Of a stretch of DNA of 64,000 nucleotides, positions 1 through 64,000 are shown one piece after another; within the stretch, counting starts at the first letter, position 1, and every line of letters begins with the position of its first letter. The stretch is from Thalassospira lucentensis. GTDB lineage: Bacteria; Pseudomonadota; Alphaproteobacteria; Rhodospirillales; Thalassospiraceae. Location of the stretch: contig NZ_LPVY01000005.1 of NCBI RefSeq assembly GCF_001613805.1, positions 310,001 through 374,000 on the forward strand. The letters run 5' to 3'. Under the pieces are notes generated by a model that was not told the DNA's origin, did not search any database, and saw only the letters and a program-made list of their open reading frames with translations. A program made the position numbers and the translations under genes.

Positions 1-42
1 AGAACCGGGCGGGGCGGTAAAAGCCATTACACATCAACCGGC

Positions 43-567
43 TTATTTGCCGAGACGCGTCACACCTTCTTCAATCAGTTTGGCTGCTTTTTCAGCGCCT
101 TCCCAGCCGGTGACTTTAACCCATTTGCCTTTCTCAAGGTCTTTGTAACGCTCGAAGAAGTGCTGAATCTGATCGCGCAGAATTTGCGGAAGATCTTCAT
201 GGGATTTGATATCGGTGTAATATGGATCGATTTTATCGTGCGGTACACAGATCAGTTTTTCATCCTGACCGGCTTCGTCTTCCATCATCAGCACGCCAAT
301 CGGACGGGCGCGGATAACCGAACCGGCGACGACAGGCTCGCGGAACATGACCATGGCATCGACCGGATCTCCGTCAAGGCCAAGAGTGTTCGGGATGAAA
401 CCGTAATTGACCGGGTAATACATCGAGGTATGCAGGAAACGGTCAACGAAGACAGCACCGGAGTCTTTGTCGACTTCGTACTTGATCGGCCCGCCCTGCG
501 GGATTTCGATGACGACGTTAACGTCCCAGGGAACATCTTTGCCAACGGCAATCTTGCTGAGATCCAT
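43..567 (-). CDS. ppa: Inorganic pyrophosphatase
   Basis: Soluble cytoplasmic family I pyrophosphatase that hydrolyses PPi to two phosphates and so pulls biosynthetic reactions forward. The protein is 174 residues, the usual bacterial length. The metal-binding signature DGDPVD is visible, with Asp at 65, 67 and 70, the same numbering as in the E. coli enzyme. The ATG at 567 is preceded by an AAGGGA ribosome binding site about nine bases upstream. It stands alone on the minus strand. The family assignment is secure. Confidence 0.97.
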
Positions 568-721
568 GTGGGAAAATCCCTTTCATTCTTTGATCAAATG
601 CCCGTTTCCGGGGTGATGGCAACGCACTGACACCCGAGAAACCCTAGGGTGCGGTAAATTATGGAGCCCCTTTTATCGCGAAATCTGTGCCGTTCCAAGA
701 GCCGGTATCGGTTCGACAGCC

Positions 722-1561
722 TTATGCGGAAGCAGCAATCGGGATGAGCGCACTTTTTCTTGGCTGGAACCGGTGAATATCTGCTTCAAGCTCTTTGAAA
801 TAAGCACCGTTATTTGACTTGTTCGCATGCCGCTGCCCGATCGACCGTCCGTGATAAAGGTGAAGCACAGGTGAGCTGTATTCGACAGATTTCCGTCTGA
901 CTCCCGACCGGATCATGCGCAACACAAAATCGGAGTCTTCCAATCCGTGTCCTTCGTAGGCTTCGTCAAATCCACCGATTGCCAGAATGTCGTGACGAAA
1001 AGCCGCAATATTGCAGCCTTGTGCTTTTTTCCAGCAATTTTGATGAGCCCAAAGACTCTCATCCTTTTGCGGGATTGGCATGAACTGAAAGGGGCGATTG
1101 CATTGCCCGGAAAGGCCCAGCATGAACAGAAGGGCGCGAGGCCATTTATGGAATGCAAAGCGCTTTTCCATAACCAATTTGGTGAATCGTCGCTTGAGGA
1201 AAACGCGTTTTCCTGTGACAAAACACCCCGGTTCGGCTGCTTTCCTGTGACTTGATACGAAATCTGGCATGAGGCAGCAATCACCGTCGGTAAAGACGAT
1301 AATGTCACCTTCTGCGAGGTTGATTGCGCCGTTGCGGACTCGTGACAGGCGATAACCGATGTCTTCCTGCCAGAAATGCTTGATTGGTACCGGAGACTTT
1401 TGCTGCAAACGGGCAATGGTTGTTGCTGTTTCCGGACCGGACCCGTCATCCGCCACGATCACCTCGAAATTGCTGTCTTTCTGGTCGATCAGCGATTGCA
1501 AAACCATTTCAAGCGCTTCGGGCCAGTTATAGGTCGAAACGATCACAGAAACCTTATGCAC
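722..1561 (-). CDS. Family 2 glycosyltransferase with galactosyltransferase-like C-terminus
   Basis: Predicted GT-A glycosyltransferase of 279 residues. The N-terminus has the GT2 start VSVIVSTYN, DDGS at 38-41 and a TDGD metal/nucleotide site at 91-94. A GLEDSDF motif near 206-212 matches the C-terminal domain found in galactosyltransferases. I chose the GTG at 1561 because a GGGGG ribosome binding site lies six bases upstream. The frame stays open to an ATG at 1588 and a GTG at 1684, so a longer form is possible. It follows galE on the same strand, so UDP-galactose is a reasonable donor, by inference. The acceptor is unknown; LPS or exopolysaccharide is likely. Confidence 0.82.
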   Translation of the reverse strand: MHKVSVIVSTYNWPEALEMVLQSLIDQKDSNFEVIVADDGSGPETATTIARLQQKSPVPIKHFWQEDIGYRLSRVRNGAINLAEGDIIVFTDGDCCLMPDFVSSHRKAAEPGCFVTGKRVFLKRRFTKLVMEKRFAFHKWPRALLFMLGLSGQCNRPFQFMPIPQKDESLWAHQNCWKKAQGCNIAAFRHDILAIGGFDEAYEGHGLEDSDFVLRMIRSGVRRKSVEYSSPVLHLYHGRSIGQRHANKSNNGAYFKELEADIHRFQPRKSALIPIAASA

Positions 1562-1711
1562 GTAATTCCCCCAATTACAGTAATGCATAGAACCAGTGTC
1601 CCCGGTGGTTCTTGATGCAGGAGCCAATTTTCGCTCCGTTTGGTCAATTATAAAAAAGTTGTAACTCACAAAATCGTATATCACATGAACACGTTACCAA
1701 TTTGTGTTCAT

Positions 1712-2704
1712 TCATGACTTTTCGGAGTTGTCACAATAGTAGCTCCATGCATGAGAAATCATTTCGCGTGGGTCTGCGTATCTTGGTGTCCAGTTTAATA
1801 ATGATTTCGCCTTTGCCGGGTTGGCAACCAGCCTTGCCGGATCACCGGGGCGACGTGCCGTAGTAGATATCGGAAATTTGCTACCAGTCACTTCTTGGCA
1901 AAACAACAAGATGTCACTTACGGAACAACCTTTTCCAGTTCCGATATTCACGATATCAAAAAAGGAATTCGTCTGAGCGATCAGATAATCAAGAGCCCTG
2001 ATATGGGCCGCAGCCAGATCATCAACATGAACGTAATCACGAATGCAGGTTCCGTCGGGCGTGTCATAATCGCTGCCGAATATTTTTAGACCATTTCGCT
2101 GTCTAGCAGCTGCCGAGAGTGCCAACGGGATAAGATGTGTTTCAGGATTATGCCTTTCACCTGCACGGCCAGCAGGATCGGCACCGGCGGCATTGAAATA
2201 ACGCAGAGCAATGGCGCGTAAGCCATATATTGAACAAAAGTCTGCGAGCATTGTTTCGATCATCGCCTTTGAGCGACCATACGGATTTTCAGGTCGAACT
2301 GGCAGGGTCTCGTCAAGCATTTCCAGATTGGTATTGCCATATACGGCTGCGGTTGACGAAAAAACGATTTGCCAACATCCATGCTGCCGCATCGCTTCAA
2401 GCAGGTTAAGGGAGCCGGCTGTATTGACTTCGTAGAAACTGGCTGGCTCTTCCATCGACAAGCCTGCCTCAATCAAGGCAGCCATATGAATGACCGCAGT
2501 TGGCCGGAATGTTTTGAAAGTATCATCAAGAGCGGCGCGGTCGCGAATGTCCGCGCGAACAAAGGGAATATCGTCGGCGAGTGCATCACGATGACCGTTT
2601 GACAGATTGTCTAGAACGACAGGTTGATAACCGCTTTCGCGCAATTTCAAGCAAATATGGGAACCGATATATCCGGCTCCGCCCGTTACCAGTATTTTTT
2701 CCAT
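1712..2704 (-). CDS. galE: UDP-glucose 4-epimerase
   Basis: Extended short-chain dehydrogenase of 330 residues that interconverts UDP-glucose and UDP-galactose with bound NAD. Visible features are the Rossmann motif GGAGYIGS at 8-15, Ser117 in the SSTAAVYG stretch, and the catalytic pair Tyr142 and Lys146 in YGRSK. The ATG at 2704 starts directly before the Rossmann fold; the frame continues upstream without family similarity. It is followed by a GT2 gene on the same strand, probably one transcription unit that supplies galactose for glycan synthesis. Confidence 0.95.
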   Translation of the reverse strand: MEKILVTGGAGYIGSHICLKLRESGYQPVVLDNLSNGHRDALADDIPFVRADIRDRAALDDTFKTFRPTAVIHMAALIEAGLSMEEPASFYEVNTAGSLNLLEAMRQHGCWQIVFSSTAAVYGNTNLEMLDETLPVRPENPYGRSKAMIETMLADFCSIYGLRAIALRYFNAAGADPAGRAGERHNPETHLIPLALSAAARQRNGLKIFGSDYDTPDGTCIRDYVHVDDLAAAHIRALDYLIAQTNSFFDIVNIGTGKGCSVSDILLFCQEVTGSKFPISTTARRPGDPARLVANPAKAKSLLNWTPRYADPREMISHAWSYYCDNSEKS

Positions 2705-2779
2705 ACAATCCGATGCTCTTTTCAATATCCCGGCGCGTTGTTTAGGTGGCATTGGGAGAAATATAAGGGAGTGCTTAGA

Positions 2780-3721
2780 TTATTTCTTGAGCATTTTACG
2801 TTTCAGCGATGCCGTATGCGGGTTGATCAATTCGCGGATCCAGTTGGCGGTCGCGATTACAGCAGGGTCTTTTTCCCTAGCCGGGCGTATGAGTAGCCGG
2901 TACCACCAGTGCGATACGAAATCGGGAAAATTAAGCGGTACCAGTTCGCCGCGGTCAACAAAGTTGCGCGCAACGACATCAGTGCTGGCGACGATCCCCT
3001 GACCAGCGCGAGCGGCTTCGAGTGCCCAGATGTGATGGCTGAAGGTCCAGCAATCATCGAGCGAGAAGGCTGCCTGATCAAACCAGTTTGCAATCTGGGA
3101 AAATTGTTCGCTATCGCTGTCGATCAGCAGGATATCGCGTGGGCCGAGTGAACCGACATTGATATTGCAAGGATCAAGCCCGCGCTTCTCCAGCCATTCC
3201 GGCGCGGCAAAAGCATTGTAAATTTCGGGTGTGAGAAGTTCCGTGACCCAGCCATCCAGACCCGGCAAATCTTTTGGCGCGATCTGAAGCGCGATATCAA
3301 TTTCCAGCGGATCGAGATCATCATCAAATTCGATTTTGCGAAACTGGACAGGGATGTCGGAGGGCATGCGGGCCTGCAGACCGCCAAGCTCGTTCAGCAA
3401 AACCGTCAAGGCAGGGGTTGCCAGTGCACCGATGCGGATTGCCTTTCCCTTGTCCGGGCCAACTTCCCCGGTTATATCGGCAATGCCGTCAAGCGCTTCG
3501 GTGAGGCGCGGCAGTAGCTGTATTGCTGATTTTGTTAGACTTAAACCACGTCCCTTACGGACAAACAGGACAACGCCGAGGCATTCTTCGAGTTGGCGAA
3601 GCTGGTGACTGATCGCACTTTGCGTGACATGCAGTTCTTCGGCTGCCGCTTTAACACTTTGGTGGCGGGCGGTGGCTTCAAAGGCGACAAGCGCGCGTAA
3701 AGGGGGCAGTTTGCGGCGCAT
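2780..3721 (-). CDS. LysR-family transcriptional regulator (GcvA-like)
   Basis: DNA-binding regulator of 313 residues. The N-terminus carries the LysR winged helix-turn-helix, with the recognition segment TQSAISHQLRQLEE, and the opening LPPLRALVAFEATARH typical of the GcvA/AmpR branch. The rest is a periplasmic-binding-protein-like effector domain. It is divergent from the EamA exporter at 3968 across a 246-bp gap with inverted repeats, so it probably controls that exporter and itself. The effector cannot be read from sequence. Confidence 0.9.
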   Translation of the reverse strand: MRRKLPPLRALVAFEATARHQSVKAAAEELHVTQSAISHQLRQLEECLGVVLFVRKGRGLSLTKSAIQLLPRLTEALDGIADITGEVGPDKGKAIRIGALATPALTVLLNELGGLQARMPSDIPVQFRKIEFDDDLDPLEIDIALQIAPKDLPGLDGWVTELLTPEIYNAFAAPEWLEKRGLDPCNINVGSLGPRDILLIDSDSEQFSQIANWFDQAAFSLDDCWTFSHHIWALEAARAGQGIVASTDVVARNFVDRGELVPLNFPDFVSHWWYRLLIRPAREKDPAVIATANWIRELINPHTASLKRKMLKK

Positions 3722-3810
3722 CGAACATTTCCGTAGGACAGGGTTTTTATGGTTCGTTCCTGTGTAGCAGGCCTGACAGTGGTTTGGGGCAAAAAATTCT
3801 CATCAATCGC

Positions 3811-3836
3811 TGAAAAGTCCTCATTCGTATTTTTCA
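3811..3836. promoter_or_regulatory. Candidate LysR operator dyad
   Basis: TGAAAA at 3811-3816 and TTTTCA at 3831-3836 form an inverted repeat with 14 bases between, in the gap shared by the LysR gene and the EamA exporter. LysR proteins usually bind interrupted dyads in such divergent gaps. The region is AT-rich, so chance similarity is possible. Confidence 0.3.
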
Positions 3837-3967
3837 ATTTTTGAGGGCACACTGATGAATGAAAAGGGTTTCCGGCTGATCAATAGATAGTCTCCTTGCG
3901 CCACCCCGCAGCAGTCTCCCCGCTGTCGGAAACCCCCTTTTTACTTCAGTGATCAGGATCAAAGGTA

Positions 3968-4912
3968 ATGACCGGGACGCTTTTGCGCCTCAGCGGTAAT
4001 TTTCGCGGCGTTTTATGGATGACAGCGGCGATGGCATCGGGCGTTTTTGTCGATGTCTGTGCCAAGCTGGTATCCCATGATGTGCCGACCGCACAGATCC
4101 TAGCCATGCGTGCGGTAACCACAGTGGCTGTATTCTTGGTCATCCTGATGTTTATCGGTACCCGGTCAATCCGGACCAAGCGGCCCTATGCCCATCTGGC
4201 GCGTGGGGTGCTGTGGTATGGATCGCTGTTTTTTGTGTTCTTTGCACTTCGGCAGATGAGCATTGCCGAGGTTAATGCCTATCTGTTTATCGAGGCATTG
4301 CTGACCGTGATGCTGGCGGTTGTGATCCTGGGTGAAAAGCTGACAGCGCGCAAAGTGATTGCCACCGTGCTTGGCCTTGTCGGTGTCTGGGTGATGTGTG
4401 TGCCGAAGATGGACGGGTTTGGCGTGCCGCTGGGCGTTGCTGCCGCCCTGATCGGGGCATTCTGTTTTTCCGCCCAGACGCTTTTTGCCAAAGTGATGAC
4501 CCGGACAGAGACGAATTTTTCAATGCTGTTCTGGCCACAGATTGTTGCCATTGTTATCTGGGTGCCGGTCGCGGTTATCATGTGGCAACCAGCCGCCCGT
4601 GCTGACTGGCTTTATTCCGCCGGGGCAGGTTTTTTTGCCATGCTGACCAATTATATGGTCCTGCGTGCTGTCCGGGTGGCTGATGCCAGTGTCATTTCAC
4701 CGGCGGCTTATACGGCCTTGCCGTTTTCGGTGGCGATGGATCTGATCTTCTTTGACATGTTGCCCGTGCCCGTCATTTTTATCGGTGCAGGGATTGTTGT
4801 GCTGGCGGTTGCATTGCTTGACTATAAAGGCGGCGCAAAACCGGTACCTGTTGCTCCCGCCGGGCATGACAATGACGATGATGACAGCAAGGTCGCGACG
4901 GCAAAGGTTTAG
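3968..4912 (+). CDS. EamA/DMT-family inner-membrane transporter
   Basis: Hydrophobic 314-residue protein with about ten predicted membrane helices in two EamA repeats, the layout of drug/metabolite exporters. The C-terminal tail is charged and ends in a run of Asp residues. An AAAGG ribosome binding site lies close to the ATG. It is divergent from a LysR regulator, which suggests substrate-inducible export of a metabolite or toxic compound. Substrate unknown. Confidence 0.85.
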   Translation: MTGTLLRLSGNFRGVLWMTAAMASGVFVDVCAKLVSHDVPTAQILAMRAVTTVAVFLVILMFIGTRSIRTKRPYAHLARGVLWYGSLFFVFFALRQMSIAEVNAYLFIEALLTVMLAVVILGEKLTARKVIATVLGLVGVWVMCVPKMDGFGVPLGVAAALIGAFCFSAQTLFAKVMTRTETNFSMLFWPQIVAIVIWVPVAVIMWQPAARADWLYSAGAGFFAMLTNYMVLRAVRVADASVISPAAYTALPFSVAMDLIFFDMLPVPVIFIGAGIVVLAVALLDYKGGAKPVPVAPAGHDNDDDDSKVATAKV

Positions 4913-4953
4913 CGCACACCCGGTTATGTCCAATGCGGGTATGCGCGATTTTC

Positions 4954-5319
4954 TCAGTTGATTCCTGAAGATGTATCGCCATGCAATTTGCGGGAATCGT
5001 CCGGTGTTTGCGCACGTTCATGCATTCCGTAGTCACGCACGACATGGGCGACACGCAGCCGATAATCATCGAAAATCCGGTTGCGACCTTTGCCTTGGGC
5101 AATGCGGTGTTCATCGACATTGCGCCAGGCCATGACGGCCTCTTCGTCGCGCCAGAAGGACAGAGATAAAACTTTGCCCGGCTCGGTAAGGCTTTCAAAC
5201 CGTTCAATCGAGATGAACCCGTCGATGGTTTCAAGGATCGGACGCAGGTCACCGGCGATCGAGAAATATTCATCACGGTGCTGTTGGTGGGGCAGTACTT
5301 CGAAAATGACGACAATCAT
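4954..5319 (-). CDS. Antibiotic biosynthesis monooxygenase-type (ABM) domain protein
   Basis: Small 121-residue single-domain protein of the dimeric alpha/beta-barrel superfamily. The N-terminal strand [10 protein letters not shown], the helix region and the later [14 protein letters not shown] stretch fit ABM proteins, some of which are cofactor-free oxygenases or quinone-modifying enzymes. It overlaps the preceding NIPSNAP gene by four bases (ATGA), so the two are translationally coupled. It is the last gene of an exporter operon. Catalysis is not proven, since many ABM proteins lack a known activity. Confidence 0.8.
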
Positions 5320-5645
5320 GGCTTGATCAGCTCCGCATGTGGGGTGGAAGCGATTTTGAAGAACTGGCGTTCTTCGCGCAGGATGAACTTTTCGCGTTGG
5401 GCGAACTGATAGTTTTCACGGCCCAACGGATCTTGCGACAGGCGTGCACGATAAGCTTCATATGATGCCAGATCGGGCAAATGGTAGACACCATATGCGG
5501 TCGAGATCGATCCTTCATACGGGGCGAAATAGCCGACCAGATCAGCCCCGCAACGCGGAATTGCCTCGCCCCAGTTCCGGGCATACTCGACAAAGGCGTT
5601 CTTTTTGTAAGGATCGATTTCATAGCGGATGAAACAGGTGATCAT
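5316..5645 (-). CDS. NIPSNAP-family protein
   Basis: Protein of 109 residues starting [15 protein letters not shown], a ferredoxin-like alpha/beta-barrel of the NIPSNAP family. The frame extends upstream, but family similarity begins at the ATG at 5645, so I use that start. It lies 28 bases after the EamA exporter gene and overlaps the ABM gene by four bases. Exporter, NIPSNAP and ABM genes therefore look like one operon. The biochemical role of bacterial NIPSNAP proteins is mostly unknown. Confidence 0.85.
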
Positions 5646-5673
5646 TTTCAATTTCCATGGATGGTTGATTGTT

Positions 5674-6597
5674 TCAGTATTTCGAAGAAGGTGATGTGGA
5701 TGCCTGCCAGAAGCTGGGCGGCAGATTGATGATGGCGACGCCGACGAGCGTGCAGAGGATACCGGCAAGAACCGGCGGGCTTATGGTTTCACCAAGCAAC
5801 AGGCTGCCAAGCACTACGCCGATCCCGGCACGCAGATAGCTTTGACTGGCAACGCCCATTGATCCGAGCGTGCGCAACAGTCGAAAATAGATCAGCAAGG
5901 CAATTGCGGTACAAAAGACCGACAGGGCAAGCGTCGCCAGAATGGCGGGTGTTGAAGGTGTTATGGCCCAGGGTTGATCCAGCACCAGACTTGCCGGGAC
6001 CAGAAAGATGCTGGCCCAGATCATGGTTGCTGCGGCGGTTACCGTCGCTGGCAGGGTATTGAAGCGTTTGCCATAGATCGCAGCCCCGGCATAAAGGATC
6101 GCCCCGGTAATAATGGCGAGTTGCCCGCCGAGATGTAGCCCAAGCCCGGTAAGCGCACCGGGGCCGACAATCAGCACCACACCTGCAATGCCAAGGCACG
6201 CACCGGCAAGACGAAACCGGTCAATCCGCTCATGCCGTGTCAGAAGGGCCGTGATCAGGAATACAAAAACCGGTGACGTCGAATTCAGCACACTGGCGAG
6301 GCCGCTTTCGACATGTTGCTGTCCCCAAGCTAGGACGGTCCATGCGCCGAGGCTGTTGAAAACCGACTGTATCAGCAACATGCCGATAACCTTGCCATCA
6401 CGTGGAAAATGTTCGCCACGCCAGGACATGATGGCAAAAAGAAACAGTGATGCGATGCCTACCCTGATTGCGATCAGGGTAACCGGCGGGATATCGGTCA
6501 GCGCGATTTTGATAAACAGATACGATGACCCCCAAAGCAGGGCGAGCAGAGCCAGCAAACCGATTTCAAGGGGAAGCGATATTTTGGACGGTGTCAT
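5674..6597 (-). CDS. EamA/DMT-family exporter, first gene of an ArsR-linked operon
   Basis: Protein of 307 residues with about ten predicted membrane helices and the EamA signature near the N-terminus ([14 protein letters not shown]). The ATG at 6597 gives a normal family length; the longer upstream frame is not supported. It is divergent from an ArsR-like regulator at 6673 with only 75 bases between, and is followed by NIPSNAP and ABM genes. This arrangement suggests regulated export plus modification of one small molecule. Substrate unknown. Confidence 0.87.
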
Positions 6598-6654
6598 TCG
6601 GATCTCCGGGCAGGGACAACACCGAACAGATAACCGATTGCTGGTAGTCAATGC

Positions 6655-6670
6655 TTCGATTAACATCGAA
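6655..6670. promoter_or_regulatory. Candidate ArsR-type operator dyad
   Basis: Perfect 6-4-6 inverted repeat, TTCGAT then four bases then ATCGAA, ending two bases before the ATG of the regulator at 6673. It lies in the 75-bp divergent gap to the EamA operon. A repressor bound here would block both directions, the usual ArsR logic. No binding data are available. Confidence 0.5.
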
Positions 6671-6672
6671 CT

Positions 6673-7380
6673 ATGAAAGAAGGACCCGATATTGCCCGCG
6701 TGGCTGCATTGCTTGGCGATCCGGCGCGCGCGAACATGCTGACCGCTCTGATGAGTGCCCGCGCCCTGACTGCTGCCGAACTTGCACAAGAGGCTGGTGT
6801 GACGCCCCAAACGGCAAGTTCGCATCTGGCAAAGCTTGAAGCCGGGCAGATCGTTACCCCGCGCAAACAGGGGCGGCATCGCTATTTCACGCTTTCAGGC
6901 CCGGATATTGTCGAGGTACTGGAAGTCCTGATGGGGATTGCCAGCCGAGTTGGCCATAACCGGGTGCGAACTGGCCCGAAGGACCCGGAATTGCGCAAGG
7001 CGCGAGTCTGTTACGATCATCTGGCTGGCGAAATGGGAGTCGCCCTTTTTGCCGCACTTGAAGAACGTGAACTGATCGCCATTGATCATAATGGTGTGAT
7101 GCTGACCGATGCAGGGGCGGATTTTGCCGCCGGGTTTGGCATTGATCTTATGGCGTTGCGCAATACCCGTCGGCCGCTATGCCGGGAATGCCTGGATTGG
7201 AGTGCGCGGCAATCACATTTGGCCGGGGCATTCGGGGCGGCATTATTGAACCGGTTCTATGAATTGGGTTGGGCGCAGCGCAGCCGGGACTCGCGTGTGG
7301 TCCGCTTCAGCCCGGAAGGCGAAAAGCAGTTCCACACGCTTTGTGACGGTCAGGAGCCTGCGGCAGGAAGAATCAGTTGA
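6673..7380 (+). CDS. ArsR-like winged-helix regulator
   Basis: Protein of 235 residues. Residues 1-75 are an ArsR/SmtB-type winged helix (VAALLGDPARANMLTALM, then AAELAQEAGVTPQTASSHL, then the wing around RQGRHRYF). The C-terminal 150 residues are longer than in classical ArsR and contain a CRECLDWSARQSHLAGAFGAAL segment with two Cys, as in a well-known extended ArsR subgroup. Divergent from the EamA-NIPSNAP-ABM operon, so the likely local repressor. Whether it senses metal or an organic ligand is open; no classical CxC metal motif is seen in the helix-turn-helix. Confidence 0.88.
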   Translation: MKEGPDIARVAALLGDPARANMLTALMSARALTAAELAQEAGVTPQTASSHLAKLEAGQIVTPRKQGRHRYFTLSGPDIVEVLEVLMGIASRVGHNRVRTGPKDPELRKARVCYDHLAGEMGVALFAALEERELIAIDHNGVMLTDAGADFAAGFGIDLMALRNTRRPLCRECLDWSARQSHLAGAFGAALLNRFYELGWAQRSRDSRVVRFSPEGEKQFHTLCDGQEPAAGRIS

Positions 7381-7400
7381 GATGATCCCCTAACCCTGCC

Positions 7401-7868
7401 TCAAAGGCTTTGGGCGAGTTTTTCAAGCTGATCGGCACAAATGCCCCAACCTTCATGAAAGCCCATTTCCTCGTGCGCCTTTCGGTCTTCTTCGGACCAA
7501 TGGCGGGCGATTGCGGTGTAACGGGTTTTATCGCCTTCATCGGCAAAGGTGACGATTGCGGTCATAAATGGCTTTGCCGAAGGGACCCACGCACTTGTAT
7601 AGGCGTCGGTCAGGACGATCTTTTCATTTTCAACGATTTCAAGATAGATACCCGGATTGGGGAATTCATCGCCTTCGGGGTTTTTCATGACAATCAGGGT
7701 TGATCCACCGGGGCGAACATCCAAGTCGGCCCGGGCAATGGCCCAAGGTTTGGGGACAAACCACTGTTTGAGCAATTCGGCATCGGTCCAGCAGCGGAAA
7801 AGTTTTTCGCGCGGGGCATCAAGCAGTCGGGTCAGGCTCAGTTCATGTGTTTCCGGTTTAAAATTCAT
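7401..7868 (-). CDS. SRPBCC-family (AHSA1-like) protein
   Basis: Protein of 155 residues with the START/Bet v1-like fold found in AHSA1-domain proteins: the opening LTRLLDAPREKLFRCWTD, the WFVPKP segment, and the terminal HEEMGFHEGWGICADQLEKLA. Such proteins bind hydrophobic ligands, but few have a known function. It is convergent with the ArsR-like gene (20-bp gap) and lies downstream of the sirtuin gene on the same strand. Confidence 0.87.
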   Translation of the reverse strand: MNFKPETHELSLTRLLDAPREKLFRCWTDAELLKQWFVPKPWAIARADLDVRPGGSTLIVMKNPEGDEFPNPGIYLEIVENEKIVLTDAYTSAWVPSAKPFMTAIVTFADEGDKTRYTAIARHWSEEDRKAHEEMGFHEGWGICADQLEKLAQSL

Positions 7869-7903
7869 GATGGCGCTCCTCTTCTGATTGAGGAGGTAAT
7901 TTA

Positions 7904-8647
7904 TCAGCCGATCAGTGACGAGACAAATGATGGAACGATTTCACTGGCAGCTCCATAGCTGCTGTACTCAAACAATGTTGCACCATTGCTTGGCTCCAGA
8001 TTGAGTTCTACGGTTTCAGCACCTGCTTCCTCGCGGACCATCTGCACAAAACCGGCTGCCGGATAAACATTGCCCGATGTTCCGATCGAGATGAACAGGC
8101 CGCAATCGGCCAAGGCAGTATAAATGCGTTCCATTTCCAGCGGCATTTCCCCGAACCAGACAACATGCGGGCGCAGTCCGCCCGACTTGGCGCAGGACGG
8201 GCAGGGGATGCCCTGACCGAGTGGCTCGGACCAGTTGGTCAAAAGATCACAATGATTGCAGCGGGTTTTCAGCAACTCGCCATGCATATGGATCAGGTTT
8301 TTTGACCCGGCCCGGTCATGCAGATCGTCAATATTCTGGGTTACCAGAAGCACATCACCCGGCCATTCTGCTTCGAGCCGGGCAAGAGCCAGATGTGCCG
8401 CATTGGGTCGAACGGCCGGATCAAGCAAGCCTGCGCGCCGGTCATTATAGAAATGATGCACCAGATCGGGATTATTGATGAACGCCTCGGGGGTTGCGAC
8501 CTCGGAAATGTCATACCGTGCCCATATGCCATCGGGATCGCGAAAGGTATGCAGGCCGCTTTCCTTTGATATCCCGGCTCCGGTCAGAATGACAATCGGG
8601 GCAGCATCAGCGCGCAGAATATCGATAATATCAGGGCGAAGTGGCAT
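7904..8647 (-). CDS. cobB: NAD-dependent protein deacylase (sirtuin, CobB-like)
   Basis: Sir2 enzyme of 247 residues that removes acyl groups from lysines using NAD. It shows the GAGISKESG NAD motif, the TQNIDDLH catalytic His segment, a four-Cys zinc site (CNHC and CPSC), and GTSGNVYPA. FYNDRR near residue 70 matches the Tyr-x-x-Arg pair that in CobB and SIRT5 favours succinyl and malonyl groups, so broad deacylase activity is predicted. The ATG at 8647 is chosen over a start six codons upstream because it matches the usual N-terminus. Confidence 0.93.
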   Translation of the reverse strand: MPLRPDIIDILRADAAPIVILTGAGISKESGLHTFRDPDGIWARYDISEVATPEAFINNPDLVHHFYNDRRAGLLDPAVRPNAAHLALARLEAEWPGDVLLVTQNIDDLHDRAGSKNLIHMHGELLKTRCNHCDLLTNWSEPLGQGIPCPSCAKSGGLRPHVVWFGEMPLEMERIYTALADCGLFISIGTSGNVYPAAGFVQMVREEAGAETVELNLEPSNGATLFEYSSYGAASEIVPSFVSSLIG

Positions 8648-8706
8648 GGTGGTTTCCATTTGCAATGTTGCAATTGGCTCAGCCTAGCGCCAGATCGCAC
8701 AAAATG

Positions 8707-8740
8707 AAACGGCCCTGCCACGTCTGTGGCAGGGCCGTTT
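8707..8740 (-). terminator. Intrinsic terminator after hrcA-grpE
   Basis: Perfect 15-bp stem (8707-8721 with 8726-8740) and a four-base loop. The base of the stem is A/T, giving a short U stretch on the minus-strand transcript. It lies just after grpE and before cobB. Confidence 0.8.
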
Positions 8741-8796
8741 GTAAAACCCGATCCGCTAAAACCGGTTTGTATTCTGCTTTTTAATCCGCCGACTGA

Positions 8797-9447
8797 TCAG
8801 GCGGATGTATCGACGTTGCTGCCCGGTTCATCGCTTTTTGCGGCGTCCTGACCAGCTGGGTTTTTGGTAACCCCAACCATTGCCGGACGCAGCAGGCGTC
8901 CTTTGAGCACATAACCCGCCTGCATTACCTGGGCGACATGGCCATCGGGATAGGCGGGATTCGGCATTTCGAACACGGCCTGATGCTGGTTCGGATCAAG
9001 CTTTTCACCCAGCGGTTCCAGCTTTTCGATGCCATTCTGCTCGAACGCCTTGAGCAGGGACTTTTCGGTCATTTCGACACCGTCAATCAGGGTCTTCATT
9101 GCCGGGTCGGCATTGGCATCGTTGCCCGCGGCTTCAAGAGCACGGCGAAGGTTATCGCCAACATCAAGAAGATCACGGGCGAATTTTGTGACGGCATAGT
9201 TGCTGGCGTCTTCGACGTCTTTTTTGGCGCGGCGACGGGTGTTTTCCACCTCGGCGGCGGCGCGCAACAGACGATCCTTCAATTCGGCAACTTCGGCCTC
9301 AAGTACGGCAACGGGATCAGCATTCGCAGTTTCGCCGCCTTCTGCTTCGGCATCCATCGCCTCTGCTGCGACATCTTCAACGGCAGCTTCGTCTGCGCGA
9401 GCAGCGCCGCTCAGATCTTCCGGGTTATTCTTTGCGGTTTCCGACAT
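8797..9447 (-). CDS. grpE: GrpE, nucleotide exchange factor of DnaK
   Basis: Protein of 216 residues that releases ADP from DnaK. An acidic, Ala/Glu-rich disordered N-terminus (about 1-45) precedes the long coiled coil (VAVLEAEVAELKDRLLRAAAEVENTRRR). The beta-wing domain contains the family signature around PNPAYPDGHVAQVMQAGYVLKGRLLRPAMVGV. It follows hrcA by 49 bases on the same strand. Its partners dnaK and dnaJ are in the same window at 36.8-40 kb. Confidence 0.96.
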   Translation of the reverse strand: MSETAKNNPEDLSGAARADEAAVEDVAAEAMDAEAEGGETANADPVAVLEAEVAELKDRLLRAAAEVENTRRRAKKDVEDASNYAVTKFARDLLDVGDNLRRALEAAGNDANADPAMKTLIDGVEMTEKSLLKAFEQNGIEKLEPLGEKLDPNQHQAVFEMPNPAYPDGHVAQVMQAGYVLKGRLLRPAMVGVTKNPAGQDAAKSDEPGSNVDTSA

Positions 9448-9496
9448 GGCTAACCTGTACCTTCAATTTGTGTGGCCTGACACGCAGCGCCAACGT

Positions 9497-10555
9497 TTAT
9501 CCAATCAGTCGCCCGACCAGCTTGGCGGTGTAATCGACCAGCGGAATGATCCGGGCATAATTGATCCGGGTCGGTCCGACAACCCCGATTGCGCCCACAA
9601 TGCTGCCTTCGGCATTCTGATAAGGCGAAATCACCATCGAAAGTCCCGATCCACCGAACAATTTATTCTCGGATCCGATGAAAATCTGCACCCCTTGGGC
9701 AATCGTGGTGACATCAAGCAATTCAATCATCTGATCGCGTGCTTCAAGCACATTAAACAGCCGTCTGACAGTTTCGAGCTGTTCGATCGTGTCGATATTT
9801 TCAAGCAACTGCGACTGGCCCTTGACGATCAGGGACGAACCCTTGACCCCGCCTGCCCATGTCGCAAGCCCGGCATCAATCAGGCCTGCCGATAATTCGT
9901 CAAGTTCCTGTTTGATGCGGTCGCGTTCGAGACTCATCAATTGCCGGGCGTCATCAAGTGTCTTTCCGGCCAACCGGGTATTTAGATAGTTCGACGCTTC
10001 TGTCAATGCCGAGGTCGGCAAATCGGGCGGAACATCAAGGATACGATTCTCGACATTGCCAGTTTGCGACACCAGAACGGCAAGAACCTTGCCCGGTGAA
10101 AGGGCAACAAATTCAATCTGCTTTAAACGGATGCCATCGGTTTTCGGTGCAACGACAAGCCCGGCACATCGTGACAGGCCCGATAGCATACTGGTTGCTT
10201 CGCCCAGCATCTGATCAAGCGAATAGCCCGCCTGTTCACAATTCTTGGTCAATTGATCGCGTTCGGCATTCGGCAAATCGCCGACTTCCATCAGGGCATT
10301 GACGAAAAGACGCAGACCTTTTTCGCTGGGTAACCGACCCGCCGAAATATGGGGAGCGACCAGAAGTCCCATTTCTTCAAGATCGGACATCACATTGCGG
10401 ATGGTTGCCGCCGAAAGATTTTCCGACATGCGGCGTGCAATCGACCGCGAGCCAATCGGTTCGCCGGTTTCGACATAGGCATCGACGATCTGGCGAAAGA
10501 CTTCGCGGGATCGCGCATTCATATCGCCCAATAATGTGTCGTCAAACAGCGCCAT
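9497..10555 (-). CDS. hrcA: HrcA, heat-inducible transcription repressor
   Basis: Repressor of 352 residues that binds CIRCE elements of chaperone operons and needs GroEL for activity. The N-terminal winged helix (SREVFRQIVDAYVETGEPIGSRSIARR, then LSAATIRNVMSDLEEMGLL) and the GAF-like core are visible. ATG at 10555 is chosen; a TTG two codons upstream is possible. It forms the usual hrcA-grpE unit, divergent from rph. No CIRCE element was seen in this window, so its main target is probably groESL elsewhere. Confidence 0.96.
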   Translation of the reverse strand: MALFDDTLLGDMNARSREVFRQIVDAYVETGEPIGSRSIARRMSENLSAATIRNVMSDLEEMGLLVAPHISAGRLPSEKGLRLFVNALMEVGDLPNAERDQLTKNCEQAGYSLDQMLGEATSMLSGLSRCAGLVVAPKTDGIRLKQIEFVALSPGKVLAVLVSQTGNVENRILDVPPDLPTSALTEASNYLNTRLAGKTLDDARQLMSLERDRIKQELDELSAGLIDAGLATWAGGVKGSSLIVKGQSQLLENIDTIEQLETVRRLFNVLEARDQMIELLDVTTIAQGVQIFIGSENKLFGGSGLSMVISPYQNAEGSIVGAIGVVGPTRINYARIIPLVDYTAKLVGRLIG

Positions 10556-10891
10556 GTCCAACCTGTCAAAACCAAATGTGTTGCGTGGAATTTAGTGAGG
10601 TGTCAGGCAGGCGTCAATGAAGCTGGCAGATTGGAATGGCTGCCATCGGATACCCAAAGTTGGACACGGATCAGCAACCCGATCTTGAAACCCGTTGAAT
10701 TCGTCTCGAATCGGGCTTGGTCACGGTTTTTTCGATCACAGGCGGGAGATGTTCCTGCCGGGTTTTTGCCGTTATTTTCCGGGAAACTGCTGGACCTTTG
10801 TGGCGATGCTCAGTAGCTTTGGCCGCAATTTCAGCTATCGTTGATCAGCCGCAAAGGCCGATCCGACCCAGAACAAAGAGGTTTAGACCCC
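10556..10891. other. hrcA-rph divergent intergenic region
   Basis: A 336-base gap between the divergent hrcA and rph genes. It holds a good sigma-70-type promoter for hrcA on the minus strand (listed separately). I see no gene-like frame with a ribosome binding site and no CIRCE repeat. The rph promoter must lie in the right half, but I could not identify it with confidence. Confidence 0.6.
10589..10617 (-). promoter_or_regulatory. Sigma-70-type promoter of hrcA-grpE
   Basis: On the minus strand, a -35 box TTGACG (10617-10612), a 17-base spacer and a -10 box TAAATT (10594-10589). Transcription would start near 10582, about 27 bases before the hrcA ATG. The box match and spacing are good; activity is inferred. 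Confidence 0.55.
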
Positions 10892-11608
10892 ATGCGTCCA
10901 TCCGGCCGTAATTTCGATCAGCTTCGCGACGTTTCCATCGAAACCGGTGTTTCCAAATATGCTGAAGGCTCCTGCCTGATCAAATTTGGGGATACCCATG
11001 TGATTTGTACCGCGACGGTTGAGGATAAGGTGCCGGGCTGGATGCGCAATTCCGGCAAGGGCTGGATCACTGCCGAATACGGCATGCTGCCGCGCGCAAC
11101 CGACAGTCGTATGCAGCGCGAGGCCGCGCGCGGTGGTCAGTCAGGACGTACTCAGGAAATCCAGCGTTTGATCGGTCGTTCGATCCGTGCAGTGGCGGAC
11201 CTCAAGGGTATGGGCGAAATGCAGATGCGCCTTGATTGCGACGTCATTCAGGCCGATGGCGGCACGCGTACCGCATCAATCACCGGAGCCTATGTTGCGG
11301 CCCATCTGGCGTTTCAGGGTGTGCGTCGCTTGGGTTTGATCAAGGAAATCCCGTTGACCCAGCCGGTTGCAGCAATTTCCTGTGGGATTTATCAGAGTGA
11401 AGCGGTGCTTGATCTTGATTATGCCGAAGACAGCAATGCTGGCGCAGATGCCAATTTCGTCCTTGCTGGCAATGGCGGCATTGTCGAAGTCCAGGCGACA
11501 GCCGAAGATGTGCCGTTTGATCGTTCTGCTTACGACAGGATGTTTGAACTGGCTGAAAAAGGTTGCAAAGAACTGTTTGCCAAACAGCGTGCGGCCATCG
11601 GTCTTTAA
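10892..11608 (+). CDS. rph: Ribonuclease PH
   Basis: Phosphorolytic 3'-5' exoribonuclease of 238 residues that trims tRNA 3' ends. The RNase PH motifs [43 protein letters not shown] and the [17 protein letters not shown] active-site segment are all visible. The ATG at 10892 begins the standard N-terminus and has an AAAGAG ribosome binding site upstream. It starts the conserved rph-rdgB-hemW unit. Confidence 0.97.
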
Positions 11609-11706
11609 GAATTTCTTCGGGCGGGGCATTTGCTGTCTCGCCCGGAACTGCATCTGTGTTTCCCACCCGTCCCCGTCTTAACGACCCGACTATCTCAGGC
11701 AGCATC

Positions 11707-12303
11707 ATGGCCCGTCGCTTTACGGAAAAAAAACTCGTCATCGCCAGCCATAACAAAGGCAAGATCAAGGAAATCGCCGAATTGCTCGATCCGTTCGGGA
11801 TCGAAGTGATTTCAGCTGGTGACTTGAACCTTCCCGAACCCGAAGAAACCGAAAACAGCTTTATCGGCAATGCACAGTTAAAGTCGCTTGCCGCGACCCG
11901 GGCTGCGAATTTGCCGGCTTTGTCCGATGATAGTGGCATGGCTGTTTCGGCTCTTGACGGGGCACCGGGGATCTATTCGGCCCGCTGGGCCGGGCCGGAC
12001 AAGGATTTCGACATGGCGATGGAAAAGGTCCAGAATGGCATTGGCAACCACCCTGATCGACGGGCGGCTTTTATCTGCGCCCTGTCGCTGGCTTGGCCCG
12101 ATGGCCATGTCGAGAATTTTGAAGGTCGGGTCGAAGGTGAAATTGTCTGGCCGAAACGTGGCGGACATGGTTTTGGCTATGACCCGATTTTCCAGCCGAA
12201 GGGTTATGATCAGACCTTTGGCGAAATGGACCCGGCAAAGAAGCATGAAATGAGCCATCGGGCGGACGCGTTCCGCCAATTGGTCAAGGCTTGTTTCGAG
12301 TAA
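11707..12303 (+). CDS. rdgB: XTP/dITP diphosphatase (non-canonical purine NTPase)
   Basis: House-cleaning pyrophosphatase of 198 residues that hydrolyses ITP, dITP and XTP to keep deaminated purines out of nucleic acids. It has the Ham1/RdgB signatures [14 protein letters not shown] near the N-terminus, ALSDDSGM with catalytic Asp residues, [12 protein letters not shown], and GFGYDPIF. The start at 11707 fits the family N-terminus. It lies between rph and hemW, the usual alphaproteobacterial order. Confidence 0.96.
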
Positions 12304-12415
12304 GGATTTGGCGGTTAAGCTGCCTGCATCGAACCTATGCACGCATCGCTGATGTAACCATCGGCGGTGCGTGTTACTTTATCCGTCTTTCCCGCAGTCG
12401 AAGATCGAGAACCGC

Positions 12416-13609
12416 GTGTCCCAAGCAAACGCAGAAGCCGTCCCGTTTGGCATCTATATCCATTGGCCGTTTTGCCTGTCGAAATGTCCCTATTGTGATT
12501 TCAACAGTCACGTTGCGGACAAGGTTGATCATGCGCGTTGGCAGGCTGCCCTTCGGGCCGAACTGGCGGCGGGAGCAGCCCGTCATCCTGGACGCACTGT
12601 TGGGTCGGTGTTCTTTGGTGGTGGCACGCCATCGCTTATGGATCCGGAAACGGCAGGGGCATTGATTGCCGATATCAAAACTTTCTGGCCGGTAACCGAT
12701 GACATCGAAATTACGCTGGAAGCCAATCCGGGAACAGTTGAAATCAACCGGTTTTCCGCTTTTGCGGCCAATGGCATCAACCGGGTGTCGATTGGTATTC
12801 AGGCGCTGAATGATCGTGATCTTAAATTTCTGGGGCGGGTGCACAATTCGGCGGAAGCCATGCGTGCCCTTGATGTTGCGGCCAATGTGTTTGACCGTTT
12901 TTCGTTTGATCTGATTTATGCCCGGCCCGAACATGATCCGAAAGCATGGCGTCGGGAACTGCGCGAGGCACTTGATATCGCGCGCGGTCATATCTCGCTT
13001 TATCAGCTGACGATCGAACCGGGTACGCAGTTCTATACTCTACATCAGCGTGGTGATCTTGTGGTACCCGACGAAGATCTTGCGACCGATCTTTATGAAA
13101 TCACCCAAGAAGAAACCAGCGCCGCCGGTTATGGCTGCTACGAGGTTTCCAACCATGCCCGTCCGGGGCAGGAAAGCCGTCATAATCTGGTGTATTGGCG
13201 TTACGGTGACTATCTTGGTATCGGGCCAGGGGCACATGGTCGCGAAGCGGTTATCCAGCCTGATGGCAGCACAAAACCGATGGCGGTACGACGTCATCGC
13301 GCGCCGGACATCTGGCTGGACCGGGTGGAAAAGCAGGGGCATGGCACGCAGGAAGAAACGGCGTTGGCAGCCGATGAACGTTTGATCGAAATGGTGATGA
13401 TGGGGCTGCGCCTTAATGAAGCCATTCCAACCTTGCGCTTTGAACGGATTATTGGCAAAGGTCCGCGTGAAGCACTGGATTCGGAGAGGCTTGAGACCCT
13501 GATCGTTTCTGGCGACCTGGTTTGTGACCCGTCCGGTTTGCGCGCAACCGATCAGGGGCGAAACCGTTTGAACGGGGTTCTTCGATACTTGTTCGACCAT
13601 TCAGCGTGA
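12416..13609 (+). CDS. hemW: HemW, radical SAM heme chaperone
   Basis: Radical SAM protein of 397 residues, formerly called oxygen-independent coproporphyrinogen oxidase-like, now viewed as a heme-transfer chaperone. It shows IYIHWPFCLSKCPYCDF with the CX3CX2C cluster, the GGGTPS motif, and the HemN C-terminal domain. It lacks the extra N-terminal Cys of true HemN. The GTG at 12416 is preferred for its GAGA-containing upstream stretch; a GTG at 12371 would add 15 residues. Third gene of rph-rdgB-hemW. Confidence 0.92.
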   Translation: MSQANAEAVPFGIYIHWPFCLSKCPYCDFNSHVADKVDHARWQAALRAELAAGAARHPGRTVGSVFFGGGTPSLMDPETAGALIADIKTFWPVTDDIEITLEANPGTVEINRFSAFAANGINRVSIGIQALNDRDLKFLGRVHNSAEAMRALDVAANVFDRFSFDLIYARPEHDPKAWRRELREALDIARGHISLYQLTIEPGTQFYTLHQRGDLVVPDEDLATDLYEITQEETSAAGYGCYEVSNHARPGQESRHNLVYWRYGDYLGIGPGAHGREAVIQPDGSTKPMAVRRHRAPDIWLDRVEKQGHGTQEETALAADERLIEMVMMGLRLNEAIPTLRFERIIGKGPREALDSERLETLIVSGDLVCDPSGLRATDQGRNRLNGVLRYLFDHSA

Positions 13610-13702
13610 TGTGGGACAGGTGTGAATTTCAGGAATTTTCCCGTGTGTCGTTGCGGTGACCGGTTTTAGCGGAATCGTTTCGCAAAACCTTCAAAAAGGT
13701 TG

Positions 13703-13730
13703 TTGACACTGGAATTTGGCAGCGTATATT
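13703..13730 (+). promoter_or_regulatory. Strong sigma-70-type promoter of tRNA-Leu
   Basis: TTGACA at 13703-13708, a 16-base spacer and TATATT at 13725-13730, about 49 bases before the tRNA 5' end. Both boxes are close to consensus, as expected for a stable RNA gene. Confidence 0.65.
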
Positions 13731-13778
13731 GCGCCCCGTTCCAGCGGGTTCCGCTGGGCAAACACCACAAGCCCCTAT

Positions 13779-13864
<86 letters not shown>

Positions 13865-13865
<1 letters not shown>

Positions 13866-13898
13866 TACCCCAGTACACCCGACGGTGTGCTGGGGTAT
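13865..13898 (+). terminator. Hairpin terminator after tRNA-Leu
   Basis: A 15-bp stem (13865-13879 with 13884-13898, one G-T pair) with a four-base loop, starting on the last base of the tRNA CCA. Only a short T run follows. Confidence 0.7.
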
Positions 13899-13937
13899 TG
13901 TCGTTTCGGGCTTTGGCAAAAGCCTTGCTGCACATGA

Positions 13938-14007
13938 CTTTTGCGTCGCGGCTGGCGGATGGCTGTGTTAAGACGGCTGAACACCCGCATAACAGAGAGT
14001 TGAGATG
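13938..14007 (+). repeat. Leader repeat copy A (before glycosyltransferase)
   Basis: A 70-base leader ending in the ATG at 14005. It resembles copy B at 16289-16358, same length, with about 45 of 70 positions identical. Two 13-base blocks are exactly shared at the same offsets: CTTTTGCGTCGCG at the start and GCTGTGTTAAGAC at offset 24. The shared blocks could be a promoter (TTGCGT and TGTTAA, 19 bases apart) or a trace of duplication. Confidence 0.7.
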
Positions 14008-14955
14008 TTTTCTTCTCGCCCTGATGGCATGGCACCTGACGTTAGTTTCATTCTGCCGGTCTATAACAAGGCGACTGCCTTGCCGTATTTTTTCAAGAGT
14101 CTGCTTGCGCAGCAGGGACAGTTTTTGTGTGAGGTCATCTTCATTGATGATGCATCAACGGATGCATCCCGCTCGATACTGGACAGGTTTGCGGCAAAGC
14201 ATGATTTCGTCCGGGTGATTTCCAATGATACCAATGCAGGCCCTGCAATCCGGCTTAATCAGGGGGCGGCACAGGCGTTGGGAAAATACCTTGCACTGTT
14301 TGACTGTGATGAGTTGCTGGCCCCTGATGCGATTGCGGTGATGCTAGAACTGGCACGCGATCATGACGCCGATATGGTGCATGGCAAGGGACGAAAAACC
14401 GATGCATCAATCGAGCAGGCAAAAGCCGGGGTGATCGGCAGTGATATTGATGTAAAGACATTTGATGATGCCCTGGACCGCATTTTGGGGCGGGGTATGG
14501 TGCGGATGACATGGCTGGTGGAAAGGGCGTTGTTCAACCAGGCGGGAGGATGCGATCTAGGTGTGTTTATTCAGGATGAATCTCTGCCGTTGCGCTTGTC
14601 GTTACATGCGCGCCGTGTGATTGATGCCGACATGGTTGTGACCGTCATTCCCGATGCGGGAAGTCACCTTTCGGCGAATAAAATGCAGCAGCATCATGAC
14701 CGCTTTTTAACCTATGCGAATTTTTTGCGCGAGCATCCAGAGTTAGCATCTGACAAGCGTCGCAAAATATTTGGCAAGTGCATTTCGGCGGCACGCAAGG
14801 CGAAACGCGATGGCGCGCCCTTCAATACACTTGATCTCGAGCTTCGTTATCTGGCACATAAAATTGGCCTTGGTCGGAATGACCCGGCAGACTTGAGCCG
14901 TTTTGCGTTTGTTTTTCAAAATCTTTCCGGCATCAGGAGGCCGATCAAACCGTGA
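14005..14955 (+). CDS. Family 2 glycosyltransferase, LPS/O-antigen type
   Basis: Cytoplasmic GT-A glycosyltransferase of 316 residues. It starts SFILPVYNKATALPYFFKSLL, then has FIDDASTDAS and the donor-site motif DCDE in ALFDCDELLAPDAI. Its stop overlaps the GTG start of the ligase-like gene, so the two are coupled. With the LPS genes kdsD and lptCAB just downstream, a role in core or O-antigen assembly is likely, by inference. Donor and acceptor sugars are unknown. Confidence 0.85.
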   Translation: MFSSRPDGMAPDVSFILPVYNKATALPYFFKSLLAQQGQFLCEVIFIDDASTDASRSILDRFAAKHDFVRVISNDTNAGPAIRLNQGAAQALGKYLALFDCDELLAPDAIAVMLELARDHDADMVHGKGRKTDASIEQAKAGVIGSDIDVKTFDDALDRILGRGMVRMTWLVERALFNQAGGCDLGVFIQDESLPLRLSLHARRVIDADMVVTVIPDAGSHLSANKMQQHHDRFLTYANFLREHPELASDKRRKIFGKCISAARKAKRDGAPFNTLDLELRYLAHKIGLGRNDPADLSRFAFVFQNLSGIRRPIKP

Positions 14956-16217
14956 CTTCCGCCCAATTTTCAGATGCATTCGAGTGCCGGATGCATCTTG
15001 CAGCGACTTTTTTCCTGTCAACGATTCCAGCCTTCCTTTTATTTGCGCGCGGTGCCGCGGATGGGGCGGTGGTATTGATTGCGTTATTGTTCCTCGTCCG
15101 CAGTGCTGTTCATCGGGACTGGTCCTGGGTGCGGCAGAGCGATATCGCAATCTTGCTGGTGATCTGGCTGATCATGAATTTGTTGGTATCTCCCTTTGCT
15201 GAATTTAGTGGCAAAAGTTTTGGGCGATCCGCAAGCTGGTTACGGTTTGTCGTTTTTTATGCAGCGGTAACGCGCTGGATTCTGGTCGACCAGAAGGCGG
15301 TTCGCTGGGTTTTGATCGCTTTTATGATAACGGTTGCGGTTGCGGCAGCCGACGCGTTTTATCAGTTTCTTGCCGGTTATTCCCTTTTGGGCGGGCAACC
15401 TATGACAGGTCGCCTGACGGGGCCGCTTGATCGACCTAACATCGGCATTTACCTTGCCAAGACAGGCTTTGCGACCGTCACACTGGCTTTGGCCCTATAT
15501 CTGTCAGACATGATGAAACAGAATGCCTTTCGTATCGGGTTAGTTGTTTTTCCCTTTGCGCTAATGATCGTGTTCCTGAGTGGGGAGCGTACAGCAAGTG
15601 TTCTGAGCCTTTTGGCAATTGGTTGCAGTCTGGTTGGGCTGTTTCTTGTGGGGGGCAAAAGTCGCCTCGCTGCTGCGGGTATAGCTGTTTTTGTTTTTGG
15701 AGGGATCGGGGCCCTTCTGACGATAAGTGACCGCATTCTTGCACGTGTGATGGCACTTGGGGACGTTGTCAGCGATTATAGTGGTTCGATCTATGGAGAA
15801 TTGACATCACTTGGTTGGCGGTTGTTCACGGAAAACCCGATTGTTGGAACAGGCATGGGAAATTTTGGCTTGGTTTGCCCTGAATATCAGGCGCGAGGCC
15901 TGATCAGCGAGTGCCACCCACACCCCCATAACTTTTATGTTGAATGGTTATCCGATACTGGTTTGCTCGGCACGCTCCCCTGGTTGGTTTTTGTGGGTAT
16001 GATCGTGTGGGCTGGCCTGCGTCATTTCCGTAATGGTCATAGCCAAAGCCTTGTTGCGGGTCTGTATCTGGGCACCATGGTTCTTTCATTGTTTCCACTG
16101 GCGGCAACCCAAAGTGCATTTTCAAACTGGCCAGCTATCATGGCATGGAATTCGATTGCTGTTGCTGTTGCTGCTTTGCGGTTGTCGCAGGGAAAAATCG
16201 ATAAATCCGCCGCTTGA
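14952..16217 (+). CDS. O-antigen ligase/polymerase-like membrane protein (WaaL/Wzy family)
   Basis: Hydrophobic protein of 421 residues with about ten to twelve predicted membrane helices. A large loop near residues 285-330 carries the ligase hallmark NPIVGTGMGNF followed by the HPHPHNFYVEWLSDTG segment; the His there is typical of the catalytic loop. Such proteins join undecaprenyl-linked glycan to lipid A-core, or polymerise it. GTG start overlapping the previous stop (GTGA). Ligase versus polymerase cannot be told from sequence alone. Confidence 0.82.
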   Translation: MTSAQFSDAFECRMHLAATFFLSTIPAFLLFARGAADGAVVLIALLFLVRSAVHRDWSWVRQSDIAILLVIWLIMNLLVSPFAEFSGKSFGRSASWLRFVVFYAAVTRWILVDQKAVRWVLIAFMITVAVAAADAFYQFLAGYSLLGGQPMTGRLTGPLDRPNIGIYLAKTGFATVTLALALYLSDMMKQNAFRIGLVVFPFALMIVFLSGERTASVLSLLAIGCSLVGLFLVGGKSRLAAAGIAVFVFGGIGALLTISDRILARVMALGDVVSDYSGSIYGELTSLGWRLFTENPIVGTGMGNFGLVCPEYQARGLISECHPHPHNFYVEWLSDTGLLGTLPWLVFVGMIVWAGLRHFRNGHSQSLVAGLYLGTMVLSLFPLAATQSAFSNWPAIMAWNSIAVAVAALRLSQGKIDKSAA

Positions 16218-16288
16218 CCGATATATCCCTGCAACTTGATGTTCAATCATTGGAAGTCGGGGCGGCAGAAAAGCCATTAACGGCGCGT

Positions 16289-16358
16289 CTTTTGCGTCGC
16301 GAGGCTGCAGATGCTGTGTTAAGACAGGGCCAAACTAGCATTCTGGAGAATTGCGATG
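16289..16358 (+). repeat. Leader repeat copy B (before RNase D)
   Basis: Second copy of the 70-base leader, ending in the ATG of the RNase D gene at 16356. The 13-base blocks at offsets 0 and 24 are identical to copy A at 13938, while the 11 bases between them differ. The ribosome binding site region GGAGAATTGCGATG is partly shared. Confidence 0.7.
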
Positions 16359-16967
16359 ACCAATTTCCTCCATCACGGAGATTTGCCCGACGGGCTTGAT
16401 CTTGGCAAAGTCGTTGCCATTGACAGCGAAACGATGGGCCTTAATCCGCACCGCGATCGTCTGTGCGTTGTTCAGCTTTCGGCTGGTGATGGGGATGCCC
16501 ATCTGGTGAAGTTTGACGGGGAAAATTACGAGGCACCCAACCTTAAGAAGCTTTTGGCTGATCCGTCGGTTCTGAAGCTGTTTCACTTTGGGCGGTTCGA
16601 TATCGCCGTGATGGACAAATATCTCGGTGTGCGGTGCGCACCTGTCTATTGCACCAAGATCGCATCGAAACTGGTGCGTACCTATACCGACCGGCATGGC
16701 CTGAAGGATCTGGTGCGCGAACTGGTTGGCGTTAATCTGGACAAGCAGCAGCAAAGTTCTGACTGGGGATCGGCCGATCTTTCAGACGAACAGATTACCT
16801 ATGCTGCATCCGATGTGTTGTATCTGCATAAGGCCAAGGAAGAGCTTGATCGTCGTTTGGCCCGGGAAGGCCGTACCGAACTGGCGCAGGCTTGCTTTGA
16901 GTTCTTGCCGACACGGGCGACGCTGGATCTGTCGGGCTGGGAAGAGACGGATATTTTCGCGCACTAA
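16356..16967 (+). CDS. rnd: Ribonuclease D-like 3'-5' exonuclease (short form)
   Basis: DEDDy-type exonuclease of 203 residues. The motifs are visible: IDSETMGL (Asp and Glu of Exo I), FGRFDIAV (Exo II Asp), and YAASDVLYL (Tyr and Asp of Exo III). It has only the nuclease domain and lacks the HRDC domains of E. coli RNase D, as is usual for the short alphaproteobacterial form. Likely role: 3' trimming of structured RNAs. Its leader resembles that of the glycosyltransferase 2.3 kb upstream. Confidence 0.92.
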   Translation: MTNFLHHGDLPDGLDLGKVVAIDSETMGLNPHRDRLCVVQLSAGDGDAHLVKFDGENYEAPNLKKLLADPSVLKLFHFGRFDIAVMDKYLGVRCAPVYCTKIASKLVRTYTDRHGLKDLVRELVGVNLDKQQQSSDWGSADLSDEQITYAASDVLYLHKAKEELDRRLAREGRTELAQACFEFLPTRATLDLSGWEETDIFAH

Positions 16968-17167
16968 ACCCACCCCTTTTCCAGCCGATTTTGTCCGTCA
17001 AATTTTTGCGTTGCAGGCCTGCGGTGTTAATTCTGTGTAAACCGGCTTCGGGTATGGGAATTGACCATGTTGAAGTGCAGGTACATATTGGTTTTCATGG
17101 CTTGCCAGCACAGATATTCCCGCCCATCTCTTCCCTGTTAATATTTCTAGAATGCTTTTGCAGGGAA

Positions 17168-18181
17168 ATGAAAAAGAAACCGATGACAGTGACTCCCAAA
17201 CTGCAAAACACACCCGAACCGGCAACGGAAAAGGATCTTGAAGTCGCCCGCCGGGTTTTGGCGATTGAAGCCGATGCGCTGCGCGATCTTTCGGAATCGC
17301 TGAATGGTGATTTCTGCAAGGCAATTGATCTGATCGAAAGTCTTGCAGGGCGTCTGGTCGTGACTGGCATGGGGAAAAGCGGTCATATCGCAAAGAAAAT
17401 TGCTGCGACCTTCGCTTCGACCGGGACGCCATCCTTCTTTGTCCATCCGGCCGAGGCCAGCCATGGTGATCTGGGCATGATTGGCAAGGACGATGCGGTG
17501 CTTGCCCTGTCGAATTCAGGTGAAACGCCGGAATTGTCCGACATCATTGCCTATACCAGACGCTTTAACGTCCCGCTGATCGGGATGACCCGTCGCCCGG
17601 AAAGTTCGTTGGCAATGCAGTCCGACTATCCACTGATTCTACCCAACAGTCCGGAAGCATGCCCCAACAAACAGGCGCCGACAACATCAACTACAGCGAT
17701 GCTGGCGTTTGCCGATGCACTTGCCGTTACGCTGATGGAGCGCCGCGGCTTTAGTGCCGATGATTTCCGCACATTCCATCCCGGCGGCAAGCTGGGGCAG
17801 CGGTTGCTGCATGTAAGCGACGTCATGCATGGTGTTGCCGATATTCCGTTGATCGGCGAAGACGCCCTGATGTCCGAAGCATTGGTGATCATGACCGGAA
17901 AATCGTTTGGCTGTGTCGGTGTGCTTGATGGTGACGGCAAGATGACTGGTATCGTGACCGATGGCGATTTACGCCGGCATATGGCGGACAATCTGGTGGC
18001 CATGCGGGTTGCAGACGTTATGACGCGCAACCCCAAAGCAACCAGATCCGATCTTCTGGCGGTCGAGGCGCTTGCCGTTATGAATGATCGCAGCATCACT
18101 GCCCTGTTTGTTGTTGACGATATCGGCAAACCGGTAGGGCTTGTTCATATCCATGACCTTCTACGTCTGGGGGTTGCGTAA
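17168..18181 (+). CDS. kdsD: Arabinose-5-phosphate isomerase (KpsF/KdsD family)
   Basis: Isomerase of 337 residues converting ribulose-5-phosphate to arabinose-5-phosphate, the first step of Kdo synthesis for LPS. An N-terminal SIS domain (VTGMGKSGHIAKKIAATFASTGTPSFFVHPAEASHGDLG) is followed by two CBS domains (DVMHG... and DVMTRN...). The start is uncertain: ATG at 17168 has an AGGGA too close, and an ATG at 17183 is nearly as good. It leads into lptC with three bases between, so Kdo precursor and LPS export genes share an operon. Confidence 0.93.
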   Translation: MKKKPMTVTPKLQNTPEPATEKDLEVARRVLAIEADALRDLSESLNGDFCKAIDLIESLAGRLVVTGMGKSGHIAKKIAATFASTGTPSFFVHPAEASHGDLGMIGKDDAVLALSNSGETPELSDIIAYTRRFNVPLIGMTRRPESSLAMQSDYPLILPNSPEACPNKQAPTTSTTAMLAFADALAVTLMERRGFSADDFRTFHPGGKLGQRLLHVSDVMHGVADIPLIGEDALMSEALVIMTGKSFGCVGVLDGDGKMTGIVTDGDLRRHMADNLVAMRVADVMTRNPKATRSDLLAVEALAVMNDRSITALFVVDDIGKPVGLVHIHDLLRLGVA

Positions 18182-18184
18182 TCC

Positions 18185-18892
18185 ATGAGCGAGGATCGGA
18201 AGGCAGAGGTCGAACGGGCAGCGCGCACGGCGCGCATGAACGATCGCCTGCCGTCCGGTCGGCGCGATGTGCAGATCAATCCGTTCCGCCGAACGATTGT
18301 TAATATGCTCAAGCTGGTTCTGCCGCTGATTGCGGCAACGCTTGTCGCACTTGTCGTGCTGTGGCCTCAGATCGAAAAAGTTCAGGAAAGCGGTTTTCGG
18401 CTTGGTTTTTCGACCACGCCCGACGATCTGATGGAAAATGTCACCATGAGCAATCCACGCTTTTTTGGCGTGGACAGCAACCGGCAGCCCTTTACCGTGA
18501 CGGCCAATGAAGCCGTCGAACAGCCCGAAAACGAAGACCGTCTGGCGCATGTGCGGCTGGATGCACCGCAGGCCGATATCACGCTTGAGGACGGCTCCTG
18601 GATTGCACTGACCGCCGATACGGGGTTCTATACCGAAAGCGACGAGCTTCTCGATCTGGTCGGAACCGTGAATATGTATCACGATCAGGGGTTTGAAATT
18701 CATACCGAGCAGGCAGAGATTGCATTGGGTAACGGAAGTGCGAAAGGCAATGAACCGGTCGACGGGCAGGGGCCGTTTGGAACGATCAAATCAGACACCG
18801 GTTTCGAGCTTGAAGACAAGGGGGCGGTAATCCGCTTTTTGGGAAATGCTCGTCTGGTGATTTTCGATAGTGCATTGAAAGGGAAGTCATGA
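18185..18892 (+). CDS. lptC: LptC, LPS export bitopic periplasmic protein
   Basis: Protein of 235 residues that passes LPS from LptBFG to LptA. A positively charged N-terminus is followed by one membrane helix (about 39-60, MLKLVLPLIAATLVALVVL) and a periplasmic beta-jellyroll domain with the LptC stretch around NPRFFGVDSNRQPFTVTANEA. Its end overlaps the lptA start by four bases (ATGA). Confidence 0.93.
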   Translation: MSEDRKAEVERAARTARMNDRLPSGRRDVQINPFRRTIVNMLKLVLPLIAATLVALVVLWPQIEKVQESGFRLGFSTTPDDLMENVTMSNPRFFGVDSNRQPFTVTANEAVEQPENEDRLAHVRLDAPQADITLEDGSWIALTADTGFYTESDELLDLVGTVNMYHDQGFEIHTEQAEIALGNGSAKGNEPVDGQGPFGTIKSDTGFELEDKGAVIRFLGNARLVIFDSALKGKS

Positions 18893-19752
18893 TCGCAATT
18901 GCGCCTTTTGCGATGCGTCGTTTTTTGCTGGCAGCAGTTTTGGGTGGTGCGGTGATGGTTCCGTACGGGGTCGCCTATGCCGATCCGCTCGGTCTTGCCC
19001 AAAGCGGCGGTGGCGGGCTTGAGGTCGAGTCCGATAATGGTATTGAGTGGCGTCGCAACGAGCAGGTTTTGATTGCACGTGGCAATGCAGTTGCCAAACG
19101 CGGCAATTCGCGTGTTGATGCCGACGAGCTGCGCGCGCTTTATCGTGATCGTGATGGACAAAGCGAGATTTACCGCATTATCGCGACCGGAAACGTCAAA
19201 CTGTCATCGGAAACCGACGTCGCGACCGGTGATCAGGCAATTTATGATATTGACGATGCGGTCGTCGTGTTGACGGGTGAAGATCTGCAGTACAAAACGC
19301 CGACCGAGACGCTGACAGCTGAAGAAAGCCTTGAATACTGGGAAACAGAACGAATGGCAGTCGCTCGTGGCAATGCGGTTGCTGTTGCTGATGACCGCAC
19401 TCTTCGGGGGGATGTGCTGACAGCACGGTTCGAGATGGGCAAGAATGGCGAAAACGAGCTGAGCCGGATTGATGGCAACGGAAACGTTACCATTCGCACA
19501 CCAACGGACTTTGTGGTTGGCAATCAAGGCGTTTACGATGCGAAAACGGGTATCGCAACCCTTGTTGGATCGGTTAAGATCACACGCGGCGAGAACCAGT
19601 TGAACGGTGATCGTGCTGTGGTTGACCTGAATACGGGTGTCAGCCGATTGACCGCCAACGGAAATGGCGATGGCAAAAGTCGCGTTCGCGGCCTGCTTGT
19701 GCCGGAAAAAGACGAAGAAAACAGCCCGGGTCAATCCGGGAATGGCAACTGA
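18889..19752 (+). CDS. lptA: LptA, periplasmic LPS transport protein
   Basis: Protein of 287 residues with a signal peptide (cleavage likely after the GVAYA near residue 29) and an OstA-type beta-jellyroll, which builds the LPS bridge across the periplasm. Repeated strands of the type VLIARGNAVAKRGNSRVDADELRALYRD mark the family. It is longer than E. coli LptA (185 residues), so extra strands are likely. Lies between lptC (ATGA overlap) and lptB. Confidence 0.92.
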   Translation: MIAIAPFAMRRFLLAAVLGGAVMVPYGVAYADPLGLAQSGGGGLEVESDNGIEWRRNEQVLIARGNAVAKRGNSRVDADELRALYRDRDGQSEIYRIIATGNVKLSSETDVATGDQAIYDIDDAVVVLTGEDLQYKTPTETLTAEESLEYWETERMAVARGNAVAVADDRTLRGDVLTARFEMGKNGENELSRIDGNGNVTIRTPTDFVVGNQGVYDAKTGIATLVGSVKITRGENQLNGDRAVVDLNTGVSRLTANGNGDGKSRVRGLLVPEKDEENSPGQSGNGN

Positions 19753-19767
19753 CGAAGGGTCGGGAAT

Positions 19768-20595
19768 TTGTTCTGGTCGCGCAAAAGCGGAAAATCCGAC
19801 AGCACATATGCAAACAAGGCTGGCAGTGGCAGTAATGCGTCTTCCGGCACCGGCCCGCGACTGGTAACAGCCAACAAGGGGCTGGTTGCGCACAATCTTG
19901 GCAAAAGTTTCAAGAAGCGCCCGGTGCTGAAAGATGTCTCGATGTCGGTTCAGCGTGGTGAGGCTGTTGGTCTTTTGGGGCCGAATGGAGCAGGCAAGAC
20001 CACGAGTTTTTACATCATTACCGGCCTGATTTCCCCGGATCGGGGTAATATTTCGCTGGACGGGCGGGATATCACCATGATGCCGATGTATCAGCGTGCC
20101 CGCATGGGAATCGGTTATTTACCGCAGGAAGCATCCATCTTCCGCGGTATGACCGTCGAACAAAACATTATGGCCGTGCTTGAGGTTGTCGAGGATGACC
20201 GGATCAAGCGCGAGCAGAATCTCGAAGATCTTCTGGCCGAATTTGCCATCGAGCATTTGCGCCGGACTCCGGCCCTTGCCCTGTCGGGCGGGGAACGCCG
20301 ACGTTGCGAAATCGCACGTGCCCTTGCAGCCCATCCGAATTTCGTTCTGTTGGACGAACCGCTGGCCGGGATTGACCCGATTGCAGTCGGTGATATTCGC
20401 GATCTTGTACGTCATCTGAAAGATCGTGGCATTGGGGTCTTGATTACCGACCACAATGTGCGCGAGACTCTGGACATCATTGACCGGGCATATATCTTGC
20501 ATGACGGTCGGGTTTTGATGGAAGGTGGTCCCGATGAAATCGTCAGGAATGACGATGTCAGAAGGGTTTATCTGGGCGATCGTTTCAGCCTTTGA
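19768..20595 (+). CDS. lptB: LptB, LPS export ABC ATPase
   Basis: ATPase of 275 residues that powers LPS extraction with LptFG. Walker [11 protein letters not shown], the ABC signature LSGGERRR, Walker [14 protein letters not shown] and the switch His in DHNV are all present. A Ser/Gly-rich tail of about 35 residues precedes the ATPase fold, longer than in E. coli. The start is TTG at 19768 behind AAGGGTCGGGAA; a later start is possible. It lies 15 bases after lptA and just ahead of rpoN, the conserved order. Confidence 0.95.
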
Positions 20596-20644
20596 TGAAA
20601 CACCTGCTTCTTGGGGGGTTCGGATTGACACGGGGTAGTTCATA

Positions 20645-22210
20645 ATGGCCCTGAAGGCGCGGCTTGATCTTCGTCAGTCCCAGTCTCTTGTTATGACGCC
20701 TCAATTGCAGCAGGCGATCAAACTGCTGCAATTTAACAATATCGAGCTTTCCAATTTCATCGATAGCGAGTTACTGGAAAACCCGCTTCTGGAACGTGTT
20801 GATCCCGGTCAGACTTTTGCCGAAGAAGGCGATGGCGCGGTTGGCAACGGCGATCAGGGCATCGATTCCCGTACAAACGATGATTTTTCGGATCGCGAGG
20901 ACCGTTTCGGTACCGACCGGCTGACATCCAGTGAAACCATGAGTGACGGCGATTCCGGTCCGCTCGATTGTGCCCCGGACGCCCTTTATAATGGCGAAGG
21001 TGATATCAGCTCCGATGGTTCCCCTGTTGCCGGAAATCATGATTATTCGGCACCTTACAGCGGTGGAACAGGTGGCGGCAGTAGCGAAGATTTACCAGGG
21101 CTTGAACAGACTCTGGCCGATCAAGCAACCCTGAGACAGTTGCTTGATGATCAGCTCAACATTGCCTTTGCCGATCCCGTATCACGCATGATCGGCAGTT
21201 ATCTGATCGATATGCTTGATGAAAGCGGTTATGTGGCAGGGCCACTGGAAGAAGTTGCCGAGTCCCTTGAATGCGATATGAAGGATGTGTTGCGTGTGCT
21301 CGCAGCCATGCAGGGATTCGAGCCGGTCGGCATATTTGCCCGTAACCTTTCAGAATGCCTTGAGTTGCAACTCCGTGAACGTAACCGGTTCGATCCGGCA
21401 ATGGCGGCTTTGCTTGCCAATCTGGATCTGCTGGCTCGGCGTGAATTTGATCGTCTGCGCCGGATTTGCGGGGTCGGTGCTGACGATCTTGCGGATATGA
21501 TTGCCGAAATCCGGACACTTGACCCGCGTCCGGGACGAACAGCAGATGGGGAACCGGCAACGCCGGTAATCCCGGATGTTTTGATGCGTGCGGCCGGAAA
21601 TGGCGAATGGCATCTGGAACTAAACAGCGAGGCATTGCCGCGTGTTCTGGTGAATGAGGATTACGCCGTACAGATTGGGCAGGGGGTGCGGAACCGAGAG
21701 GAACGCAGCTTCCTGAGCGAGAAGCTCCAGAATGCGAACTGGCTGGTAAAGGCCCTGCATCAACGTGCAACTACGATCATGAAGGTCGCAAGTGAGATCG
21801 TGCGCCAGCAGGACGGATTCTTCAATCACGGCGTATCGCATCTGCGTCCGCTGATCCTGCGCGACATCGCCGAAGCAATCGGGATGCACGAAAGCACGGT
21901 ATCACGGGTGACCAACGGCAAGTTTATGGCGACCCCGCGTGGCGTTTATGAACTGAAATATTTTTTCACCACTGCAATTTCGTCTGCGGACGGGGGGGAT
22001 GCGCATTCTTCTGAATCTGTTCGGCATCGCATCAAGTCATTGATAGATGGGGAAGATCCGAAAAAGATTTTGTCCGATGACAAACTTGTCGAGCTGCTTC
22101 AAAAGGAAGGGATCGACATCGCCCGCCGAACAGTGGCAAAATACCGCGAAGCGATGAGAATTCCCTCGTCGGTCCAGCGACGGCGCGAAAAAAAGTCGCG
22201 GGTTTCCTAG
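20645..22210 (+). CDS. rpoN: RNA polymerase sigma-54 factor
   Basis: Sigma factor of 521 residues for promoters that need enhancer-binding ATPases. Region I is the Gln/Leu-rich start (LRQSQSLVMTPQLQQAIKLLQF), followed by an acidic, Gly/Ser-rich region II (about 55-150), the core-binding domain, and the DNA-binding domain with helix-turn-helix (HESTVSRVTNGKF) and the RpoN box ARRTVAKYR near the C-terminus. Same strand as lptB and followed by hpf and ptsN. Confidence 0.97.
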   Translation: MALKARLDLRQSQSLVMTPQLQQAIKLLQFNNIELSNFIDSELLENPLLERVDPGQTFAEEGDGAVGNGDQGIDSRTNDDFSDREDRFGTDRLTSSETMSDGDSGPLDCAPDALYNGEGDISSDGSPVAGNHDYSAPYSGGTGGGSSEDLPGLEQTLADQATLRQLLDDQLNIAFADPVSRMIGSYLIDMLDESGYVAGPLEEVAESLECDMKDVLRVLAAMQGFEPVGIFARNLSECLELQLRERNRFDPAMAALLANLDLLARREFDRLRRICGVGADDLADMIAEIRTLDPRPGRTADGEPATPVIPDVLMRAAGNGEWHLELNSEALPRVLVNEDYAVQIGQGVRNREERSFLSEKLQNANWLVKALHQRATTIMKVASEIVRQQDGFFNHGVSHLRPLILRDIAEAIGMHESTVSRVTNGKFMATPRGVYELKYFFTTAISSADGGDAHSSESVRHRIKSLIDGEDPKKILSDDKLVELLQKEGIDIARRTVAKYREAMRIPSSVQRRREKKSRVS

Positions 22211-22271
22211 CCGGTCAAACACTGCAAAATATACCCTAAGGTATTGTATATTAACCAATAATACCCAAATG

Positions 22272-22300
22272 TTGACTTGGCATTAACGAGGGAATATGGT
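22272..22300 (+). promoter_or_regulatory. Sigma-70-type promoter of hpf-ptsN
   Basis: TTGACT at 22272-22277, a 17-base spacer and TATGGT at 22295-22300, in the 162-base gap between rpoN and hpf. An ATACC-N4-GGTAT dyad lies just upstream at 22231-22244. hpf-ptsN can thus be transcribed independently of rpoN. Confidence 0.5.
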
Positions 22301-22372
22301 GCGGCCTCCTGATTGAGGGGCACTGAAGGTCCATATGTACTGGGAAGTCACTCAACTGGGGATAGGCGATCC

Positions 22373-22972
22373 ATGCAAATTACGGTTATTGGTAAGCAAC
22401 TCGACGTTGGTAACGCACTCCGTCAACACGTCGTCGAGACGTTGGACCCTGCGGTAGAGAAATATTTCGATCACGCGATCGAAGCCACGGTGACCATCAC
22501 CAAACAGGCTCATCTCTATATTGCGCAGATATCGGTCCATGTCGGCAAAGGCATGTTGGTTCAGGCGAAGGCATCGGCGAATGAAGTGTATCCTGCTTTC
22601 GATTCTGCCTGTGATCGCGTCGCCAAACAGTTGCGACGTTACAAGCGGCGATTGCGTGATCACCACAATGCCAACCGTGATCAGTATGAGCAGGCAAGAA
22701 TTGATGCGACACATTATGTGATCGCACAGGAAGATGAAGACCATTCAGAGGACGAACATCTCAACGGCTTTGAGCCGGTGATCGTCGCTGAAACACCGGA
22801 TCGCATTGACACGCTCTCCGTCGGAGAAGCTGTTATGCGGCTCGACTTGGGGGACATTCCGGCGCTTATGTTCCGGAATGGCAAACATGGCGGATTGAAT
22901 GTTGTATATCGTCGTGCTGACGGCAATATCGGGTGGCTTGACCCATCCGATAAGGAGGCTGGTGCAGCGTGA
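22373..22972 (+). CDS. hpf: Ribosome hibernation promoting factor, long form
   Basis: Protein of 199 residues that binds idle 30S subunits and dimerises 70S ribosomes into 100S particles. The N-terminal domain (about 1-100) is the S30AE fold (MQITVIGKQLDVGNALRQHV); the C-terminal domain (about 140-195) has the long-form signature TLSVGEAVMRLDLGDIPALMFRN. The ATG at 22373 starts the standard N-terminus. It ends in a GTGA overlap with ptsN. Confidence 0.95.
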   Translation: MQITVIGKQLDVGNALRQHVVETLDPAVEKYFDHAIEATVTITKQAHLYIAQISVHVGKGMLVQAKASANEVYPAFDSACDRVAKQLRRYKRRLRDHHNANRDQYEQARIDATHYVIAQEDEDHSEDEHLNGFEPVIVAETPDRIDTLSVGEAVMRLDLGDIPALMFRNGKHGGLNVVYRRADGNIGWLDPSDKEAGAA

Positions 22973-23478
22973 CGGATACAGATTCTTCCGAGCCAAACAA
23001 CGCAACGCGAAAAATGGACATATCATCGATACTTTCCCCTTCGGGGGTGATACCGGCCTTGCGGTCCGGCGCGAAAAAAGCTGTCCTTGAGGAACTTGCC
23101 GAAAAGGCAGCGGAAGTCACCGGGCGTGAAGCAGGCGAAATTTTTTCCGTTCTGCTTGATCGCGAGAAACTTGGCAGCACCGGCGTAGGTGGTGGCGTCG
23201 CGATTCCGCATGGCAAGCTGGCTGATCTCGACCGGTTACACATGATCTTTGCGCGCGCGCAGAACCCGATCGAGTTCGATGCCGTTGACGAACATCCTGT
23301 CGATTTGTTCTGCATGTTGATAGCACCGGAAGAAGCCGGTGCCGACCATCTGAAAGCACTGGCGCGGATTTCCCGTCTTCTGCGTAATCAGGGCATGTGT
23401 GACAAGTTGCGCGGCGCTGGTTCAGCCGATGCGATCTATGCACTGCTGACCCAGGATGAGGCCGAACAGGCCGCCTGA
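22969..23478 (+). CDS. ptsN: Nitrogen-PTS EIIA protein
   Basis: EIIA-Ntr of 169 residues, the terminal phosphoryl acceptor of the regulatory nitrogen PTS, which tunes potassium transport and stress responses in relatives. The phosphorylated His lies in GGGVAIPHGKL. A GTG start with a strong AAGGAGG ten bases upstream overlaps the hpf stop. The position next to rpoN and hpf is the classic arrangement. Confidence 0.95.
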   Translation: MTDTDSSEPNNATRKMDISSILSPSGVIPALRSGAKKAVLEELAEKAAEVTGREAGEIFSVLLDREKLGSTGVGGGVAIPHGKLADLDRLHMIFARAQNPIEFDAVDEHPVDLFCMLIAPEEAGADHLKALARISRLLRNQGMCDKLRGAGSADAIYALLTQDEAEQAA

Positions 23479-23523
23479 ACGCGCAATTGACCGGGTGCAA
23501 GTCCGGCAAATAGCAAGATATCA

Positions 23524-23557
23524 AAAGCCGGGCACCGTCTTAACGGTGCCCGGCTTT
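23524..23557. terminator. Bidirectional terminator between ptsN and the AmpG-like gene
   Basis: Perfect 15-bp stem (23524-23538 with 23543-23557), loop CTTA, followed by ACTTTTT. It lies between two convergent genes and has T or A runs on both sides, so it can serve both. Confidence 0.85.
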
Positions 23558-23594
23558 ACTTTTTCTGAACAAAGGGGCGTATGGCACCTGTGGT

Positions 23595-25160
23595 TTATTG
23601 TGGCTTTGGTTGGGGTTTTTCCGCTGCATTGAGCGCAGTCATGCGACTGGCCAGAACCACCAGATACAGCACAGGAACGCCGATCAAGGCTGTGCCTATA
23701 AAGAACCAGCTATAACCGATTGCATCGACCACAGTGCCGGAGAATCCGGCAAGGATCTTGGGAAAGAGCGTCATGATCGAGCTGAAGATCGCATATTGCA
23801 TGGCGGTAAAGGAAATATTGGTCAGGCCAGAGAGGTAGGCTATGAAGGCTGCAGTTGCCAGACCACCTGACAGGTTGTCCGCCATGATTACACCGGCAAA
23901 CATGACGGTGTTAGGACCCAGATGCGCCATAACTGCGAACAGGATGTTGGTTATGGCTGACAGAAGTGCACCAAGGAACAGGATACGCACGACCCCGTAG
24001 CGAACCGAAAGAAGGCCGCCAAGGAAGCTGCCAGCAATCGTCATGAACAGGCCAAATGTTTTGGAAACAGCCGCGATTTCTTCCTTGGAAAACCCCAGAT
24101 CGGTATAGAAAACATTGGCCATGACCCCCATGACGATATCGGCAATCCGGTAGACGCCAATAAGGGCCAGAACAACTATCGCGGCTTTGCCATAGCGGTC
24201 GATAAAATCCTTGACCGGCGCGATATAGGTTTCCTGAACCATACCGGTTGGGGTTAAGCCGATACTGGTGGTAAGCCATGCGACAAGGATCGCGGCAGCG
24301 ACCGAGATAGCAAGTTTGAGAAATCCTGCGATGAACCCAGCCAGCTCGTCGATCATTCCGTTTTCAACCAAAGCTGTTTTCAATGGATCAGTCAGATCGC
24401 TGGCATAGATGTTGGCGATGATGAAGGCGATCACAGTCAGCACAAACATCAAAAGGAAACGGCCGTAATCGGATGTTCTATGAAAATACTTGCTGTCAGT
24501 GCGATTTACGGCGGGTTCGCGAATGAGCAAGGTGGTGATCACGCCGATCCCCATCGCGAGTGCCATGCAGCCATAGGCAATTGTCCAGGCCAACGGTTCA
24601 TAACTGCCTTCGGCCTCGAATAACCCGGCAATGGTTAATGCGCCGGCACCAGCAACAATCATCCCAATACGGTAGCCACCGATATAGGCAGAACTCATCA
24701 TGGCTTGCAGGTCAGGATCGGCGGCCTCGATACGATAAGCGTCAATTACGATATCCTGTGTTGCAGATGCAAAGCCAAGCGCAACGGCAGCAAAGGCCAT
24801 GATGGTCAGGTTTTGGGCCGGATCGGTAAAGCCCATCCAAAGGATGGCACTTATGATGGCGCATTGGGCAACAATCAGCCAGCTTCGCCGGCGGCCCAGA
24901 ACTCCGTACAAAATAGGGAATGGTAGCCGGTCAATTAGCGGCGCCCAGACAAATTTGAAGGAATAGCCAAGGGCCGCCCAACTGAAATAGGTGACGGTTG
25001 AACGTTCTACCCCGGCTTCTCGCAACCAGATCGACAGGGTGGAAAATATCAGTAGGATGGGAATGCCGGCTGACAAGCCCATGAACAGCATGGTGATGAC
25101 GCGCGGATGGATAAAGGCGCGAAATGAATCACTCCAACTGCGCAAAGCGGTGTTGTGCAT
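23595..25160 (-). CDS. ampG: AmpG-like muropeptide MFS permease
   Basis: Major facilitator protein of 521 residues with about 12-14 membrane helices. The start region FRAFIHPRVITMLFMGLSAGIPILLIFSTLSIWL and the LPFPILYGVLGRRRSWLIVAQ loop match the AmpG family, which imports anhydromuropeptides for cell-wall recycling. The ATG at 25160 gives the usual length; a longer upstream frame runs through the typA terminator and is rejected. No ampC or ampR is nearby, so a link to beta-lactamase induction cannot be claimed. Confidence 0.88.
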   Translation of the reverse strand: MHNTALRSWSDSFRAFIHPRVITMLFMGLSAGIPILLIFSTLSIWLREAGVERSTVTYFSWAALGYSFKFVWAPLIDRLPFPILYGVLGRRRSWLIVAQCAIISAILWMGFTDPAQNLTIMAFAAVALGFASATQDIVIDAYRIEAADPDLQAMMSSAYIGGYRIGMIVAGAGALTIAGLFEAEGSYEPLAWTIAYGCMALAMGIGVITTLLIREPAVNRTDSKYFHRTSDYGRFLLMFVLTVIAFIIANIYASDLTDPLKTALVENGMIDELAGFIAGFLKLAISVAAAILVAWLTTSIGLTPTGMVQETYIAPVKDFIDRYGKAAIVVLALIGVYRIADIVMGVMANVFYTDLGFSKEEIAAVSKTFGLFMTIAGSFLGGLLSVRYGVVRILFLGALLSAITNILFAVMAHLGPNTVMFAGVIMADNLSGGLATAAFIAYLSGLTNISFTAMQYAIFSSIMTLFPKILAGFSGTVVDAIGYSWFFIGTALIGVPVLYLVVLASRMTALNAAEKPQPKPQ

Positions 25161-25255
25161 GGATTTCCCCAGTCTAAGTGCCACCTTGCCTGAAGGTAGG
25201 GAAAACAGGTTAAGGAATGCCGAAACGCTTGGCGCCAAATATATGAGCAAAAACA

Positions 25256-25285
25256 AAAAGGCCGACCCAGACGGGTCGGCCTTTT
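25256..25285 (-). terminator. Intrinsic terminator of typA
   Basis: A 13-bp stem (25256-25268 with 25273-25285), loop AGAC, with A/T base pairs giving a U run on the minus strand. It lies 20 bases after the typA stop. Confidence 0.8.
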
Positions 25286-25305
25286 CAATCTGGATACAAA
25301 CCGGA

Positions 25306-27126
25306 TTAGACGGTTTCGGATTCCGATTTGCGGCTTTCGCGTTTGCGCACGTTCGGATCAAGGTGCAGCTTGCGAATACGGATGCTTTGCGGGGTAACTT
25401 CGACCAGTTCGTCGTTCTGGATGTAAGCTAGTGCTTCTTCAAGCGACATACGGCGGGGCGGGGTCAGGGTGATGGCATCATCCTTGCCCGATGCGCGGAC
25501 GTTGGTCAGTTTTTTGCCCTTGAGAATATTGACTTCAAGGTCGTTGTTACGGTTGTGTTCGCCGATGATCATGCCTTCATAGACACGTTCGCCCGGATTG
25601 ATGAACATCGAACCACGATCTTCCAGACCCCAAAGGGCATAGGCAACCGCATCGCCCTGATCGTTCGAGATCAGAACGCCATTACGACGACCAGCGATCG
25701 AGCCTTTGACCGGTCCATAGGAATGGAACACACGGTTCATCACGCCGGTACCGCGGGTATCGGTCAGGAATTCACCATGATAACCGATCAGGCCACGCGA
25801 TGGGGCGAGGAACATGATACGGGTCTTGCCGCCACCGCTTGAGCGCATGTCGGTCATTTCGGCTTTGCGCAGGCTCATCTTTTCAACGACGGCACCGGCA
25901 AATTCTTCGTCAACATCGACCTGGACTTCTTCGAACGGCTCGGACAGGACGCCGTCGATCTCCTTGATCAGAACGCGCGGACGTGAGATCGACAGTTCAT
26001 AGCCTTCGCGACGCATGGTTTCGATCAGAACGCCAAGCTGAAGTTCACCACGACCGGCAACCTCAAAGGCATCCTTGTCGGCGGTTTCGGAAAGCTGAAT
26101 GGCGATGTTGCCTTCGACTTCACGTTCCAGACGCGCACGGATCATACGCGAGGTAACCTTGTCACCTTCCTGACCGGCAAGCGGCGAGTTGTTGACCGAG
26201 AAGGTCATCGCAAGGGTCGGCGGATCAATCGGCTGGCTTGCGATCGCGTTTGTGACTTCTGGCGAGCAGATGGTGTCGGCAACGGTGGCATCCGTCAGGC
26301 CGGCAATCGCGATGATGTCGCCGGCAACAGCTTCTTCCTGCGGCACACGATCAAGGCCACGGAAGCCCATCAGTTTCGAAAGACGACCGGTTTCGACTGT
26401 GCCATCACCACGCAGAACCTTGACCGGCATGTTCAGTTTTGCACGACCCTGCGCGACACGACCAGTCAGGATACGGCCAAGGAAGTTGTCAGCATGCAGC
26501 ATGGTTGCAATCATTGCGAACGGTGCGTCAACTTCCGCCTTCGGCGCCGGAACATAGTTCAGAACCAGGTTCATCAGCGGCGTCAGGTTCTCTTTCGGGC
26601 CTTCCGGTGCTTCTGCAGCCCAGCCATCACGACCGGATGCGTACAGAACCGGGAAGTCGAGCTGTTCGTCGTTGGCTTCAAGCGAAACGAACAGATCGAA
26701 AATCTCGTCGAGAACTTCTTCGGCGCGCTGGTCCGGACGGTCGATCTTGTTGATAATCACGATTGGCTTCAGACCGAGTTTGAGGGCCTTGCCAAGAACG
26801 AATTTGGTCTGCGGCATCGGACCTTCAGCCGAGTCAACCAACAGAACAACACCGTCAACCATCGACAGGATACGTTCGACTTCACCACCGAAATCGGCGT
26901 GGCCCGGAGTATCGACGATATTGATACGCGTATCGCCCCACTGAATTGCGGTAGGCTTTGCCATGATGGTAATGCCGCGTTCGCGTTCCAGATCGTTACT
27001 GTCCATCGCACGTTCATCAACGCGCTGGTTGTCGCGATAAACACCGGACTGACGGAACATCGCGTCGACGAGGGTGGTTTTGCCATGGTCGACGTGTGCG
27101 ATAATGGCGATATTGCGCAAGTTCAT
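25306..27126 (-). CDS. typA: TypA/BipA ribosome-associated GTPase
   Basis: Translational GTPase of 606 residues, the family's usual length, that aids ribosome assembly and stress growth. G1 [11 protein letters not shown]3 DTPGHADFG and G4 NKIDRP are visible, followed by EF-G-like domains III and V and the TypA-specific C-terminus ([20 protein letters not shown]). The ATG at 27126 begins [15 protein letters not shown], the family start; an upstream in-frame start is not supported. Confidence 0.97.
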
Positions 27127-27550
27127 TGGCGCGGACTCCAGAATAAAAATGCCGCGCGCCGGGATACGTCCCTTGCGCATCGGTCAGTAAAAGTTTCAAG
27201 GCCAGTAGATATTCAGCCGCCTAAGACCGATGTCGTTCGGTCGGCAAGGTCAAACCCGCGCAATTTGCGTCGTGCAGAACATGCTGAATGTTTACTGGCC
27301 CAAAAGACAAATTGCAGCCTGGCTCGAAAGCCGCCCTGTCATAGCCAATGTCGAGGCGAAAGACCAGCCTCGTGCATGACATGCGGGGTTGATTTTTATG
27401 CAATGCCGGGTTCTTGCGCCATTAACTGGAGAAAGTCAATCTTTGTGTGCATTGCAAAACCGCAGAATACCGGCAATTGATGCAGAAAAAACGGGACAGC
27501 AATCAAATGTTGCCGTCCCGTGAATTTTATCGTGCCCGACTGATCAATGA
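27127..27550. other. Intergenic region upstream of typA
   Basis: A 424-base gap between typA and the PfkB-type kinase gene, both on the minus strand. It holds the kinase terminator (listed separately) and a GACCGA-N6-TCGGTC dyad at 27225-27242, about 100 bases before typA. No frame with a convincing ribosome binding site was found. Confidence 0.5.
27491..27521 (-). terminator. Intrinsic terminator of the adenosine kinase-like gene
   Basis: On the minus strand a 12-bp stem with one G-T pair (27521-27510 with 27502-27491), a seven-base loop and a run of T immediately after. Confidence 0.82.
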
Positions 27551-28540
27551 TCAAAGAGTCTTTGCGACCAGTTCCTTGAGGTCCGCATCCGGGCGTGCGC
27601 CCATGTGTGAAATTACCTCGGCAGCGGAGATCGAACCAAGGCGACCACAGGTCGCGAGATCATCACCGCGGGTGTAGCCATAGAGGAAACCCGATGCAAA
27701 AAGGTCACCTGCGCCAGTGGTATCGACGACATGGGCAACCGGTTCGGCATGGACTTCGATGACTTCGTCACCCGAGACGATAACGGAACCCTTTTCGCTG
27801 CGGGTCAGGGCTGCGACCTTGCAATGGACGCGAACTTCGGCGAGAGCCTCTTCAAAGGTATCGACTTCATAAAGCGATTTGATCTCGTCTTCGTTGGCAA
27901 ACAGCACGTCGATATGATTGTGAACCAAGTCGCGGAATGAATCGCGATGGCGATCAACGCAGAAGGAATCAGACAGGCTGATTGAAACCTGACGGCCAGC
28001 TTCATGGGCAATCTTGGCTGCTTTGATAAAGGCTTCCTTGGCTTCCGGGCGATCCCAAAGATAACCTTCCATATAGGTAATCTTGGCCGATGCGATCAGT
28101 TCGGCATCGATATCATCCGGACCAAGTTCCGTGCATGCGCCGAGGAAGGTGTTCATGGTGCGGTGCCCGTCCGGCGTAACGAAGATCAGGCAGCGTGCCG
28201 TCGGTGAGCCGGATGTGGCCGGGGTCGAGTTGAAAGAAACCCCCATGGCGCGGATATCGTGGCTGAAAACTTCGCCAAGCTGATCGTTACGTACTTTACC
28301 AATATAGGCACCTTTGCCACCAAGAGCAGCAATGCCTGCCATGGTATTGCCCGCAGATCCACCTGACATTTCGAGGCCCGGGCCCATCTGGGCGTAAAGG
28401 CTGTCGGCAGTTTCGGCATCGATCAGGGTCATGGCGTTCTTTACGAGGTTCAAACGGCCAAGGTCTTCTTCCTTGCAATGGGCAAGGACGTCGACAATGG
28501 CATTGCCGATCCCGACGACGTCGAATTTGGTGTCACTCAT
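27551..28540 (-). CDS. PfkB-family carbohydrate/adenosine kinase
   Basis: Ribokinase-fold protein of 329 residues. The N-terminal PfkB motif is seen in GGSAGNTMAGIAALGGKGAYIGKV, and the C-terminal anion-hole/catalytic motif in DTTGAGDLFASGF, with the catalytic Asp. The overall sequence is closest to bacterial adenosine kinases, which phosphorylate adenosine to AMP, but sugar substrates cannot be excluded. The ATG at 28540 (MSDTKFDVVGIGNAIVDV) matches the family start. Confidence 0.88.
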   Translation of the reverse strand: MSDTKFDVVGIGNAIVDVLAHCKEEDLGRLNLVKNAMTLIDAETADSLYAQMGPGLEMSGGSAGNTMAGIAALGGKGAYIGKVRNDQLGEVFSHDIRAMGVSFNSTPATSGSPTARCLIFVTPDGHRTMNTFLGACTELGPDDIDAELIASAKITYMEGYLWDRPEAKEAFIKAAKIAHEAGRQVSISLSDSFCVDRHRDSFRDLVHNHIDVLFANEDEIKSLYEVDTFEEALAEVRVHCKVAALTRSEKGSVIVSGDEVIEVHAEPVAHVVDTTGAGDLFASGFLYGYTRGDDLATCGRLGSISAAEVISHMGARPDADLKELVAKTL

Positions 28541-29157
28541 AAACTTGAATTTCCTGCGCTTTTTCGAATAGAGGGCAGTCCGGTACAGTGCAGGCCCATC
28601 AAAGTGCCATGCGATCAATACCATATCCGGCCAAATGGTTTGGCCGGAGTATAGAGAATGAAAATTCCGGTGCAAGCATCGCGACCGTTTCGTGTCCGGT
28701 CTTTTAACCCTGCGTTAAGAACGAGAAAAACTGCGTTCGTAGTTTTTCTCGTTGTCATGGGACAGAATTTTGATCTTTGCCAATCGGAATTGTTTCGAGT
28801 TTTGAAAAATCAATTGGCCCGAATTGGGAGTGTGATTCTGTAACGCGCAGAAAAGCGGGCTTTTGGGCTGTCCGGACACGCGATGGCTTCGCTTAGATGA
28901 ATGACACAGGCGAGAAGGTCTATAGCTGCAAAATTAGGGTGAAAATCTACATTCAGGATTGTTTGAATGGGCTTAATTTCGCGATTTCTGCAGTTACAAG
29001 TTCGTCAGAACTTCAAACAGACTATTATGTATTCATATAGGAGTGTCTAAATATATCTATTATCAACAATATAAGATTTTGTGACTAATCGTATATTGAG
29101 GTTTTGCATATTTGAAACACTGTAAGCCTCAGGTGATCTCAGAGGTGAAATCGGGCG
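28541..29157. other. AT-rich 617-base region without a clear gene
   Basis: Between the kinase gene and the SirB1 gene, both on the minus strand. It holds a perfect 13-base inverted repeat at 28720-28753 and becomes clearly AT-rich from about 28900 to 29110. One short plus-strand frame (28897-29040, 47 codons) lacks a ribosome binding site and was not called. The kinase promoter should be near 28560-28700. Confidence 0.5.
28720..28753. repeat. Perfect 13-bp inverted repeat
   Basis: AACGAGAAAAACT at 28720-28732 is the exact reverse complement of 28741-28753, with an eight-base loop. It lies about 180 bases upstream of the kinase gene start and has an A/T-rich stem, so it is not a typical GC-rich terminator. 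It could be an operator or a small-RNA hairpin. Confidence 0.6.
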
Positions 29158-30177
29158 TTATGGCTGGCTGGGGTCGGGGGTGTCTGACGGATATTTGTGG
29201 TCTGCATTTTGCGGGCGAACCGGATACAGTTGCACCAGTGCATCCGAATTCGTCGTGTTCCGGCTATCTTTTTTTTGGGTTGAAGTTCCATGACCGAGAC
29301 GATCACGCAATTCTTCGATAACGGCACTGATCCGCGCCCGATGCATCGGGTCTTTGCACAGCCCAACGAACTGTGTGAAGGCATGGAGTGCTTTTTCATC
29401 TTCATGCAGCCGGGCATAAAGCGCACCGAGCTGATGCCAAAGCCCGTCATGGTCGGGTGCGATCAGTAGGCTGCTATCGATAACACGTGCCGCCAAGGCC
29501 AATTCGCCCTGCCGAAGCGCCCGAACTTTTATGTTGTTTTGAAGTCGTAACAATATTGCGATGTCGGATGCTTCGCGGTAATGGCCGGGTTGCAATTCCG
29601 CATCCAGCCCCTGAAATGCTTTGAGCAATTCGCGCAGTTCAGCCGATCCCAGCGTAATACCGCCGTGGAACGGATCAATCATTTTCCGGGCACCGCCAGA
29701 TTGCAGGCGAAGAAGAAAGTGACCGGGAAAATCAATACCGGTAACCTCGATCTGGCAGCGCTTTGCCGCATGTATGTAAAGCAGGGCGAGTGCAACCGGC
29801 AAACCACGTTTGCGATCAATGACCTCCATCAGATCGGCATTGGCGATATCATCATAATTTTCCGCGTCGCCTTGAAACTGATAAGTGCCGGGAATAATGT
29901 CCTGCAATGCCTGCACGATAATATCGACTGATGGATGGCTTTGATCATCCGCACCGGCTTTTTCAGATAGGGCGGCGATTCGGTCACGGACATCGTCAGA
30001 AATCCTATCAAGCAAATCAAGATAGGCCGAAATGTCGCGATCAGGATCATTTAGCCGGGCAAAGCGCAGGGCAGCTTCGGCTGCGGTTGCATCGGGATAG
30101 TGGCCGTTACCGTAATCGGTAAGCCATTGGCGATCGTTCGCAGTAATGTCCTTTTCCCGATCGATAATAATACTCAG
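29158..30177 (-). CDS. SirB1-family protein (transglutaminase-like plus tetratricopeptide region)
   Basis: Protein of 339 residues if read from 30177. The SirB1 core (about 75-180) has RKGLPVALALLYIHAAKR-type sequence and GHFLLR; the C-terminal half looks like tetratricopeptide helices (ARVIDSSLLIAPDHDGLWHQLGALYARLHEDEKAL), followed by a disordered polar tail. The family-like N-terminus (EAALRFARLNDPDRDISAYLDLLDRI) lies upstream of the first TTG at 30015, and no in-frame ATG, GTG or TTG exists between there and the upstream gene. A CTG at 30177 overlapping that gene's stop (CTGA), or an ATT at 30171 seven bases after AGAGGA, is the likely start. Function of the family is unclear. Confidence 0.8.
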   Translation of the reverse strand: MSIIIDREKDITANDRQWLTDYGNGHYPDATAAEAALRFARLNDPDRDISAYLDLLDRISDDVRDRIAALSEKAGADDQSHPSVDIIVQALQDIIPGTYQFQGDAENYDDIANADLMEVIDRKRGLPVALALLYIHAAKRCQIEVTGIDFPGHFLLRLQSGGARKMIDPFHGGITLGSAELRELLKAFQGLDAELQPGHYREASDIAILLRLQNNIKVRALRQGELALAARVIDSSLLIAPDHDGLWHQLGALYARLHEDEKALHAFTQFVGLCKDPMHRARISAVIEELRDRLGHGTSTQKKDSRNTTNSDALVQLYPVRPQNADHKYPSDTPDPSQP

Positions 30178-30830
30178 GTCCTCTGGCGTTGCGGGTCGTC
30201 TTTCAGCCGCACATGGCTGACGACACGCCTGACATAACTGGTACTGCGCGCATGGGCGATGACAAGATTCCGTTCATGTTCGCTTTGCGCAATGCCCATA
30301 ATGTGGACAGTACCATTGATGGTTTCGATACTGTAGTTAATCGCATAGACGTCTGTGTCAAACATCAGGGCGGTTTTGATGCGGGTCGTGATCAGAAGAT
30401 CGCTGGCATTGTCCATCAGACTGCTGCCTTGCCCAACAGTGATCTCATTGATGACCCGGTTTACTCCGTTGGCTTGCCAAGCCAGTTCGACGGCTTTCAA
30501 TTCGCTCTCGGTGTTGTCAACTGTACCTGCCAGCAACACCTCACCTTCGACCACTTCGATTTCGATCCGGCGAAACAGGTTTTCATCTTCTGCGAGAAAC
30601 TTTTGCCAGATTTCGGCAGTGATGGCGGTATCACTGACTGCCCCGCCAAACCCTCGTTCCTGCATGGCCGCCACACCGGCGGTTGCGCCAGCACCAATCG
30701 CAAGTGATGTGCATCCGGCAAGCGGCAAAATGGCAACGATTACCAGAGCCGGTCCGGCTTGCGCGATATAATGTCTGACTTTAACAACACGGTCTTTTGA
30801 CCGTCGCAATATGCGTGACAGTGATGTCAT
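30174..30830 (-). CDS. BON-domain lipoprotein
   Basis: Periplasmic lipoprotein of 218 residues, OsmY/DolP type. A basic N-terminus and hydrophobic stretch end in the lipobox LAGC at about 38-41. Two BON domains follow (about 67-135, EGEVLLAGTVDN; and 144-210, INGTVHIMGIAQSEHERN), which bind phospholipid membranes in relatives that support envelope integrity. Its stop overlaps the apparent start of the SirB1-family gene by four bases, so the two are coupled. Confidence 0.9.
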   Translation of the reverse strand: MTSLSRILRRSKDRVVKVRHYIAQAGPALVIVAILPLAGCTSLAIGAGATAGVAAMQERGFGGAVSDTAITAEIWQKFLAEDENLFRRIEIEVVEGEVLLAGTVDNTESELKAVELAWQANGVNRVINEITVGQGSSLMDNASDLLITTRIKTALMFDTDVYAINYSIETINGTVHIMGIAQSEHERNLVIAHARSTSYVRRVVSHVRLKDDPQRQRT

Positions 30831-30925
30831 TAATCGGTTTCTCGCCCCGCTTCCCCCGTCGTCTCAACTGCCAATATGAGGGTAGCCGGTTAAGGAGTTT
30901 TAAATTCAAAGCGGGGTTTGGACGA

Positions 30926-31789
30926 TTAATGACTTTTTTCGCATGTGAGTTCCGCCCAGCGACCGGGTGTGACACCAAAGGCACGTTTGAAATGCCGGTT
31001 AAGGTGGCTTTGATCGGCAAACCCCGTTTCACCCGCGATATCTACCAACGGATGGCGAAGGGTAATCAGCGAGCGCGCTTTTTGCAGGCGACGCATCATC
31101 AGATACCGATACGGTGTTGTTGCAAAACAGGCGCGGAATTGGCGGATCAGGCGATATCGATCAAGCCCGGTGACCTCTTCAAGCTCATCTGACTGCACGG
31201 CTCGATCAAAATTATCTTCGAGATATTGTCTGGCCCGTTCCATACGGTCCAGCGCCAGAAGACCCATAGGCTTGACGGGCCCTTTGGCATGACGCGCGAG
31301 ACCGGAGGCAATGTCAGAGACAAATTGATCTATCAGCAGCGGATCGACATCTTCATCAAGATGAGCCAGCACTGAGGCCAGAGTAGAAGCCAGTTCCGGG
31401 TCGGCAATCACCGGATCTGAAACAAAAGGCAGCGAAGCCGTCTCAGCGCCAAGTCCCTGACGGAGCAATGATGGTTCAAGATAAAGCATCCGGTAACGCA
31501 AGCCGTCATCGGTTCCTGCGCCCCCGTCATGAAGTTCGTCGGGATGCAGGACAATCACGTTGCCTGGCTGGCTGGCACGGAAAGAACCACGATAGTTGAA
31601 AGTTTGAACGCCCTGCATGGTTATACCCAATGCATAGGTATCGTGCCGGTGTGGCGCAAACATATTGCCAAAGAAAAGGGCTTCCATCCGTTCAATTCCC
31701 GGAAGCGGGGCTGCAGAAATGAAGCGTTCGCGCGATTTGCACAAACGTTCAAGACCGTCCGATACGGTTTGGTCTACAGCATTTTGCAT
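30926..31789 (-). CDS. AraC-family transcriptional regulator
   Basis: Protein of 287 residues: an N-terminal cupin sensor (FAPHRHDTYALGITMQGVQTFNYRG...PGNVIVLHPDELHDG) and a C-terminal double helix-turn-helix (about 180-280) with LVDIAGETGFADQSHLNRHFKRAFGVTPGRW. Divergent from a DUF2000 gene with 48 bases between, so it probably controls that gene. Ligand unknown. Confidence 0.92.
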   Translation of the reverse strand: MQNAVDQTVSDGLERLCKSRERFISAAPLPGIERMEALFFGNMFAPHRHDTYALGITMQGVQTFNYRGSFRASQPGNVIVLHPDELHDGGAGTDDGLRYRMLYLEPSLLRQGLGAETASLPFVSDPVIADPELASTLASVLAHLDEDVDPLLIDQFVSDIASGLARHAKGPVKPMGLLALDRMERARQYLEDNFDRAVQSDELEEVTGLDRYRLIRQFRACFATTPYRYLMMRRLQKARSLITLRHPLVDIAGETGFADQSHLNRHFKRAFGVTPGRWAELTCEKSH

Positions 31790-31837
31790 GACGGTTTTCC
31801 CGAAAACCCCGGTTCTTCAAAATCAACGGATGCACAA

Positions 31838-32245
31838 ATGTTTGATACCAAAGTCGCCATTGTTCTTCGCAACGATCTGAAAAATTGGCAATTGCTGAAT
31901 GTCACGGCCTTTTTGATGAGTGGCATCGTTGCCCAGCACCCCGATATTATCGGGGAACCCTATATTGATCGCGACAAGAATATTTATAATCCTTTGTCCC
32001 GACAGCCAGCCATCGTTTTGACAGCGGATCAGGATACAATCGCAAAGGTTCATCGTCGCGCACTGGAACGCGGCGTGACCACATCGCTTTATGTGGAGGA
32101 AATGTTTTCCACCGGGCACGATGCCGCCAATCGGGAAGTTTTTGGCCAGTTTTCGCCAGATGATGCAAAGGTTGTGGGAATTGCTCTGCGGGCGGAAAAA
32201 CGGGTGGCGGATAAAATCATCAAGGGTGCAAAAATGCATCCCTGA
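31838..32245 (+). CDS. DUF2000-family protein
   Basis: Protein of 135 residues matching DUF2000, a family with a fold resembling peptidyl-tRNA hydrolase 2: MFDTKVAIVLRNDLKNWQLLNVTAFLMSGI, then GEPYIDRDKNIYNPLSRQPAIVL. The ATG at 31838 is chosen because similarity starts there; the frame stays open 103 codons further through the AraC gene but antisense. Divergent from the AraC regulator. Function unknown. Confidence 0.85.
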   Translation: MFDTKVAIVLRNDLKNWQLLNVTAFLMSGIVAQHPDIIGEPYIDRDKNIYNPLSRQPAIVLTADQDTIAKVHRRALERGVTTSLYVEEMFSTGHDAANREVFGQFSPDDAKVVGIALRAEKRVADKIIKGAKMHP

Positions 32246-32269
32246 CGACCGATATGCCATTTCCTCCCC

Positions 32270-32653
32270 CTACAACATCCACACATTTTTGAGGTGCTTG
32301 AGACGCCACCCGTTGCTGATTGCAATGATGTCAAAACGCAAATCGCCATGATGGTCGATTCGTTTGGCGAAAGTTGAAAGCGCACGGGCGATGCGCTGTT
32401 GCTGCTTGGGGCGCAATGCATTCAGTGCATCGTCAATGTTGCGGCGATTTTTAACCTCGACAGCGGCGATCAGATTGCCCTTTTGGGCGATAATATCGAT
32501 CTCCCCGACCGGGCAGCGAAACCGGGTTGCAAGAATGCGGTAACCGCATAGTCTGAGCCACAAGGTACACACCCATTCTGCGCGTCTTCCGGCTCTTTCG
32601 GCCTTGCGTCGTTCATATATTCCTGCGTTGTGGGCAGTCCGACCGGATTTCAT
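32270..32653 (-). CDS. yraN: YraN/UPF0102-family nuclease-like protein
   Basis: Protein of 127 residues with the UPF0102 core of a predicted restriction-endonuclease-like fold: AERAGRRAEWVCTLWLRLCGYRILATRFRCPVGEIDIIAQKGNLIAAVEVKNRR, with the GEIDII...VEVK catalytic arrangement. Two bases after rsmI, the usual gene order. Physiological role not established. Confidence 0.92.
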   Translation of the reverse strand: MKSGRTAHNAGIYERRKAERAGRRAEWVCTLWLRLCGYRILATRFRCPVGEIDIIAQKGNLIAAVEVKNRRNIDDALNALRPKQQQRIARALSTFAKRIDHHGDLRFDIIAISNGWRLKHLKNVWML

Positions 32654-32655
32654 CG

Positions 32656-33633
32656 CTATGCTCCGGATGGTTTGGAAAGCTCAAGCGCACGATTATAAAG
32701 GTCACGCTTTTTCAGGCCGGTCTCTTTGGCAACCTGTTCGGCAGCTTCTTTGGTTCGCAAGGCTTTCAACAGTTCGACCAGACGCGCATCAATGTCGTCA
32801 GCATCGGGTTCGGCATCCCGTTCGTTCTGCGGGCCGACGATCACAACGATCTCACCCTTGGGTGCGCCCTCGGCAGCGTAATGAGCAGCCAGATTGCCAA
32901 GTGTTTCTATCCGGACTTCCTCGAACATCTTGGTCAGTTCACGTGCGACAGCAGCTTCGCGCGCATCACCCAGCATTTCGGCCATATCGGCAAGACTGCC
33001 AGCCAGCCGTTTGGGACTTTCAAGAAAGATCAGGCTCCCGGGTATACCGGAAAAGCGTGTCAGTTCTTTTTTGCGGGCCGATGTTTTGGGCGGCAGAAAG
33101 CCAGCGTAAAAGAAGTGGTTACTGGGCAGGCCGGATAAAACAAGAGCGACAATCGGTGATGAAGCCCCAGGGGCTGCCGTGACGTTAAAGCCCTCGGTTT
33201 TGCAATCACGTACCAGTTTATAGCCGGGATCATTGATCAGTGGCGTTCCTGCATCGGAAATCAGGGCAAGCGCCTGTCCCTTGCCAAGGCGGTCCATGAT
33301 TTCGGGGCGCATTTTGGCTGCATTATGTTCGTGATAGGCGATCCGCTTGGTTTTTACACCATATCGCGACAGTAATTTGCCTGACGTTCTGGTGTCTTCG
33401 CACAGGATAATATCGGCACGTTTAAGGATATCGAGCGCACGAAACGTAATATCGCCCAAATTACCGATTGGAGTAGCGACAAGATAAAGACCTGAAGAAA
33501 GTGGCAAGAGTCGTTCATCCGGTTTACTTGATCCGTCGCGCGCATTACCCTGCGTGCGAAACGAGCTATCGGGAGGTGAGAGTGGGTTTTCCGAAACGTC
33601 ATCCGTTGCAGAATCTGGACGGGAATTCGGCAT
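32656..33633 (-). CDS. rsmI: 16S rRNA (cytidine1402-2'-O)-methyltransferase
   Basis: SAM-dependent tetrapyrrole-methylase-fold enzyme that methylates C1402 in the ribosomal decoding centre. LYLVATPIGNLGDITFRALDILKRADII, then CEDTRTSGKLL and LISDAGTPLINDPGY are the RsmI motifs. The N-terminus is uncertain: ATG at 33633 gives 325 residues with a polar extension, ATG at 33693 is longer, and a TTG at 33507 would start just before the conserved region. The two longer forms overlap the 5' end of the divergent lipoprotein gene head to head. Followed by yraN. Confidence 0.9.
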   Translation of the reverse strand: MPNSRPDSATDDVSENPLSPPDSSFRTQGNARDGSSKPDERLLPLSSGLYLVATPIGNLGDITFRALDILKRADIILCEDTRTSGKLLSRYGVKTKRIAYHEHNAAKMRPEIMDRLGKGQALALISDAGTPLINDPGYKLVRDCKTEGFNVTAAPGASSPIVALVLSGLPSNHFFYAGFLPPKTSARKKELTRFSGIPGSLIFLESPKRLAGSLADMAEMLGDAREAAVARELTKMFEEVRIETLGNLAAHYAAEGAPKGEIVVIVGPQNERDAEPDADDIDARLVELLKALRTKEAAEQVAKETGLKKRDLYNRALELSKPSGA

Positions 33634-35027
33634 GGTGCCGGGTCGCGCGCCGGACGGCATCTGTGGTGGTCCTTTCGCTGGGGCTTGCGGCATGCAGTGG
33701 CACCACGAGTATCACGGACCTGTTGGGCATGCAACGGGATGGGGCGCCTGTAGAAACGGCAAATAACCCTGCAAACGACCCGACCAGGGCCCCTGATCAG
33801 GGGCTTCTGACGGACGCAAACCCTTGGCCGGGCGATGCTGCCCTGCCTGAGGGAGAAGGTCAGGAAATACTGACACTTTATAACGATGAGGCGGCTTTGA
33901 ATGAAAAGCGCGTCGCGCTTTTGCTGCCATTATCGGGTCCCAACGAGGAACTGGGGCGCGCCATGCGCCATGCGGCAGAACTGGCGATGTTTGACATTGC
34001 CGGTGACGATTTCGTCCTCATGCCGATTGATACGGCAGGAACGTATCAGGGCGGACAGGCCGCAGCCCATCAGGCGATCAATGCCGGTGCGAAAATGATC
34101 CTGGGGCCGCTCTTTGCCGAATCGGTTAGTGGTGCCAGTGAAATCGCCAAAGCTGCTGGTGTTCCCGTGATTGCGTTTTCAAACAATCAGCGGGTTGCCG
34201 AAAGCGGTGTATGGGTTAACGGATTTGTCCCCGAAGATCAGATTGCACGTGCTTCCGGGTATGCAACCACGCAAGGCAAATATCGTTTTGCGGCTTTGTT
34301 GCCGCAAAACGATTATGGCAGACAGATCGCAGGTGCTCTTCAGGGAATTGTTTCGCGGGTCGGGGGCAGCCTAGGCCGGGTCGCGTTCTATGCGCCGGGT
34401 TCCGAGAATCTGGAGCAGACGATCCGCGATTTTGCCAATTACGATGCACGCCGTGCAAACTTGCGGGCACGCAAGCGCGAATTGCAGGCAGATGGTTCGG
34501 CAGCGTCCCAGCGCGCATTGAAGCGGCTCGAAGGTGTCGACACACTAGGCGAACTTGATTTCGATGCGTTGATCCTTCCGGCGACCGGCGGAGAGTTAAG
34601 GCAGGTCTCTGCCCTTCTGGCGTATTTCGATATCGATAGTTCCGAAGTACAGTTCATCGGAACATTCGGTTGGAACGATCCGGGGCTTTTTTCGGAGCCG
34701 GCACTTAAGGGCGGTATCTTTGCTGCACCGGATCCGGAAAACTGGAAACTGTTCTCGGACCGTTTCGAGCGGACATTTGGTGAACAACCGCCGCGCATTT
34801 CAAGCCTTGCCTATGACAGCGCAGCCTTGGCCGCGGTATTATCGCGCGATTCTGGTGATATGACCCGCGATGCCGTTACCAACCCCAATGGCTTTGTCGG
34901 GGTGGATGGCATTTTCCGTCTGACAGCACAGGGGCGTTCGGAACGCGGTTATGCCGTGATGCAGATCCAGCCTAACGGTGCCAAAGTTGTCGCGCCGGCA
35001 CCTGCGGCATTTGATCAGGTCTTCTGA
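33582..35027 (+). CDS. LppC/LpoA-type lipoprotein, penicillin-binding-protein activator family
   Basis: Lipoprotein of 481 residues. A signal peptide with hydrophobic core VVVLSLGLAAC carries the lipobox LAAC at about 35-38, then a low-complexity Asn/Pro linker, then a type 1 periplasmic-binding-protein fold (VALLLPLSGPNEELGRAMRHAAELAMFD, ...GPLFAESVSGASEIAKAAGVPVIAFSNN). E. coli LpoA activates PBP1A through such a domain. The GTG at 33582 is chosen: GGAGG lies five bases upstream. Divergent from rsmI, as in many relatives. Confidence 0.87.
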   Translation: MGFPKRHPLQNLDGNSAWCRVARRTASVVVLSLGLAACSGTTSITDLLGMQRDGAPVETANNPANDPTRAPDQGLLTDANPWPGDAALPEGEGQEILTLYNDEAALNEKRVALLLPLSGPNEELGRAMRHAAELAMFDIAGDDFVLMPIDTAGTYQGGQAAAHQAINAGAKMILGPLFAESVSGASEIAKAAGVPVIAFSNNQRVAESGVWVNGFVPEDQIARASGYATTQGKYRFAALLPQNDYGRQIAGALQGIVSRVGGSLGRVAFYAPGSENLEQTIRDFANYDARRANLRARKRELQADGSAASQRALKRLEGVDTLGELDFDALILPATGGELRQVSALLAYFDIDSSEVQFIGTFGWNDPGLFSEPALKGGIFAAPDPENWKLFSDRFERTFGEQPPRISSLAYDSAALAAVLSRDSGDMTRDAVTNPNGFVGVDGIFRLTAQGRSERGYAVMQIQPNGAKVVAPAPAAFDQVF

Positions 35028-35064
35028 GCCGACCGGATAGAAAAGGCTTTAATTGATACGGAAT

Positions 35065-35089
35065 GCCCGCCGATTATGCTTCGGCGGGC
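35065..35089. terminator. Terminator shared by the lipoprotein gene and nth
   Basis: Stem GCCCGCCGA/TCGGCGGGC (35065-35073 with 35081-35089) and a seven-base loop, followed on the plus strand by TTTTGTCTTT. It overlaps the last codons of the convergent nth gene. Confidence 0.75.
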
Positions 35090-35727
35090 GTTTTGTCTTT
35101 ATAGTTGCACAAATCATTGACAATGCAGTCACCACAACGCGGTTTGCGTGCCTTGCAGATATAGCGCCCATGTAGGATTAGCCAGTGATGGGCATGGTTC
35201 ATGAAACGTGACGGGACCTTTTTCAAAAGGCCCTTTTCGACGGCAAGCACGTTTTTACCGTTTGCCATGCCCGTCCGGTTGCCGAGCCGGAAAATATGGG
35301 TATCAACAGCCATCGTGTGTTCGCCCCACGCAATGTTGCGGACAACATTAGCGGTTTTTCGACCGACACCCGGCAGTTCTTCAAGGGCATCCTGATCGTT
35401 GGGTACAATCCCGCCATGCTTTTCAACAAGTATGCGTGCCGCTGCCATTACATTCTTGGCCTTGCCGCGATAAAGCCCAATGGTTTTGATATGTTCGATC
35501 AGGGCTTCTTCGCCAAGATCCAGCATGTCCTGGGGTGTTTCGACAATCTGGAACAACTTCTTGGTGGCTTTGTTGACACCAACATCGGTTGCCTGTGCCG
35601 ACAGGGCGACTGCCACCAGAAGTGTATAGGGATTGGTGTAGTCCAGTTCCCCTCTCGGTTCCGGGTCGGCGTCCGAAAGACGCTGGAAAAATTCTTCTAT
35701 GGCGGCTTTGCTCATCGGGCGGGACAT
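35074..35727 (-). CDS. nth: Endonuclease III, DNA glycosylase/AP lyase
   Basis: Base-excision-repair enzyme of 217 residues for oxidised pyrimidines. The helix-hairpin-helix LPGVGRKTANVVRN contains the catalytic Lys, the Asp follows in AVDTHIFRLGNR, and the C-terminus has the four-Cys iron-sulfur cluster loop (CKARKPRCGDCIVNDLC). The ATG at 35727 is used; an ATG four codons later is possible. Confidence 0.96.
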   Translation of the reverse strand: MSRPMSKAAIEEFFQRLSDADPEPRGELDYTNPYTLLVAVALSAQATDVGVNKATKKLFQIVETPQDMLDLGEEALIEHIKTIGLYRGKAKNVMAAARILVEKHGGIVPNDQDALEELPGVGRKTANVVRNIAWGEHTMAVDTHIFRLGNRTGMANGKNVLAVEKGLLKKVPSRFMNHAHHWLILHGRYICKARKPRCGDCIVNDLCNYKDKTPAEA

Positions 35728-35927
35728 GGGTCTTTATCTCTGTGTTGATGCCGCATTTTGCGGTCATTTTCGGGATGTTAAGAGTTTGGCTTCCTCTATC
35801 GCCGGTCTGATCTACTGACATCGAAATATATAAACTGCCGTTCTGCAAAGGTCGAATTTTGATTGCGGCAGATCTGGAAGCGTTCCAGAATTGACGGATT
35901 GGAAACGCTGCAAACCGGTCGATTACG

Positions 35928-36437
35928 ATGCCAGCCGTACCAAGAACCGAAAAACCGATATTTCGCATCGATCTGCGCCCGCCACGTTCGTTAAGCAGGC
36001 GGGCAGCGCGCAGTATTGTCGTGATACTTGCATGCGTCACGACATCAATCGGTTTGATTTTCTGGGCTGTTGGTGCGTGGCCGGTAATCGGATTTCTGGG
36101 CATTGATGTGATATTGCTGGCGCTGGCTTTTCATTTCAGTTTTCGCGCGGCAAGAGCAGAAGAGCGGATCGAACTCCGTCGGGGCAATTTGCGTGTCATC
36201 AGAATTTCTGCGCGGGGTACGCGGCAGGAATTTGATTTTCAGCCCTATTGGCTTCAGGTGGTGCTGGAACGGGGTGAGGATGATCAATGCGAACTTTATT
36301 TGCGATCGCACGGCAAGCGTTTCGAGATCGCGGGGTTCTTGGGGGCCGAGGAAAAGACGGATCTGGCCGGAAAGCTTGATCGTTTGCTGCGTCAGGCACG
36401 ATGCCATCCTGACCTACAGCCCGCGGGATTATCCTGA
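35928..36437 (+). CDS. DUF2244-family membrane protein
   Basis: Protein of 169 residues with two membrane helices (about 28-50 and 54-70) and a C-terminal soluble domain. The PRSLS N-terminal segment and the later LRVIRI...FQPYWLQVVLE stretch match DUF2244. The gene commonly lies next to nth in alphaproteobacteria, here divergent from it. Function unknown. Confidence 0.85.
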   Translation: MPAVPRTEKPIFRIDLRPPRSLSRRAARSIVVILACVTTSIGLIFWAVGAWPVIGFLGIDVILLALAFHFSFRAARAEERIELRRGNLRVIRISARGTRQEFDFQPYWLQVVLERGEDDQCELYLRSHGKRFEIAGFLGAEEKTDLAGKLDRLLRQARCHPDLQPAGLS

Positions 36438-36648
36438 AATCAAGGCGCGGCGGCGCTTTTCCCCAATTTCCAGACTGCTTTGCAGTCTTGGTATCCCCGA
36501 TATGCTTTGGGTGAATTCCCCCATAATTAATTGCGAAAACAGTCTGAAAAGATGCAATTTTGGCCGTGAAATCGCTTCGGGAACGGGTTCCGGATACTGG
36601 ATTCCGCGTTTCAGAGTAAAATTCACCCGAGATTCCCCGTTTTCACCG

Positions 36649-36675
36649 CTTGCGAGTTTTTGATGACTTTCATAT
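36649..36675 (+). promoter_or_regulatory. Candidate heat-shock (sigma-32-type) promoter of dnaK
   Basis: CTTGCGA at 36649-36655 and TTTCATAT at 36668-36675, 12 bases apart. The -35 keeps the CTTG core of RpoH promoters and the -10 keeps the CAT core. The match is partial. No CIRCE element is present, so RpoH control is the expected mode. Confidence 0.4.
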
Positions 36676-36685
36676 ATAGGTGCGC

Positions 36686-36699
36686 GGGGTAATTACCCC
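36686..36699. promoter_or_regulatory. Perfect 14-bp palindrome GGGGTAATTACCCC
   Basis: Lies ten bases after the candidate dnaK -10 box, so at or just after the transcription start. Could be an operator half-site pair or a leader hairpin. Confidence 0.5.
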
Positions 36700-36736
36700 A
36701 CGAAATTTGAGACTATTACAACCATTGGTCCCAGGA

Positions 36737-36779
36737 GGTCCTGCGCAGCGCTTAGATCGTGAAGGCTGCGGGACGGACC
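36737..36779 (+). promoter_or_regulatory. Leader hairpin before dnaK
   Basis: GGTCC (36737-36741) pairs with GGACC (36775-36779), and GCAGC (36745-36749) pairs with GCTGC (36765-36769), with an internal loop of three and five bases. It ends about ten bases before the AGAGGAA ribosome binding site of dnaK. It may affect mRNA stability or translation. Confidence 0.4.
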
Positions 36780-36802
36780 GGCCGCTAAAAGAGGAACTTA
36801 CT

Positions 36803-38716
36803 ATGGGCAAGATTATCGGTATCGACCTTGGCACCACCAACTCCTGCGTCGCAGTCATGGACGGCAAAGAAGGCCGCGTGATCGAGAACAGCGAAGGTGC
36901 CCGTACCACGCCGTCGATGGTCGCTTTCACCAATGACGGTGAGCGCCTTGTCGGTCAGCCTGCGAAACGTCAGGCTGTGACCAACCCGGAAAACACCCTG
37001 TTTGCGATTAAACGTCTGATCGGCCGTCGTTACGGCGACCCGGAAGTCGAAAAAGACAAAGACCTTGTCCCGTATAAAATCGTCGCTGGCGAGAATGGTG
37101 ACGCATGGGTTGAAGTTAATGGCGAGAAAATGGCACCGAGCCAGATCGCAGCCATGGTGCTTCAGAAAATGAAGGAAACCGCAGAAGCCCATCTGGGTGA
37201 GCCGGTAACCGAAGCCGTTATTACCGTTCCGGCATATTTCAACGACAGCCAGCGTCAGGCAACCAAGGATGCCGGTAAAATTGCCGGTCTTGAAGTCAAG
37301 CGCATCATCAACGAGCCGACCGCAGCAGCACTGGCTTATGGTCTGGACAAGAAAGATGGTGGCACCGTGGTCGTTTATGACCTTGGTGGCGGTACCTTTG
37401 ACGTGTCGGTTCTTGAAATCGGTGACGGTGTCTTCGAAGTTAAATCGACCAACGGCGATACCTTCCTTGGTGGTGAAGACTTCGATAAAAACATCATCGA
37501 TTACCTTGCGGACGAGTTCAAAAAAGAACAGCAGATCGACCTGCGTAAAGATCGTCTTGCCCTGCAGCGTCTGAAAGAAGCCGCAGAGAAAGCCAAGATC
37601 GAGCTTTCCTCGTCGATGCAGACCGAAGTGAACCTGCCGTTTATCACCGCTGACGCATCAGGCCCGAAACACCTGAATATCAAGCTGTCGCGTGCGAAGC
37701 TTGAAAGCCTTGTTGGTGACCTGATCGAACGCACGATGACCCCGTGCAAAGCGGCCCTGAAAGACGCCGGTATCACCGCAGGTGAAATCGACGACGTGAT
37801 CCTGGTTGGCGGCATGACCCGTATGCCGAAGGTTCAGGAACGCGTGAAGGAATTCTTTGGCCGTGATCCGCACAAGGGTGTGAACCCGGATGAAGTGGTT
37901 GCACTTGGTGCCGCGATTCAGGGCGGTGTCCTGCAGGGTGATGTCAAAGACGTTCTTCTGCTTGACGTGACTCCGCTGTCGCTGGGTATTGAAACCCTTG
38001 GTGGCGTATTCACCCGACTGATCGACCGCAACACCACGATCCCGACCCGCAAGTCGCAGACTTTCTCGACCGCGGAAGACAACCAGACGGCTGTTACCAT
38101 CCGTGTCTTCCAGGGTGAACGCGAAATGGCTGCCGACAACAAGATGCTTGGCCAGTTCGATCTGGTCGGTATCCCGCCGGCACCGCGCGGTGTTCCGCAG
38201 ATTGAGGTGACTTTCGACATTGATGCCAACGGTATCGTCAACGTGTCTGCCAAAGACAAGGCGACCAACAAGGAACAGCAGATCCGCATTCAGGCATCTG
38301 GTGGTCTTGGCGATGACGAAATCGAAAAAATGGTCAAGGACGCCGAAGCCAACGCGGAATCCGATAAAAAGCGTAAAGCGCTTGTCGAAGCCCGTAACCA
38401 GGCAGAAGCCGTTATCCATTCGACCGAGAAAAACCTTGCCGAACACGGTGACAAGGTTGATGCCGGTGCGAAATCGATGATCGAAGAGGCTCTGTCGGCG
38501 CTTAAAGAAGCCAAGGACGGCGAAGATCCGGAAGCGATCACCGCGAAGGTCAACGAACTTCAGCAGGCTGCGATGAAACTTGGTGAAGCCATGTATCAGG
38601 CACAGCAGGCCGAAGAAGGTGGCGAAGGTGAAACTGCCGGCGCATCTGCACAGGCCGATGACGGTGTTGTTGACGCCGACTTTGAAGAAGTCGATGACAG
38701 CAAAAAAGACAAGTAA
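36803..38716 (+). CDS. dnaK: DnaK, Hsp70 chaperone
   Basis: ATP-driven chaperone of 637 residues. [19 protein letters not shown], the [14 protein letters not shown] phosphate loop, the substrate domain and the acidic C-terminus ending near [16 protein letters not shown] are all typical. The ATG at 36803 follows AGAGGAACTT. dnaJ follows after a hairpin. GrpE, its exchange factor, is encoded at 8.8 kb. Confidence 0.98.
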
Positions 38717-38760
38717 GGCGACCGCAGAGGTCGTCTTGAACGACGCCCTGTAAATAAAAA

Positions 38761-38801
38761 TCGGGCCGTTCCGGACGCAGATAATTGCGGGAACGGCCCG
38801 A
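38761..38801 (+). terminator. dnaK-dnaJ intergenic hairpin (attenuator-like)
   Basis: A 12-bp stem (38761-38772 with 38790-38801), 17-base loop, no T run after it. It lies 20 bases before the dnaJ ATG. It could protect the dnaK mRNA end or lower read-through into dnaJ. Confidence 0.5.
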
Positions 38802-38820
38802 CCGTGTTTCGGAGTTACAG

Positions 38821-39966
38821 ATGGCGAAAGAAGATTATTACGAGCTGTTGGGTGTTGGCAAAGATGCCGACGCAGCCGCGCTCAAAAGCGCCTATCGTAA
38901 ACAGGCGATGAAGTACCATCCGGATAAAAATCCGGGCGATACCGAAGCCGAAGTAAAATTCAAGCAAGTCAACGAAGCCTATGAAGTCCTGAAAGATCAG
39001 GAAAAGCGTGCTGCCTATGACCGGTTTGGTCATGCTGCGTTTGAGCAAGGCGGACCGGGCGGTGCCGGTGGTTTCGGTGGCGGCTTTGGCGGTGGTTTCG
39101 GCGGTGGCGGATTTGCCGACGTTTTCGACGAGATTTTCGGGGCCATGGGTGGTGGTCGCCGTGGCGGTGGATCGTCGCGCGGTGCCGACCTTCGTTACAA
39201 TATGGCCATCTCGCTTGAAGAAGCGTTTGAAGGCAAAAAGGCCGAGATCACCATTCCGGGCTCGGTTGCCTGCGAAGAATGCCATGGCAGCGGTGCGGAG
39301 GCAGGTTCTCAGCCGGTAACCTGTCCGACCTGTAATGGTCATGGCAAGGTCCGCGCGCAGCAGGGCTTCTTTACGATCGAGCGTACCTGCCCGAGCTGTC
39401 ATGGCAAAGGCAAAATCATCAAGAATCCGTGTAAATCCTGCCATGGTGTCGGTCGTGTTGAACAGGAAAAGACCCTGTCGGTGACGATTCCGGCCGGGGT
39501 TGAGGATGGAACGCGTATCCGTCTGGCGGGCGAAGGTGAAGCGGGTGCCAATGGCGCACCAGCGGGTGATCTGTATATCTTCCTTGATATCCAGAATCAT
39601 CGCTTCTTCCAGCGTGATGGGGCGAACCTGTATTGCCGGATTCCGATCCCGATGAGCAAGGCAGCCCTTGGCGGCACCATCGAGGTGCCGACAATTGAGG
39701 GAACTCGCACTCGGATCAACATCCCGGAAGGTACGCAATCGGGACAGCAATTGCGTCTGCGTGGCAAGGGCATGACCATCCTGCGGTCGCAGGCACGTGG
39801 TGACATGTTCGTTGAAATCAGTGTCGAAACCCCGGTCAGACTGACCGAGCGGCAGAAAGAGCTTTTGAAAGAGTTTGACGAGATTTCGCGCGAAGAAGGC
39901 AGTAACCCGGAAAGCGAGGGGTTCTTTTCCAAGATGAAGGAAATCTGGAAAGATCTGACGGATTAG
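38821..39966 (+). CDS. dnaJ: DnaJ, Hsp40 co-chaperone
   Basis: Co-chaperone of 381 residues that loads substrates on DnaK and stimulates its ATPase. J domain with HPD ([10 protein letters not shown]), Gly/Phe-rich linker (about 75-125), four CxxCxGxG zinc repeats (from CEECHGSG) and two beta-sandwich substrate domains. The ATG at 38821 matches the family start and has GGAG upstream. Confidence 0.97.
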
Positions 39967-39979
39967 GTGCTGCACCAGA

Positions 39980-40038
39980 TCGTTCCGATTTCGGAACGAA
40001 ATATATTTTAACCCCGTTCTGTTATTCCGAGCGGGGTT
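39980..40038 (+). terminator. Two hairpins after dnaJ
   Basis: A first stem at 39980-39987 with 39992-39999, followed by an AT-rich run, and a second AACCCCG/CGGGGTT stem (40010-40016 with 40032-40038) followed by TTCTCTTT. The second overlaps the stop of the convergent LysR gene and may serve both. Confidence 0.55.
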
Positions 40039-40960
40039 TCTCTTTGGCTTGATCGTTTGGCCACGGACGGCTTTTGACGAAATCGATGAAGGTCCGCAAC
40101 GGTGTGGGGACAAGGCGTCGCCCCGGATAATACAGTTTGGGACCCGGAAACCGCGGCCACCAGTCCGCAAGCACCGGGACGAGCGCACCGCTATCAAAAT
40201 AGGGCTGAAGCCAGTCTTCAAACAGGTAAACGATGCCCGTGCCCATACAGGCGGCGTGAGTCGCAAGGTCAGTTCCCCCGCCGGGGCGCACAAGCAACGG
40301 CCCGCCGGGGTTTAGTTCAATGGTTTCATCACCGCGCTCAAATTCCCACGAGATCATGGTCCCGCTTGCAAAGCGTCCGCGCAGGCAGGCATGTTCGAGA
40401 AGATCGCGGGGATGTTCTGGCATACCGTGTTTTTCCAGATATCCGGGTGACGCCGCGGCAGCAAAACGCTGGGTGCGCGGGCCAATCGGAACTGCGATCA
40501 TGTCCAGTTCCAGACTTTCGTCATAACGAATACCGGCATCGCATCCTTCGGCCAGAACATCGACGAAGTTTTCCTCGGTAATGACCTCGACGCGGATATC
40601 GGGATAGGCAGCAAGAAAAGGTGGAATAAAGTGTGGTAGAACAAGGCGTGCCGCACTTACAGGCACGTTCAGTTTCAGAGTCCCTGTCGGACGGCTGCGG
40701 AAGCTGTTCACCACATCAAGAGCCAGTTCCATTTCATCAAGGGCAGGAGAAAGCCGGTTTAACAATCCTTCACCGGCTTCGGTCAGCGCAACACTGCGTG
40801 TGCTGCGGTTAAACAGCCTTACGCCAAGCTCGGCTTCCAGTCGTCTGACCTGATCGCTTAGACGTGACGCACTGCCACCACTGATACGGGCACCTTCACG
40901 GAAACCGCCTGCTCGGGCGACGGTGACGAATGCGGTGATATTGGGCAGATCAAGTTTCAT
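40022..40960 (-). CDS. LysR-family transcriptional regulator
   Basis: Regulator of 312 residues with N-terminal helix-turn-helix (LPNITAFVTVARAGGFREGARISGGSASRLSDQVRRLEAELGVRLFNR) and a LysR substrate domain. It resembles regulators of oxidoreductase genes (the branch near CrgA/DsdC-like YafC). Divergent from an aldo/keto reductase gene with 108 bases between, which carries nested dyads. Likely activator or repressor of that gene. Confidence 0.92.
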   Translation of the reverse strand: MKLDLPNITAFVTVARAGGFREGARISGGSASRLSDQVRRLEAELGVRLFNRSTRSVALTEAGEGLLNRLSPALDEMELALDVVNSFRSRPTGTLKLNVPVSAARLVLPHFIPPFLAAYPDIRVEVITEENFVDVLAEGCDAGIRYDESLELDMIAVPIGPRTQRFAAAASPGYLEKHGMPEHPRDLLEHACLRGRFASGTMISWEFERGDETIELNPGGPLLVRPGGGTDLATHAACMGTGIVYLFEDWLQPYFDSGALVPVLADWWPRFPGPKLYYPGRRLVPTPLRTFIDFVKSRPWPNDQAKEKPRSE

Positions 40961-41014
40961 TGTTTTGAATCCCGTACAGCTTGTTCTGATTGTACCGGAT
41001 TGTTGATCAAAACA
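40961..41014. promoter_or_regulatory. Candidate LysR operator with nested dyads
   Basis: TGTTTTGA (40961-40968) and TCAAAACA (41007-41014) form an exact inverted repeat with 38 bases between. Inside lies CCGTACA-N12-TGTACCGG, a near-perfect second dyad. Position in the divergent gap fits LysR recognition and activation sites. Confidence 0.45.
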
Positions 41015-41068
41015 GTAGGGTCTAGCTTCGGGACAGAGATCGGATGTCTGACATGAAAGGAGATTTCC

Positions 41069-41953
41069 ATGTCCAGTATAGAGCAGGCCGGAAATTTTAA
41101 GATCGGTGATCTAAGCGTTAAACGTATGGGCTATGGCGCGATGCAGTTGGCCGGGCCTGGTGTTTATGGCCCACCCAAAGATCGCGACAGTGCGATCAGG
41201 GTGCTGCGCAAGGCGGTCGAAGCGGGCGTCAATCATATTGATACCAGCGACTTTTATGGCCCGCACATTACCAACCAGCTGATTCGTGAAGCCCTTCGTC
41301 CTTATCAAGATGATCTTGTGATCGTGACAAAGATCAGTGCAAAGCGTGGCGATGACGGGTCGTGGTTGCCGGCACTGTCGGCTGCTGAATTGACATCCGC
41401 AGTGCATGATAATCTTCGCAATCTGGGGATTGATGTGATTGATGTTGTCAATTTTCGATCAATGCACGGGCTGCACGGACCAGCGGAAGGTTCAATTGAA
41501 GAACAGCTTAGCGTTTTGGCCAAATTGCAGCAGCAGGGATTGATCCGACATATCGGATTGTCGAATGTGACACCGATCCAGATCGAGGAAGGGCGCAAGA
41601 TTTGTGACATCGTCTGTGTGCAGAATCAGTACAATCTGGCGCATCGCGATGATGACGGATTGATCGATAGCCTTGCGGCTGATGGCATTCCCTATGTGCC
41701 GTTTTTCCCACTTGGCGGTTTTTCGCCATTACAGTCAGAAACCCTTTCACAGGTTGCCAGGCGCCTTGACGCAACGCCGATGCAGGTTGCCCTTGCCTGG
41801 TTGTTGCAGCGTTCGGCCAATATCCTGTTGATTCCGGGAACGTCATCGTTCGAGCATTTGATGCAGAACCTTGCGGCGGCCAGCCTTAAGCTTCCGGTTG
41901 ACGCCGTTGCCGAACTTGACGGGATTGCAGCGCAATCCGCGACAATAGGCTGA
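41069..41953 (+). CDS. Aldo/keto reductase
   Basis: NADPH-dependent oxidoreductase of 294 residues with a TIM barrel. Catalytic Asp and Tyr are in HIDTSDFYGP, Lys in VTKIS. The usual active-site His appears replaced: the segment reads DVIDVVNFRSM, where common family members have LIHWP, so Arg or Asn takes its place, a feature of one AKR branch. AAGGAG lies seven bases before the ATG. Divergent from a LysR gene. Substrate unknown. Confidence 0.88.
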   Translation: MSSIEQAGNFKIGDLSVKRMGYGAMQLAGPGVYGPPKDRDSAIRVLRKAVEAGVNHIDTSDFYGPHITNQLIREALRPYQDDLVIVTKISAKRGDDGSWLPALSAAELTSAVHDNLRNLGIDVIDVVNFRSMHGLHGPAEGSIEEQLSVLAKLQQQGLIRHIGLSNVTPIQIEEGRKICDIVCVQNQYNLAHRDDDGLIDSLAADGIPYVPFFPLGGFSPLQSETLSQVARRLDATPMQVALAWLLQRSANILLIPGTSSFEHLMQNLAAASLKLPVDAVAELDGIAAQSATIG

Positions 41954-42057
41954 ATGTTGATTTGTCCGACATTTGGACATTTCCGATGATTTCATCGCAG
42001 GGCGGCATGTGCTAAAGCAATGACACGTTTGAAATTGCTTGCCGGAGGAGACCGGAA

Positions 42058-42858
42058 ATGAAAATCGGGATTGTCGGATGTGCCGGCCGTATGGGGCGCA
42101 TGCTGGTCAATGAAACGTTCAAAACCAACGGCTGCGAGGTTGGCGGTGGTACCGATCTGCCAGACAGCCCGTTTGTCGGCAAGGACGTCACCCTGATTGC
42201 TGGTCTGGAAGAAAGTGGCGTTCTGGTCGGTGACGATCCCAGGGCATTGTTTAAAGCTGTTGATGCGGTGATTGATTTCACCGCACCGGCTGCGACCATG
42301 AACCATGCCAAACTGGCAGCTGAAACCGGCAAAATCCTGGTGATCGGTACGACCGGGCTTTCAAACGATCAGAAAGCGGAGCTTAAGGCTGCAGCCAAAA
42401 CAGCAACCATCATTTTCGCACCGAATATGAGTGTCGGTGTGAACCTTGCCTTTGCACTGGTCGAGAAGGTTGCAGCGGTCCTCGATAAGGATACGGCTGA
42501 TATCGAAATCGTCGAAATGCATCACAAACATAAAGTTGATGCACCATCAGGCACGGCACTTGGCCTTGGTGAAGCGGCGGCAAAGGGTCGTGGGGTCGAT
42601 CTGGATGCGGTTTCGGTGCGGTCACGCGACGGGCATACCGGTGCACGTGAAAACGGCACCATCGGCTTTGCAACACTGCGTGGTGGCGATGTTGTGGGCG
42701 ATCACACGGTTGTTTTTGCCTGCGAGGGAGAGCGGATCGAAATTACACACAAGGCATCATCACGCGAAGTTTTCGCCAAAGGTGCGGTGCGTGCCGCGAA
42801 ATGGGCCGAAGGCAAGAAACCTGGTCTTTATTCGATGCGCGACGTTCTGGGCCTTTAA
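42058..42858 (+). CDS. dapB: 4-hydroxy-tetrahydrodipicolinate reductase
   Basis: Lysine/diaminopimelate pathway enzyme of 266 residues using NAD(P)H. It has the N-terminal Rossmann motif GIVGCAGRMGRMLV, catalytic His-His-Lys region EMHHKHKVDAPSGTA, and the GFATLRGGDVVGDHTV strand. GGAGGAG precedes the ATG by about eight bases. It ends at a shared terminator with the convergent polA. Confidence 0.96.
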   Translation: MKIGIVGCAGRMGRMLVNETFKTNGCEVGGGTDLPDSPFVGKDVTLIAGLEESGVLVGDDPRALFKAVDAVIDFTAPAATMNHAKLAAETGKILVIGTTGLSNDQKAELKAAAKTATIIFAPNMSVGVNLAFALVEKVAAVLDKDTADIEIVEMHHKHKVDAPSGTALGLGEAAAKGRGVDLDAVSVRSRDGHTGARENGTIGFATLRGGDVVGDHTVVFACEGERIEITHKASSREVFAKGAVRAAKWAEGKKPGLYSMRDVLGL

Positions 42859-42887
42859 GCCAGTTCTGATCCAGTCACTTTATGCAA

Positions 42888-42913
42888 AAGCCCCGGCAGC
42901 ACTGCCGGGGCTT
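42888..42913. terminator. Bidirectional terminator between dapB and polA
   Basis: Stem AAGCCCCGGCA/TGCCGGGGCTT (42888-42898 with 42903-42913), four-base loop, followed by CTGTTTT on the plus strand. Confidence 0.85.
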
Positions 42914-42946
42914 CTGTTTTGCTGAAGTATCGGGATATTGATCCGA

Positions 42947-45787
42947 TCAATGGGCATCCGCCCAGCTATCCCCGATACCGGCATCCGCGATAAGCGGTAC
43001 GGACAGCTGTGCGGCATTTTCCATGACCTCACGGATCACCTTGACGGCCTTTTCTGTTTCGTCTTCAGGGGCTTCAAAGATCAATTCATCGTGGACCTGA
43101 AGCAGCATGCGGGTTTTAAGCCCCGCATCAAGAAGCGCACCCGGAACGGCAATCATCGCGCGTTTGATGATGTCAGCAGCACCGCCCTGAATCGGGGCGT
43201 TGATTGCGGCACGTTCGCCAAAGCTTCGGCGCATGCCGTTTTTATCATTGATGCCGTTGATATGAATCTGGCGGCCAAACAGGGTTCTGACAAAGCCATG
43301 CTTCTTGGCGAAGTCTTTGGCCTGTTCCATGTAATCGCGAATGCCGGGATAGATTTCGAAATAGGCTTCGATAAACGCCTTGGCTTCTTTTTGCGGGATA
43401 CCAAGCTGATTGGCGAGGCCAAAGGCTGAAATCCCGTAAATGATGCCGAAATTGATGGCCTTGGCTTTCCGGCGGACCATCGGATCCATGCCTTCGATTG
43501 GTACGCCGAATACCTTGGATGCCGTCGCGGCGTGGATATCCTCACCATCTTTGAACGCATCGCGTAGGGTGTCGATTTCGGCGACATGCGCCAGAAGACG
43601 CAATTCAATCTGCGAATAGTCGGCAGAAATCAGTTTGCAACCGGGTTCCGAGATAAAGGCAGTGCGGATTTTACGGCCTTCCTCGCTTCTGATCGGAATG
43701 TTTTGCAGGTTCGGGTCGTTTGACGACAGACGACCGGTATTCACATTGGTCTGGCCGTAACTTGTGTGGACGCGGCCAGTCTCCGGATTAATATGATGGG
43801 CAAGCGCGTCGGTATAAGTGCTTTTAAGCTTTGAAAGCTGCCGCCATTCAAGGATTTTGGTCGGCAGGTCATGTCCCTGGGCCGCCAATGCTTCAAGAAC
43901 ATCCGCGCCGGTCTGCCACGCACCGGTTTTGGTCTTTTTCCCGCCCGGCAGGCTCATCTTTTCAAACAGGATTTCGCCAAGCTGTTTGGGGCTGCCCAGA
44001 TTGAACGGTTCACCGGCCATTTCATGGATGGTTTCTTCAAGGGCGGCCATCCGTTTGGCAAAATCGTTCGATAGGGTTTTGAGCTTGTCCGCGTCAATAC
44101 GGATGCCGAGGCTTTCCATTTTGGCCAGTACCGGTACAAGCGGCCGATCCAGCGTTTCATAGACGCTGGCCATATGTTCCTGCGCAATGCGGGGTTTCAG
44201 AAGCCGGTGCAGGCGCAATGTGATATCGGCGTCTTCGGCAGCGTAATCAAGCGCCTTGTCGAGCGGGACCTGATCAAAGGTGATCTGGGTCTTGCCCGAT
44301 CCGCAAACATCGGAAAACTTGATTGGTTTGTAATCCAGATGCAGTTCGGCCAATTCATCCATGCCATGGCCGTGGCTTGTGCCGTCCAGAACATAGGACA
44401 GCACCATGGTGTCGTCTATCGGGGCGACATTGATGCCATGACGGGACAATACGATCATATCGTATTTCAGGTTCTGGCCGACCTTAAGAACGCCCGGGTC
44501 TTCCAGAAGGGGTTTGAGTAAGGCAATCGCGCGATCAAGCGGGATTTGCTTTGGGACATCTATTTTTGCCGGTGCCTCGGCAGGGGCATCGAAATCGAAA
44601 CCACCCTGTGCTTCGCCACTTTCGCCATGACCCTGTCCGTGCCCGACAGGGATATAACAGCCATTGCCCGGTTCGGTCGAAAGCGAAATGCCAACCAGCT
44701 TGGCCTGATGGGCATTAAGCGATGTGGTTTCGGTATCGACAGCAACCGTACCGGCATATTCAGCCATTGAAATCCAGTGCCTTAGGCGGTCTTCATCCTG
44801 CACCAGTTCATATTCTGCCTTTTCAACACTGATATTATTGACACCGGTTCCGGGTTCGACAATGCCGTCGGCATCAACAGAACCACCGAATTTCGCCTTT
44901 ATTTTAGAAATCAGTGATTTAAAGCCGTGTGTTGAAACAAAGCTTAAAAGAACATCCGGATCAGGTTCGCGCAGTTCGAAACCATCAAGTTTCTCGACAA
45001 CCGGAACGTCGGTTTTGAGGGTCACCAGATCGCGCGAAATGCGGGCCAGTTCGGCATTCTCGATCAGTTTCTCACGGCGTTTGGGTTGCTTGATTTCTCC
45101 TGCACGTTCCAGCAAACCATCCAGATCGCCATATTCATCAATCAGTTGGGCTGCGGTTTTGATACCGATGCCAGGTACACCGGGTACGTTATCAACGGAA
45201 TCGCCAGCCAATGCCTGAATATCTATGACCTTATCCGGTGTGACGCCGAATTTTTCCAGAACCTCTGGTGCGCCAATGGTGCGATTCTTCATCGCATCAA
45301 ACATTTGCACCCGGTCCGTGACAAGTTGCATCAGGTCCTTGTCCGAAGACACGATAATCACATCGGAACCTTCGGCCTCAGCCTGTCGGGCGTAGGTCGC
45401 GATCAGATCATCGGCCTCGTATCCTTCGAGTTCGATCGAAGGCAGGTTGAAGGCACGCGTCGCATCACGGATAAGCCCGAACTGGGGGACCAGTTCTTCG
45501 GGCGGCGGCGGACGGTGCGCTTTGTATTCGGGATAGAAGTCGTTTCTGAACGACTTACCCTTGGTATCGAAGATAACCGCCATATGATCGGGCTTGGTAT
45601 CTTCGCGCAATTTCATCAGCATTGTACAGAAACCATACACCGCATTCACCGGCGTACCATCCGGACTGGTCATCGGTGGCAAGGCATGGAAGGCCCGGAA
45701 AATAAAGCCCGATCCGTCAACCAGAACAACGCGACGGGGGGATTTACCGGTGGATGGCGCAGAATCTGTCATGCGTCTAATGCTCAT
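42947..45787 (-). CDS. polA: DNA polymerase I
   Basis: Repair and Okazaki-fragment polymerase of 946 residues. Order: 5'-3' exonuclease (about 20-300, LVDGSGFIFRAFHALPP), 3'-5' exonuclease with intact DTETTSLN, and polymerase domain with ADYSQIELRLLAH, the RRKAKAINFGIIYGISAFGLA helix, and the final VHDELIFEAP. Both exonuclease Asp/Glu residues are kept, so proofreading should work, unlike in Taq. Start at 45787 or an ATG five codons later. Confidence 0.97.
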   Translation of the reverse strand: MSIRRMTDSAPSTGKSPRRVVLVDGSGFIFRAFHALPPMTSPDGTPVNAVYGFCTMLMKLREDTKPDHMAVIFDTKGKSFRNDFYPEYKAHRPPPPEELVPQFGLIRDATRAFNLPSIELEGYEADDLIATYARQAEAEGSDVIIVSSDKDLMQLVTDRVQMFDAMKNRTIGAPEVLEKFGVTPDKVIDIQALAGDSVDNVPGVPGIGIKTAAQLIDEYGDLDGLLERAGEIKQPKRREKLIENAELARISRDLVTLKTDVPVVEKLDGFELREPDPDVLLSFVSTHGFKSLISKIKAKFGGSVDADGIVEPGTGVNNISVEKAEYELVQDEDRLRHWISMAEYAGTVAVDTETTSLNAHQAKLVGISLSTEPGNGCYIPVGHGQGHGESGEAQGGFDFDAPAEAPAKIDVPKQIPLDRAIALLKPLLEDPGVLKVGQNLKYDMIVLSRHGINVAPIDDTMVLSYVLDGTSHGHGMDELAELHLDYKPIKFSDVCGSGKTQITFDQVPLDKALDYAAEDADITLRLHRLLKPRIAQEHMASVYETLDRPLVPVLAKMESLGIRIDADKLKTLSNDFAKRMAALEETIHEMAGEPFNLGSPKQLGEILFEKMSLPGGKKTKTGAWQTGADVLEALAAQGHDLPTKILEWRQLSKLKSTYTDALAHHINPETGRVHTSYGQTNVNTGRLSSNDPNLQNIPIRSEEGRKIRTAFISEPGCKLISADYSQIELRLLAHVAEIDTLRDAFKDGEDIHAATASKVFGVPIEGMDPMVRRKAKAINFGIIYGISAFGLANQLGIPQKEAKAFIEAYFEIYPGIRDYMEQAKDFAKKHGFVRTLFGRQIHINGINDKNGMRRSFGERAAINAPIQGGAADIIKRAMIAVPGALLDAGLKTRMLLQVHDELIFEAPEDETEKAVKVIREVMENAAQLSVPLIADAGIGDSWADAH

Positions 45788-45991
45788 TTATTCGTGTGAT
45801 TTGATGGCCCGCAGAATGCCCGATCCAGCGGGCTAAGTCGAGTGGGGCATCGCCGAAAGCGGGAATATATTGGCTGTTTCCGGCTTTACTACTGACAGGA
45901 GACTGTCAGGAGAGAGCAAGAATTTTGATTATCGTGTCGATATCAAAATGAAAACTTCGATCATGATCGTATTCTGAGCATTTATGGCAGG

Positions 45992-46870
45992 ATGTCGCTT
46001 TGGGCTTATCAGGACGCACAGGGATTGATATGGTCTATCGCAGTGCAACTTCCCTTCGGGAAACGGGAGAACCGGTCATTGCCGGCGATGGAAGATAAAC
46101 CGGTTTTCAAGCCACAAGGCATCGGCATTGAAACCGCAGAACCGACGCGCGAGCTGCATGACGACATGAAGCTGGCAACTCGGCGCAAGAAGGCCAAAAA
46201 AGCCGAACGGGTTGCGCGGTCTAACGGATCGGGATGGCGCAGGTTCTTTCGTGCGTCCTCATGGATGCGCTTTCTTATTACGTTCGGAATTTTCGGGCTT
46301 TTCCTGCACGGTTTGTTCGTTGTCTTTGGCGTTTATGACCGTAACCAGCGTCTTCCGGCGGTCGACCATTTCGTGCTGCTGATCAAACTCGTGGTGTTCA
46401 TCGCACTGATGTACCTGTTTTACGCGATGCTGATGCATTACGGGCCGATCCGCCACAAGGTGCGCGGGATATTCTTCCTTGCACTCGCCCCCGTGGCGGC
46501 GGTTTGCATTTTCATGATTTATGGCGGTGGGCAGCTATTCGGCAGTTTCCTTCCGGTTTTACAGTTCCTGACCCTTACCATTGGCGTAGGGGGATTCCTG
46601 CTTTATGTGTTGGGTTACACATGGGTTACCGGTCGCACTGTTCGGCGCGAAGCAGATCGTTATGACCGGATGGAGCATGTAGGGAACCAGATTTCGAAAG
46701 AGGGTGCCTCTGCCGGATTGCCGCCCGGTGTGGCCGGGGATCGGCGCAAGGTGCACAAAGCTGGCAGTCTTCGCCTGCGCAAGGATGATGACGGATCATC
46801 CAACGGCAGTGGCACGGGGGGTGGCAGTTCGTCAGCAGTAAACAATAAAGTGCGGTTACCGGAAATCTGA
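45992..46870 (+). CDS. Unrecognised four-helix membrane protein
   Basis: Protein of 292 residues that I do not recognise. A polar N-terminus (about 1-85) with a Lys/Arg-rich stretch (TRRKKAKKAERVARS) is followed by four membrane helices (about 90-112, 125-148, 155-175, 185-212), then a polar C-terminal tail of 75 residues with a Gly/Ser run (SSNGSGTGGGSSS). The start is weakly supported; an ATG 32 codons on (MEDKPVFKPQG) is an alternative. It lies between polA and folC, convergent with folC (17-base gap). Confidence 0.65.
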   Translation: MSLWAYQDAQGLIWSIAVQLPFGKRENRSLPAMEDKPVFKPQGIGIETAEPTRELHDDMKLATRRKKAKKAERVARSNGSGWRRFFRASSWMRFLITFGIFGLFLHGLFVVFGVYDRNQRLPAVDHFVLLIKLVVFIALMYLFYAMLMHYGPIRHKVRGIFFLALAPVAAVCIFMIYGGGQLFGSFLPVLQFLTLTIGVGGFLLYVLGYTWVTGRTVRREADRYDRMEHVGNQISKEGASAGLPPGVAGDRRKVHKAGSLRLRKDDDGSSNGSGTGGGSSSAVNNKVRLPEI

Positions 46871-46887
46871 TCGCGAGACGCGCCAGA

Positions 46888-48183
46888 TCAGGCGTGATTT
46901 TCCAGTACAACACCTGCCAGATAAAGCGACCCCAAAATCAAAACTCTTTTGGGTTTTGCAACAGCGTTCTTCAGAACGGCCAACGCATCATCCAGGGTTT
47001 CGCAGGCATGTGCATTTGCGATTCCTGCCTTGGCGGCAGCATCACGCAACGTATCGGCGCTGTGAACTTCGTGATCTCCCGGTATCGGAATGCCGGCAAA
47101 TGATGTGATATGAGGGGCCAGCGGTTGGAGAAATGCGACCGGGTCCCTGTTATCAAGCATTCCCATGATCGCGACGGTATCGCCTTTGGGCTGCCGGGAC
47201 AGCCAGTCTGCGATGACTTCGGCAGCTGCGATATTGTGTCCCCCATCCAGAATAAGCTCGCACCCCTCAGGCAGGGCATCACAAAGTGGTCCGGTGATCA
47301 GCTTCTGAAGGCGTGCGGGCCAGCTGGCTTGGCTGATTCCGCGCGCTACTATTGCCAAATCCGGGCCTGTGATGTCGGGAATACCGGCGTAGCGTGCAGC
47401 GGTTATGGCGGTCGCGGCATTGATAAATTGATGGCGCCCCGGCAAGGCAGGCAAAGGCAAATCAAATTCTTCTTCGGTAATGCGAAGCGTAAAGCCGTCC
47501 TCGCGTTCGGCGGTGATGCCGAAATTCGTGATCAGGGGGCTGCCGATATCGTTGGCGTGGCGGGCAAGCGTATCAAAGGCCTCAAGGCTTTGAGGTGCAA
47601 GCACACACGGTACACCCGGCTTCATGATCCCGGCCTTTTCAAAGGCGATCTTGGCAATGGTATCGCCAAGGAAGCCCTGATGATCAAGCGAGATTGGTGT
47701 AATAACGGTCAGAGCCGGTTTATCAATCACGTTTGATGCATCAACCCGCCCGCCAAGACCGGTTTCAAGCAGGACAACGTCTGCCGGAACCCGTGAATAG
47801 GCCAGAAAAGCTGCTGCCTGGGTGATTTCAAAAAATGTTATCTGTTCGCCGTCATTGATTGCTTCGACTTCTTCAAGAAGGTCGCACAGCACGTCTTCGG
47901 TGATCAGTTCACCGGCCAGACGTATGCGTTCGTGAAAGCGAACAAGATGGGGGGAAGTCGATGTATGAACACGAAGACCCGCAGCCTCATAGATGGCACG
48001 CAGGTAGGCCAATGTCGATCCCTTGCCATTGGTTCCGGCCAGATGAATGACGGGTGGCAAATTCAGGTGCGGATTACCCAGCTTGGCGAGCAAGCGGGTA
48101 ATCCGACCCAATGAAAGATCGATCACTTTTGGATGAAGCTGGCCCAGACGCGCAAGAATCGCGTCACTTCTTGGCGTTGTCAC
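46888..48183 (-). CDS. folC: Bifunctional folylpolyglutamate synthase/dihydrofolate synthase
   Basis: Mur-ligase-fold enzyme of 431 residues that adds glutamate to folates. P-loop LAGTNGKGSTLAYL, the TSPHLVRFHERIRL segment, LETGLGGRVDATN-like motif, and GLDHQ-like ISLDHQGFLG are visible. GTG at 48183 overlaps the end of accD by 20 bases; a longer frame to 48246 is less likely. Part of trpB-trpA-accD-folC. Confidence 0.94.
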   Translation of the reverse strand: MTTPRSDAILARLGQLHPKVIDLSLGRITRLLAKLGNPHLNLPPVIHLAGTNGKGSTLAYLRAIYEAAGLRVHTSTSPHLVRFHERIRLAGELITEDVLCDLLEEVEAINDGEQITFFEITQAAAFLAYSRVPADVVLLETGLGGRVDASNVIDKPALTVITPISLDHQGFLGDTIAKIAFEKAGIMKPGVPCVLAPQSLEAFDTLARHANDIGSPLITNFGITAEREDGFTLRITEEEFDLPLPALPGRHQFINAATAITAARYAGIPDITGPDLAIVARGISQASWPARLQKLITGPLCDALPEGCELILDGGHNIAAAEVIADWLSRQPKGDTVAIMGMLDNRDPVAFLQPLAPHITSFAGIPIPGDHEVHSADTLRDAAAKAGIANAHACETLDDALAVLKNAVAKPKRVLILGSLYLAGVVLENHA

Positions 48184-49099
48184 CTTCGGTCTCGGCCTTT
48201 TTCGCGGGTTTCTTCTTCGCATCCTTGATCGGAACGATCGCGGCACCCGGCTTGGTGCGGCGGATCATATCGATCAGGTGACCGATGGTTTCATTCAGTT
48301 CACCGCGCGGTACGACCATATCGACCATCCCGTGTTCCAGAAGATATTCGGCTGTCTGGAAATCATCGGGAAGTTTTTCACGAATGGTATTTTCAATCAC
48401 GCGACGACCGGCAAAACCGATCTGTGCACCCGGCTCGGCAATCTGGATATCACCCAGCATGGCGAAGGATGCCGAAACACCACCGGTGGTCGGATCGGTT
48501 AGAAGGACGAAATAGGGCAGACCCTTTTCCTTGACCTTCTCGATCGCGGCCGTGGTGCGCGCCATTTGCATCAGGCTTAGAATGCCTTCCTGCATACGTG
48601 CACCGCCCGACGCCGGAACGATGATAAGGGCCGCATCCTGAACCGTTGCGAGCTCGGCCGCGGCAACGATGCCTTCGCCAACGGCGGTGCCCATCGATCC
48701 GCCCATGAAGGAAAAATCAAAGACCGCAACGACGGTTGCATGACCGCCGACATCGCCATGGGCAACAGCCAGGGCATCCTTGTAGGTTGCCTTGGCCTGT
48801 GCCGCTTTCAGGCGATCGGTGTATTTTTTCTGGTCGCGGAATTTCAGCGGATCGACCGGAACGCTCGGCAGTTCTATGAGCTGATATTTGCCCTCATCGA
48901 ACAGGAGTTCAAGACGGTCCTTGGCTGAAATGCGCATATGATGGCCGCAATGCTGGCAAACATGTTTGTTCTTTGCCAGGTCACGGTGGAAGATCATCTG
49001 TTCGCACGACGGGCACTTATGCCAGAGATTTTCGGGCACATCGGTGCGGCGAACAAGTTTCTGAATCTTGGGACGGACGAATTCTGTCAGCCACGACAT
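48164..49099 (-). CDS. accD: Acetyl-CoA carboxylase carboxyltransferase, beta subunit
   Basis: Transfers the carboxyl group from biotin to acetyl-CoA in fatty-acid synthesis. 311 residues with an N-terminal zinc ribbon (Cys 29, 32, 48, 51) and the crotonase-like core with PASGGARMQEGILSLMQM and DPTTGGVSASFAMLGD. Lys-rich C-terminus. 57 bases after trpA and overlapping folC, the typical alphaproteobacterial order. Confidence 0.97.
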   Translation of the reverse strand: MSWLTEFVRPKIQKLVRRTDVPENLWHKCPSCEQMIFHRDLAKNKHVCQHCGHHMRISAKDRLELLFDEGKYQLIELPSVPVDPLKFRDQKKYTDRLKAAQAKATYKDALAVAHGDVGGHATVVAVFDFSFMGGSMGTAVGEGIVAAAELATVQDAALIIVPASGGARMQEGILSLMQMARTTAAIEKVKEKGLPYFVLLTDPTTGGVSASFAMLGDIQIAEPGAQIGFAGRRVIENTIREKLPDDFQTAEYLLEHGMVDMVVPRGELNETIGHLIDMIRRTKPGAAIVPIKDAKKKPAKKAETEGDNAKK

Positions 49100-49156
49100 A
49101 TCGGATACTGATCCTTGGTTTTGCCTATATCGGTCATTTCACAGTAACGCACAGCA

Positions 49157-50005
49157 TTAGTTGCGCGCGTTGCGTACCCCGTCTGCAAGTTCGCGAACAA
49201 GGCCTGTGACCATAGAGGCGGTCTTATCGGTGGCCTTGCCGTTTTCGTCAAGACTTTCGGCAATTTTTGATACGATTGCCGACCCGACCACAGCAGCATC
49301 CGCCTGCCGGGCAACTTCTGCGGCCTGGGTCGCGTTCTTGATACCGAAACCAACGGCAATCGGCAAATCTGTATGGCGACGCAGGCGTGCCATGGCTTCG
49401 ACAATCTGGTCATTGGTTGCCGACCCAGCACCTGTAACACCAGCAACCGAGACATAATAAACAAAGCCTGACGTATTCTGAACGAGTTTCGGCAGGCGTT
49501 TGTCATCGGATGTCGGGGTTGTCAGTCGAATGAAGGACAAACCTTTTTCCACGGTCGGGACACAAAGTTCGGCATCCTCTTCGGGCGGCAGATCTACGAC
49601 AATCAGGCCATCAACCCCTGCATTGCGTGCATCTTCAAGGAATTCGGTAACGCCATAGATATAGATCGGGTTATAATAGCCCATCAGAATAATGGGCGTT
49701 TCGTGATCCTGATCGCGGAAACCGCGAACCAGCGACAGGGTCTTGCGCATATGCATGCCGGCTGCCAATGCACGGATTGAGGCTTCCTGAATTGCCGGGC
49801 CATCGGCCATCGGATCGGTAAATGGCATACCAAGTTCGATCACATCCGCACCGGCTTCGGGCAGGGCTTTGAGGATTTCGAACGATGCTTCCGGGTCCGG
49901 GTCACCTGCGGTGATAAAGGTCACCAGACCGGCACGACCTTCTTCCCTGAGCTTGGCGAAACGTTTGGCAATGCGGTCCTGGCCGCCGATGATTGCGTCG
50001 CTCAC
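49157..50005 (-). CDS. trpA: Tryptophan synthase alpha subunit
   Basis: Cleaves indole-3-glycerol phosphate to indole and glyceraldehyde-3-phosphate; indole is channelled to TrpB. 282 residues, TIM barrel with catalytic Glu57 (IELGMPF) and Asp68 (DPMADGP), and phosphate-site Gly motifs near the end. A GTG start overlaps the trpB stop (GTGA), so the two subunits are coupled. Confidence 0.97.
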
Positions 50006-51225
50006 AGTTCTACTCCCAGTGCTTCGGCCACGGTAAAGATGTCCTTGTCACCCCGGCCACTCAGACACATGAGGATGATCTTGTCCTTGCCCATTTTCGG
50101 TGCTTCTTTCATCACCTGAGCAATGGCATGGCTGCATTCCAGCGCCGGAATGATGCCTTCGAGTTCGGAACAGAGCTTAAAGGCCTCAAGCGCCTCTTTG
50201 TCTCCAATCGGCTCGTACCGAGCGCGCCCGATATCCTTGAGCCAGCTATGTTCGGGGCCGATACCTGGATAATCCAGACCGGCAGAAATCGAATCGGCTT
50301 CCTTGATCTGGCCGTCGTCATCCATCAGCAAATAGGTACGATTGCCATGAAGAACGCCGGGTTTACCGGCACTCAGGCTGGCGGCATGCTTTCCGGTATG
50401 AATACCGTGACCGGCTGCTTCGACACCGACAACCTCGATATCCTTGTCATCTAGGAACGGGTGGAACAGGCCGATCGCGTTTGAGCCGCCACCGACCGCC
50501 GCGATTACCTGATCGGGCAGGCGGCCTTCCTGTTCAAGGATCTGTTCTTTGGCTTCGTTGCCGATCACGCACTGGAAATCGCGGACCAGTTCCGGATAGG
50601 GGTGTGGACCTGCAGCGGTACCAATGATGTAGAAAGTATCTTCGACATTGGTGACCCAGTCCCGAAGGGCTTCGTTCATCGCATCTTTAAGCGAGCAGGA
50701 ACCGGATTTGACCGGTTTGACCTCGGCCCCCAGAAGCCGCATGCGGAAAACGTTGGGCGACTGGCGCTCGATATCCTTCGAACCCATGTAAACCGTGCAG
50801 GGCAGTCCAAAACGTGCACATACCGTCGCGGTTGCCACACCGTGCTGGCCGGCGCCGGTTTCGGCAATGATACGGGTTTTGCCCATGCGCTTGGCCAGAA
50901 GGATTTGGCCAATACAGTTGTTGATCTTGTGCGCGCCGGTATGGTTCAGGTCCTCGCGCTTGAAATAAATCTTGGCACCGCCCAGATGTTCGGTCAGGCG
51001 TTCGGCGTAATAAAGCGGGTTCGCACGACCGACATAGTGTTTCAGATAATAATCGAGTTCTTTCTGAAACGCCGGGTCTTTCTTGGCATCCTTGTAGGCC
51101 TGCTCCAGCTCGAGAATCAGCGGCATCAGGGTTTCGGCGACAAAGCGGCCCCCGAAATTGCCGAAATGTCCATCCGGATCCGGAAGGGCACGATAGCTGT
51201 TAAGCGCGGTTGGTGCAGACGTCAT
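50002..51225 (-). CDS. trpB: Tryptophan synthase beta subunit
   Basis: PLP enzyme of 407 residues that joins indole and serine. Lys100 in [10 protein letters not shown] binds PLP, and the GGGSNAIG phosphate loop is present. trpF, often upstream in relatives, is not here: a 59-residue zinc-finger gene takes that place. Confidence 0.97.
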
Positions 51226-51368
51226 AGGATTTCCCCGTGGATGGGCCGCGAACGGTGCCGCGACGGCAAAGACATGCGACAGTCATTGGATCAGCGAGAA
51301 GCCGCTGGTGTTAACGGGATTGGCAGCCTTAAAGCTGGTTCCTTCTACCCGTGGCCGGGCAAAACGGA

Positions 51369-51548
51369 TTAATGGGCTGCGTGCTCGGCCTGGGATTTGT
51401 CGAAAATATATTTCTTCGAGCAATAAGGGCAGACCACCTCGCCCTTTTCCTCAAGATTGAGGTAAACGGTGGGATGACCAAGGTGGCCTTTGCCGCCGTC
51501 ACAGGCAACATTCAGGCTGCCGACTTTGATTTCTTCGGTGATCTTCAT
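51369..51548 (-). CDS. Small zinc-finger protein (zf-CHCC, NDUFS6-like)
   Basis: A 59-residue protein that opens MKITEEIKVGSLNVACDGG. It has the CHCC zinc pattern: Cys16, then GHLGHP with His at 22 and 25, then CPYCSKKY near residues 41-48. This is the family of the mitochondrial complex I accessory subunit NDUFS6 and its alphaproteobacterial homologues. It lies upstream of trpB on the same strand (143-base gap) and is divergent from the ABC ATPase gene. A role in complex I assembly is an inference from the family. Confidence 0.85.
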   Translation of the reverse strand: MKITEEIKVGSLNVACDGGKGHLGHPTVYLNLEEKGEVVCPYCSKKYIFDKSQAEHAAH

Positions 51549-51733
51549 ATATCCAGCTTCCCAGTTAGCACAGGCATAGGTGTTGCCATCGGTTGATCAT
51601 CGGCCTGAAGCAGGGCCAAGAGCCATTGACCCAGCTTTGATGGGGATGATACCGATTGCGCATATTCAATCAACACTTCCGCATGGTCTTAGCGCAAACA
51701 AGCCACGCGGAAAAGAGCGGAGATCACGCATTC

Positions 51734-52696
51734 ATGACTGCAATGCCCGACTACGCCATCGAAGTCGAAGGGCTGACCAAGCTCTACAAGGGTGCGAACG
51801 GCGAAAAACTGGCACTGGATAACGTGTCGTTGAAAATTCCACGCGGTTCATTTTTCGCCCTTCTTGGTCCGAATGGCGCCGGAAAGTCCACATTTATCAA
51901 TATTCTGGCCGGTCTTGTCACCAAGACAAGCGGTACGGCAAAAATCTGGGGCCATGATATCGAAACCGAAATGCGCGCTGCGCGTTGTTCGATCGGGATC
52001 GTGCCGCAGGAACTTAATCTGGATGCATTTTTCACGCCGCGTCAGGCGATGGAATTGCAGGCAGGCCTGTATGGTGTCCCCAAACCGGAACGGCGTACGG
52101 ACGAGATTCTTGCCGCTCTTGGCCTGTTAGATAAGGCCGATTCCTATTCCCGCTCGCTTTCGGGTGGGATGCGTCGGCGTCTTCTGGTCGGCAAGGCGAT
52201 GGTCCATATGCCGCCGGTTCTGGTGCTAGATGAACCAACTGCCGGGGTCGATATCGAACTGCGTCAACAGCTTTGGGCTTATGTGAAGGAACTGAACAAG
52301 GCAGGTGTTACGATTGTTCTGACCACGCATTATCTTGAAGAAGCCGAAGAGCTGTGTGACGAGATTGCGATCATCAATAAGGGCAATGTGATTGCCCATG
52401 AAGACAAGCGCAGTCTTCTGCGCCGGATCGACCACAAAACGCTGGTTCTCACAGTTAAAAACGAACTCAATGCCGTGCCCGAGGAACTCACCCCTTGGGG
52501 GGCGGAGCTTAAGGCCGCAAACCAGATCGCGCTGAATTACCGGCCCAGCAATACCCAGATGGCTGAAATCCTTAACGCCATTCAGGGTTGCGGTCTCGCA
52601 ATTACCGACCTGTCGACCGAGGAAGGCGATCTTGAAGATATCTTCCTGATGCTGACACGCGATAATGACAAGGCCCGTGCGGGTAAGGCTGCCTGA
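51734..52696 (+). CDS. ABC-2-type transporter ATPase, no permease adjacent
   Basis: ABC ATPase of 320 residues of the drug/polysaccharide exporter (CcmA/YadG-like) group: Walker A GPNGAGKST, Q-loop, signature LSGGMRRRL, Walker B VLVLDEPTAGVD, switch TTHYLEEAEEL, and a C-terminal domain of about 80 residues. The ATG at 51734 is chosen by family start. The next gene is an unrelated hydrolase after a strong terminator, so the membrane partner must be encoded elsewhere. Substrate unknown. Confidence 0.88.
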   Translation: MTAMPDYAIEVEGLTKLYKGANGEKLALDNVSLKIPRGSFFALLGPNGAGKSTFINILAGLVTKTSGTAKIWGHDIETEMRAARCSIGIVPQELNLDAFFTPRQAMELQAGLYGVPKPERRTDEILAALGLLDKADSYSRSLSGGMRRRLLVGKAMVHMPPVLVLDEPTAGVDIELRQQLWAYVKELNKAGVTIVLTTHYLEEAEELCDEIAIINKGNVIAHEDKRSLLRRIDHKTLVLTVKNELNAVPEELTPWGAELKAANQIALNYRPSNTQMAEILNAIQGCGLAITDLSTEEGDLEDIFLMLTRDNDKARAGKAA

Positions 52697-52720
52697 TTTT
52701 CAAGCAGTTGCCAGATCATT

Positions 52721-52759
52721 CAAAACCCTGCAAGTTTCTTGCAGGGTTTTGTTTTTTTT
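52721..52759 (+). terminator. Strong intrinsic terminator after the ABC ATPase gene
   Basis: Perfect 14-bp stem (52721-52734 with 52738-52751), three-base loop, then eight T. Confidence 0.95.
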
Positions 52760-52818
52760 CCCCATAACTTGGCTTTCAAACGCAAACCAGAATGACTTCG
52801 GGAGCGGCAATTAACCAC

Positions 52819-53787
52819 ATGTCGAAAACATTGTTGCGGTTTGTCGGGCTCGGGTTCTCGTTTTTGCTGGTGGCTTGCGCACCGACTGTCAAGCCTGCCG
52901 GTGATCCGGTTGGCAGCGTTAAAATTACCCAAAATGCGTTCATTGCATCTGACGGGGAATCGTTACCCTTGCAGCATTGGGGCCCGGTTGACGATCCGGA
53001 TGCGGTGATCCTTGGCCTGCACGGATTTGGCGATTACGCCAATGCATTTGACGAAGCCGGAACGACGCTGGCGTCTGATAATATTGTGCTTTTTGCTTAT
53101 GACCAGCGCGGCTTTGGGCGCACTGCGACGCGACCTTTCTGGTCGGGAATACAAAGCCTCGTCAATGATGCCGCTGACATGCTGGTCACACTGCGTACGC
53201 AATATCCGGGTCGGCCGATCTATCTGATGGGGGACTCGATGGGCGGTGCGGTTGCGATTGTGACGGCGGCATCGCGGCCCCGGTGGATGGACGGGGTTAT
53301 TCTGGTGGCTCCGGCAGTATGGAACCGCGACATGATGCCGTGGTATCAGACCGCACCGCTTTCTGTCATCTCACACAGTTTGCCTTGGTTGCTCCTGTCT
53401 GGGCAGGGACTTGATATCTGGCCCTCGGACAATATTGAAATGCTCCGTCGTCTGTCACGTGATCCGCATATGATGAAATCGGTACGGGTTGATATGGTTG
53501 CCGGTTTGGCTGGTTTGATGGATTTGGCTCATCAACGGGCAGGAGAAATTGATATTCCAACGCTTTTATTGTCCGGCGAACAGGATCAGGTGATTCCACC
53601 GGCGGCGATTGGCTCAATTGCGAAGGACATCAGGGCATCAAACCCGGACCGGAGTGTGGTTTGCCTGTTTCCTGATGGCTACCACATGTTGCTGCGTGAC
53701 CTGAACGGACCAACGGTGATCGGCGATATCAGACGCTGGATCAAGGGCGGTGCGGCTGCTCGGGATTTTTCGTGTACGCTCAATTGA
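52819..53787 (+). CDS. Alpha/beta-hydrolase lipoprotein (lysophospholipase/monoglyceride lipase-like)
   Basis: Protein of 322 residues with a lipoprotein signal (lipobox LVAC, Cys about 20) followed by the serine-aminopeptidase S33 hydrolase fold: LGLHGFGDYANAFDEAG, then the nucleophile GDSMGGAVAI, Asp in LLSGEQDQVIPP and His in DGYHMLLRD. The Ser-Asp-His triad is complete. The ATG at 52819 is chosen because the signal peptide starts there. Likely an envelope-bound lipid esterase. Confidence 0.88.
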   Translation: MSKTLLRFVGLGFSFLLVACAPTVKPAGDPVGSVKITQNAFIASDGESLPLQHWGPVDDPDAVILGLHGFGDYANAFDEAGTTLASDNIVLFAYDQRGFGRTATRPFWSGIQSLVNDAADMLVTLRTQYPGRPIYLMGDSMGGAVAIVTAASRPRWMDGVILVAPAVWNRDMMPWYQTAPLSVISHSLPWLLLSGQGLDIWPSDNIEMLRRLSRDPHMMKSVRVDMVAGLAGLMDLAHQRAGEIDIPTLLLSGEQDQVIPPAAIGSIAKDIRASNPDRSVVCLFPDGYHMLLRDLNGPTVIGDIRRWIKGGAAARDFSCTLN

Positions 53788-53794
53788 TTGCGTT

Positions 53795-53823
53795 TTGACC
53801 GCTGATCCCTGATCAGGTAGCAT
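53795..53823 (+). promoter_or_regulatory. Sigma-70-type promoter of the cyclase gene with palindromic spacer
   Basis: TTGACC (53795-53800), a 17-base spacer and TAGCAT (53818-53823). The spacer contains the perfect palindrome CCTGATCAGG (53808-53817), which could be a repressor site. About 120 bases upstream of the cyclase ATG. Confidence 0.45.
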
Positions 53824-53946
53824 TTTTAATCAGTTGCATATGATAGCCAAGGTTGTTACCCGAGGCGACCGTCACGATATGGCACCTATTGCCTTTGTGT
53901 ATTCGGTGGCATTTTCAGCTACGTTTTTCGGAGGATCAGGACCGGC

Positions 53947-55683
53947 ATGCTAAGGACCGTTCGGGCGAAGTTCCTGGGTGTCGCGGCCTTTTTTGTCGTG
54001 TGGCTTGTGGTGGCTACCGGGTTCTCCGTTATCCAGTCACTTGGAATCAATGGCGATCTTGAAGCAGTGTCGCGCTATGTGACGCCGGTCAAGGATGCGC
54101 TTTCCGATGTTCGTTCCCGTCAGCTTGAACAGATTTCGCTGATCGACCGTTACATGCGTGTTGTCGAAAATGAAGGCCCGGATGCTCCCCTGTTAAGTGG
54201 TATCGAAATCGAGATTGATGCCAAGCAAACCCAGATCGAGCAGGCCTTTCGCAAGGCTTTCACCTCGGCAGCACTTGGCCGGGCACAGGCATCGGGCCAT
54301 TTCGAACAAGGTGTGTTGCTTGATCTTGATGTCCGTATGCGCGAATTCGCCGATATTGCCGCCCAATTCAATCTGGGCGTTGAAAGGTTACTGAGCCGGG
54401 TGCGTGAAGGCGATCTTTATGATGCGCAACGTCAGGAAAATCTGGTGCGTGGTATTCATCGCAACATTGTGCTTGATCTGCGCAGCGAGATTTTGCTGCT
54501 GGAAAAATATTCCAGCGAAACAGTCGAAAATGTCTCGGAGCGCGAAGATTTTCTGATCCAGGCCGAATTTATCATGATGCTGGCTGCGGTGGTGATCGGC
54601 ATTTCCTTTGCCTATTATCTGGCGCAAGCGGTGGTCAAAGCAGTTCGCGATACGACCAATGCGTTGAACAGCGTGCAGTCAGGCAAGCTTGATACAAGCC
54701 TTGATTTCAAGGGCAAGGGCGATTTTGCCCGGCTGGCGGATGCCTTTAACCGCATGACGCGCGAATTGCGCGTACGGTTCCGTATGCGTGAACGGTTTGG
54801 CAAATATATTGATCCAAAGATCATCAATAACCTGCTGTCACAGGAAACCGCGCTTGAAACCTCGCAAAAGCGGGTGATGACGGTCAGTGTTGTGAACCTG
54901 ACCAATTTTGACTGGATGGCGGAACATATCCCGCCCGAGAAACTTGTCGATTTTCTGAATGACTATCTGACGGCAATGACCGAACCGATTGCCAATCATA
55001 GCGGCATTATCGACAATTTTGTCGGGGATAGGGTGATCGGTTTCTGGGGGCCGCCCTTCTGCGGGGAAAAAAGCCACGCGGGGCATGCCTGTCTGGCAGC
55101 GTTGGAGCAGGTGGCACGGTTTAATGCGCTGAAGACCAAATATGCCGACCTGATTGGCGATCACGGGCTTGATATTCGTATTGGTATTGCGACCGGCGAA
55201 GTTGTTGTCGGATCAATCGGAACGGATAAATCACGCGCTTATACGGTGGTTGGCGATTGCGTGAACTATGCCAACCGCCTTGAAAAGGCCAATCGTATTT
55301 ACGGTACCCAGATTCTGGCTTCACATGAAACGGCCAGCATGGCAGCCGGCGAGATTGAGATGCGCGATCTGGACCATGTTGTACTGCTCGGGACCGAGCA
55401 TGTGGTTTATCTTTATGAAGTGCTGGCACAGTCCGGGCAGCTAAGCGATGAACGTCGCGACTGGCGCAAAACCTATGAAACTGCGATTGCGTCTTATCGC
55501 GAGGGTGATTTTGACAAGGCCCAACCTCTATTCGAGAAAGTTCAGGAAGGCATCGGCAGCGATTTTGCCGCTCAGCTTATGCTCAATCGTATGGAACGCC
55601 TGCAGCGCCGCGAACAGGACCGGGAATGGAACGGGACGTGGATCGTTCGGGATCCCTATGAGCGACGTGACGTCGAAAGCTGA
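53947..55683 (+). CDS. Membrane adenylate/guanylate cyclase (class III) with HAMP domain
   Basis: Protein of 578 residues: membrane helix (about 10-30), periplasmic sensor region (31-205), second helix (206-228), HAMP (229-282), class III cyclase domain (308-485), and a C-terminal tail of about 90 residues. Asp361 (VGDRVIGFWG) is one metal ligand, but the other, normally Asp in the first strand, is Asn317 in SVVNLTNF. The transition-state Asn440 and Arg444 (VNYANRLE) are kept. Activity is therefore likely altered or uncertain. ATG preceded by a GGAGG. Confidence 0.9.
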   Translation: MLRTVRAKFLGVAAFFVVWLVVATGFSVIQSLGINGDLEAVSRYVTPVKDALSDVRSRQLEQISLIDRYMRVVENEGPDAPLLSGIEIEIDAKQTQIEQAFRKAFTSAALGRAQASGHFEQGVLLDLDVRMREFADIAAQFNLGVERLLSRVREGDLYDAQRQENLVRGIHRNIVLDLRSEILLLEKYSSETVENVSEREDFLIQAEFIMMLAAVVIGISFAYYLAQAVVKAVRDTTNALNSVQSGKLDTSLDFKGKGDFARLADAFNRMTRELRVRFRMRERFGKYIDPKIINNLLSQETALETSQKRVMTVSVVNLTNFDWMAEHIPPEKLVDFLNDYLTAMTEPIANHSGIIDNFVGDRVIGFWGPPFCGEKSHAGHACLAALEQVARFNALKTKYADLIGDHGLDIRIGIATGEVVVGSIGTDKSRAYTVVGDCVNYANRLEKANRIYGTQILASHETASMAAGEIEMRDLDHVVLLGTEHVVYLYEVLAQSGQLSDERRDWRKTYETAIASYREGDFDKAQPLFEKVQEGIGSDFAAQLMLNRMERLQRREQDREWNGTWIVRDPYERRDVES

Positions 55684-55824
55684 TCGCAGTGATATGTCGC
55701 AACCAGAAATTAACCGAATGGGCGGCAAGGTGCTGATTGGCAGGGGCCGTCAAAAATCCTTGCCCGCGACGGACAAAACCTGTATCACCCAACCGCTCGG
55801 GCCGTGCTGCCCGATGTCTATTGC

Positions 55825-55901
55825 GCACCCGTAGCTCAGCTGGATAGAGCGTTGCCCTCCGAAGGCAAAGGCCACAGGTTCGAATCCTGTCGGGTGCGCC
55901 A
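55825..55901 (+). tRNA. tRNA-Arg (CCG)
   Basis: A 77-base cloverleaf with encoded CCA. Acceptor GCACCCG/CGGGTGC, D arm GCTC/GAGC, anticodon stem TTGCC/GGCAA with loop CTCCGAA and CCG at 55859-55861, T loop TTCGAAT. Reads CGG. It lies 0.7 kb before the AT-rich glycan cluster. Confidence 0.97.
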
Positions 55902-56003
55902 ATTTCCCAAGAATATTTTCAAGTCCGCCCAATTAAGGGCTGGCAAAGCGTTTTCTGACCACTAATCTGCATCTTGATCAATCGCAGATGAGATGGATGA
56001 GAC

Positions 56004-56651
56004 ATGCGCGGATATCTTCATGATTTTGCCGGAACCAATGTGCTGTTCGCAATGGCAGCAAATCAGGAATATGGCCCCCATCTTGAAAAACTGTTCAAAC
56101 CGCTGATGATCGGTATTGGTCCGGTTGAGGCCGCAATTAATCTAAGCATAGCCTTGACCGAACTGAAATTGGCGAACGATTTGCCTGATCTGGTGGTAAC
56201 TCTTGGATCAGCTGGGTCGCGCACACTTGATCAGGCCAAGGTTTATCAGGTTTCGTCAGTGTCCTATCGGGATATGGATTGCTCGGCACTTGGATTCGAG
56301 AGGGGGATCACGCCCTATCTTAATCTTCCAGCAGTTCTCGATTTACCCTACCGTATCCCCACTTTACCGGAAGCACGTTTGTCTACTGGGGCAAACGTTG
56401 TATCAGGTGACGCATATAATGCGATCGATGCTGATATGGTGGATATGGAAACCTACGCTGTTCTGCGCGTTTGTCAGAAGTTTGATGTACCGGTAATCGG
56501 CCTACGCGGAATTTCTGACGGTAAAGAAGAACTCAATACTCTCTCTGACTGGACTACCTATCTGCACGTCGTTGACGAAAATTTGGCAAAATCGGTGGAT
56601 ATTATAAAGGGTCAAATAAATTTAAAAAAATTGAACAAGTTAAGAAGGTAA
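56004..56651 (+). CDS. 5'-methylthioadenosine/S-adenosylhomocysteine nucleosidase-like protein
   Basis: Nucleoside phosphorylase-fold protein of 215 residues. MIGIGPVEAAINLS and VTLGSAGS resemble the MTA/SAH nucleosidase core, and the active-site segment DMVDMETYAVLRVC with VPVIGLRGISDG matches the family's Glu and Asp residues. It probably cleaves adenine from MTA or SAH. It ends AT-rich and overlaps the convergent GT4 gene by 12 bases, exactly where base composition changes. Confidence 0.85.
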   Translation: MRGYLHDFAGTNVLFAMAANQEYGPHLEKLFKPLMIGIGPVEAAINLSIALTELKLANDLPDLVVTLGSAGSRTLDQAKVYQVSSVSYRDMDCSALGFERGITPYLNLPAVLDLPYRIPTLPEARLSTGANVVSGDAYNAIDADMVDMETYAVLRVCQKFDVPVIGLRGISDGKEELNTLSDWTTYLHVVDENLAKSVDIIKGQINLKKLNKLRR

Positions 56652-57818
56652 CTTTTCGTGTTTATGTTCATTTTTATAAACAATTTCAATTGATTTGATC
56701 AACTCTCTTGAAACATTATCGGGTGAATATTCTTGGTGGGAAGATCTTAGGCCTTTATTGCTCAGGTTTTCCCATATGGCGTCATTCTTATCCAGTAAGT
56801 TAATTTTTTCTGACATATCTTGCCATCGTTTCACAGAAATCCCGCCTTTCATCTCTGAAATGCATCCGGTAGATCTTGCGATGAATGGTGTACCGGTTGC
56901 TGTAGCATCAATTAGCACCAAAGGCTGGCATTCGGTGTGTGAGCCTAAAAGTATAAGTCGGCTGCGCTTATACTGCTCAAGAAGTTCGTCGCCAGAAATG
57001 TTTTCGTGAAAGACAACATAATTTGAATTGATACCAAGTTTTTTGCTGAGCTCGACCAAAATCTTGTGAAAGTGCGTCTTCTTCTGTCCGAAAAAATGCA
57101 AGGTAACTTTATTGCATGCTGAGGAGCGTGCGTATGCTTTAAGTACGAAGTCAAAGCCTTTCTGCCATTCGTAAGAGCCAACCGCGATAAAAATTTCGCG
57201 CTCATGTTTTTTCAAATAGTCTGAATTGCGTGCGTCGACTGCAGCTTTGGATAGGCAGTTAGGTACAATATAATAAGGAATTTCATTCTTCTCGGCCAAG
57301 CGCAAGTCATCAAACCTGCAGTCTGTCCCAGACCGTGCAAGGAAGAAAATAGCATCCAGTTTCTTCATCACAGCTTTCAATCGCCACCAGTAAGGTCTCC
57401 AGGCGAGGTATCTCACTAGAGACCGTAAAGGTCGATTCAGGAAAAAATTGTTGGTTGAAATTCCATGACTGTAAACGATCTTTTTTCCGGAGATATGATC
57501 TAAATGATTTAATGCAATATCAGTTGCCCAATTTTGCCAAGCATTCATTAATACAATGTCCCAAGAATGACTTATTAGAAAATCTACATAAATACTTTTT
57601 TTTCCTTGAATTGGATCAAGAAAAAGATTTGATCCATTTATAGGAAAGGTTTCCACCTTGATTTTATTTGAAATATCGTATGACTCTCGTTTCTCTCCGC
57701 CAGTTGCAACAATAACTTTATGGCCAGCCTGAGAAATGATTTCTGTCTGTTTAAAGACAGCGTTCCCTAATCCACTATTAGATGGGGGGAAAGTCGGGCA
57801 GGTTATTAATATTAGCAA
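56640..57818 (-). CDS. GT4-family glycosyltransferase
   Basis: GT-B glycosyltransferase of 392 residues. The N-terminal half starts LLILITCPTFPPSNSGLGNAVFKQTEIISQAGHKV, the C-terminal half has FIAVGSYEWQKGFDFVLKAYA and the donor-site stretch SHTECQPLVLIDATATGTPFIA. The start is TTG at 57818 with AAGCAAGAG nine bases upstream; no in-frame ATG precedes it. It is last in the cluster. Donor unknown. Confidence 0.82.
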   Translation of the reverse strand: MLILITCPTFPPSNSGLGNAVFKQTEIISQAGHKVIVATGGEKRESYDISNKIKVETFPINGSNLFLDPIQGKKSIYVDFLISHSWDIVLMNAWQNWATDIALNHLDHISGKKIVYSHGISTNNFFLNRPLRSLVRYLAWRPYWWRLKAVMKKLDAIFFLARSGTDCRFDDLRLAEKNEIPYYIVPNCLSKAAVDARNSDYLKKHEREIFIAVGSYEWQKGFDFVLKAYARSSACNKVTLHFFGQKKTHFHKILVELSKKLGINSNYVVFHENISGDELLEQYKRSRLILLGSHTECQPLVLIDATATGTPFIARSTGCISEMKGGISVKRWQDMSEKINLLDKNDAIWENLSNKGLRSSHQEYSPDNVSRELIKSIEIVYKNEHKHEKLPS

Positions 57819-58010
57819 TGTTTTATGCTCTTGCTTATACTCACAGAGAAAAATAAATAATATATCTAATAGTGTTATATTTTTTGCCTAAAATCTGTGA
57901 CGACACACACGAGATTCATTAGTTTTTACATTAGGAATCTGTGTTAGAAATCTATGAAATTTATCAGAGCCTCCCGCAGGTTGGTATGTAATCATCATGT
58001 GTCACTAGGT

Positions 58011-58030
58011 ATAAATATGTATAAATATGT
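58011..58030. repeat. Short tandem repeat, ATAAATATGT twice
   Basis: Two exact 10-base units in the AT-rich 253-base gap (57819-58071) between the GT4 and fucosyltransferase genes. No gene or terminator was recognised in this gap. Confidence 0.6.
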
Positions 58031-58071
58031 TCGCAAATTATCTTTAATTTGTATTTGTCTACCAGAATAAC

Positions 58072-58950
58072 TTAAGGCATTTCTATCCAATTGTCTGGTA
58101 TCAGATCTCTGGTATCGACGTGCGTTACGTTGAACCACTTTTTAGGATGCACTATGATTTTACTAGGGTTTTTGTTCATCCACGCTGCCCACCAACTAAA
58201 TGAACTGTTAGATATGATGTTGTGCTTGCAAAGAGACATAATATAAAGATCTTCAAAATCTTTTCCATCATTCTGGTTTTCAACATAATTAATAGAATGA
58301 TTTGAACTTATATTTTGCTTTGCCCAGTCCAAATCGTCGCTAAAAATAAAATAATTTGGGTTTGAGATGCTTCTCTCAATGAATTTCATCGAGTTTTTAT
58401 ACCACTCTAAAGAACATGTTCCATGATAAGAATTCGTTTTTGGGTCAGATACATAGTCTCCCCTCCGGATGTGTATGGATACTGAGTTCTCGTTCAATAT
58501 TTTGTTGGAAATCATACGTCTATAATGCGAAATTTTTTTCTTTAAACTAAATTCTTTTAACAATTCACTTTCAATGAACTGAAAATACTTCGGCGATTGC
58601 CAGTATCCTTCAAGACAAATATCGCCACGAATGCTGAATACACTTTTGTCATAAAAAAAAGATTTCTCGCGCACATATCTTGTATATGACTTAGGGTGAG
58701 GCAGCTTCGGGAAGCGTCTTGTCAATTTAATGGGCCAAAACATTTTTTTTTCTAAAAACTGCTCATTTACAAAAGTGCAATTGATGTTGAAATTTTGTAT
58801 AAGGCTCTCTCTAAGAGAGTCTCTCTCAAGGTTCCCTGTTTCTAAATATAATTCTCTACCTGTACATAAAGATATTGCCCGGCCAACTGAATATTGAAAC
58901 ATCTGGTTTCCAAGTCCGCCATTTAGTCGAGACACAATAATATTTTTCAT
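58072..58950 (-). CDS. Alpha-1,2-fucosyltransferase-like protein (GT11)
   Basis: Protein of 292 residues with the GT11 hallmarks: LNGGLGNQMFQYSVGRAISL near the N-terminus and VSIHIRRGDYV, which contains the GDP-fucose-binding HxRRxDY motif, at about 160. The C-terminal NSSFSWWAAWMN is also typical. Probably adds fucose from GDP-fucose in alpha-1,2 linkage; other GDP-deoxyhexoses are possible. Start overlaps the preceding GT2 stop by four bases. gmd lies 2 kb upstream in the same cluster. Confidence 0.85.
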   Translation of the reverse strand: MKNIIVSRLNGGLGNQMFQYSVGRAISLCTGRELYLETGNLERDSLRESLIQNFNINCTFVNEQFLEKKMFWPIKLTRRFPKLPHPKSYTRYVREKSFFYDKSVFSIRGDICLEGYWQSPKYFQFIESELLKEFSLKKKISHYRRMISNKILNENSVSIHIRRGDYVSDPKTNSYHGTCSLEWYKNSMKFIERSISNPNYFIFSDDLDWAKQNISSNHSINYVENQNDGKDFEDLYIMSLCKHNIISNSSFSWWAAWMNKNPSKIIVHPKKWFNVTHVDTRDLIPDNWIEMP

Positions 58951-59780
58951 TTTTTTCCCAGAATAAAGTTTACTGTCAATGATATATATTTTCTCATTTT
59001 AAAATAAAATATTAACAAAATAAGTCTAAAAATCAATAATTGATCTCTTTTTTTATATTCCTTAAGTATCCATAATCTTAAATCATCTACAACATTGATC
59101 TTTTCTTGCCACCCGTTTAGGCTTTTCGATCTAATGCTATTAATCGGGTCGTCTAAGTAAATTACGCTTGGCTCGCCTATGTAAATTATATCTGTTAATT
59201 TTGATACTCGCAACCAAAGTGCATAATCTTCCCCCACGGTAAGCGACCGAGATTCTGGAAATCCACCCGTCTTTTCAAGTATATCTCGATGTACCAATGC
59301 TGAGCTGCAATGGACAAGATTTATGTTCAGTAGGTCGTTAAACGTGATTAGTTTTGACTTCTGCGAGAGAAGCAAATCTTTTTCCGATTTGTTCGGTTTT
59401 ATTCTCCAACTATTTGTGCATACTGCGGAGCAGTTATATTTAGACGTAGCTTCCAACTGCATTGCTAGTTTATTGGGTAGCCAGATATCATCGCTATCTA
59501 GAAAGGCTATCCATTGTCCGTTGGCGACCTTCAGTCCGCGATTTCTCGGAGCCGCTGGTCTACCAGACCTCGGGCCTGACACCCAAATTACTTTAGGGTG
59601 AGTTTGAGAGATTCCATGGATTATTTCGGCAGTAGAGTCCGTTGACCCGTCATCACAAACTAGAATCTCAGTAACTTCAAATGTCTGTGAGAGTACACTC
59701 TCAATAGCAGCCCTGATTGACGACGCTCGATTCCACGTCGGAATTATTACGCTAACTGAATTCGAACCTCTATCGATCAT
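58947..59780 (-). CDS. Family 2 glycosyltransferase
   Basis: GT-A enzyme of 277 residues: SVSVIIPTWNRASSIRAAIESVLSQTF, CDDGSTDST, and donor motif DSDD in IAFLDSDDIWLP. The C-terminus has a hydrophobic stretch (LILLIFYFKMRKYISLTV). It overlaps the GT11 gene (ATGA). Donor and linkage unknown. Confidence 0.87.
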   Translation of the reverse strand: MIDRGSNSVSVIIPTWNRASSIRAAIESVLSQTFEVTEILVCDDGSTDSTAEIIHGISQTHPKVIWVSGPRSGRPAAPRNRGLKVANGQWIAFLDSDDIWLPNKLAMQLEATSKYNCSAVCTNSWRIKPNKSEKDLLLSQKSKLITFNDLLNINLVHCSSALVHRDILEKTGGFPESRSLTVGEDYALWLRVSKLTDIIYIGEPSVIYLDDPINSIRSKSLNGWQEKINVVDDLRLWILKEYKKRDQLLIFRLILLIFYFKMRKYISLTVNFILGKK

Positions 59781-59901
59781 ACGCCAGTTATTCCATTATG
59801 CAGTGCAGACAAAATGTTAATTAAAGAGTCTCGTCATTAGACTGATTTATATACCTTTCGAGATTTGTACACTGCTATAACTCCACAAAATCGTGTTAAC
59901 T

Positions 59902-60999
59902 TCAAAATTGAAGAATACGCTCGTAAGCATGTAATGTTTTTTTTGCGCATTCTTCCCAAGAAAATAATTTTAGTCGTTCTTTCGCGAAGTCATTAAGTTT
60001 ATCTCTTACTTCTGTCGAACTCGCAATTTCTTCCATTCTATACCTTAGCTCATCGACGTTTAAGGGGTCGAACAACAAGGCAGCATCTCCAACAACTTCT
60101 GGGAGAGACGAGCTGTTGCTACAAATTACTGGACAATTTGCGGACATCGCTTCCAGAGGGGGGATGCCAAAGCCTTCATATTGAGATGGATAAATAAACG
60201 CCAAGGCTCCTGCATAGGCAATTCCCAACATACTGTCCGGTCCATTTGCAGGAACTATCTGATCTCGATTTAACCCTAGGCTTTTGATTTGACTAGATTC
60301 ATCTTCGCTGAATTCTCCACCGCCAAAAGCAACGATTTTTGAGTTGTTGCGAAGGTAAGGCGATACTGAATAGGCCTCTAGTAAAGCAGAAAAATTTTTA
60401 TATCCTCCTCGATTCCCAACATAAAGAAAATAAGGTTTATCTTTTAAGAAACTGTTATTCTTTGTCTCAATGTACTGAGAGAAATCCTGATAAGATAAAT
60501 GGGTCACAGTTGTTTTTTCGATTGGGAAGTCCAGTATTTGACATAAATCTCTTTGCGTATTTTCAGAAATGCAAAATACATGATCGCATCGTTTAAGCGT
60601 TTCAATTTTGTTGCGCGCAGTTTCGCATCCAGGAAAATATAATTCGTGAATCATATCATAAATGGTTGTCACACGTTTCTTTGCGTTAACCAAATAACTT
60701 TTTGGCGAAAAATATGTTTCATGTACGATGTCTGGCTGGCACAAATAGCTTATAGGGGGAGAAACAGCTCTTAGGGCTCCCCAAGAAATTCGGCCTGTTC
60801 GCCAATTTGACGGAGAGCGTACACCGGCGCATAGGTTGAATGAATAATCTGCCAAATGTTCATTTCGATGCAAGGGGGCAATAATACGTGCGCTTACATT
60901 GGGAATATTCGAAAGACTATGAGCAAGATTGCAGAAGTACCGACTTATTCCACCGCTTGTCTGTTCAATGAAAATCTGTCCGTCGAAATATATTTTCAT
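59902..60999 (-). CDS. GT4-family glycosyltransferase
   Basis: GT-B enzyme of 365 residues. N-terminal half with IEQTSGGISRYFCNLAHSLS; C-terminal half with YFLYVGNRGGYKNFSALLEAY and the retaining GT4 signature YPSQYEGFGIPPLEAMSANCPVICSNSSSLPEVVGDAALLFDP (Glu-x7-Glu). Resembles mannosyl- or rhamnosyltransferases. Located 18 bases after gmd. Confidence 0.88.
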   Translation of the reverse strand: MKIYFDGQIFIEQTSGGISRYFCNLAHSLSNIPNVSARIIAPLHRNEHLADYSFNLCAGVRSPSNWRTGRISWGALRAVSPPISYLCQPDIVHETYFSPKSYLVNAKKRVTTIYDMIHELYFPGCETARNKIETLKRCDHVFCISENTQRDLCQILDFPIEKTTVTHLSYQDFSQYIETKNNSFLKDKPYFLYVGNRGGYKNFSALLEAYSVSPYLRNNSKIVAFGGGEFSEDESSQIKSLGLNRDQIVPANGPDSMLGIAYAGALAFIYPSQYEGFGIPPLEAMSANCPVICSNSSSLPEVVGDAALLFDPLNVDELRYRMEEIASSTEVRDKLNDFAKERLKLFSWEECAKKTLHAYERILQF

Positions 61000-61017
61000 T
61001 TTATATCATTCAGTAAA

Positions 61018-61998
61018 TCAAAGGTCTTTACGACGAAGTAATTCAGCCTCAACCAGGAGTGTAACAACGTCCCTGGGTTCCGTTCTTGCGCGCCATCCGA
61101 GGTCAACTAAGGCTTTCTGAGGATCACCAACCGTAACGGATATGTCATAGGGCCTGAACAAAGTCGCATCGTAGGTCACATAATCCTCCCAATTAAGGTT
61201 GAGGCATTTAAATGTAAGGGCCGTAAATTCTTTAAGTGACATCGGCTTTCCCGTCGCCAAAACGAAGTCCGTCGGCCTGTCGTGTTGCAAAATATGCCAC
61301 ATTCCTTCGACATACTCTGGCGCCCAGCCCCAATCCCGTATGATGTCTGAATTTCCCAATGAAAGTGTAAGCGATTTTCCCTCCAAGATATCTACCGCGC
61401 CGCGAACGATCTTTTGGGTTACAAAATGCTCATCTCTCAAAGGAGATTCGTGGTTAAAAAGAATTCCGGAGCAGGCAAACATCCCATAACCTGAACGGTA
61501 GCTCTTCACTAACCAGTGTGCAGCTGCTTTGGCAACTCCGTATGGGCTATGCGGTCTTAGGGGAGTACATTCATTTGCGGGCTGTCCTGCTGTATCACCG
61601 AACATCTCGCTGGATGAAGCGTTATAAAGTTTGGATTTGCTTTTAAGTTCTCGAAGAACTTCAAGAACATTCAATGTTACCGATGTTATGCTATTTAAAG
61701 TATCGATAGGTTCTTGGAATGACTGTCCCACAGATGATTGTGCAGATAGATTATATATTTCATCTGGATTTATAGTAGAAATCAGTTCTATTAAATCTTT
61801 ATAGTTTTGAGGATTTATTGAGTGCAGTTGAACACGCTCACTTATCGCGAGATGTTGTAATCGACAATATTTTTCTGCACTAACATTTCTCGTGGTCCCA
61901 TGGACCTCGTAACCTTTTTCGAGCAAAAATTGCCCAAGGTAAGAGCCGTCTTGCCCTCTTATGCCAATTATTAGCGCGCGCTTTGTCAATGGTTTCAA
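61018..61998 (-). CDS. gmd: GDP-mannose 4,6-dehydratase
   Basis: Short-chain dehydrogenase of 326 residues making GDP-4-keto-6-deoxymannose, precursor of GDP-fucose, GDP-rhamnose and GDP-perosamine. Rossmann motif GIRGQDGSYLG, SSSEMFG, catalytic Tyr-x3-Lys in SPYGVAKAA, and ILFNHESPLR are typical. TTG start overlaps the preceding stop (TTGA). The next enzyme (fucose synthase, Rmd or Per) is not in the window. Confidence 0.92.
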   Translation of the reverse strand: MKPLTKRALIIGIRGQDGSYLGQFLLEKGYEVHGTTRNVSAEKYCRLQHLAISERVQLHSINPQNYKDLIELISTINPDEIYNLSAQSSVGQSFQEPIDTLNSITSVTLNVLEVLRELKSKSKLYNASSSEMFGDTAGQPANECTPLRPHSPYGVAKAAAHWLVKSYRSGYGMFACSGILFNHESPLRDEHFVTQKIVRGAVDILEGKSLTLSLGNSDIIRDWGWAPEYVEGMWHILQHDRPTDFVLATGKPMSLKEFTALTFKCLNLNWEDYVTYDATLFRPYDISVTVGDPQKALVDLGWRARTEPRDVVTLLVEAELLRRKDL

Positions 61999-62990
61999 CT
62001 TAATTGTGAGTTAAAATAATGCAATTTGGGAAGGCCGTTTAACCATTCTTCAGAGTAGATGGTTTCAAACTCGCAAAGTCTTTTCGTTTTTTTTGTCTCT
62101 ATATCAAAGACATCCATATGCTTAATTTTTTCAAATCTTTCAATTCCCGCTAAATAGAGTAGCTCGCCAAATTCATTTTGAGCTTCCCGGAACTTTGATG
62201 GAAATGAAACCGGTCCCTTAATTTTTCCTAAAACATAATGTGCAGCATCGTTAATCACAAAAAATGCATTACACCCAGAGGAGTTTGTACCCAAAAAGGT
62301 GTATCCTTTTTCCTCTGCTAAATGTATTAATGCAGGCAATGATGTTCCAAAATAAAGATTTGAAAAGTGAGAGTTTTTTCTTGTGAAATCATCCTTATAC
62401 GGAACAGTTATTCTGTTGATGTCGCCAAATACAGCATTGTATTCACATATTATTATTTTTGGATTAACTGCATCTATCTGGTCCCATATCCAATAATCAT
62501 TTCCATCTAAATCTATACTTAATAACCCTATTTCTTTTTTGCTAAATTTACTTGATATTAAATCATTAATGTTTCCTTTTGTGATAAATGAGTTAATGGC
62601 TGTTAGGTCGTGTCGCCAATATATACTGTCATTATTGATGAATTTGATGTTTTCGATTGATCCATCTATCACCAATCCCGACCAGTTATGTACTTTAAGC
62701 AAGTACCGTGTATTTGATTCAAGATAATTCTCTACGCCAAATTCAACAAAAGACTTTGGAATGTCGGGAATCTGATTGACAATCCAGTCTATGATACCAT
62801 CTTCACCCCACTGAGAGTATACGCTGAATTCTAAGTCTCTCAGGGAGGTGATTTTTTCCAAAAAAGCGTTTTTATGAGATAGAATCTGAGAGTTTAGGAT
62901 TAATAAATGCTCTGTTTTATCATTTAATTGATGTTGTGATGATACTAATACTTTGTATACACGATTTTTGATGTTTTCCAAAAATTTCAT
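61995..62990 (-). CDS. FkbM-like Rossmann protein, putative methyltransferase
   Basis: Protein of 331 residues that I can place only loosely. FVEFGVENYLESNTRYLL (81-98) and GLVIDGSI (105-112) look like the SAM-binding strands of FkbM-type methyltransferases, and LLSIDLDGNDYWIWD fits the next strand. The N-terminal 55 residues are polar and may be a coiled coil. In a glycan cluster, sugar O-methylation is a reasonable guess. It overlaps gmd and follows a GT2 gene by four bases. Confidence 0.6.
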   Translation of the reverse strand: MKFLENIKNRVYKVLVSSQHQLNDKTEHLLILNSQILSHKNAFLEKITSLRDLEFSVYSQWGEDGIIDWIVNQIPDIPKSFVEFGVENYLESNTRYLLKVHNWSGLVIDGSIENIKFINNDSIYWRHDLTAINSFITKGNINDLISSKFSKKEIGLLSIDLDGNDYWIWDQIDAVNPKIIICEYNAVFGDINRITVPYKDDFTRKNSHFSNLYFGTSLPALIHLAEEKGYTFLGTNSSGCNAFFVINDAAHYVLGKIKGPVSFPSKFREAQNEFGELLYLAGIERFEKIKHMDVFDIETKKTKRLCEFETIYSEEWLNGLPKLHYFNSQLS

Positions 62991-62994
62991 ATTA

Positions 62995-63867
62995 TTACTT
63001 TCTCTTTATCAATGGTCGAATATAATTAAGGTAATACGGAAAGAGTTCGCTATATAACTGGTGATACGCAGAAGATATATTAAGCTTAATTATATTAATT
63101 ACTATATTAATTCTCTCTTCAATAGGAATTTTCGCTATGTTTGATAAATAATATAAACTGAAGTCGTAAAATGGGGCTATCCAGTGAATTGTAGACTTCC
63201 TAAACATGCGCCATATATTTCCATTGTTGCTAATTCCTTTCCGGCCAAGTATCAACAATCCCTTGTCGGTTCTATTGATGTTGCCATTTTTCGCAAGGAA
63301 TAGATTTATCGCCCAGTCAAAACCGAGAAACGGATGATTGGGGACATCGCAATTCTTAATTATGTCTGCTCGCATTACGGAATAAAATATGGCATGGGAA
63401 TCCCAGCAATTGTCGAGAATTTGACACATGCGATTCCCCAACGAGCCAAATATCGAAAAATCAATATGACAGGTAGGGTCATCCTCCTCCCCTTCAAAAC
63501 AATTAGGGCTGGTGGAAGCGACGCATTCCGGATGAGATTCAAGATAAGTAATATTGACTTCAAGATACTCTGGAGTTCGAACATCATCAACTGCCGCCCA
63601 CATAAAATAAGGTGCATCAGCATGTTCAACCAGTGACATGAAGTTTCTATGTGCGCCTAGATTGATGGGGTGCCGAACGTAATATATTCTACTGTCGGCC
63701 TTGGCATAATCTTGGCAAATCTTGCCAGTGTTATCATTCGAGCAATTATCAAAAATAAGGAGCTTGAAGTCTCCAAATGTCTGATTTCGGATAGATTCTA
63801 TCGCGCGGCCAACTTCTTTCTCACCATTGAAGACGGGCATCCCAATTAGCAATTTACAGCTATTCAC
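62995..63867 (-). CDS. Family 2 glycosyltransferase
   Basis: GT-A enzyme of 290 residues: KLLIGMPVFNGEKEVGRAIESIRNQTF, then DNCSNDNT, and a donor-site-like AAVDDVRTPEYL segment where the usual DxD reads VDD. GTG start with a strong AGAGGAG ahead. C-terminus ends basic. Donor unknown. Confidence 0.85.
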   Translation of the reverse strand: MNSCKLLIGMPVFNGEKEVGRAIESIRNQTFGDFKLLIFDNCSNDNTGKICQDYAKADSRIYYVRHPINLGAHRNFMSLVEHADAPYFMWAAVDDVRTPEYLEVNITYLESHPECVASTSPNCFEGEEDDPTCHIDFSIFGSLGNRMCQILDNCWDSHAIFYSVMRADIIKNCDVPNHPFLGFDWAINLFLAKNGNINRTDKGLLILGRKGISNNGNIWRMFRKSTIHWIAPFYDFSLYYLSNIAKIPIEERINIVINIIKLNISSAYHQLYSELFPYYLNYIRPLIKRK

Positions 63868-63889
63868 GAGTGCTCCTCTTGTTCGGAAA

Positions 63890-64000
63890 TTAATCGCGAC
63901 GTTTTAAATATCCATCAGGCGCGACTGTTAATAACAGCTTGTTCTCCAAGGTGGTATCAATTTCGAAATTGGGGTTTGATTTGATATATTCCCACACTGC
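63890..64000 (-). CDS. Partial gene, C-terminus of a CmcI-type (cephalosporin hydroxylase/sugar O-methyltransferase) protein
   Basis: The last 36 codons of a gene that runs off the right edge. The visible end, EYIKSNPNFEIDTTLEN, then KLLLTVAPDGYLKRRD, resembles the C-terminus of the cephalosporin-hydroxylase family, many members of which are sugar O-methyltransferases in glycan clusters. Stop at 63890-63892, followed by the ribosome binding site of the next gene. Confidence 0.5.
   Translation of the reverse strand, partial: AVWEYIKSNPNFEIDTTLENKLLLTVAPDGYLKRRD

Follow-up and report, generated by a model that had tools for sequence, protein, structure and literature searches.

The four genes described here, from a 64,000-nucleotide window of the Thalassospira lucentensis genome, probably form one local stress-response regulon (probability roughly 0.7), in which a repressor would control the modification and export of a small molecule. 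That these genes make up a regulatory unit is very probable; the reading of the regulon as a detoxification device stands at about even odds. What underlies both, as read from sequence, is gene order, conservation of the operator, an exporter that carries the same site in trans and the fold classes of the proteins.

Genes were called from open reading frames and profile matches, with no annotation pipeline, and coordinates, translations and Pfam agree that the four gene parts of the original prediction lie where it placed them (Table 1). The operon runs from the EamA gene through the NIPSNAP gene to the ABM gene, and the regulator is divergent from it. Two finer details of that prediction also held: the NIPSNAP stop and the ABM start overlap by 4 nt (5316-5319), and a perfect 6-4-6 dyad sits at the regulator start. 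All four proteins score above the Pfam gathering threshold: ABM (PF03992, E 3.5e-14, 53.2 bits against a gathering score of 23.1), NIPSNAP (PF07978, E 3.2e-22, 79.1 bits against 22.3), the exporter (PF00892, E 4.5e-37, 127.8 bits, in two stretches that correspond to two EamA repeats) and the regulator (HTH_20, E 5.9e-11; the ArsR-type HTH_5, E 6.6e-6). In NCBIfam the best model for the exporter was YedA, at 118.8 bits below its cut-off of 270, and no equivalog model reached its cut-off.

Table 1 Features of the locus, in window coordinates.
Feature	Position	Strand	Basis or remark
ABM-family protein, 121 aa, YqjZ-like	4954-5319	-	translation, Pfam, nearest solved structure
NIPSNAP-family protein, 109 aa, dimeric alpha/beta-barrel fold	5316-5645	-	Pfam, structure model, Foldseek
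EamA-family (DMT) exporter, 307 aa, operon gene 1	5674-6597	-	translation, Pfam, NCBIfam
Divergent intergenic region, 75 bp	6598-6672	.	regulator ATG to first operon gene
Predicted regulator promoter	6638-6666	+	-35 TTGCTG 6638-6643, 17-bp spacer, -10 TAACAT 6661-6666; column conservation, 81 loci
Extended operator ATGCTTCG-ATTAACAT-CGAACTAT	6651-6674	.	conservation; right end takes in first two start-codon bases
Core dyad TTCGAT-TAAC-ATCGAA	6655-6670	.	perfect; ends 2 bp upstream of regulator ATG
ArsR-type regulator, 235 aa	6673-7380	+	translation, Pfam, AlphaFold2 model

The core dyad is the only mismatch-free match to its sequence in the window, and at up to 2 mismatches there are 10 matches against a mean of 4.8 in shuffled sequence. 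Among the best 80 of 589 regulator loci, the 16-bp dyad (up to 2 mismatches, in the 250 bp preceding the regulator) was found at 77, compared with 2 of 400 control pieces taken from the same loci, and was absent from L206, L234 and L238; in 66 of these best 80 loci exactly 2 bp separate its end from the regulator ATG. By its conservation the dyad is an operator-like site that occurs above chance. An ATG-aligned consensus of 81 loci reads ATGCTTCG-RYTANNRT-CGAASYAT, its last two bases already belonging to the start codon. An upstream TTG at -35 to -33 is conserved in 73, 71 and 73 of the 81 loci, TA at -12/-11 in 71 and 75 and T at -7 in 71, and TTG and TA are separated by 17 bp. We infer a sigma-70-type regulator promoter with its -10 box inside the dyad and a leaderless transcript starting at about the ATG. 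A ribosome-binding site is not conserved before the regulator, and AGGAG-like bases are conserved before NIPSNAP. A consensus promoter scan of the intergenic region listed no promoter, the predicted one included. In 46 related loci with NIPSNAP first, 68-80 bp separate the regulator ATG from that gene, a range that includes the distance found here.

The genome search suggested with the original prediction found the neighbourhood conserved far beyond this strain, and the prediction thereby survived the conservation check set with it. Full-length regulator orthologues were present in 25 of 25 genomes of the genus (71-100% identity), and 64 of 289 genomes of the class had a match better than 1e-20. 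From a scan of named genomes with the regulator we kept the best 80 of 589 confirmed loci, which are 55-83% identical and spread across Alphaproteobacteria, with Bradyrhizobium, Rhizobium, Paracoccus, Ruegeria, Phaeobacter, Kiloniella and Caulobacter among the genera. On the opposite strand and within 2.5 kb of the regulator, NIPSNAP is encoded at 73 of these best 80 loci and ABM at 61, the pair being complete at 60; EamA is encoded at 9, and at four loci all three are missing. Where the pair is complete, the NIPSNAP and ABM genes overlap by 4 bases at 43 loci and are separate at 13, with 4 left unresolved. At 18 other Thalassospira loci the regulator, NIPSNAP and ABM always occurred together (18/18), with EamA at 6; an AztD-like secreted protein was seen at 5 of the 18. 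The three-gene core is also plasmid-borne in Burkholderia glumae, Vibrio coralliilyticus and Rhodovulum; in Rhodovulum it is followed by a LysE-type exporter. A chance neighbourhood was rejected because the module, the operator and the linkage of NIPSNAP to the regulator recur across loci. Since EamA is found at so few of the best 80 loci and at only a third of the Thalassospira loci, the constant core is, by these counts, regulator-NIPSNAP-ABM, and the EamA exporter is facultative. The original four-part interpretation is corrected on this point and partly supported overall.

Linkage to the regulator was also apparent from the NIPSNAP side. A phylum-wide search returned a match in 70 of 398 genomes, and we examined 60 places that form part of this list, the weakest and the already covered places being left out. 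At the 41 places with at least 47% identity, a regulator lay within ~3 kb in 38, ABM was present in 33 and the core dyad lay within ~400 bp in 37; the three without a regulator (L286, L292 and L306) all kept the dyad, and the exact dyad was missing at L269, L282 and L298. At the 19 places with 36-45% identity (~6-kb stretches), the regulator, ABM and a nearby dyad were each found in 0 of 19. The association between NIPSNAP and the regulator is, on this comparison, specific to close NIPSNAPs.

Evidence that the exporter is part of the same regulon came from copies encoded away from the regulator. An EamA search of the 289 class genomes gave 30 examined matches in 26 genomes, 7 of them beside a regulator. 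Nine further copies, 45-61% identical, are not adjacent to one (two lie 3-4 kb away), and 6 of these 9 have TTCG-N8-CGAA 62-109 bp upstream; with the site in 3 of 312 control pieces, the probability of this by chance is ~1e-12. The site was not found at the other three (G215, G310 and G243), nor upstream of any of the remaining 14 matches (34-44% identity; 0/14). The operator at six of nine EamA orthologues away from the regulator argues that the exporter belongs to the regulon, and the presence of this site at unlinked copies is the strongest evidence that exporter and barrel proteins share one purpose. It also bears out the original grouping of a repressor, two barrel proteins and an exporter.

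An exact search with the 24-bp operator in the same 289 genomes identified 22 sites, compared with 0 for the reversed control, and 17 of the 22 were within ~100 bp of a regulator end. Other sites were located before an EamA gene (G041), before NIPSNAP-ABM operons in the same locus (G006) or on a contig other than that of the regulator (G313), before a TauE/SafE permease, again on a contig other than the regulator's (G276), and near an acyl-CoA dehydrogenase (G237). A TauE protein 51-53% identical to the G276 permease adjoins the regulator in three other genomes. In the genome of the window, the conserved form TTCGRYTANNRTCGAA has one mismatch-free site; at 0-1 mismatch there are 9 forward and 2 reverse sites versus 10 and 8 for the reversed control. 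A wider regulon in this genome was rejected because one-mismatch sites are no more numerous than in the control, and a looser 20-bp pattern searched in eight genomes gave counts near control, so no further targets are claimed.

The operator reaches well past the class. TTCG-N8-CGAA was found within 300 bp at 45 of 46 loci of close regulators (at least 52.5% identity) and at 21 of 34 loci of more distant ones, compared with 3 of 312 controls. It precedes the operon or the regulator in Burkholderia, Vibrio, Rhodovulum, Cronobacter, Pantoea, Methylorubrum, Azospirillum, Sinorhizobium, Staphylococcus, Caballeronia, Nonomuraea and Streptomyces, and is thus found with relatives from the Beta- and Gammaproteobacteria, the Actinomycetota, Staphylococcus and the transposon Tn10. 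An exact dyad is missing from the 300 bp examined at the Paenibacillus relative, and Haematobacter has a dyad at the regulator and none within 200 bp of ABM.

In Tn10, the gene beside tetR(B) encodes a relative of the regulator (42% identical over 219 columns), the ABM protein is 48% identical to that of Thalassospira, and the core dyad lies 53 bp before the ABM gene, a placement that matches the other operons. Regulator relative, ABM and TTCG-N8-CGAA operator are therefore common to both loci. Unlike the Thalassospira locus, Tn10 has an ACT-like protein in place of NIPSNAP, its three genes lie on one strand with the regulator last, and the neighbouring transporter gene is gltS. The published order is tetR, jemC, jemB, jemA, with jemA a gltS homologue (PMC7767384 and PMC2258188, in the portions available). 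The ACT-like protein is encoded next to the regulator gene, scores below the Pfam ACT cut-off and is identical in family to a PDB chain named YdjB (9vp8). The Thalassospira locus lacks the jem-type arrangement of an ACT-like gene between ABM and regulator on one strand; the ABM-ACT-regulator set also occurs in Cronobacter, Pantoea and Haematobacter. Of 72,556 plasmid records, 852 contain the Tn10 regulator gene. Judged by sequence likeness, the cryptic Tn10 genes beside tetR look like a distant version of the Thalassospira regulator-ABM unit.

The regulator combines a familiar DNA-binding half with a C-terminal half of a different kind. In the AlphaFold2 model (mean pLDDT 91.8, pTM 0.65), an N-terminal winged helix (residues ~1-95) is followed by a C-terminal domain (~105-225) with two bbabba repeats. 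HTH_5, HTH_20 and NCBIfam HTH_metalloreg (58.1 bits, cut-off 55) all exceed their cut-offs, and the winged helix is nearest in fold to CadC (the best match; Z 15.5, rmsd 1.6, 92 residues), CzrA and SmtB, placing the protein in the ArsR/SmtB family; these fold matches cover residues 1-95 and carry no information on the C-terminal domain. The winged-helix domain and a divergent or upstream operator are shared with CadC, CzrA, SmtB, NolR, BigR and SqrR, whereas the additional C-terminal domain of ~120 residues and the lack of N-terminal cysteines set the regulator apart from ArsR/SmtB repressors. A PDB sequence search matched no part of this domain, its 37 hits all falling within profile positions 4-92. 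Classical ArsR metal or sulfane-sulfur sites sit in the winged helix, and the metal ligands of ArsR/SmtB metal sensors lie in helix alpha3 (CxC). Cysteines occur in the regulator only at 113, 170, 173 and 224; with none N-terminal of residue 113, the alpha3 CxC site and the other classical winged-helix sites are absent, which makes the C-terminal twin-repeat domain the probable sensor. Its repeats carry the motifs R-x-C-Y-x-H-x-A-G and D-W-x-x-R-x-x-H-x-x-G. Cys113, Tyr114, His116, Asp175, Trp176 and His182 are invariant in 90 of 90 sequences, Cys173 is absent in 1 of 90 and Cys170 is substituted in 16 of 90.

Both barrel proteins have solved relatives. The NIPSNAP model (pLDDT 95.3) matches solved NIPSNAPs from Agrobacterium and Burkholderia (Foldseek: 2ap6, 1vqy) at TM 0.72-0.79 by query length, the dimer not being part of the model; the closest by fold are Atu4242 and Atu5224, and LsrG and methylmuconolactone isomerase are among the barrel relatives listed. 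For ABM the nearest solved relative by sequence is Bacillus subtilis YqjZ (2go8). A sequence comparison gave no signal of a common NIPSNAP-ABM ancestor. According to the available part of PMC12274486, many ABM proteins are not oxygenases, and an ABM-glyoxalase pair, ArqI-GloA2, is the top glyoxal-induced operon of Pseudomonas aeruginosa, a case in which a reactive aldehyde strongly induces an ABM protein along with a detoxifying enzyme. Unlike the Thalassospira locus, that operon has an LsrG-like ABM and lacks NIPSNAP. A NIPSNAP gene is listed as induced in an Acinetobacter antibiotic study (PMC4201530, in the part available), which we did not count as evidence here.

Together these features suggest how the regulon might work. 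The ArsR-type repressor would bind the TTCG-N8-CGAA dyad, which measures 24 bp when its arms are counted. Lying over the predicted -10 box of the regulator's own putatively leaderless promoter and upstream of the divergent operon, the dyad would allow one repressor dimer to shut both. A reactive or toxic small molecule, made in the cell or taken up, might then be sensed by the C-terminal twin-repeat domain, with Cys113, His116, Cys170, Cys173 and His182 as candidate sensing residues. Release of the repressor would lead to production of NIPSNAP and ABM, together with an exporter at the loci that have one (EamA at this locus; TauE, MFS or LysE elsewhere). Modification or binding of the compound may fall to NIPSNAP and ABM, and its removal to the exporter; the sensing of a reactive small molecule, the chemistry of the two barrel proteins and the substrate and direction of transport are the more conjectural steps of this scheme. 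A quinone is one candidate compound among several.

Elsewhere the partners of the module include GST, OsmC, TauE, MFS, LysE, flavin reductase, cupin, PEP-mutase-like, alpha/beta hydrolase, ACT and GltS proteins. Such varying partners suit the sensing and disposal of a reactive small compound better than a fixed pathway. Detoxification is favoured by the GST, OsmC, TauE, flavin reductase, MFS and cupin partners, with the glyoxal-induced ABM operon as a precedent (PMC12274486, as far as available). PEP-mutase-like proteins were found in 11 of 38 downstream ORFs scanned, out of 46 candidate ORFs; these, the ACT-like proteins and the Tn10 GltS neighbour suit metabolism as well as detoxification. 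Counted against the regulon reading were the loci lacking individual genes (EamA absent from 71, ABM from 19 and NIPSNAP from 7 of the best 80 of 589 loci; EamA absent from 12 of 18 Thalassospira loci), the single-site operator in the genome of the window, the three of nine unlinked EamA copies without the site and the figure of 21 of 34 for distant regulators.

A catabolic or salvage unit, with NIPSNAP and ABM as isomerase- or cyclase-like barrel enzymes of a small pathway and a transporter for its metabolite, would fit LsrG and methylmuconolactone isomerase in the fold list and the PEP-mutase/isocitrate-lyase-like, alpha/beta hydrolase and ACT-like partners. We consider it unlikely, as the core is only two small proteins, no constant pathway enzyme was found beside the module and transporters, redox enzymes and conjugating enzymes make up most of the varying partners. 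Similar fold evidence could be taken to mean signal turnover, in which ABM and NIPSNAP modify or bind a diffusible signal whose level the exporter sets, much as LsrG and ArqI act on AI-2 and PQS. LsrG is indeed among the NIPSNAP fold matches, and both it and ArqI are ABM proteins tied to signalling (PMC12274486, in its available part), but the closest solved relative of our ABM is YqjZ rather than LsrG and genes for a synthase or a receptor do not recur next to the module, making this reading very improbable.

Least probable of those weighed is a metal-responsive ArsR/SmtB switch. The N-terminal fold, the metalloregulator-like NCBIfam score and conserved C-terminal cysteines and histidines that could hold a metal speak for it; against it, the alpha3 CxC site is missing and metal transporters are absent among the partners seen. 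Anti-phage defence was rejected: PADLOC gave no match for EamA, NIPSNAP or ABM and matched the regulator only through its generic HTH region (residues 2-97), and a search of 50,697 phage records turned up no regulator relative at E 1e-10.

Control of a resistance unit by an ArsR-type repressor is a familiar arrangement. A search of the open literature (PMC), with closed journals and preprints outside its scope, returned no paper on a NIPSNAP-ABM-ArsR system; nor were the gene set, operator, regulon in trans or Tn10 link found there, which does not by itself establish that they are unpublished. More tentatively, and at slightly less than even odds, the local stress-response regulon may be one instance of an undescribed mobile stress regulon spanning several phyla, with long ArsR-type repressors, a new twin-repeat sensor, a TTCG-N8-CGAA operator shared from Alphaproteobacteria to Staphylococcus, a NIPSNAP-ABM or ABM-ACT core and interchangeable exporters, serving to clear reactive metabolites and with Tn10 as a carrier. 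For bacterial NIPSNAP proteins, YqjZ-type ABM proteins and the Tn10 accessory genes beside tetracycline resistance, our results predict an operator, a regulon and a sensor domain. If the multi-phylum view is correct, the cryptic genes of Tn10, present on hundreds of resistance plasmids, would be one of the carriers of a widespread stress regulon.

The second EamA-family transporter flanking the module on its ABM side belongs to a subfamily unrelated to that of the operon's own EamA exporter. Among the Thalassospira loci inspected, the AHSA1/SRPBCC-family gene convergent with the regulator was found only in the window and in one other genome (G015); in the others, a Sir2-like gene directly follows the regulator, without this gene.

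Five of the 18 other Thalassospira loci (L117, L118, L119, L122 and L125) have, adjoining the module, a gene for a secreted protein resembling AztD, a zinc metallochaperone. In L117, L118, L122 and L125 it lies between the regulator and NIPSNAP, and where it intervenes a separate putative operator is present on the NIPSNAP side (genome G006). The NIPSNAP-ABM pair occurs twice in L119, with ABM truncated in one copy.

Flanking genes, a regulator relative and a distant putative operator
Feature	Location	Remarks
LysR regulator	window 2780-3721	past second EamA-family transporter, seen from ABM gene
Second EamA-family transporter	window 3968-4912	convergent with ABM gene
AHSA1/SRPBCC-family gene	window 7401-7868	convergent with regulator
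Sir2-like gene	window 7904-8665	
AztD-like secreted protein	L117:5643-6878	profile score 372 bits, below cut-off of 400
Regulator relative and dyad	L169:2826-4632	small Staphylococcus epidermidis plasmid
Perfect 24-bp putative operator	L384 = G237:C1:3773607-3773630	adjoins acyl-CoA dehydrogenase gene, remote from regulator

The regulator relative on the Staphylococcus plasmid neighbours genes for an MFS pump and for ThiF-like and aspartate carbamoyltransferase-like proteins. The distant G237 operator represents either an additional target or a chance occurrence.

In Bradyrhizobium loci (L191, L193, L198, L207 and others), the NIPSNAP-ABM pair is followed by a PEP-mutase/isocitrate-lyase-like gene, and such a gene also adjoins the regulator on a Streptomyces plasmid (L402). 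This recurrence hints at a common substrate.
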